In this document: positions 1 through 26,459 of the stretch, piece by piece
Numbering within the stretch: the first letter of the stretch is position 1
Layout: the number at the start of each line of letters is the position of its first letter
NCBI GenBank assembly: GCA_016931955.1
Contig: JAFGDV010000044.1
Location: 1 to 26,459 of the forward strand
Length of the DNA: 26,459 nucleotides
Source: Candidatus Altarchaeota archaeon
GTDB lineage: Archaea > Altiarchaeota > Altiarchaeia > IMC4 > QMZM01
Reading direction: 5' to 3'
Position numbers and translations under genes: made by a program
Notes under the pieces: generated by a model
The model's database searches: none
Seen by the model: the letters and a program-made list of their open reading frames with translations, nothing else
What the model was told of the DNA's origin: nothing

Positions 1-5
1 AACAA

Positions 6-25
6 CCACACCCTAAAGGGTGTGG
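6..25. repeat. perfect hairpin with TAAA loop, possible end of an IS200/IS605-type element
   Basis: Arms CCACACCC (6-13) and GGGTGTGG (18-25) pair perfectly around the loop TAAA, and GGTAT overlaps the end of the right arm. A second hairpin with the same 8-bp stem size, the same TAAA loop and the same trailing GGTAT lies at 103-122. The pair resembles the subterminal palindromes of IS200/IS605-type elements or their miniature derivatives. The window begins here, so anything further left is unseen, and no transposase or TnpB is visible. Confidence 0.5.
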
Positions 26-91
26 TATGTACTTACAAACACACTAAAATGTCAAAAACAAAGGAGGTGCAAGCGCAAGGTAACGGGGTAT

Positions 92-133
92 ACGCAATTC
101 CTCCGTGGACTAAAGTCCACGGTATCCTTGCGT
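92..133. repeat. two-part hairpin (TAAA loop), IS200/IS605-like right-end motif
   Basis: The inner stem CCGTGGAC (103-110) / GTCCACGG (115-122) closes on the loop TAAA. An outer stem ACGCAA (92-97) / TTGCGT (128-133) pairs around an internal loop of TTCCT (98-102) opposite TATCC (123-127). The order CGCAATTCCTCC, hairpin, then ..TCCTTGCG is, from general knowledge, like the right-end or omega-RNA scaffold of TnpB-bearing IS200/IS605 elements. With the hairpin at 6-25 it could delimit a short non-autonomous element. A simple rho-type or regulatory hairpin is the alternative. Confidence 0.5.
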
Positions 134-157
134 GTTTGTAATGATAGGGGAATATAT

Positions 158-358
158 GTGGCAAGATGGATGGGGATTGGCTTCTTTTTCATTGGAGCGT
201 ATTCTTTCCTCGTTGCAGGGTTAATCTACCTCAGAGGAATATCTGTTGAATGGTATATGAATCCCGGGATATTAATCTTTATCCTACTTCCAATACCAAG
301 GATGGCTCTTCGAAGATTTGAGAGAACGCAGCAGAGTAGTATGGACATAATCCATTGA
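158..358 (+). CDS. small two-helix membrane protein, function unknown
   Basis: The GTG at 158 is chosen because an AGGGG ribosome-binding sequence ends about seven bases upstream. It gives a 66-residue protein and avoids reading through the hairpin at 92-133, as the longer frame beginning at 20 would. Two hydrophobic stretches, roughly residues 6-24 and 34-46, predict two membrane helices, followed by a basic tail containing RRFER. No family is recognised. It stands alone, followed by a run of seven T that probably ends its transcript. It could be a spurious frame, but the membrane-like composition and start signal favour a real gene. Confidence 0.5.
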   Translation: MARWMGIGFFFIGAYSFLVAGLIYLRGISVEWYMNPGILIFILLPIPRMALRRFERTQQSSMDIIH

Positions 359-361
359 AGG

Positions 362-368
362 TTTTTTT
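362..368 (+). terminator. oligo-T terminator
   Basis: Seven consecutive T residues start four bases after the stop codon of the small membrane protein. Archaeal RNA polymerase commonly terminates on such U-rich tracts without a hairpin. Confidence 0.45.
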
Positions 369-428
369 AGCTCTTAAGGATTGGGGACAATATGTTATTA
401 GTGTCTTAGTTCTGATCTGAGGTATTCT

Positions 429-698
429 TTGAAAAAAACGTGCTGTAAGCCGAAAAAATGCGGCAACATGGATGGGTTTATAAGCAAGTGGGTGACAAAC
501 GCGGACAATACAACCTACCACATGGGCCCCGTTATCATCGGTCTATGGCAGAAATGCGACGGCAACAGAACCCTGGATGATTTAACGAAGCTGATGTCCG
601 AAGAAAACACAGAAAACGAGTACACTCCAACAATAATCAAAGGAATGCTCGACCTACTTGAAGCGAGGAAATTAATAACGTACACAAATCCTATATAA
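429..698 (+). CDS. PqqD-like small winged-helix protein
   Basis: This 89-residue protein resembles the PqqD family (RiPP recognition element fold). The hallmark region is GPVIIGLWQKCDGNRTLDDL near residues 35-54, matching the usual ..iW..cDG..T..ei.. pattern, with a C-terminal helix and wing ending LLEARKLITY. PqqD-type proteins bind leader peptides and present them to radical SAM or other maturases. The start is TTG at 429, supported by GAGGT five bases upstream. The N-terminus is unusual, with CC and a third Cys within the first twelve residues. No precursor peptide or dedicated maturase is visible beside it. The next gene follows after seven bases, so the two are probably co-transcribed. 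Confidence 0.72.
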   Translation: MKKTCCKPKKCGNMDGFISKWVTNADNTTYHMGPVIIGLWQKCDGNRTLDDLTKLMSEENTENEYTPTIIKGMLDLLEARKLITYTNPI

Positions 699-705
699 GT
701 ATAGA

Positions 706-963
706 ATGACCGAACTGCTGACCTCAGACAAGGACATAAGCTGGTATCTAGAGGAGATCATATCCCATGCGGAAGAGATCCGAGAACTCTATGATCAAGG
801 AGATAAGATCTATCGGGGAAAGGAAACCTGCCGAGCACATGCTAGGGTGGAAGCATACGATCTGATAGTGCTTACAGCTGAGGCATTCCAGCTTCCAGGG
901 ATAATAGAGCAAGTACCTGGAGAAATACTAGAGAGATTCAACCAGAAGAGGCTAAAACAGTAG
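706..963 (+). CDS. small helical protein, unknown, paired with PqqD-like gene
   Basis: The 85-residue product is acidic and predicted mostly alpha-helical, with no signal peptide or membrane helix. It contains one Cys (in KETCRAHARVEAYDL) and resembles no family I can name. It starts seven bases after the PqqD-like gene, so they probably form a two-gene operon and it may act with it. Its last 12 bases overlap the 3' end of the convergent nitroreductase gene. Intact length, the operon position and normal codon use support a real gene. Confidence 0.6.
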   Translation: MTELLTSDKDISWYLEEIISHAEEIRELYDQGDKIYRGKETCRAHARVEAYDLIVLTAEAFQLPGIIEQVPGEILERFNQKRLKQ

Positions 964-1446
964 CTCTTTGATGGGTTTCCTGTCGGAGGATCTCTTCTTC
1001 TCTACTGGATGGCCTAAGGCCACCACAGCCATGAGTTCGCAGGATTCTGGGGCATTCAGGATTCTTTTCACCGCATCTTTGTTCTTCAGGATTTCGCCAA
1101 GCCAGACCGCTCCCAGTTGACGGGAGTGAGCAGCTAAGAGCATGTTCTGTATGCATGCGCCTACAGCCAGCACATCCTTGGTTCGATCATAGCTTGCTGC
1201 TTTATCCAAGAAGACCGCAATACAAACAGGCGCACACTGGATGACTTCACCGTAGTGGGTCAGCTTGGATAGGCCCCCCTTCACCTTAGGATTCCTCACA
1301 ATAGAAAACCTCCAAGGCTGATTGTTTAATCCGGACGGAGCCCACCTACCAGCCTCCAGTATTTCCCTGACAGCTTCTTCAGCCACGTCCTCTGAGGTGA
1401 ACTCGCGAACGCTCCTCCTGCTCTTTATTAGGTCCAGCACGTCCAT
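952..1446 (-). CDS. nitroreductase-family flavoprotein
   Basis: A 164-residue member of the nitroreductase (NADH oxidase-like, FMN-dependent) superfamily. The N-terminus has the FMN phosphate-binding pattern (LIKSRRSVREFT, residues 6-17). It is followed by the substrate/flavin segment AGRWAPSGLNNQPW (about 32-45), and the C-terminal part has the family motif GAVWLGEI and a final ..ALGHPVEKKR. Such enzymes are homodimers that use NAD(P)H for two-electron reduction of varied substrates; the substrate here cannot be told. The gene is compact for the family, and its 3' end overlaps the convergent gene by 12 bases. It diverges from the large membrane protein gene at 1485. Confidence 0.88.
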   Translation of the reverse strand: MDVLDLIKSRRSVREFTSEDVAEEAVREILEAGRWAPSGLNNQPWRFSIVRNPKVKGGLSKLTHYGEVIQCAPVCIAVFLDKAASYDRTKDVLAVGACIQNMLLAAHSRQLGAVWLGEILKNKDAVKRILNAPESCELMAVVALGHPVEKKRSSDRKPIKELLF

Positions 1447-1470
1447 CCCAGATAAGATTTAGACAGAACC

Positions 1471-1480
1471 ACATAAATAT
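1471..1480 (-). promoter_or_regulatory. possible TATA box of the nitroreductase gene
   Basis: On the minus strand this reads ATATTTATGT, an A/T-rich box centred about 29 bases ahead of the nitroreductase ATG. That is the spacing expected of an archaeal promoter making a leaderless transcript. The 38-base divergent gap must also serve the plus-strand gene at 1485, whose box I cannot identify. Confidence 0.35.
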
Positions 1481-1484
1481 TTCT

Positions 1485-3641
1485 ATGAGGAAAAACCCGA
1501 CGATACCGCTGCTGCTGATAGGCTTCGTCTCAGTCATAGGGCAGACCCTCCTCATGAGGGAGTTCATAGTAGTCTTCCAAGGAAATGAACTAACCCTCGG
1601 CTTAATACTTGGAAACTGGCTTCTACTGACGGCCATCGGAAGCTACATGGGGGGTATTTTGTCGGAGAAATACGATTTAAAAGAGAGGGACTTCGCAGTT
1701 TTGCAAGTAATCGCCGCCATCATCCTACCGGCTCAGATATTCCTCACCAGGGTCACAAGAAACCTCTTAGGCGTAGGCCAGGGCGAACTCCTCGGATTAG
1801 GGCAGATCCTCGGCTCAACATTCCTGATACTGGCACCCATTTGCATAATACTCGGCTTCCAGTTCTCCCTCGGCTGCAGGATCTACTCCAGAGAAAAAAA
1901 TGTGGAGAACATAGGCAAAGTCTACGTCCTAGAGTCAGCAGGTTCCTTGATCGGGGGGGTATTGTTCAGCTACCTGCTAGTAGGATACTTGAGCGCATTC
2001 CAGACCGCTTTCCTGGTGGCGATTCTGGCTTTGACTGCAGCTCACCAATTGCTCGAGAAAACAGAGAGATGGAGGCTGGGAGTCTACCTTTTCCTAGTCA
2101 CCTTGCTGCTTTGCTTCATGAACGCCTCCAGCCTGGAAAAACTATCCCACAACCTGCAATGGGGCGCCGACTTCATAAGCTCGGAAGACTCAATCTACGG
2201 CAACATAGCAGTACTGGAACGAAGTGGACAATACTCTGTCTACGAAAACGGTCTACTGCTTTACTCTACCGGAGACATAGAAAAAAATGAAGAAATCCAT
2301 TTCACGATGCTCGAGCATCCGAGCCCAGAGAAGGTCCTGTTGGTGGGTGGAGGCGCCGGGGGCGCATTAAAGGAGATACTAAAGCATCCCATAGAAGAGG
2401 TAGTTTACGTTGAACTGGATTCAATGATCCTTGAGGTTTCGAGGAAGTATATACCAGAGAAAGATCTCACTGCCTTGGATGATCCTCGAGTTATGGAGGT
2501 CATGGGTGATGGCAGGTTGCTCATCAAAGAAAGCAAAAACGTTTATGACGTGGTCATAGTGAGCCTCCCAGAGCCAAGCACCGCCCAGTTGAACAGGTTC
2601 TATACCCAAGAATTCTTCCAGGAGGTGGAGAGCATATTGAGCGATGATGGGATAGTGTCCATAACAATCCCCTCATCTGAAAGCTATGTTGGGAGGGAGG
2701 AGGGGATCCTTGGTGGAAGCATATACAAGACAATAAATACTGTTTTCCCGGAGGTGATCATTATCCCCGGGGAGAGAAGCATCATCCTCGCCTCAAAGGA
2801 TATTGGGGTGCTGACCTATGATCCAAGGACATTAAACAATAGAATGGAAGATAGGGGTGTTAAGACTGTCTTCCTCCATGAGCCCTACATAGGATACACG
2901 CTTTCAAGCGACCGGATAAACCACACCCTAAGTTCAATTAGTGATGATTCAAACAACGTAAACACGGACCTCAGACCAGTAGGCTACTACTATTACATGC
3001 TCCTCTGGAGTTCATTAACCGATGAAACGCCCATAACCTATGGGTGGGCTCTGATTACTGCATCCGCCATTATTCTTCTGATCCTTCTAAGGCACTCAAG
3101 GAGTCCAGTTATTCCACTAGCAACCCTCGTCGTAGGGCTTATAGGGATGACCCATGAAGTAATAATGCTCTTAGCATATCAGGCGTTGTACGGTTACGTC
3201 TATCATAAGATAGCCCTCATAATAGCTGCTTTTATGGGCGGCTTAGCCGTCGGGGCATTCTCCATGAACCAGATGACAGACAGGGTAAACAAAAGACTGT
3301 TTGCTGGGATACTGTTTTCAATGACCGCATACACGCTGCTACTGCCCACGATTCTGAAAGCGGCTGCTGTGTTTCCATCCGATTTTCTGTTCTCCCTGCT
3401 CGCAGCCGCCTCAGGTTTCCTTGTCGGCTTAGGATTCCCGTTAGCGAGTAAACTCTACCACCTAGAGGATAAAGGGATAACGGAGACTGCTGGAACAATC
3501 TATGCTTCAGACCTCTTTGGAGCATTCATGGGCACGATTCTCTCAAGCGCAATCCTGATACCGCTGATGGGGATAACGAACGTATGCATCTTATTGGCTG
3601 CTCTTAGTTTCATAGCTCTTACGATGGTCCTTATCGGGTGA
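1485..3641 (+). CDS. MFS-like membrane protein with inserted aminopropyltransferase-like domain
   Basis: The 718-residue protein has three parts. About seven membrane helices cover residues 1-215, a soluble spermidine-synthase-like Rossmann domain covers about 235-440, and about seven more helices run from about 510 to the end. Its Rossmann domain shows VLLVGGGAGGALKEI, then VVYVELD, then DPRVMEVMGDGRLLI. The catalytic DS/TDP motif of true polyamine synthases is replaced by VSLPEPSTAQLNRFY, so the key Asp is absent and ordinary aminopropyl transfer is unlikely. Helix segments GFVSVIGQTLLMREF and GLIGMTHEVIMLLAY look like paired MFS halves. Proteins of this make-up occur in bacteria and archaea with unsettled function. 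The gene overlaps the convergent regulator gene by 11 bases. Confidence 0.85.
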   Translation: MRKNPTIPLLLIGFVSVIGQTLLMREFIVVFQGNELTLGLILGNWLLLTAIGSYMGGILSEKYDLKERDFAVLQVIAAIILPAQIFLTRVTRNLLGVGQGELLGLGQILGSTFLILAPICIILGFQFSLGCRIYSREKNVENIGKVYVLESAGSLIGGVLFSYLLVGYLSAFQTAFLVAILALTAAHQLLEKTERWRLGVYLFLVTLLLCFMNASSLEKLSHNLQWGADFISSEDSIYGNIAVLERSGQYSVYENGLLLYSTGDIEKNEEIHFTMLEHPSPEKVLLVGGGAGGALKEILKHPIEEVVYVELDSMILEVSRKYIPEKDLTALDDPRVMEVMGDGRLLIKESKNVYDVVIVSLPEPSTAQLNRFYTQEFFQEVESILSDDGIVSITIPSSESYVGREEGILGGSIYKTINTVFPEVIIIPGERSIILASKDIGVLTYDPRTLNNRMEDRGVKTVFLHEPYIGYTLSSDRINHTLSSISDDSNNVNTDLRPVGYYYYMLLWSSLTDETPITYGWALITASAIILLILLRHSRSPVIPLATLVVGLIGMTHEVIMLLAYQALYGYVYHKIALIIAAFMGGLAVGAFSMNQMTDRVNKRLFAGILFSMTAYTLLLPTILKAAAVFPSDFLFSLLAAASGFLVGLGFPLASKLYHLEDKGITETAGTIYASDLFGAFMGTILSSAILIPLMGITNVCILLAALSFIALTMVLIG

Positions 3642-4980
3642 ACTTTATAGGCTTCGTTCCAATCTTCCGGATCAATCCATCATCGACCATCCTACCCAAC
3701 GTGTTCCTCAGATGGTACTCTGAGATGCTGAACTCATTTTTCAGCTGGGACACTGTCTTCGGTTCTCTCATCTCCTTCAACAATGCGTTTTCTATATAGG
3801 CCTTAGACAGCTTCTTCAGGATTGGTATCCTAATTCCAGACCTCTTCTCCAGTATCCGAAGGCGGCCTATGAGGGCCTGCCAACGGAAATTCGGATCCCT
3901 CTGCTGTTTCACGTATTCCAAAAAAAGCATGTCCCAGCAAAGCTTCTCTTCCTTGAGTATCTTCTCACAATCCACGATAACGCAGGGCTCACTTGAAAGA
4001 GACTTGGACAGAAAGGTATTCTCAGGCGAATAATAGTAGGTCGTCTTTTCTTCTCTTGATTTGGATTCACCCACGGATTCCATGATCTGTGACTGAATGT
4101 TCAGCCAGGGATCAACGACGTCAAAGTGCAGAGCCAGCTCGTCTACGCTAAACAGATCCATCCTGTGATCGTTTTTTACATAAAACTCACAGACCTTAGA
4201 TAGCATCTCTTCACCTTCAGCGCACTTTAGAGAATGGATGAATATCTCCTCAATCATCAGTTCCTTTGGGGGTACATAGTAGTAGGAGAACTCCGATGAA
4301 TAATCCACATCAAACTCATTAAACCTTGAAAATGCAGTCAATGAACCATTAACTGAATTCTTCGTCTTCAGCAGCTTTCCCTCAGGCGAAGACCATACCT
4401 GAAAAGTCTTGGACATACTCTCAGACAAGTCTTTAATAGTCTTTAAAAATCCTATGAGGCTCCATCTGCCCTCTTTTAACCTGAAAAGCCCATGTTTCTG
4501 GTCCACTAAAGGCCTCAGCTCTTTGAGGTACTTGTAGACGGATGGGGGGGATATATGGCATTCCACGGCAATCTGGTCTATGCTCCGCCAGTCAAGAAGG
4601 GACTGCAATACCAACAACCGTTCTCCGACAATTGACTCAAGACTAAAATCCTCATGAAGCAAGTGGTGAAGATAATCAGCAATGTCGTTCTCCTTCAATT
4701 TAACAGTATTATTCTCCCCCCCTACAAGGGAAAACTCCTTCAGCTTTCTTATCGATAGGTATATTGAAACCCTTGAACGCTGTGTTTCCTCCCTCAACTC
4801 CTTCAGGCTTTTTCCTCCTTTCACCAAAAGCCTCTGGAGGATAAGGACATCAGTATTATTAAGGATCAGACTCTTAGGCTTCTCGTATTCTTTCGGCTTC
4901 TCATCCCTTTCCCTCCTCTTCTCGACAGCTTCCTTAAGTATGCTCCAGTCACTCAAAGATTCCATCTTACTCAAGCTCAC
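3631..4980 (-). CDS. multi-winged-helix DNA-binding protein, last gene of the Tat/AmmeMemo unit
   Basis: This 449-residue soluble protein has three winged-helix-like segments. They lie at about residues 42-95 (..LKELREETQRSRVSIYLSIRKL..), 118-170 (..IDQIAVECHISPPSVYKYLKEL..) and 395-449 (..VSQLKNEFSISEYHLRNTL..). The middle, about 180-390, is not recognisable and may sense a ligand or partner. A basic, charged N-terminus (KRRERDEKPKEYEKPK) precedes the first one. The start GTG at 4980 lies seven bases after the Memo-AMMECR1 stop; an ATG at 4965 is an alternative. Position and strand make it the last gene of the operon starting with tatA at 8613. It is probably a transcription regulator, target unknown. 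Confidence 0.7.
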   Translation of the reverse strand: MSLSKMESLSDWSILKEAVEKRRERDEKPKEYEKPKSLILNNTDVLILQRLLVKGGKSLKELREETQRSRVSIYLSIRKLKEFSLVGGENNTVKLKENDIADYLHHLLHEDFSLESIVGERLLVLQSLLDWRSIDQIAVECHISPPSVYKYLKELRPLVDQKHGLFRLKEGRWSLIGFLKTIKDLSESMSKTFQVWSSPEGKLLKTKNSVNGSLTAFSRFNEFDVDYSSEFSYYYVPPKELMIEEIFIHSLKCAEGEEMLSKVCEFYVKNDHRMDLFSVDELALHFDVVDPWLNIQSQIMESVGESKSREEKTTYYYSPENTFLSKSLSSEPCVIVDCEKILKEEKLCWDMLFLEYVKQQRDPNFRWQALIGRLRILEKRSGIRIPILKKLSKAYIENALLKEMREPKTVSQLKNEFSISEYHLRNTLGRMVDDGLIRKIGTKPIKFTR

Positions 4981-4987
4981 AAAGCCA

Positions 4988-6481
4988 TTATCTGAAATCG
5001 CTCTCTTTAAATGCGATAACCTTGTATCTGTAGATCTTCACATCAGGCTTCCTCCAGCAGTCGCTTGGAAGAAAGGCCTTATTACAGAGGCTGGACAGAA
5101 AATCCTCCTTTTCAGGAATCTGCTCCCAGACCTGTGGGAGATAGGTTGCACCCCTGCCTTTGTAGTCCAAGATTATACCGTCAACACCTGGTTGAATCCT
5201 CTCAAGATATTCCTCAGGTGAATCGGCGGTTATCAATTCAGGTAACGTGAGAACTGAGACCTCTATTTCTATATCGTCGAGTTCATTAGCAGTCACCGGC
5301 GAGAACCGAGGATCATTGAATGCCGCGTTTATGGCGTTATCCCTCACGTCCAAGTACAGCGGCTGGATGGGCTCAAGGTGACCGATGCAACCCCTAAGCT
5401 GGCCGTTCTTCTCCAGGGTTACGAAGACGCCCTTTTTTTCCCTCAACTTGGGGTCGTCTGTCTTCGGCTCAAATTTCTTCCCCTCCCCAACATAGAGCTC
5501 TACTGTATCCCTAGCCACCTCTAATAGATACTTTTTTTGTTTTTCACTCAATTCTTCTCCAGGTTTTTCTTCGCCTGAGTAGAAGGCTATTGAAGCATAT
5601 CCTACAACGCCGGATCTGTCACCTGTCACATCACCGGAGTTCATATACTTCAGCAACTTAGTAGACCAGTTAAGCTTCTCCGCGATCTCCATCGTCACGA
5701 GAACGGGAAAGTAACCACACATCTCACACCCCTCAGCCTTAGCATCATCTAAGGCCACGATGGATTCAACGCAGTAATTATCCAACGTTAAGGCTTCGTT
5801 GTAGGGGTGATAATGTGATAAGTCCGTGCTTGCAACGATAAGAGTTCTCTCATCCAAGTGTTTTATGATCAGATCAGAGAATTCATCGATTTCATCCCGA
5901 GACATTCTACCCACTATTACTGGAACAATCTCAAATTCCTTCAGGGAATACTGCAGAAAAGGTATCTCTATCTCGGCAGAATGCTCTTTAGAGTGTGCAT
6001 CCGGTATCGTCGAAATCAGCTTGGATTCCTCCCTGAGTTTCTTCGCCAAGGAGGATATCTTGACCTCCCCAAGGGGGGTCTTATAGTGGGTGTAATTGGA
6101 TATAGACACACCATCCAACGGATAATGATGTGACGGCGCAAGTATGATGACTGTGTCATAATCCCCGCCTTCGATCTGTTTGAAGGCGTGGGCTGCTACC
6201 TGGCCAGAATATGCGTAGCCCGCATGGGGGACAACAAGCGCCTTTATCCTCCCAAGCTCCTGCTTCTCGGCCTTAGAGAAGAAGCCCTCTAACTGCCTTG
6301 AAAGCGCATCCTTTGATTCGGGATACCAGCTGCCAGCTATCACAGACTCGCGAACGTATTTTTTTTCAGAGGTCATGTTGCCACCCCCCTCCTCTGGCAG
6401 AGTAGTGCACCCAACCAGGAATATTAAAGATATGGCATAGAACAATAAAATACAATCCCTTATTCTAACCCCAGAATCCAT
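4988..6481 (-). CDS. lipoprotein Memo-AMMECR1 fusion (AmmeMemoRadiSam system)
   Basis: A 497-residue fusion of a Memo domain (about 43-305) and an AMMECR1 domain (about 315-495). Memo is related to metal-dependent extradiol dioxygenases and keeps its putative ligands: His86 in VVPHAGYAYSG, His118/119 in APSHHYPLDG, and a Cys in CEMCGYFPV. AMMECR1 keeps its signature LRGCIGHLEP (about 362-371). Neither domain has an established reaction. Ahead of Memo is a signal peptide with hydrophobic core and lipobox LVGC (Cys25), then the linker TTLPEEGGGN, so the protein is probably membrane-anchored outside the cell. The start ATG at 6481 is preferred for its GGAAGGT ribosome-binding sequence and good signal peptide; 6514 is a longer alternative. 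It overlaps the radical SAM gene by 17 bases. Confidence 0.9.
   Translation of the reverse strand: MDSGVRIRDCILLFYAISLIFLVGCTTLPEEGGGNMTSEKKYVRESVIAGSWYPESKDALSRQLEGFFSKAEKQELGRIKALVVPHAGYAYSGQVAAHAFKQIEGGDYDTVIILAPSHHYPLDGVSISNYTHYKTPLGEVKISSLAKKLREESKLISTIPDAHSKEHSAEIEIPFLQYSLKEFEIVPVIVGRMSRDEIDEFSDLIIKHLDERTLIVASTDLSHYHPYNEALTLDNYCVESIVALDDAKAEGCEMCGYFPVLVTMEIAEKLNWSTKLLKYMNSGDVTGDRSGVVGYASIAFYSGEEKPGEELSEKQKKYLLEVARDTVELYVGEGKKFEPKTDDPKLREKKGVFVTLEKNGQLRGCIGHLEPIQPLYLDVRDNAINAAFNDPRFSPVTANELDDIEIEVSVLTLPELITADSPEEYLERIQPGVDGIILDYKGRGATYLPQVWEQIPEKEDFLSSLCNKAFLPSDCWRKPDVKIYRYKVIAFKESDFR
6374..6394 (-). promoter_or_regulatory. strong internal ribosome-binding site and ATG inside the Memo-AMMECR1 gene
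   Basis: On the minus strand GAGGAGGGGGGTGG (6394-6381) precedes an in-frame ATG at 6376 by a few bases. Starting there would give a 462-residue Memo-AMMECR1 without signal peptide or lipobox. The G-rich stretch also encodes the EEGGG linker, so the match may be a by-product of codon content. Confidence 0.35.
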
Positions 6482-7598
6482 GAATACCTTCCCCGCAATT
6501 TTTACATCTTCCATCTTCTATCCTGTTTTCTACTACATAGAAGCCCTGCCTCTCAATCAATAAGTTCTTACACGAAGGACAATAGGTGCTCTCAAAGCCC
6601 AATCCAGGGAGGTTGCCGACATAGACGTATCTTAAGCCCGAATCTAAAGCCATATTCCTCGCGGTCTTGAGGGTCTCTGCGGGGGTGGGAGCTAGATTGC
6701 TGAGCTTGTAGGCAGGCCTGAACCTCAGGAAATGCACTGGGTGATTAACTCCGATGTTGTCTACGACCCAGTCCACGAAGGCCTTTATCTGCTCGTAATC
6801 GTCGCTCCACCCCGGTATCACCAGGTATGTGAGCTCGAACCACTTATTTTCCTCCTTCAGGACAATGATCGAGTCAAGGATAGGCTGCAGACTCCCCTCA
6901 GTGAGGCTCCTGTAGACCCTATTAGAGAAACCCTTCAGGTTCACATTACCTGCGTCAAGAAACCTGCAGAGCCCCTTCAGGGGTTCTGGATTAATATACC
7001 CGCAGCTGACTATCACGTTCTTTATGCCTTCCTCCTTGGCGAGCTTCGCCGTATCGAGCATGTATTCATAGAATACTGTCGGCTCAGTATAGGTATAAGC
7101 TATTGACCTGGCATTGTATCTCTTCGCGTAAGCAACCACATCCTCCGGCGACAGGTCAAGGTTCTGGGTTTCATCAGGCTTCGCCTGGGATATCTGCCAG
7201 TTCTGACAGTACTTGCACCGCAGACAGCAGCCTGCCGTCGCGATTGAAAAAGCATTTGTTGAAGGCAAGAAATGAAATAACGGTTTTTTCTCTATTGGGT
7301 CCAGATGAGCAGCACAAGGGTTCCCGTAGCCGAGAGTATATAGTTTTCCACCCTTGTTCATCCTTACGCCGCATAAACCCCTCCCGTTATCAGCTATAAC
7401 GCATCTATTAGGGCATAAAGCACATCTCACAATGTTATCGCCCAAGCCTTCATAGAAAAGAGCCTCCCTGAGGGAAACCTCGGGCAGTGCAGTACTCGCC
7501 TGCTTCAATAGATAGTCTGCGGCAATAACCGACACACCTAATCCAGCCCCCACTACGGCAGCCTTCTTGATGAATTCTCTTCGGGTTATACCCTCCAT
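6465..7598 (-). CDS. AmmeMemoRadiSam radical SAM enzyme with twin-arginine signal
   Basis: A 377-residue radical SAM protein of the family that co-occurs with AMMECR1 and Memo. The SAM/4Fe-4S motif is Cys124, Cys128 and Cys131 (CCLRCKYC), followed by QNWQIS as usual in this family. An N-terminal Cys cluster (C59, C62, C66, C76) and a C-terminal zinc-ribbon-like pair (C340/C343 and C365/C368) may hold more metal. The N-terminus ITRREFIKKAAVVGAG is a textbook Tat signal: twin Arg, Phe, Lys, then a hydrophobic core to about residue 30. The tat genes lie immediately upstream, three bases away. Its reaction is unknown. An exported radical SAM enzyme would need SAM and electrons outside, which is odd; a folded-cofactor reason for Tat use fits. 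Confidence 0.9.
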   Translation of the reverse strand: MEGITRREFIKKAAVVGAGLGVSVIAADYLLKQASTALPEVSLREALFYEGLGDNIVRCALCPNRCVIADNGRGLCGVRMNKGGKLYTLGYGNPCAAHLDPIEKKPLFHFLPSTNAFSIATAGCCLRCKYCQNWQISQAKPDETQNLDLSPEDVVAYAKRYNARSIAYTYTEPTVFYEYMLDTAKLAKEEGIKNVIVSCGYINPEPLKGLCRFLDAGNVNLKGFSNRVYRSLTEGSLQPILDSIIVLKEENKWFELTYLVIPGWSDDYEQIKAFVDWVVDNIGVNHPVHFLRFRPAYKLSNLAPTPAETLKTARNMALDSGLRYVYVGNLPGLGFESTYCPSCKNLLIERQGFYVVENRIEDGRCKNCGEGIHGFWG

Positions 7599-7601
7599 TC
7601 T

Positions 7602-7760
7602 CTAACCTGCCAGATCATCATCCTCTAAAAGGTCGTCTACTGCTTTCTTGAATTCATTGACGGCTTCCGCAAGAGACCTCGCCAATTCCGGCAATTTCTC
7701 CGGACCGAATAGGATTACGGCCATGATAAATATCAAAAGCAGCTCTAGTGTTCCTATCAT
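7602..7760 (-). CDS. tatA: second TatA-type translocase subunit (52 aa)
   Basis: The short protein begins MIGTLELLLIFIMAVILFG and continues PEKLPELARSLAEAVNEF. That is one membrane helix, the FG-P hinge and an amphipathic helix, the standard TatA/TatB layout. Its C-terminal tail is short and acidic (EDDD). The ATG overlaps the tatC stop in an ATGA quartet, implying translational coupling, and the radical SAM gene begins three bases after its stop. It differs from the first TatA (8461-8613), whose tail is basic, so the two may share roles as TatA and TatB do in bacteria; that is inference. Confidence 0.88.
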   Translation of the reverse strand: MIGTLELLLIFIMAVILFGPEKLPELARSLAEAVNEFKKAVDDLLEDDDLAG

Positions 7761-8464
7761 CTACGCCCACCCATAATCCAAGATATGAGGATGCTTACCT
7801 CGTACAATAATATTATGGGAACAGCCACTAATATCTGGGTGAACACCGAAGGATCAGTTATCACAGCAGCCACTATGAAGGCCCCAAGGACCACATACCT
7901 CCTCCTAGAACTCAAGACCATATGATCCACCAACCCCAGCCTTGATAGTACAGCAACGATCAGAGGCAGCTGAAAGATTAAGCCGAATAAAACAACCAAG
8001 GTGATGGCAAAACTGAAGGCTTGGTTGAGGCTGAACATGGGAAGCGCTACAGGATATGAAACATTTATGAGAAAGTTCATTGTCACGGGCAGAAGGAGCC
8101 AGTAAGCGAAGACATTGCCTGCTAGAAACAACAGAGTGGATGAGATCAACAACGTCAATGTGAGGGTTTTTTCCCTCCCCAAGAATGCTGGCGCCACAAA
8201 AGACCAGAACTGATAGACCAAAACAGGAAAACTGAAGACTAAACCCAATAGCAGTGAAACCTTCAACTCAACCATCAACGCTTCTTGGGGAGAAATCACT
8301 ATCAAGAACACATTTCCCATCAGATCCGCTCTAACCCTCTCCAATAGAAAAGGGACCACCGGAAAGGAGACAATGGATGCAAAAACGAATGCAAAAAATG
8401 ACACCAGAAACCTCTTCCGCAGTTCTCGCAGATGCCCGAAGACTGGCATTTTCTCCTGCTTCAC
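7757..8464 (-). CDS. tatC: TatC twin-arginine translocase receptor
   Basis: The 235-residue protein has six predicted membrane helices and the TatC landmarks. These are HLRELRKRF near the N-terminus, the SPQEALMVELK loop, YQFWSFVAPAFLGREK in the second periplasmic/cytoplasmic turn, and AAVITDPSVFTQ followed by ..VPIILLYE near the end. TatC binds the twin-arginine signal of folded substrates. The GTG start at 8464 overlaps the upstream tatA stop by four bases. An ATG five codons later (MPVFGHLREL) is an alternative. The clearest substrate in view is the radical SAM protein encoded just downstream. Confidence 0.95.
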   Translation of the reverse strand: MKQEKMPVFGHLRELRKRFLVSFFAFVFASIVSFPVVPFLLERVRADLMGNVFLIVISPQEALMVELKVSLLLGLVFSFPVLVYQFWSFVAPAFLGREKTLTLTLLISSTLLFLAGNVFAYWLLLPVTMNFLINVSYPVALPMFSLNQAFSFAITLVVLFGLIFQLPLIVAVLSRLGLVDHMVLSSRRRYVVLGAFIVAAVITDPSVFTQILVAVPIILLYEVSILISWIMGGRR

Positions 8465-8613
8465 TTTCCAGCTTCCTTCTCAGCCTTCTTTAAACCCTTC
8501 CTAAACTCTGCGACGGCTTCTCCGAGAGAGCGGGCAAGCTCGGGAAGACGCTTGCTCCCGAACAATAACAACAATATTAACAGTATTACGAGAATCTCAG
8601 TCCAACCAATCAT
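8461..8613 (-). CDS. tatA: TatA-type translocase subunit (50 aa)
   Basis: A 50-residue TatA: a single membrane helix (MIGWTEILVILLILLLLFG), the hinge, then SKRLPELARSLGEAV and a basic tail (KGLKKAEKEAGK). The ATG at 8613 is chosen over the longer frame to 8652 because TatA proteins begin right at this helix and because a TATA-like box sits about 28 bases upstream. It heads the six-gene minus-strand unit and overlaps the tatC start. Confidence 0.92.
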   Translation of the reverse strand: MIGWTEILVILLILLLLFGSKRLPELARSLGEAVAEFRKGLKKAEKEAGK

Positions 8614-8620
8614 TTTCCCA

Positions 8621-8648
8621 TTATAACTTTCATTTCCTATTATAAATA
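8621..8648. promoter_or_regulatory. divergent promoter pair between tatA and the 71-aa gene
   Basis: TTATAA at 8621-8626 lies about 31 bases ahead of the plus-strand ATG at 8656. TATAAATA at 8641-8648 (TATTTATA on the minus strand) lies about 30 bases ahead of the tatA ATG at 8613. The boxes are crossed, so each overlaps the other gene's control region, and both transcripts would be nearly leaderless. Confidence 0.5.
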
Positions 8649-8655
8649 ACAAACA

Positions 8656-8871
8656 ATGGATATAGACGACGTGGTGGATAGAAGAGACGATGAAGCCCTG
8701 GTGAAGGCCCTAATCGACCCAGGAGAAGGCATAGTATACAAGAAAACAAAAGCCAAACCCCTCATACAGATACTGAGGGACGGATGCTGGTTCATCCAGA
8801 AAGGCACAAAAAGCCAAGGCCTAGGCAAAAGCAGACTGGAATCCCTGATACACGCTCTAAAGAAAAAATGA
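8656..8871 (+). CDS. small basic protein, unknown, upstream of tyrA
   Basis: The 71-residue protein has an acidic start (MDIDDVVDRRDDEALV) and a basic second half with a Lys-rich end. It has one Cys (DGCWFIQ) and no membrane helix. I do not recognise the family. A TATA-like box about 31 bases upstream supports a leaderless start at 8656. The stop overlaps an ATG in the quartet ATGA at 8868-8871, which was probably once, or still is, a coupling to a downstream tyrA-type frame. Possible roles include nucleic-acid binding, but nothing beyond charge supports that. Confidence 0.6.
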   Translation: MDIDDVVDRRDDEALVKALIDPGEGIVYKKTKAKPLIQILRDGCWFIQKGTKSQGLGKSRLESLIHALKKK

Positions 8872-8896
8872 CGGAAAAGATAACGATAATCGGTGG

Positions 8897-8925
8897 GCAC
8901 CTTTTTCTTAGAAAGAAAAACGTGC
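8897..8925. repeat. near-perfect palindrome with A/G-rich arm
   Basis: GCAC-C-TTTTTCTT (8897-8909) pairs with AAGAAAAA-C-GTGC (8913-8925) around AGA, with one C-C mismatch. It sits between the two tyrA-like starts. A similar structure lies at 14893-14927. It may be a terminator, an RNA stem regulating tyrA, or a small mobile palindrome. Confidence 0.6.
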
Positions 8926-8938
8926 ACGAAAAAGAAGG

Positions 8939-8955
8939 GAATTGCTTCGCAATTC
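8939..8955. repeat. perfect 7-bp hairpin just upstream of tyrA
   Basis: GAATTGC (8939-8945) and GCAATTC (8949-8955) pair around TTC, ending 13 bases before the tyrA ATG. No ribosome-binding sequence lies between, so the stem could affect initiation. Confidence 0.55.
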
Positions 8956-8968
8956 AACAACAACTAAA

Positions 8969-10291
8969 ATGACGGAAAAAATAACAATAGTAGGAGGATA
9001 CGGCGGAATGGGCAAGTTCTTCGCAGGCATCTTCGCAGAAGAAGGCTTCGATGTTACAATAACAGGCCCCAATGAAGCGAAAGGCAAGGCTGCGGCAGAA
9101 GAACTAGGAGTCTCATACGAGAGAGACAACAAAAAAGCTACGAGGAACGCTGAAATCGTCATCATATCAGTCCCAGTTAACTCCACGCTAGAAGTCATCC
9201 GCGAAGTCGCCCCAGAGGTCAAGGAAGGATCGCTGCTGATGGATGTCACCTCCATCAAAGAAGAACCATGCAAAACCATGGAGGAGCACTCAAAGAAAGG
9301 CGTTGAGATCATCGGAACCCATCCAATGTTCAGCCACCGCGTAGCAGGCATGGAGGGACAGGTCTTCATCATAACACCCATCAGAGGGGGGAGATGGCTC
9401 ACCTGGCTGAAGAAGTTCCTGAAAAAACACAAATCAAAGGTGTACGAATCAACTCCGGAAGAACACGACGAGACGATGGCCGTCGTTCAGGGACTGACCC
9501 ACTTCACCTACATCTCCATAGGAAAAACCCTGCAAGAGATCGACTTCGACCTGAAAAAGTCCCGTAATTTTTCATCCCCAATATACGAGCTCATGCTGGA
9601 CATGGTAGGGAGGATAATCGGACAAAACCCTGAACTCTACGCCGCAATCCAGATGCAGAATCCGAGAACGACCAAGGTGCATGAAAGATTCCTCGAGGTT
9701 GCAGAGAGGCTCAGCAAAGCAGTAAAGGACAAAGACGAAAAAAATTTTCAAGAGATGATGTTGACCGCAGCCAGACACTTCGACGACGTCGACCAAGCGA
9801 TGGGCAGATCAGATAAGGCAATATCCTCCCTAGTCTCAGAGCTATCCCATCTGGAGGAGTCAATAGGCAAGGAACTCTGCCTAAGACACATCTACTCAGG
9901 TCAGACTCACCTGGGCATCGTTAAATCCGTGACCCCAGAGAAGGTCGTGCTAGAAGACTCTGGAAAAGAATTCAACCTAAAAATCTCAAACATCCAGATC
10001 CTAGGAGAAGAGGAGCGCATAGGCTACAAGAAAAACAGATACGGTACCATTGAGAGGGACTTCTCTGTGATACTAGACAAAGGGGTTAACGAAGAAACAG
10101 TCTCCACGTTGCTTGGAAACTTCGACGAAAACATTCTCCTAGTGAAGATCAAGGATGTTTACACTGGACCACAGATAGAGGAGAACAAGAAGAGCGTCTG
10201 CTTCGGTGTTGAGATGATGAACTACGACGTCAAGGAAATGGAAGAAAGGATTAATAGATTCCTCACAGACCTCGGGGGAAAACCAAGATAA
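8969..10291 (+). CDS. tyrA: prephenate dehydrogenase with C-terminal extension
   Basis: The 440-residue protein begins with an NAD(P)-binding Rossmann turn (ITIVGGYGGMGKFFAGIF, about 5-22), then the TyrA core. The catalytic His is in GTHPMF (about 114-119), and the core ends near residue 290. The enzyme oxidatively decarboxylates prephenate to 4-hydroxyphenylpyruvate for tyrosine. The C-terminal 140 residues contain a small beta segment (HLGIVKSVTPEKVVLEDS..) and a final ferredoxin-like domain with DVYTGPQI-ENKKS, which resembles the FDX-ACB domain of PheRS beta. The ATG at 8969 is preferred to the longer frame from 8942 because the Rossmann strand follows directly. ilvC lies 47 bases downstream with its own promoter. 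Confidence 0.9.
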   Translation: MTEKITIVGGYGGMGKFFAGIFAEEGFDVTITGPNEAKGKAAAEELGVSYERDNKKATRNAEIVIISVPVNSTLEVIREVAPEVKEGSLLMDVTSIKEEPCKTMEEHSKKGVEIIGTHPMFSHRVAGMEGQVFIITPIRGGRWLTWLKKFLKKHKSKVYESTPEEHDETMAVVQGLTHFTYISIGKTLQEIDFDLKKSRNFSSPIYELMLDMVGRIIGQNPELYAAIQMQNPRTTKVHERFLEVAERLSKAVKDKDEKNFQEMMLTAARHFDDVDQAMGRSDKAISSLVSELSHLEESIGKELCLRHIYSGQTHLGIVKSVTPEKVVLEDSGKEFNLKISNIQILGEEERIGYKKNRYGTIERDFSVILDKGVNEETVSTLLGNFDENILLVKIKDVYTGPQIEENKKSVCFGVEMMNYDVKEMEERINRFLTDLGGKPR

Positions 10292-10302
10292 GAATGATTT
10301 AT

Positions 10303-10334
10303 TTTAAATTTATCGCAATATTATTCTAGGTGAT
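10303..10334 (+). promoter_or_regulatory. promoter and ribosome-binding site of ilvC
   Basis: A TATA-like box (TTTAAATTTA, 10303-10312) is followed by GGTGAT at 10329-10334, five bases before the ATG at 10339. This supports the ATG over the in-frame GTG at 10330, which lies inside the ribosome-binding sequence. Confidence 0.5.
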
Positions 10335-10338
10335 TTTG

Positions 10339-11322
10339 ATGGCAAAGGTTTACTATGATGATGACGCGGATCTAAGCATCTTAACGGATAAGACGATAGC
10401 AGTCATAGGTTTCGGGAACCAGGGGGCTGCTCAGGCAGAGAACATGAGAGACTCCGGCCTGAACGTGATAATCGGCTCAATAAAAGACGCCAGCTGGGAT
10501 AATGCAAAGGCGAAGGGCTTTGACGTGATGCCCATAGAAGAAGCCGCTAAGAAAGCACACATAGTGCATATATTGATTCCAGATGAGATCCAGGCAGACG
10601 TCTACAAGGAAAAAATAGAGAAAAACCTTAAGGAAGGCGACGCATTGATGTTCTCCCATGGATTCAACATACGTTTTAAGGCAATTAAGCCCCCAAGTTT
10701 CATTGACGTCATAATGGTCGCCCCAAAGGGGCCTGGAGTCTTAGTACGAAAGACCTTCCAGGAAGGCTTCGGAACACCCGCCCTGATAGCGGTCGAACAA
10801 GACCACAGCGGGAAGGCGAAGAAGACAGTGCTGGCGTTGGCGAAGGCACTTGGGGCTACGCGTGCAGGGGTTCTGGAAACAACCTTCACAGAAGAAACCG
10901 AAACCGACCTATTCGGCGAACAAGTCGATTTATGCGGCGGAGTCACTGAGTTGATTAAGGCGTCCTTCGAAACCTTAGTCGAGAACGGCTATCAACCGGA
11001 GCTGGCCTACTTTGAGACCCTGCATGAGCTAAAGCTCATAACAGACCTCATCCAAGCAGGCGGCCTCGAATACATGTGGAAGTGCGTCTCCAACACGGCA
11101 GAATACGGAGGACGAACCCGCGGAAAAAAGATAATAACCTCAGACGTAAGGGAGAACATGAAGAAGATCCTCAAGGACATCCAGACAGACAAGTTCGCTA
11201 AGGAGTGGATCAACGAATACAAAGCAGGCTTACCCAACCTCAAAAAGATGAGGGAGGAAGACGCAAAACACCGGATAGAGGTGGTGGGCAAAAAGCTGAG
11301 GGAGATGTTTATAAAGAAATAA
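10339..11322 (+). CDS. ilvC: ketol-acid reductoisomerase
   Basis: The 327-residue class I (short) enzyme isomerises and reduces acetolactate and acetohydroxybutyrate in valine/isoleucine/leucine synthesis. It shows [12 protein letters not shown] (nucleotide-binding turn), MVAPKGPG, the metal-binding [11 protein letters not shown] and [14 protein letters not shown], and the terminal [12 protein letters not shown]. Length and motifs are normal. The loop after the second Rossmann strand reads GSIKDASW, apparently one residue shorter than the common NADPH-type loop and lacking its usual Arg, so cofactor preference may be unusual. No other ilv gene is in view. Start chosen by GGTGAT five bases upstream. 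Confidence 0.95.
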
Positions 11323-11337
11323 GATTGGATGAGGTTC

Positions 11338-12129
11338 CTAAGCAACAGGAACCATCATCGACTCCATATCCACGGCGTTTTCTGCCTCGCTTGGGAGAAC
11401 AATATCCACTGGCTTATTGTAGTCGCTGAATGTCATGGTCATATTCATATCCAACGTGGAGCCTTCCTCTTCCATATTCATGTACATGAACAACTTCTTA
11501 ACAAGAAAAGTGTCCTTCGACACCCACTCCCTTATCTCCGCTTCCTTGATGCTACCCAAGTCCTCCGCACTCACCATTGACGTGGAACCCATCTGTTTAC
11601 CTAAAACATCCATCATCTTCTCCAAGTCAACGTCAACCTTCAATACATAGCAGTTCTCTCCGTCCAGTTTCTCATCGCTGAGAAGTTCAACCTGAGTGTA
11701 CATCAGTTCCCCAGACAGTCCAGCATAGTCCTGCTGCTCCCAAGTATCAGCCGATGTCTTGTTCTTAACCCAGCCAAAAAAGGGCATTTTCATGTATTGG
11801 ATGTCATCTATTATATACTGCTCCATGTCCATGCTCATACCCATCATAGACATCGACATATCCATGAACATCTTCTTGTTTTTCATATCCACCTTACCAT
11901 TTCCATCCATGCTTATCTCCGCCTCGCTTACTCCCATATCCATCTCCCCACCTACCATGAGCATGCTGATATCCGTGCTGAAAGAGTATGTTTCAACATT
12001 CTCCATAGCTTCAACAGCTCTGTCTCTGACCTGCTCCGCTGTAAGCTTTTCCTCTGTAGTGCACCCCAGAGAAAGCAGGAGAAAACCTATGGCAACAGCC
12101 GCCAGTAATCTTTTGTCCATGTAAAACAT
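11338..12129 (-). CDS. Met-rich surface lipoprotein, LolA/LppX-like fold possible
   Basis: The 263-residue protein opens with a signal peptide ending in lipobox LSLGC (Cys about 23), so it is probably lipid-anchored. The mature part has strands of the type seen in LolA/LppX-like or DUF6612-like lipoproteins (AMENVETYSFSTDISM.., ..GKVDMKNKKMFMD.., ..YVLKVDVDLEKMM.., ..STLDMNMTMTFSDYNKPVDIVLP). A stretch near residues 93-108 is dense in Met (MDMSMSMMGMSMDMEQ). The role is unknown; lipid or hydrophobic ligand carriage is suggested by the fold only. ATG at 12129 (or 12120) follows GAGGGG and starts 13 bases after the dapF stop, so it is probably co-transcribed with dapF. Confidence 0.75.
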   Translation of the reverse strand: MFYMDKRLLAAVAIGFLLLSLGCTTEEKLTAEQVRDRAVEAMENVETYSFSTDISMLMVGGEMDMGVSEAEISMDGNGKVDMKNKKMFMDMSMSMMGMSMDMEQYIIDDIQYMKMPFFGWVKNKTSADTWEQQDYAGLSGELMYTQVELLSDEKLDGENCYVLKVDVDLEKMMDVLGKQMGSTSMVSAEDLGSIKEAEIREWVSKDTFLVKKLFMYMNMEEEGSTLDMNMTMTFSDYNKPVDIVLPSEAENAVDMESMMVPVA

Positions 12130-12142
12130 TACCCCTCTATGA

Positions 12143-13015
12143 TTAAAAAACCATCTCACCCCTGAATACCTCCTCAACCGGCCCAGTCAGGAAAACCTTG
12201 GAAATACCTTCACCATCTAATTCTAACCCTACCTGTAAGTCCCCCCCACGAGCGTGAAAGATGATCGGCTTCCCCTTATCCGCAAGTTTGTTCAAGACTG
12301 CTGCGACTGCCGAAGCACATATTCCCGTACCGCAGGCGAGGGTTTCGTCTTCAACACCCCTCTCATAGGACCTAATCCTGAACTCGTTTTCCTTTATCTC
12401 CTGAACAAAATGCACGTTCACGCCATTTGGAAAAAGCTCCCTGTGCTCTCTTATCCCCCTACCGATTTTTTTAACCTTTAGGTTCCTCAGATCATCCAAG
12501 AACAAGACCACATGGGGGTTGCCCATGCCGACTGCTGTGAGCCTGTAGAGCCGTCCTTTAACCTCCACCGCCTGGTCTATGAAGGTGTCTCCGGGTCTGC
12601 CAGCCACTGGAATCTCCTTTCTCTTTAGAAGGGGTGCCCCCATATCCACCCTGACCTCCCCAACGACGCCGTCTTTAGCTATTGGATAGGAGGTGATGAC
12701 GCCCTTAAGTGTCTCCATCCTGATCTTCTGCTTCCTGGAAATCCCCCCTTCATACAAGTACTTCGTAAAGCAACGTATGCCGTTGCCGCACATCTCCGCC
12801 TTCGATCCATCCGGATTATAGAAGACAAATCGAGCATCAGAATCCTCCGACGGTTGAACGAATATAACGCCATCCGATCCAATACCGAAGTGCCTGTCAG
12901 ATGCCTTGACAACGAATTCCGGCTTTTTTTCTCCGGGGATAACAATGCTATTAAACTCGTCAATCAATATGAAGTCATTACCTGAAGCCTGCATCTTAAC
13001 GAAATGGATCTTCAT
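12143..13015 (-). CDS. dapF: diaminopimelate epimerase
   Basis: A 290-residue enzyme converting LL- to meso-diaminopimelate, the last step before lysine. Both active-site Cys motifs are intact: MCGNGIRCFTKYLYE (first half) and ACGTGICASAVAAV (second half). The start MKIHFVKMQASGNDF is typical, with substrate-binding residues in ASGNDF. The ATG at 13015 is chosen; a TTG four codons earlier is possible. A TATA-like box (CTTATAAG, 13048-13055) lies upstream, overlapping the control region of the divergent ligase gene. No other lysine-pathway gene is visible here. Confidence 0.95.
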   Translation of the reverse strand: MKIHFVKMQASGNDFILIDEFNSIVIPGEKKPEFVVKASDRHFGIGSDGVIFVQPSEDSDARFVFYNPDGSKAEMCGNGIRCFTKYLYEGGISRKQKIRMETLKGVITSYPIAKDGVVGEVRVDMGAPLLKRKEIPVAGRPGDTFIDQAVEVKGRLYRLTAVGMGNPHVVLFLDDLRNLKVKKIGRGIREHRELFPNGVNVHFVQEIKENEFRIRSYERGVEDETLACGTGICASAVAAVLNKLADKGKPIIFHARGGDLQVGLELDGEGISKVFLTGPVEEVFRGEMVF

Positions 13016-13029
13016 CTTCTGATTCAAGC

Positions 13030-13056
13030 AATATTTAGATTCTGCGACTTATAAGA
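13030..13056. promoter_or_regulatory. divergent promoter region, dapF / DNA ligase
   Basis: AATATTTA (13030-13037) lies about 29 bases ahead of the ligase ATG at 13063, and the palindromic CTTATAAG (13048-13055) lies about 25-36 bases ahead of the dapF start candidates. Both genes appear to be transcribed from crossed boxes with little or no leader. Confidence 0.4.
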
Positions 13057-13062
13057 TAATGG

Positions 13063-14730
13063 ATGGACTTTTCAACCCTGACCGATATCTATCAGGAACT
13101 TGAGAAAACACGCAGCAGGCTGGAGATGACCTCCATTGTCGCAGATTTCTTGAGGGATGTTCCAGGGGATGAACTGCAACAGACACTGCTGTTCCTTATG
13201 GGAAAGATCTTCCCGGCTTGGAGCGAGAGAGAACTGGGAATAGGCGGTAAGTTAGTCATACGAGCGATCTCGAAGGTTTCCGGCGCCAAAGAAGGTGACG
13301 TTGAAGACAGGATAAGGGAGACAGGCGACATCGGCCTTGCAGCAGAATCCCTTCTAGTCAGGAAGGCTCAGACAACCCTCTTCTCGGAAAAGCTGACCAC
13401 CAGGAGGGTATACAACAACATGGAAAGGCTTGCTGATCTGACAGGAAAAGGCTCACAAGAGAAGAAGATCTCATACATAGAGGAACTGCTTTCTTTCGCG
13501 GAACCTGTAGAAGCCAGATACGTCGTAAGGCTCATCCTCGAGGAGTTGAGGCTGGGTGTCGGGGAAGGCATCGTAGGGGATGCGATTGCACAGGCATTCA
13601 ACGTTGACTCCAAGCTTGTGGAGCACTCCTATTCCCTTTGCTCCGACCTAGGAGAGGTCGCCCAGATCGCTAAACAGGAGGGCAATACTGGACTTGAGAA
13701 GGTGACCATAAAGACGGGTCGGCCAGTAGAAGTGATGCTCGCCCAGAAAATAGGGGGTATCAAAGAGGTACTGGAGAAATTCGGCAAGGCAGCGTTTGAG
13801 ATAAAGTATGACGGGGCAAGGATACAGATACACAAGGACTACAATCGAATGGAACTCTACACTCGCAGGCTGGAGAACGTGACCAAACAGTTCCCTGAGA
13901 TAGTCAGAGAAGCAAGAGAAAACATAAAAGCGAAATCCGCCATCATAGAAGGTGAGCTGGTGGCCATAAAATCAGTTGAAGACCGACATCCCAGACCCTT
14001 CCAGGATCTCTCAAGGAGGATAAAAAGGAGATACAACATCCCAGAGATGGTGAAAAACATTCCTGTGGAGATAAACCTCTTCGACATACTCTACTACGAG
14101 GGAGAGAGCAGAATCGGTTACGGATTCATGGATAGACGAGGACTATTAGAGAGAATCGTAGACCAGACAGACTCTTTCAGGCTTGCAGATCAGCTGATAA
14201 CCGACGACATAAAAAAAGCTGAGGTATTCTATAAAAAAGCCCTCAGCCTCGGACACGAAGGGGTGATGGCTAAAAACCCTGACGCACCCTATCAGCCTGG
14301 GAGCAGGGTCGGCTACATGTACAAGATCAAGCCCATCATGGAAACCTTAGACCTTGTCATCGTCGGCGCCACCTGGGGCGAAGGCAGACGAGCACACTGG
14401 CTGGGCTCTTACCTGCTCGCAGTCTACGACCCCGACACTGGAGAGTTCTTGGACATCGGCAGAATGGCCACAGGTTTCACGGATGAGCAGCTTAGGGAGA
14501 TGACAGAACTCCTGAGGGACGACATAACAGAGGAGGTCGGAACGGGGGTAAAACTCAAACCCAAAGTCGTTGTAGAAGCGGCCTTCGAGGAAATCCAGAA
14601 GTCTCCCACCTACAGCTCAGGCTACGCTCTCCGCTTTCCCCGCCTTGTGAGAGTACGCCACGACAAAGGCCCGGAAGACGCCGACACCCCACATAGGGTC
14701 GAAGAACTCCGTAAAGGGGCTGCTGCCTGA
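13063..14730 (+). CDS. lig: ATP-dependent DNA ligase, archaeal type
   Basis: The 555-residue enzyme has the three expected domains: an N-terminal DNA-binding domain (about 1-215), a nucleotidyltransferase domain and an OB-fold. The adenylated Lys is about residue 248 in EIKYDGARIQIHK. Further motifs are EGELVAI, LFDILYYEGES, EGVMAKNPDAPYQPGSR and YKIKP (motif V). It joins nicks in replication and repair. Length matches archaeal Lig proteins. The gene is transcribed away from dapF and ends at a short T-tract. Confidence 0.96.
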   Translation: MDFSTLTDIYQELEKTRSRLEMTSIVADFLRDVPGDELQQTLLFLMGKIFPAWSERELGIGGKLVIRAISKVSGAKEGDVEDRIRETGDIGLAAESLLVRKAQTTLFSEKLTTRRVYNNMERLADLTGKGSQEKKISYIEELLSFAEPVEARYVVRLILEELRLGVGEGIVGDAIAQAFNVDSKLVEHSYSLCSDLGEVAQIAKQEGNTGLEKVTIKTGRPVEVMLAQKIGGIKEVLEKFGKAAFEIKYDGARIQIHKDYNRMELYTRRLENVTKQFPEIVREARENIKAKSAIIEGELVAIKSVEDRHPRPFQDLSRRIKRRYNIPEMVKNIPVEINLFDILYYEGESRIGYGFMDRRGLLERIVDQTDSFRLADQLITDDIKKAEVFYKKALSLGHEGVMAKNPDAPYQPGSRVGYMYKIKPIMETLDLVIVGATWGEGRRAHWLGSYLLAVYDPDTGEFLDIGRMATGFTDEQLREMTELLRDDITEEVGTGVKLKPKVVVEAAFEEIQKSPTYSSGYALRFPRLVRVRHDKGPEDADTPHRVEELRKGAAA

Positions 14731-14734
14731 ACTC

Positions 14735-14739
14735 TTTTT
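14735..14739 (+). terminator. T-tract after DNA ligase
   Basis: Five T residues follow the ligase stop by four bases, a plausible archaeal U-rich terminator. Confidence 0.3.
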
Positions 14740-14824
14740 AGTATATATCAACACATCAAGATATCTACATGTTAAGATATCACAATCCCAACATAGCGAG
14801 ATATAGGTATATAACCATCACAAC

Positions 14825-14856
14825 ATAAGGGCAGGAACATCCGTTCCCTCCCTTAT
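14825..14856. repeat. imperfect hairpin, possible structured RNA
   Basis: ATAAGGG and GGAAC (14825-14838) pair with GTTCC and CCCTTAT (14843-14856) around ATCC, with a two-base internal loop (CA opposite CT). It lies in non-coding DNA. Confidence 0.4.
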
Positions 14857-14892
14857 CAACCCAACCCTCCTGTTGCGTTTTCTTTTGGGATG

Positions 14893-14927
14893 ATAGCACT
14901 TTTCTTTTTCCAAAAGAAAAGGGCTAT
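14893..14927 (-). terminator. long palindrome downstream of tRNA-Val
   Basis: ATAGC-A-CTTTTCTTTT (14893-14908) pairs with AAAAGAAAAG-G-GCTAT (14912-14927) around TCC, with one mismatch: a 16-pair stem in all. It begins eight bases beyond the tRNA 3' end on the minus strand and gives T-rich RNA from that side, so termination is a fair guess. It resembles the palindrome at 8897-8925. Confidence 0.4.
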
Positions 14928-14934
14928 AGGGTGA

Positions 14935-15008
14935 TGGGCCCGCCCGGATTTGAACCGGGGATCTTCGCCACGTCAAGGCGACGTCATAACCAACTAGACT
15001 ACGGGCCC
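14935..15008 (-). tRNA. tRNA-Val (anticodon GAC)
   Basis: On the minus strand the acceptor stem GGGCCCG pairs with CGGGCCC. The anticodon arm is TCGCC-TTGACGT-GGCGA with anticodon GAC, which reads the Val codon GUC. The T arm is CCCGG-TTCAAAT-CCGGG. The gene is 74 bases, ends at the discriminator A, and has no encoded CCA and no intron. It begins 17 bases after the CBS gene stop on the same strand. Confidence 0.95.
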
Positions 15009-15025
15009 AAGAAGCTCTTAAAGGA

Positions 15026-15499
15026 TTATTCTTGTTTAAGGTTTAGGTTGATCTTCGACAAGTCGACGAAGCCCAGCACCAGATCTATTATGCTCAATAT
15101 GCCGACCAATTTCTCGTCTTCGACCACGGCAAGCCTTCTTATGTTGTATTCTATCATCTTTTCGAGGGCTGTTGTTGGGGAGTCTTCTGGTTTAACTGTG
15201 AGAAGATCCTTCACCATAACATCCTTCACCTTCGTTGATCTGTCAAAGTAGTCGCTGATTGACATCACAAGAAGAAGATCATATGCGCCTACGATCCCCA
15301 CCGGTTTCTTTCTGTCAGTGACTATGAGTGAGTGAATCCTGTGCTCGAGCATTTTTTCGGCTGCTGAGACCACAGTATCCTCTGAACCGATTGTTAAAAC
15401 GTCGGACGACATAAGGTCTTTGACTAAGGGCTCGTGTTCCCGCCTTTTCTTTTCTATCTGCTTCAGTTTTTTTATCAAAAAATCGGTCTTGATTTTCAT
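15026..15499 (-). CDS. two-CBS-domain protein
   Basis: The 157-residue protein has a basic helical N-terminus (about 1-25) and a pair of CBS repeats. They lie at about 27-85 (VKDLMSSDVLTIGSEDTV.., ..SLIVTDRKKPVGIVGAYDLL) and 91-150 (VKDVMVKDLLTVKPEDSP.., ..RLAVVEDEKLVGILSIIDLV). CBS pairs bind adenosine nucleotides and act as sensors; no catalytic domain is attached, so a partner is likely. It follows L37e by six bases and precedes tRNA-Val on the same strand. Confidence 0.9.
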   Translation of the reverse strand: MKIKTDFLIKKLKQIEKKRREHEPLVKDLMSSDVLTIGSEDTVVSAAEKMLEHRIHSLIVTDRKKPVGIVGAYDLLLVMSISDYFDRSTKVKDVMVKDLLTVKPEDSPTTALEKMIEYNIRRLAVVEDEKLVGILSIIDLVLGFVDLSKINLNLKQE

Positions 15500-15505
15500 C
15501 CTACG

Positions 15506-15652
15506 TCAGGTGTTGAATCTCTTCGTTCTACCGTATCCACAGGATGCGCACACTCCTTTTCTCTCGTGGAAGGAGTTTTTACCGCAGCGTCTGCATCTGA
15601 CGTGAGTGTGTTTTTTGTTTCTTTTACCGAGGCTGGGTGTTCCTTTTGTCAT
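15506..15652 (-). CDS. rpl37e: ribosomal protein L37e (eL37)
   Basis: The 48-residue protein begins [14 protein letters not shown], the conserved start of archaeal eL37. It has a zinc ribbon of Cys20/Cys23 (CRRC) and Cys35/Cys38 (CASC), with a basic end. It is part of the large ribosomal subunit. It follows the LSm gene by four bases; this LSm-L37e pairing is common in archaea. Confidence 0.97.
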
Positions 15653-15656
15653 CTTA

Positions 15657-15863
15657 TCAGCATACGAAGAGTATCATGTCTCCGCGCAGGAATATCTTCT
15701 TAAGTTTTTTCTCGACTTCGTTGTCCTTGAATTCAGCGTTATCCAGTACAAGGTTGATGTGTATGTCAAAAGCTTTCAGCGTCCCCCTGATCTCCATGCC
15801 ATTTTTAAGCCTCACCAGTACTTGCTGGTCCATTAGTTCCCCTAAAGCGTCCAGTGGTTTCAT
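15657..15863 (-). CDS. Sm-like archaeal protein (LSm)
   Basis: A 68-residue Sm-fold protein with Sm1 ([19 protein letters not shown], then NLVLDNAEF) and Sm2 ([11 protein letters not shown]). Such proteins form heptameric rings that bind U-rich RNA. The ATG at 15863 is preferred over the GTG three codons earlier because GGTGAT lies six bases ahead of it. It heads the minus-strand unit LSm, L37e, CBS, tRNA-Val. Confidence 0.95.
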
Positions 15864-15921
15864 ATATATCACCTAAGGATATTAATACTATGTAGAGATT
15901 ATATAAAAATAGGCAGGTAGG

Positions 15922-16968
15922 ATGGACATCATAGCTGAAATAGGGAGAAGGCTTTTAAGAACTAGAACCGGGCTCGAAGAAAACAACCTTGATGCTCTCC
16001 TCTTAGGTAATCCGAAGAACGTGCTCTATCTTACTGGAAGGGATGCTGGCAGGGTATTGGTAACTAGAGACCATGCAGTGTTGTGGGTGAAGGAGTTATA
16101 CCAGGAACTCTATTCAAGGCTTTACTCCCACAGAGACTACGGCTTTGAGGTTCGAGTATATGAGAAAGATGCTGTAAAGGACTTCATCAATAGATCAATG
16201 GTAGAGAGGCTTGGAGTTGAAAACATTAGAGTAATGGATTACCGTAAGCTGTCAAGGGAAGTCAACGCCGAGTTGCTTCCATGCGATATCGTTGAAAGAC
16301 TGCGTTCTGTTAAATCGGACTACGAGATCACCCAGTTGAAGAAGGCTGCGAAGATAGCGAAGAAGGGTATGGAGAAAGCCTATGACATAGTAGACGAAGG
16401 CATTAGCGAGGTTGATGCCGTCGCCGCAATAGAGTCAGAAATCAGGGAACTAGGATCTGAGACGCCGCCCTTCGAATCGGGGATGCTTCTCGCATCATCA
16501 GGGTCTGGGGCAGACGTACACGCCCTCGCGCAGATGAAAAAAATCCGCTCAGGTTCTCTTGTGGTCGTAGATCTCGGCGGACGGTGGAAAGGCTATCACT
16601 CCGATATGACTAGGACTCTTACAGTAGGCAGATTAGGTGGAGAGGGGAAAAAATTGCTTGAGTTCGTGGAAAACCTTGAACTTGAAACGATAGAGAAACT
16701 GGAAGTTGGGGTGAAAGCCTCAGAAATCCATGAACTGGTCGAAAAAAAGATCAACGGTGGTGGATACCGGTTCTATCACTCCACAGGACACGGCGTAGGC
16801 TTAGAAGTGCATGAGAGACCAAACATCGGATCTGAGTCAGATGATATTTTAGGGGATAACATGGTGTTCACGATAGAGCCTGGAATCTATATCCCCAAAA
16901 GATTCGGCATACGGTTTGAGGATACCGTCCTCTTGCGTAAGAAAAAGAAAGAGATACTGACACGGTAA
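15922..16968 (+). CDS. M24-family Xaa-Pro dipeptidase/aminopeptidase
   Basis: The 348-residue metallopeptidase has an N-terminal creatinase-like domain (about 1-130) and a pita-bread catalytic domain. All five usual metal ligands are visible: Asp in VVVDLGG, Asp in HSDMTRT, His in HSTGHGVGLEVHE, Glu in TIEPGIY and Glu in GIRFEDT. It should release N-terminal residues before Pro or cleave Xaa-Pro dipeptides. It heads a five-gene plus-strand cluster; the next gene begins right after its stop. Confidence 0.93.
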   Translation: MDIIAEIGRRLLRTRTGLEENNLDALLLGNPKNVLYLTGRDAGRVLVTRDHAVLWVKELYQELYSRLYSHRDYGFEVRVYEKDAVKDFINRSMVERLGVENIRVMDYRKLSREVNAELLPCDIVERLRSVKSDYEITQLKKAAKIAKKGMEKAYDIVDEGISEVDAVAAIESEIRELGSETPPFESGMLLASSGSGADVHALAQMKKIRSGSLVVVDLGGRWKGYHSDMTRTLTVGRLGGEGKKLLEFVENLELETIEKLEVGVKASEIHELVEKKINGGGYRFYHSTGHGVGLEVHERPNIGSESDDILGDNMVFTIEPGIYIPKRFGIRFEDTVLLRKKKKEILTR

Positions 16969-16969
16969 G

Positions 16970-17323
16970 GTGGCACAGAAGAAAACGAAGAAGAAACAAG
17001 CAAAAGAAAAAAGTGATATAGCTTCAGAGCGAGTTGACATCCTCTTCAGGCTGGCTGACGAAGCTGCCTTATCAGGCGACCTTGACGGCGCTGATGAATA
17101 CATTCAACAGGCTAGGAGGATAGCTATGAAGTCTAACCTGAGGATACTAAAAGAGTGCAAGAGACGATTCTGTAAGTATTGCTACTGCTATCTACTGCCC
17201 TCAGTGACATCTCAAGTGAGGTTAAACCCAAGAGAGCACAGGGTGGAAGTGAAATGCCTCAAATGTATGAGGGTGAGCTTTTATCCCTTCGTGCGTGAGG
17301 TAAAGGAGAGAAGGAAAAAATGA
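16970..17323 (+). CDS. rnp4: RNase P protein component 4 (Rpp21)
   Basis: The 117-residue protein has a Lys-rich N-terminus, two helices (SERVDILFRLADEAALSGDLDGADEYIQQARRIAMK in part) and a zinc ribbon with Cys pairs CKYC and CLKC. This matches archaeal Rpp21, a partner of Rpp29 on the RNase P specificity domain, which trims tRNA 5' leaders. The start is GTG at 16970, right after the peptidase stop. Its stop overlaps the next start in ATGA. Confidence 0.93.
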   Translation: MAQKKTKKKQAKEKSDIASERVDILFRLADEAALSGDLDGADEYIQQARRIAMKSNLRILKECKRRFCKYCYCYLLPSVTSQVRLNPREHRVEVKCLKCMRVSFYPFVREVKERRKK

Positions 17324-17556
17324 GGGAAAAAACAAAGACGTTGCAGATAGGGAAAAACGGTGTGACAGAAAGCATGCTGGAGGAGATTAAAACCCAGTTG
17401 AAGAAAAACAAAACCATTAAGGTGAGGATTTTAAGGTCGGCGAAGGCAGGAAAAAGCAGCAGGGAAATTGCTGGAGAGGTCGCTGCACATGTTGACGCCT
17501 TGTTAGTGGATGTGAGGGGTAATACGTTCATCCTCAAAAAAGGGCAGATATTTTAA
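17320..17556 (+). CDS. YhbY/CRM-domain RNA-binding protein
   Basis: The 78-residue protein is a single CRM (CRS1-YhbY) domain, with QIGKNGVTESMLEEI as the GxxG-type RNA-binding loop and RGNTFILKK at the end. Bacterial YhbY associates with pre-50S ribosomes. The gene overlaps rnp4 by four bases, so translation is probably coupled, consistent with a shared RNA-processing theme. Confidence 0.92.
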   Translation: MREKTKTLQIGKNGVTESMLEEIKTQLKKNKTIKVRILRSAKAGKSSREIAGEVAAHVDALLVDVRGNTFILKKGQIF

Positions 17557-17595
17557 GGTAGAGTCCAATAATCATATAGGTGTTGTTCTCTGAAA

Positions 17596-17892
17596 ATGGC
17601 TGAACTGCGTAAGTTGGTTCTGGATGTGTTGAAGCCTCACACACCAGATATCGTCACATTCGCGAAGGAGCTGGCTTCTCTGCAAGGAATCGACGGCGTT
17701 AACATAAGCGTTTATGAGATAGATAAAGAGGTGGAGAACGTAAAGATAACGATAGTTGGTAAATTCGCTGAAGTGAACCCTATCAGGAACATAATAACGG
17801 ATGCTGGTGGAACCATACACTCCATAGACGAAGTCGCTGCAGGCAGAGAAGTCGTTGAAGAGGATGTCACACTACATGACAGACGACATTAA
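17596..17892 (+). CDS. DUF211 family protein
   Basis: The 98-residue protein matches DUF211 across its length: LRKLVLDVLKPHTP at the start, GVNISVYEIDKEVENVKI in the middle and GGTIHSIDEVAAGREVV near the end. The family has a ferredoxin-like (ACT-like) fold and is nearly confined to archaea; no function is settled. It is 39 bases after the YhbY gene. Its last 17 bases overlap the DUF357 gene. Confidence 0.9.
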   Translation: MAELRKLVLDVLKPHTPDIVTFAKELASLQGIDGVNISVYEIDKEVENVKITIVGKFAEVNPIRNIITDAGGTIHSIDEVAAGREVVEEDVTLHDRRH

Positions 17893-18130
17893 GCTGAGGG
17901 TTGAAAGATATCTTGAGAAAGCGAAACCATTATTCGAGGATTTAAGTGTCGGATTGCCTGAAAAAATAGATCTCGACAAGGTCTCCTCTGAGTTCTATTC
18001 GATGGCTGTCTCCTATTACAAGGATGCAGTGCATTTCTATGAAACAGGTAATTATGTGAATGCCTTAGCCGCCCTCGAGTACGCGGAGGGTTGGATGGAT
18101 GCGGGTAAGAGGCTTGGGGTCTTCAAGTAG
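17876..18130 (+). CDS. DUF357 family protein
   Basis: The 84-residue helical protein matches the archaeal DUF357 family: ..LRVERYLEKAKPLFE.., then ..FYSMAVSYYKDAVHFYETGNY.. and ..ALAALEYAEGWMDAGKRLG... The family has no settled function. Starts at 17864 (ATG) and 17855 (TTG) are also in frame; 17876 is preferred because family members begin close to this helix. It ends flush against the convergent MoxR gene with no gap. Confidence 0.88.
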   Translation: MTDDIKLRVERYLEKAKPLFEDLSVGLPEKIDLDKVSSEFYSMAVSYYKDAVHFYETGNYVNALAALEYAEGWMDAGKRLGVFK

Positions 18131-19090
18131 CTACTCCATCGGAGACTCTATACTATCCAATATCTTCGTTATTATGTCGTCGGGTGTTACCCTCATTGAG
18201 GAATACTCAGAGTACAGCAAAATCCTGTGTCTGAGGATCGGGTGCGCAAGCCTTCTGACATCGTTGGCTGTGACGTAATCCCTGCCCTCAAGAAAAGCCA
18301 GCGTCTTCGCCGCCAACATGAACGCGATGGATGCCCTCGGCCCCGCCCCAGAATGTATCTCCCTGCGGTTCCTCGTCGCCTGAACTATTTTCACAGAGTA
18401 CTCGAGAACCGAATCCGAGACCTCCACAGTCTCCTCTATCTCCCTCTGGATGATAAGGATCTCTGGCGGATTGAATATCACGGCAGGTTCTTCATAGGAT
18501 AGCTTGGACTTTGTGATCATTATCTCCTCCTCTTGGGAGGGGTATTCTATAACTGATTTAAATAGGAACCTATCCAGCTGAGCCTCAGGTAATGAAAAGA
18601 CCCCCTCCTGCTCTATTGGGTTCTGCGTTGCTAAAACGATGAAGGGCTTAGGTAATTTATGGGTTATGCCCCCAAGGGATACTACCTTCTCCTCCATCGC
18701 CTCAAGGAGGGCTGCCTGTGTCTTAGGTGGTGACCTGTTTATCTCGTCCATCAAGAGGATGTTTGTGAATATCGGCCCCTTCTGCAAGGTCTGATTGCCG
18801 GTCTGCTCGTCTAGGTATATCCCCCCCAGGATGTCCTTGGCTTGGAGATCAGGTGTCCCCTGAACCCTCTTGAATTCACAATCCAATGTCCGGGATATCG
18901 TCCGAGATATTAGTGTCTTCCCTGTGCCTGGAACGCTTTCAAGAAGGATGTGGCCCCCACAGAATAAGGCAATTAGCATCTCTTCGATGACCTTGTCGTT
19001 GCCGACAACTACCTTATGGACTTCATGGTTTAGTTGAGCGAACAGCTGCTTTATATCCCTGTCCCGCTCCAAGCCCTTGATTTCTACCAT
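18131..19090 (-). CDS. MoxR-type AAA+ ATPase
   Basis: The 319-residue AAA+ protein has Walker A (ESVPGTGKTLISR, about 51-63) and Walker B (LLMDEINRSPPKTQAAL). It also has sensor 1 (ATQNPIEQEGVFSLPEAQLDRF in part), the MoxR hallmark, and a lid domain ending ..VTPDDIITKIL. MoxR ATPases remodel or activate protein partners, often with von Willebrand A-domain proteins. None is visible here; instead a large TPR protein gene lies 45 bases upstream on the same strand and is the likely partner. Confidence 0.95.
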   Translation of the reverse strand: MVEIKGLERDRDIKQLFAQLNHEVHKVVVGNDKVIEEMLIALFCGGHILLESVPGTGKTLISRTISRTLDCEFKRVQGTPDLQAKDILGGIYLDEQTGNQTLQKGPIFTNILLMDEINRSPPKTQAALLEAMEEKVVSLGGITHKLPKPFIVLATQNPIEQEGVFSLPEAQLDRFLFKSVIEYPSQEEEIMITKSKLSYEEPAVIFNPPEILIIQREIEETVEVSDSVLEYSVKIVQATRNRREIHSGAGPRASIAFMLAAKTLAFLEGRDYVTANDVRRLAHPILRHRILLYSEYSSMRVTPDDIITKILDSIESPME

Positions 19091-19135
19091 ATGATATATT
19101 TTTCCTGTCTGTTTAAATACTTACAGGGATTAACA

Positions 19136-22045
19136 TCAACCCTGCTTGTTTTTTTTGTCTTTGATGCTGTTCAGTATTTCCCCACTCTCCCCTTGGCTCT
19201 TCCTCAGGAAATCCTCATATTCCTTAGTCCATCCCCCCCCAAGAGAGTCTTCTAATATGTTTATTGACTTATCAAGTAGTTCTTTAGCGCTATCATAGTC
19301 TTTATCCCCCATTGCCTTCTTCGCCTTAACCCTGAGAGAGAAGGCATTGACGACATTAATCTGGGACCTTATCAGCGACTTGTCTCTTTCACTGGTTGTC
19401 TTCCCTACAACCTTATCGTAGTGATCAACTGATTCATCCAGATACTTCTCGGCATTCAGCAGATCGTTAAGGTTCTCATAGCAGTCCGCCACATTAAACT
19501 CGGTGTCTGCTATCTGCTTAAGCTGCTCCATGGATAGTTCCCCAACCTTCTTTAATTCATCTACGTATTGTGTGTAGGCTTTTATTGCTTTTTTATAGCA
19601 TTCTTCCATCTTTGTGGAGTCTACAGACTTCTTTAGCGCGAATTCCTTCAAGCAATTTGCAGCGTTCTTGTAGCCCTCCGCGGCATGGAAGAGGTTATTG
19701 TTTTTCAATTGAGTATCAGCGTACTTTTGGTAGGCATTAACGGCATCCTTGTAATTCCTGTAGTCCGCCGTCGGCTTTTCAACGATCTCTATTGATATGT
19801 TAGTAGAGGATTTCACGTATTTGTTTCCTCTCGTATCCTGGTACAACACCTCCAGTGGCTTTATCCGGTACTTCTCTTTTTTCTTAGGTGATAACTCAAT
19901 GAAGCTCTGGACTGACTTCTTCGCAGCAAGCTCCTCTATCATCGGCGGAGATCTTATCACCTTAATCTCCTCCGGAAGGTGAGGTAAGAAGGATATCTTC
20001 TTTATAGATTGATTCCCGTGGTTTGTTACGGTCATATTCAATAGGAGTGAGGTGTCAACAAAGGAATACGATGAATGGTCTATGACGAGGCTTATCTCCG
20101 GTTTTTCGCCGACTTCCGTAAGCAGTTTCCTTGCCTCCCCAACGTTGTTCTCCAGAAAACGCAGGTATCTCTCATCCCACTCACCTTGAGAAATAGACTC
20201 CTCAAATCTCTCTATTGCAGTAGATAAGAGACTGCTCGCAAGGGGGTAATCCCCCCGCTGTATTGCAAGCTTTGCACTAACCATGGACAGAAAAGCCTCG
20301 GATAAGATCACCCTCCCTGTGTTGTTCTCGGTCTTGAAGTAACTCAAAGCATCCTCAAAGAATTTTTTGGTGTTAAGCAGATTACCAAGCACTCTGTTAG
20401 ATTCCGCAATCCCCAGATATGCTTCACCTATGTTGGATACGTCGTCTGCTGTTATCCCCAGTTTCCTTAGTTTCTCCACGTATTTTAGGTATGTCTGATT
20501 CGCCTTATTGTATCTGTCCACCATAGGATCCTTCTGCCCCAGTTCAGAATAACTATCTCCAGCCTTCCTGAAGCCTTCTGCGGCATGGAAGAGGTTTCCT
20601 CTTTCAAGCTGCTCTTCAGCATAATCCGTAAATTCCCGACCAGCCTGCAGATACTCGTTGATCTCGAAGAAACATTGAGCGCTTTTATTTGGTTTTCCAG
20701 CGGTCTTGTATCTCTCAGCTGCTTTTGTGAATGTGTTGAAGAAATCACCTAAGTCTTCCCTTTTTTCGAGGAGCCCCATCTTGAGGTATAGATCAGCTTC
20801 TAGGTCGTGCTTCTGCACGCTCTCATATGCTTTTGCGGCTTTTGCATAGAACTCTATGGCTTCGGCGAATTTTCCATCAACCGCATATGAATCCCCGAGT
20901 TTAGTATATAGCTCAGCCGCCTTTACATATCCCTTAGAGTAGTCCCTGTTCTTCGGGTCGGCGGAAGCGTATCTGGCATAACTAACGTATGAGTCGGCGG
21001 CTTGCTCATAATCACCAAGCATTACATAACACGAGCTGATATTCACATAATTCTCGGCTGCATCTGCAAGATTGCCCAATCTTGAGCTTATGGTGCTGGA
21101 CTTCTTGTAGTAGTTTATCGCATCCACATATTTTTTCATCTTCTGGTAGCATCTTCCAACATTTTTGAAGGCTTCGGCCGCCAAAGCATCATCGTTGTCC
21201 AGACTCGTCTCCCCCGCCTTTATGTAGTATTGAACTGCGTTATCGAGATTACCAGCTTCCTCGTAGTTCTGGGCTACGCCGATATATGTCTTAGCCACGT
21301 CCGCATAGCGTTCGATCTCCGTTCCCAGCTCCGCGGCGCTTATATAGTCTTTGACTGCGTCTTCGTGCTTGCCCTGTTTTCTAAGGATGTCTGCTGCGAG
21401 GCGATAGTTTCTGCTTGCTGAATTGATATCGCCGATGGTGGAGCTAAGCTGGGCAGCACGAGTATAGGACTCATACGCCGGATCATAGGCGTTAGCCTTC
21501 TCATAGAGCTCACCCACCTTGGAGTAAGACGAACTGGCAATGAGGTGGTTTTCCAGTTTGAGGTACATGTCAGCAATCTCTCTGAACACGTCCGCTGATT
21601 CCTTGTATAGACCAACTTCCTCGTAGGTCTTGGATGCGAACTCAAAGTATACGTTCGCGCTCGGATACTCTTTCAGCTCCAGATACATCGCTGCCGCCTT
21701 TTTATAGTAGCCAGCAGCCTTCGAGAAATCCCTCATCCGCTCCTCCTTCCTGTAATGGCTTACGTTCTTGTGGCAGTCGCCGATCTTTATATAGTATGGA
21801 ACAAGTTTGAAGTAGTCCTTTACAGTGTACTCTGGTCTCGACTTCATGATCTTAAGCTTGAGTTCCAGGAAGGTTAGATACGCATCCAGGGCATGACCAT
21901 AGTCATTGATTTTTTCAAAATGCTGGGCCCTCTTAAGCCAGGTCTTCAATTCCATATCATCCTTGGTTTTTTTCATCCAATCAGAAGCCGATCTTTGCTC
22001 TGATTTCAGGAGGGATGTGATGGATTTTTTTATAACCTTCTTCAT
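19136..22045 (-). CDS. 969-residue TPR protein with embedded beta-sandwich domain
   Basis: Almost all of the protein is tetratricopeptide-like helical hairpins with the usual A..Y..A...Y pattern (residues 30-645 and 760-965). A beta-rich segment at about 650-757 (LVIDHSSYSFVDTSLLLNMT.., ..YRIKPLEVLYQDTRG..) looks like an Ig/CARDB-type sandwich. The blocks flanking it, 461-645 and 761-963, look like copies: both contain NLFHAAEG after an ADTQL/AEEQL-type lead, and both end in a W..EY/RY.FL motif. There is no signal peptide or membrane helix, so it is cytoplasmic. It is probably a scaffold for the MoxR ATPase encoded next; that is inference. Confidence 0.88.
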   Translation of the reverse strand: MKKVIKKSITSLLKSEQRSASDWMKKTKDDMELKTWLKRAQHFEKINDYGHALDAYLTFLELKLKIMKSRPEYTVKDYFKLVPYYIKIGDCHKNVSHYRKEERMRDFSKAAGYYKKAAAMYLELKEYPSANVYFEFASKTYEEVGLYKESADVFREIADMYLKLENHLIASSSYSKVGELYEKANAYDPAYESYTRAAQLSSTIGDINSASRNYRLAADILRKQGKHEDAVKDYISAAELGTEIERYADVAKTYIGVAQNYEEAGNLDNAVQYYIKAGETSLDNDDALAAEAFKNVGRCYQKMKKYVDAINYYKKSSTISSRLGNLADAAENYVNISSCYVMLGDYEQAADSYVSYARYASADPKNRDYSKGYVKAAELYTKLGDSYAVDGKFAEAIEFYAKAAKAYESVQKHDLEADLYLKMGLLEKREDLGDFFNTFTKAAERYKTAGKPNKSAQCFFEINEYLQAGREFTDYAEEQLERGNLFHAAEGFRKAGDSYSELGQKDPMVDRYNKANQTYLKYVEKLRKLGITADDVSNIGEAYLGIAESNRVLGNLLNTKKFFEDALSYFKTENNTGRVILSEAFLSMVSAKLAIQRGDYPLASSLLSTAIERFEESISQGEWDERYLRFLENNVGEARKLLTEVGEKPEISLVIDHSSYSFVDTSLLLNMTVTNHGNQSIKKISFLPHLPEEIKVIRSPPMIEELAAKKSVQSFIELSPKKKEKYRIKPLEVLYQDTRGNKYVKSSTNISIEIVEKPTADYRNYKDAVNAYQKYADTQLKNNNLFHAAEGYKNAANCLKEFALKKSVDSTKMEECYKKAIKAYTQYVDELKKVGELSMEQLKQIADTEFNVADCYENLNDLLNAEKYLDESVDHYDKVVGKTTSERDKSLIRSQINVVNAFSLRVKAKKAMGDKDYDSAKELLDKSINILEDSLGGGWTKEYEDFLRKSQGESGEILNSIKDKKNKQG

Positions 22046-22097
22046 TTTAGTTGCCGTTACCTATTTGAAATTTAAGAAATAAAACCGTTTATCTTAT

Positions 22098-23804
22098 ATG
22101 TTTCCATCAATCAAGGAGGAAGTAAGGAACTTGCTTGAGAAGGCTGCTAAGGAGCCCGTTTCCATCGACGATGTTGCAGGTTCCCCGGTAGCTGACATCT
22201 GCTCACCCATATCATTCCGAATCGCGAAAAAGAAGGGAAAGGATCCAGTACTAATAGCTGAGGAAATAGCTAAGAGGATAAAGCCCACAGGCATAATCAA
22301 GGAAGTTAAGGCTGAAAAAGGTTACATCAACTTCTTTCTTGACTACGGGAAGCTGCTCACCCCCTTAACGGAAGTAGTGTCCAGGGGAGCTGACTACGGC
22401 AGATTGAAGAGAAGAGATGAAAAAATCGTTTTAGAGCACACATCCATAAACCCCTCCGGCCCAGTCCACATAGGCAGGCTCAGGAACTCGCTCATCGGGG
22501 ATTCGCTTGCAAGGATTCTGCGGTTTAACGGCTACGAAGTGGAAACCCACTACTACGTGAACGACGTCGGAAAACAGATCGCTATAATCGCTCAAGGCTT
22601 CAAAGAAGGCATCAAACCAGATGAGTCAGTGGTAAAGGAATACAAAGAGTACAAAGACAAACCAGACTTTCAGGTGTTCTTCGAATACGTTGCCTCAAAC
22701 AAACTCTTTGAATCTGATCCAGGATTCGCTGAACGGGTTCAGAAGAACATATGGCTTGCGGAAAACGGAGACCGCGAAGCGCTTAAAGAAATAACCGACG
22801 TAGCCAAGAAATGCCTTAAAGGCCAGAAAGAGATCTTCGACAAACTAGACATAGGGTTTGATTTCTTCGACTTCGAGAGCGAATACATAAGAAACAATGA
22901 GGTTAAATCCGTCCTTGATTTTCTGAAAAAAAGCGAGTATGTGAGGAAGACGGAAAACGGCCTCGGTCTGGATCTTAGCTGCTTCGGACTGGAAAGGAGG
23001 GGGGGTCTTTCTATGCTTGCCAGAAGCGACGGCACATCAGTCTATCTCACAAGGGACATAGCCTACCACCTCAGAAAGATCGAACTAGGGGATAGGCTCA
23101 TAAACGTGCTCGGAGAAGACCATAAATTCGAGTTCCGGGAACTGAAGACTATTCTGGCAGAGGTCTATGGAATAAAAAAGCCTCTAGGAGTAGTCCACTA
23201 TTCCTTTGTCAGCTTTGAGGGTCTGGAATTATCCACCAGGAAGGGGCAGACTGCACCCATCGATAAACTCATTGATGAGGCGGTGGAGAAGGCAGAGAAT
23301 GAGATAACAAAGAGGGATATTGCGAGCAAAAATGTCGCCCCAGTAATCGGCATCGGCGCGATAAAGTATCACATACTCAAGACTTCTCCGCTTAAGCAGA
23401 TACTCTTTGATTGGGATGAAGCCCTCAGCTTTGAAGGAGAAGCATCTCCATATGTACAATATGCTCACGCCCGCTGTTGCAGCATCTTAAGGAAGTCAAA
23501 AACCGCCCCAGACCAGATCAATTTAAGTGACGACAGCCTCACAAAGGATGAAGAACAGCTGATCCTGAAGATAGCGAAATTCCCTGAAATTGTTGAATCC
23601 GCTGGAAGAGAGCTGAAGCCCAACATAATCGCAACCTATCTCTTTGAATTAGCCTCCTTGTTCAGCAGATTCTATAAGGAATGCCCTGTATTATCTGAGA
23701 TGGAAAAGATCAGGGATAGGCGTCTTCTCTTGGTGGATTCAACAAGACAGACTTTGAAGAATGGTCTGTATCTTCTTGGGATAGACGCCCCCGACAGGAT
23801 GTAG
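22098..23804 (+). CDS. argS: arginyl-tRNA synthetase
   Basis: The 568-residue class I synthetase has an N-terminal Arg-tRNA synthetase domain (about 1-85) and the HIGH-type motif PSGPVHIGRLRNS (about 119-131). It has ELSTRKGQ in the place of KMSKS, and a C-terminal DALR anticodon-binding domain (..EGEASPYVQYAHARCCSILRK.. to the end). It charges tRNA-Arg. The ATG lies about 25-30 bases after an A/T-rich box (22068-22081), suggesting a leaderless mRNA. It diverges from the TPR gene and abuts the Hjc stop with no gap. Confidence 0.97.
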   Translation: MFPSIKEEVRNLLEKAAKEPVSIDDVAGSPVADICSPISFRIAKKKGKDPVLIAEEIAKRIKPTGIIKEVKAEKGYINFFLDYGKLLTPLTEVVSRGADYGRLKRRDEKIVLEHTSINPSGPVHIGRLRNSLIGDSLARILRFNGYEVETHYYVNDVGKQIAIIAQGFKEGIKPDESVVKEYKEYKDKPDFQVFFEYVASNKLFESDPGFAERVQKNIWLAENGDREALKEITDVAKKCLKGQKEIFDKLDIGFDFFDFESEYIRNNEVKSVLDFLKKSEYVRKTENGLGLDLSCFGLERRGGLSMLARSDGTSVYLTRDIAYHLRKIELGDRLINVLGEDHKFEFRELKTILAEVYGIKKPLGVVHYSFVSFEGLELSTRKGQTAPIDKLIDEAVEKAENEITKRDIASKNVAPVIGIGAIKYHILKTSPLKQILFDWDEALSFEGEASPYVQYAHARCCSILRKSKTAPDQINLSDDSLTKDEEQLILKIAKFPEIVESAGRELKPNIIATYLFELASLFSRFYKECPVLSEMEKIRDRRLLLVDSTRQTLKNGLYLLGIDAPDRM

Positions 23805-24191
23805 TCACAGCGTTCTCTGTTCCCCCAGAATAGATTCTAGGCTCAGATGTTTGTCGTTCGCCGTGACATTGTATTTTTTCTCCCTTAGGAGTTTTTTTAT
23901 GTTGAAGAACATGGGCTTCTTTTTGGGGAACTTAACTGCAAGATACGCCTCTGCATTGGATATTTCCATAAACCTCTTCAATTTAAGAACTGCCTCCTCC
24001 AGGTACGCTTTTTCCCTCCTCGTCGTCTTACACTCTACTGCAATGATCTTCCCTTCTCTGACACCGATGACGTCAGGCACCGGCTGACCTACTGAGCCGC
24101 TGCCTGCCGCCCTCAACGCCGCCCAACCATGACTCCAGAACTCATTCACAACATCCCTCTCAAACCGAGCACCCTTCTGGTAATTCGTCAT
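23805..24191 (-). CDS. hjc: Holliday-junction resolvase Hjc
   Basis: A 128-residue archaeal Hjc. The active-site set is visible: Glu in GARFERDVVNEF, Asp in VPDVIGVREGK and the E-x-K of IIAVECKTT. It cuts four-way DNA junctions in recombination. The ATG at 24191 is chosen because the Hjc fold begins there (MTNYQKGARFE) and GAGGAG lies about ten bases upstream. The frame stays open to 24320, but the extra residues resemble no domain and cross the promoter. Confidence 0.95.
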   Translation of the reverse strand: MTNYQKGARFERDVVNEFWSHGWAALRAAGSGSVGQPVPDVIGVREGKIIAVECKTTRREKAYLEEAVLKLKRFMEISNAEAYLAVKFPKKKPMFFNIKKLLREKKYNVTANDKHLSLESILGEQRTL

Positions 24192-24228
24192 CCTGGTTTT
24201 TCTCCTCTTTAGAAAGATACTAAATAGA

Positions 24229-24238
24229 TTTATAAATA
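24229..24238. promoter_or_regulatory. shared TATA-like box between hjc and the secreted-protein gene
   Basis: TTTATAAATA is nearly self-complementary. It lies about 31 bases ahead of the ATG at 24266 and about 42 bases ahead of the hjc ATG at 24191. A bidirectional TATA fits a short hjc leader carrying GAGGAG and an almost leaderless plus-strand transcript. Confidence 0.5.
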
Positions 24239-24265
24239 TCTTAACTAAAATATTATTGTCGTATA

Positions 24266-24874
24266 ATGAACCCGAAGACAACAACATTGTTGGCTTTATT
24301 CTTATTATTGGCTGTATCATTCGCAGCCTACATCCTAGTGAAGCCCGGAGAGACCTCGACCACTACTACATCTACAACTTCCTCTACCTCGACCACCACC
24401 ACTACTCAGCCCTTTGCCGGAGCAGGTTGCCAGCTCATCGCCAGAGACTGCGTAGATGAAGCCTGCCCCTACTTTGACCTATGCGATGAGGGAGACTTCA
24501 CTGAATGCTGGGTCTACGACTGCCAGATAGAATACATGGTGAACATCACCAGAGCAGACGGCAGAAAAATAATCAAGACCTCACCCAAAAGCAAGACAAC
24601 CTACTCCAACACGCAACTGGAGGAGATCAAGAAGAGATGCTCAGGCAAGGTGGAGATCATAGAACAAGAATGCGTGAACAACAAACTACAACTGCAGGTA
24701 AGAGTCGAAACCGACGGAGTGTGTGGAATACAAGCCTTCATAGCAGATGCAGGAGGAGGATACCAGACACTCAACTTCAAGAAAACAAACAACACATACA
24801 ACCTAACCCTAAACCACTGCCCACAAGAATACAAAATAACCGCCATAACAGAAGGAGGAATAACAATAAAATGA
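24266..24874 (+). CDS. secreted/anchored Cys-rich protein with Thr-Ser linker
   Basis: The 202-residue protein has an N-terminal hydrophobic segment (about 8-25, LLALFLLLAVSFAAYILV), acting as signal or anchor. A Thr/Ser-only linker follows (about 31-47), then a region with ten Cys (55 onward), an even number that fits disulfides outside the cell. Thr/Ser linkers in archaeal surface proteins are often O-glycosylated. No family is recognised. Its stop overlaps the next start in ATGA at 24871-24874, so it is probably translated together with the propeller protein. The linker DNA is an ACN-rich near-microsatellite. Confidence 0.78.
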   Translation: MNPKTTTLLALFLLLAVSFAAYILVKPGETSTTTTSTTSSTSTTTTTQPFAGAGCQLIARDCVDEACPYFDLCDEGDFTECWVYDCQIEYMVNITRADGRKIIKTSPKSKTTYSNTQLEEIKKRCSGKVEIIEQECVNNKLQLQVRVETDGVCGIQAFIADAGGGYQTLNFKKTNNTYNLTLNHCPQEYKITAITEGGITIK

Positions 24875-26459
24875 CGACAAAGACCTCACTAATGATGTTA
24901 ATTTTCATTCTAACACTATCCATTGGGGTTGTGAACGCCCAATGCATAGTCGGAAGCGTCGACACCCCCGGATTTGCTCATGATGTCTTCGTGGTGGGAG
25001 ACATCGCATACGTAGCAGACTATTCTAACGGATTGCAGATAATAAACGTATCCGACCCAACAGACCCACAGATCATCTCCGAATTTAGTGGACCGACTTC
25101 AGCTCTCGGTGTTTTCGTCAAAGACGACATCGCATACGTAGCAGACGATTGGCAGCAAACAGTATATATAATAAACGTAGCCAACCCAGGAAGCCCAGGC
25201 CTCTACAACGCCTATTATACAGGAGGTTATCCCCTAGATGTTTTCGTCAAAGACAACATCGCTTACATAGCAGACGGTCCTGGCGGCTTAAAGATAATAG
25301 GTGTATCCAACCCATGGAGCCCAAACCCCCTTGCAACATATACGCCAAGTGGTACCTTTAATAGTGCTTCTGGTGTTTTCGTCAAAGACAACACCGCCTA
25401 CCTAGCATACCACTATCTCTCCATTGCAGGTTACCCCTCAGGTGGATTAGATTTGGTAAACGTAGCCAACCCAGGAGCCCCAGGCTTTATGGGAGCCTAT
25501 ACAAGCATAGGTCATAATCTTATTACACCCATGAGGGTTTTTGTCAAAGATAATGTCGCCTATTTAACAGATTCTGCACAGGACTTAGCGATAATAGAAA
25601 ATCCAGGACCAGGCGGCGTTCTACACTCTGGCTTATACACCAACTGGCAACTTTTCGTCTCAGGAGACTACCTATTCTTACCACAAACTTCAGAATCAAA
25701 CTTAAAGATAGTAGACGTATCCACTCCAACAAGCCCAACAACCATTGTGGATTTTCCCATAAATAGCCCAATAGATGTTTTCGTTCAAGGAGACTACGCC
25801 TACGTAGCAGCCCTGGGTGACGGTTTAAAGATAATAAACCTAAAGTGTGCAATCCCCATAACGGATCCATGCTATGCCTTCATCATTCCAATGCAAGGTG
25901 GTGTATTTGGGGGTTTGTCGGGGGCGGATGATATTTGCAAAAACGCTGCTGAAGATGCTGACTGGCCTTCTTCTGCGACATGGCATGCCTGGCTGAGCAA
26001 CTCGATTACGGATGCGGCAGACCGGATACCGCACAGCACAGGAGGATATTATCTGCCGGATGGGACAACGATAGCAGATAACTGGAACGACCTCACAGAC
26101 GGAGACATAGACCACGAAATAGACCAGAACATGGAGGGTAATCTCGTGGATACTAGCGAATATGGGTGGCTTGCTGGCGTTTATACTGGAACAAAATCGG
26201 ATGGCACATATTATGGATACGACTGTGATGACTGGACCAATCCTTGGGGTGTGACAATTATGGGGTATATTACCTACACAGATCAAAGATGGACAGACAT
26301 TTCTTCTTTTATTCCTCTTGTTACATGTGAATTTGAGTATGGCATCTACTGCTTCAGCTGTAATGCGAACCCTCCGCCTCACGTCGAAGTCGAAGTCGAA
26401 GCAGACGGCGAAACCTACACCGGAGGAATAACAATCCCAGAAACCATCGGACCAGTAAC
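24871..26459 (+). CDS. secreted LVIVD beta-propeller with DUF1554-like domain (3' end outside window)
   Basis: The frame is open from ATG 24871 to the window end (529 residues so far), so the C-terminus is missing. A signal peptide (1-23, ending VNA before Gln) is followed by seven repeats of the LVIVD type (..VFVKDNIAYIADGPGGLKII.V..P..P..). They start near 38, 80, 123, 168, 222, 261 and 302, enough for one seven-bladed propeller. Residues about 335-495 resemble DUF1554: GGLSGADDICKNAAEDA, then TWHAWLSNSITDAADRI, TIADNWNDLTDG, and a Cys-rich end. The tail after PPPHVEVEVEADG may start another beta domain. Location is outside the cell; ligand unknown. Confidence 0.85.
   Translation, partial: MTTKTSLMMLIFILTLSIGVVNAQCIVGSVDTPGFAHDVFVVGDIAYVADYSNGLQIINVSDPTDPQIISEFSGPTSALGVFVKDDIAYVADDWQQTVYIINVANPGSPGLYNAYYTGGYPLDVFVKDNIAYIADGPGGLKIIGVSNPWSPNPLATYTPSGTFNSASGVFVKDNTAYLAYHYLSIAGYPSGGLDLVNVANPGAPGFMGAYTSIGHNLITPMRVFVKDNVAYLTDSAQDLAIIENPGPGGVLHSGLYTNWQLFVSGDYLFLPQTSESNLKIVDVSTPTSPTTIVDFPINSPIDVFVQGDYAYVAALGDGLKIINLKCAIPITDPCYAFIIPMQGGVFGGLSGADDICKNAAEDADWPSSATWHAWLSNSITDAADRIPHSTGGYYLPDGTTIADNWNDLTDGDIDHEIDQNMEGNLVDTSEYGWLAGVYTGTKSDGTYYGYDCDDWTNPWGVTIMGYITYTDQRWTDISSFIPLVTCEFEYGIYCFSCNANPPPHVEVEVEADGETYTGGITIPETIGPV

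Follow-up and report, generated by a model that had tools for sequence, protein, structure and literature searches.

The gene cluster at positions 1485 to 8613 of the window (the whole stretch of 26,459 nucleotides that was analysed, from a Candidatus Altarchaeota archaeon) encodes, with a probability that we estimate at roughly 0.6, an extracytoplasmic variant of the AmmeMemoRadiSam system accompanied by an MFS-SpeE protein; the predicted location of the set would allow SAM to be used for modifying a molecule that is secreted or lies at the surface.

Conservation of AMMECR1 and Memo extends to humans. A published list of archaeal proteins awaiting characterisation places AMMECR1 among those of top priority (PMC6393860). 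The literature searched yielded no exported radical SAM enzyme of this kind; exported forms may already figure in the comparative study of the Memo superfamily by Burroughs et al. 2019 (cited in PMC7159879). If confirmed, our reading would change the view of radical SAM chemistry as confined to the cytoplasm, and an exported system that has a constant SAM-binding partner in the membrane would offer a concrete and testable setting, in which the substrate is outside and both SAM and electrons must reach the outside.

Organization of the gene cluster

Six minus-strand genes, in the order tatA, tatC, tatA, radical SAM, Memo-AMMECR1 fusion and winged-helix, occupy positions 3631-8613 in the tight run described by the original prediction, with overlaps, or gaps of no more than 7 bases. 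The first tatA copy (8461..8613, 50 aa; TIGR01411 70 bits, cut-off 53.9; PF02416) overlaps tatC (7757..8464; TIGR00945 185 bits, cut-off 132.7; PF00902) by 4 bases, and tatC overlaps by another 4 bases the second tatA copy (7602..7760, 52 aa; TIGR01411 58 bits; PF02416); the run encodes therefore both components of a Tat translocase, TatC and TatA. After a gap of 3 bases comes the radical SAM gene (6465..7598), which overlaps the Memo-AMMECR1 fusion (4988..6514) by 50 bases (17 with the inner ATG at 6481 taken as start codon of the fusion); a gap of 7 bases separates the fusion from the winged-helix gene (3631..4980). The AmmeMemoRadiSam genes, adjacent and overlapping at 4988-7598, exceed the cut-offs of all three models, TIGR04337 (358 bits, cut-off 220), TIGR04336 (273, cut-off 26) and TIGR04335 (210, cut-off 99). 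The same gene order and both export signals recur in a relative (G003, locus L032) at 57-66% identity, thus the arrangement is not due to chance.

A gene overlooked in the earlier reading, encoding the MFS-SpeE protein (1485..3641, plus strand), is convergent with the winged-helix gene, their 3' ends overlapping by 11 bases; it is a recurrent partner of the set.

The radical SAM protein and its relatives

The radical SAM protein begins with a Tat signal peptide (MEGITRREFIKKAAVVGAGLGVSVIAADYLL; 7509..7598, minus strand), in which the twin arginine of TRREFIKK is followed by a hydrophobic helix (residues 6-34 in the AF2 model). It scores 26 bits against TIGR01409 (cut-off 16.7), and a genome-wide search at E<=10 gave no second match to this model. 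The protein belongs to the radical SAM superfamily by its CX3CX2C cluster motif (C124-C128-C131), invariant in 67/67 rows of the groups of the exported-type clade and 47/47 others, and by the partial TIM-barrel fold of its AF2 model (pLDDT 93.7), the nearest solved fold being PFL-activating enzyme 3cb8.

Signal-bearing homologues form approximately one clade on the tree (2 changes, against a mean of 36 when shuffled; SH-aLRT support 98), which includes the window protein and spans archaea and about 16 bacterial phyla. Most of its signals are of the Tat type, a few members having a Sec-type signal or an anchor instead, indicating that the shared trait is the compartment and not one motif. Together with the match to the curated Tat model, this agrees with the location outside the cytoplasm that had been proposed for this protein, as far as prediction from MAG sequence goes. 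The window's genome also holds a signal-less AmmeMemoRadiSam radical SAM protein (C26), in a separate clade.

About 10 relatives from the exported-type clade, mostly Omnitrophota, have a radical SAM core without a signal of its own, the N-terminal segment belonging instead to a membrane peptide encoded apart or to the FMN_bind protein; the export reading does not account for export of the core there, which counts against it. Programmed frameshifting as a link between split anchor and core was discarded, as no common slippery site was detected in Omnitrophota, where the close or overlapping stop and start codons make two proteins more likely. In some Omnitrophota and Spirochaetota relatives an FMN_bind plus 4Fe-4S membrane protein stands in the position of an electron donor; no FMN_bind match was obtained in the window's genome, ruling it out as a universal donor. 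Both FMN_bind and DUF362 partners are lineage-specific, DUF362 and polyferredoxin neighbours being found in bacteria.

The Memo-AMMECR1 fusion and the winged-helix protein

In the fusion, an N-terminal hydrophobic segment precedes the lipobox LVGC at residues 33-36 (LIFLVGC, 30-36; Cys codon 6407-6409), making it a putative lipoprotein; G003 has CLIGC, and the fusions of other relatives carry a plain TM anchor. The Memo motifs PHAG, SxDLSH and CG are conserved. The Tat signal on the radical SAM protein and the lipobox on the fusion, both claimed from the start, are thus present in the sequence. Moreover, the fusion has a membrane anchor in 8/8 sampled genomes of the window's order having both it and an exported-type radical SAM protein (association of anchored fusion and exported radical SAM in the order, p=0.007), which supports its predicted position outside the cytoplasm. 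Exported or anchored Memo-AMMECR1 proteins were also seen at loci L047, L049, L053, L070 and L076. In two members of the order (G006 and G017) the fusion is anchored and the other parts are missing, which counts against a system, and Memo lies within 4.5 kb at only 10/59 exported-type loci.

The winged-helix protein (PF01978, 30 bits; TrmB-like N-terminus, second HTH at the C-terminus) had been proposed to control the exported system, a suggestion that found no support. Within the family it is linked to Memo-AMMECR1, anchored or not (neighbours in L184, L185, L186, L190 and L106), and its homologue in G001, G002, G005 and G011 adjoins fusions that have no anchor and are presumably cytoplasmic; it therefore goes with Memo-AMMECR1 rather than with export, and a regulator specific to export was ruled out.

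The MFS-SpeE protein

This protein has 14 predicted TM helices with a SpeE-like SAM-binding domain (residues 217-516; 2133..3032, plus strand) inserted between two sets of seven (PF01564, NF037959; AF2 pLDDT 86). The two 6-helix halves of an MFS fold were matched over 330-350 residues of the model to SV2A, 6g9x, FLVCR1 and GLUT1 (Z 24-30, rmsd 3.5-4), and the inserted domain to the SpeE structures 1uir and 3anx. In 21 homologues K+R make up 18% of the inside loops versus 6% of the outside loops, by which the SpeE domain is predicted to lie outside the membrane. The net charge of that domain was rejected as topology evidence and the loop bias used instead, since it is -24 in the window and near zero in most homologues.

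Spermidine synthesis is unlikely for this domain. The dcSAM acid of GxG(D/E)G is missing in every family member aligned and the first Asp of the catalytic DxxDP is replaced in nearly all; in the window GGGDG reads GGGAG and DxxDP reads SLPEP, and on these motifs a spermidine synthase was rejected. The adenosyl-binding motifs ELD and D(G/A)R are retained.

MFS-SpeE follows the exported radical SAM protein closely. It was found in 26/28 bacterial genomes with the exported type versus 0/10 without it (p=1e-7, kinship ignored; the 10 control genomes include several small ones); in the one apparent exception, G089, a radical SAM protein with an RR signal lies directly behind MFS-SpeE. By bacterial loci, it is near 27/59 exported-type and 0/30 other radical SAM genes. 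Within the window's order the figures are 8/9 versus 0/15 genomes for MFS-SpeE (p=1e-5) and 8/9 versus 1/15 for TatC (p=1e-4), kinship being ignored in both. The original prediction had named close relatives lacking both signals and tat neighbours as contrary evidence, and such relatives do exist, even within the same genus (G001); nevertheless, these relatives showed neither TatC nor a Tat-type radical SAM protein nor a complete MFS-SpeE, so that signals, TatC and MFS-SpeE come and go together, a pattern which favours the export reading.

Proposed function

On the basis of signals and covariation, we propose that the radical SAM protein would acquire its 4Fe-4S cluster before leaving the cytoplasm, and would be exported in folded form by the TatAC of the same gene run, while a lipid or a membrane helix would keep the Memo-AMMECR1 fusion on the outer face. 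MFS-SpeE would work with this trio; its outside domain, devoid of the spermidine-synthase acids, most likely binds SAM, and the protein may either hand over or export SAM through the MFS pore or methylate or alkylate the same substrate. Trio and MFS-SpeE would together use SAM to modify a molecule that is secreted or at the surface, with electrons for the radical SAM cluster coming necessarily from the membrane side. The variant probably modifies something outside the membrane using SAM, and we infer that this could be the surface or wall component originally suggested.

A more specific version, which we put forward tentatively and with the balance somewhat against it, has radical SAM catalysis on the outer face, with a dedicated MFS transporter supplying SAM from the cytoplasm and passing it to its own SpeE-like domain outside; this would be a general extracytoplasmic route of SAM-dependent modification, common to archaea and many bacterial phyla. 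The presence of the same set in some 16 bacterial phyla suggests that SAM-dependent chemistry on the outer face of the membrane is possible. Radical SAM enzymes need a strong reductant, and to our knowledge SAM is not known to be available outside archaeal cells; both points count against the export reading.

Alternative explanations

With the trio exported, MFS-SpeE could be a separate outside methyl- or alkyltransferase whose surface substrate is that of the trio or a related one, with SAM delivered by another transporter. A fungal NHMT, a 7TM-SpeE protein, methylates secreted proteins (PMC10349129), and the adenosyl-binding motifs are kept, but the complete 14-helix MFS fold and the source of outside SAM would be left unexplained, and we consider this unlikely. 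That radical SAM and Memo-AMMECR1 proteins work in the cytoplasm, with an RR helix and a hydrophobic segment that are only membrane tethers or misread N-termini and with tat as a chance neighbour, would fit the signal-less form common among archaeal relatives, the close relatives without signals and the split cores of Omnitrophota. It is nonetheless very improbable given a Tat-model match above cut-off and unique in the genome, two kinds of signal in one clade and a TatC that varies with radical SAM type; besides, the positive N-terminus before the helix would place the remainder outside anyway. Equally improbable is a surface complex for metal or redox handling, with a Memo-type metal site, an Fe-S protein and vestigial SAM chemistry: the Memo motifs and the bacterial DUF362 and polyferredoxin neighbours speak for it, whereas CX3CX2C and other invariant residues are retained in every exported radical SAM protein and a second SAM-type protein, MFS-SpeE, tracks that protein.

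Compatible with export of the trio, and somewhat unlikely in our opinion, is that TatAC is the general exporter of the organism, placed beside radical SAM by incidental operon drift. Accordant with this, tatC is single copy (one match in a PF00902 search of the genome), further Tat signals occur in G018, G019 and G013 (G018 and G013 being from other families of the order), and most exported-type loci at large lack tat neighbours (tatA at only 6/59). On the other side, of the four genomes with tatC in the window's family, three (G000, G003 and G007) have no Tat signal but that of the radical SAM protein (in the fourth, G009, a contig end truncates the signal of this protein), as counted with TIGR01409, a model that misses unusual signals; a search for TatC gave nothing in those family members that lack exported radical SAM; and tatC adjoins radical SAM or Memo in 7/8 genomes of the order having both. 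The claim of a dedicated exporter is therefore plausible for the window's family only, other families having more clients.

Comparison with known systems

PFL-activating enzyme (3cb8, 3c8f) is the nearest solved structure to the radical SAM core in sequence and fold, the window protein differing by a Cys-rich N-terminal part, a C-terminal CPxC...CxxCG part and the export signal. Human MEMO1 (7kq8) and the AMMECR1-family structures (1vaj, 1wsc, 1zq7) are homologous to the domains of the fusion, with conserved Memo motifs, although in the window these are joined in one chain with a lipobox, or a TM anchor in relatives. Regarding MFS-SpeE, the fused MFS/spermidine synthase NF037959 (59 bits, cut-off 40) and the polyamine aminopropyltransferase PRK03612 (193 bits, below the cut-off of 472) are alike in domain make-up, but the window's family has lost the acids described above. 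Fungal NHMT, a SpeE-like SAM methyltransferase of the membrane whose targets are secreted proteins (PMC10349129), shares seven N-terminal TM helices, a SpeE-fold domain from about residue 216, the missing GxG(D/E)G acid and the link to an extracytoplasmic (secretory) substrate, a likeness of domain order and of acid loss; the window protein adds a second 7-TM set and the MFS fold. Finally, the set resembles AmmeMemoRadiSam (TIGR04335/TIGR04336/TIGR04337) in having all three proteins encoded together and above curated cut-offs, and departs from it in the Tat signal of its radical SAM protein, in its fused and anchored Memo-AMMECR1, in the inclusion of TatAC and MFS-SpeE, and in belonging to a clade separate from the signal-less form.

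Gene cluster and export signals

Judged from its sequence, the minus-strand cluster at 3631-8613 is a real variant of the known AmmeMemoRadiSam system, to which no function has been assigned, and is predicted to be extracytoplasmic, with a protein that we call MFS-SpeE (1485-3641) as its new, nearly constant membrane partner. The original prediction of an exported system is supported, and the system is bigger than first claimed, MFS-SpeE having been added. All six minus-strand genes were found as claimed and are named by curated models: TatA, TatC and TatA, the three first genes of the cluster (the first tatA starting at ATG 8613), the AmmeMemoRadiSam radical SAM enzyme (6465-7598; TIGR04337, 358 bits), a Memo-AMMECR1 fusion (4988-6514; TIGR04336 and TIGR04335) and a winged-helix protein. 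The radical SAM gene and the fusion overlap by 50 bases, or by 17 if the fusion starts at ATG 6481.

The radical SAM protein has the N-terminus MEGITRREFIKKAAVVGAG, and its proposed Tat signal was matched by a curated model (26 bits, cut-off 16.7), which gave no other match in the whole source genome (1.55 Mb, 92% complete) at E values up to 10. The lipobox proposed for the fusion was likewise present, as a hydrophobic segment and LIFLVGC. A whole-genome search found one TatC, and Memo is also present in one copy. This sole Memo lies in the window, as part of the anchored fusion, despite an extra TIGR04337 radical SAM protein, which has no signal and lies on contig C26 (L102:8771-9784), and a second, free-standing AMMECR1 (G000:C41:7377-7895).

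A clade of exported-type radical SAM proteins

Homologues were collected by a GTDB genome scan and by searches of relatives, giving 114 distinct sequences; as the window protein served as the seed of the scan, the share of exported forms should not be read as a census. Signal classes, assigned by rule and by eye, were Tat (45, including L023, truncated by a contig end and assigned via its near-identical neighbour L026), Sec-type signal or anchor (8), split N-terminus (10), short N-terminus (4) and none (47). On a maximum-likelihood tree of the domain only, the signal-less group required 2 changes, versus 36 with shuffled labels. The exported-type sequences formed one group (SH-aLRT 98), joined at its base by a few rows without a signal and covering two archaeal families and about 16 bacterial phyla; the window protein falls inside it and the C26 copy inside the signal-less group. 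By these sequences, exported-type radical SAM proteins make up one broadly distributed clade. The CX3CX2C motif is kept in all 67 rows outside the signal-less class, and the window protein has a confident structure model with the fold of pyruvate formate-lyase activating enzyme. Two or three exported-type paralogues share a locus at L056:2258-7098, L079:3432-5988, L085:4768-7155 and L073:1056-7032.

The MFS-SpeE partner

MFS-SpeE, convergent to the cluster, consists of seven TM helices, a spermidine-synthase-like domain and seven further TM helices. In its AlphaFold model (pLDDT 86) the middle matches SpeE structures, and the membrane part matches the MFS transporters SV2A, 6g9x, FLVCR1 and GLUT1 (Z 24-30). 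Across 21 homologues K+R make up 18% of predicted inside loops and 6% of outside loops, and because of this bias the SpeE domain is predicted to lie outside the membrane. No aligned family member has the acid of GxG(D/E)G, and nearly all lack the first acid of DxxDP, while the adenosyl-binding motifs ELD and D(G/A)R are mostly kept; MFS-SpeE therefore probably binds SAM and is unlikely to be a spermidine-producing enzyme.

As raw counts that ignore kinship, MFS-SpeE is nearby at 27 of 59 exported-type loci versus 0 of 30 signal-less loci, is encoded elsewhere in 25 of the 27 bacterial genomes whose exported-type locus does not show it, and occurs in 1 of 11 bacterial control genomes. That one, G089, has an RR-signal radical SAM directly behind MFS-SpeE. 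Close to MFS-SpeE and a nitroreductase-family gene (952-1446, minus strand), a small ORF at 429-698 gave a weak winged-helix-like match (PKMT_2nd, 18.8 bits, below cut-off). At L105:7843-8112 (G019) a short predicted membrane protein with no Pfam match lies between MFS-SpeE and a Tat-signal radical SAM.

Covariation within the order

The order was sampled by 24 genomes, which are incomplete MAGs, so that single absences carry little weight. Nine have an exported-type radical SAM: the window's own genome (G000), G003, G007, G009, G018, G019, G020, G021 and G023; that of G021 is cut by a contig end, its type being taken from its sequence and from an anchored fusion adjoining TatC. Among archaeal relatives the full MFS-SpeE occurs only with the exported type (order: 8/9, with a partial hit at the edge of a contig counted for G007, versus 0/15; again raw counts that ignore kinship). 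TatC is found in eight of the nine and in one other genome, G013 (p=1e-4), and its gene adjoins the radical SAM or Memo-AMMECR1 gene in G000, G003, G007, G009, G018, G019 and G021. In G013, which has no exported-type radical SAM, tatC (L181, G013:C289) is close to two Tat-signal frames of about 950-1020 aa, ordinary large Tat clients.

An N-terminal membrane segment is found on the fusion in all eight order genomes that combine it with an exported-type radical SAM, and in two without the latter; the fusion has none in six relatives without the exported type, including the same-genus G001 (p=0.007). Winged-helix control of the exported system, as once proposed, found no support: the winged-helix gene adjoins anchored and unanchored fusions alike, and is therefore tied to the fusion, not to export. 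The idea of a dedicated Tat exporter survives in part. Dedication to the radical SAM is plausible in the window's family, where this protein is the sole Tat-model match in G000, G003 and G007, but not in the wider group, because G018 and others have further Tat proteins.

Neighbours of the exported-type loci

Of 59 exported-type loci, only 10 have a Memo gene within 4.5 kb. Membrane proteins combining FMN_bind with 4Fe-4S adjoin the radical SAM in several Omnitrophota and Spirochaetota; FMN_bind is near 18/59 exported-type versus 0/30 signal-less loci. Such neighbours with FMN_bind and Fer4_5 (NosR/RnfG/NapH-like; L048:2484-3845, L053:4372-5781, L055:4449-6002, L063:4509-5807 and others) are candidate electron donors outside the membrane. 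No FMN_bind match was obtained in the window's genome.

Some FMN_bind membrane proteins bear the N-terminal segment of the radical SAM (...PHEAKYWK) at their own C-terminus. This segment is then detached and lies directly upstream of a signal-less core, either there (L050:4893-5732, L055:4449-6002, L065:5070-6035) or on a small single-TM protein (L048:3832-4032, L052:5741-6034, L063:5768-6061, L064:5777-5995, L066:5774-6010). In the split Omnitrophota form the core itself bears no signal, a case that the export proposal does not account for. In another set of phyla the radical SAM has DUF362 neighbours, several of which carry a Tat signal; they were seen beside the exported type in Poribacteria, Armatimonadota and others (L036:4884-5894, L049:4782-5762, L054:4939-5970, L072:1051-2028, L082:7140-8177, L085:6998-8236).

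Proposed mechanism and comparison with known systems

These sequences, mostly from MAGs, suggest a scheme in which Tat would export the radical SAM protein folded, with its cluster already in place, and a tether would hold Memo-AMMECR1 outside. MFS-SpeE would offer a SAM-binding site on the outside and may also carry SAM across, and the whole set would modify a secreted or surface molecule. We found no description of an exported AmmeMemoRadiSam system in the literature searched, which excluded subscription papers, the 2019 Memo superfamily study among them. The fungal LPMO histidine methyltransferase NHMT is a 7TM-SpeE protein with secreted substrates (PMC10349129). It has lost the same acid as the MFS-SpeE family (PMC10349129) and is a precedent for a 7TM-SpeE protein working on secreted substrates.
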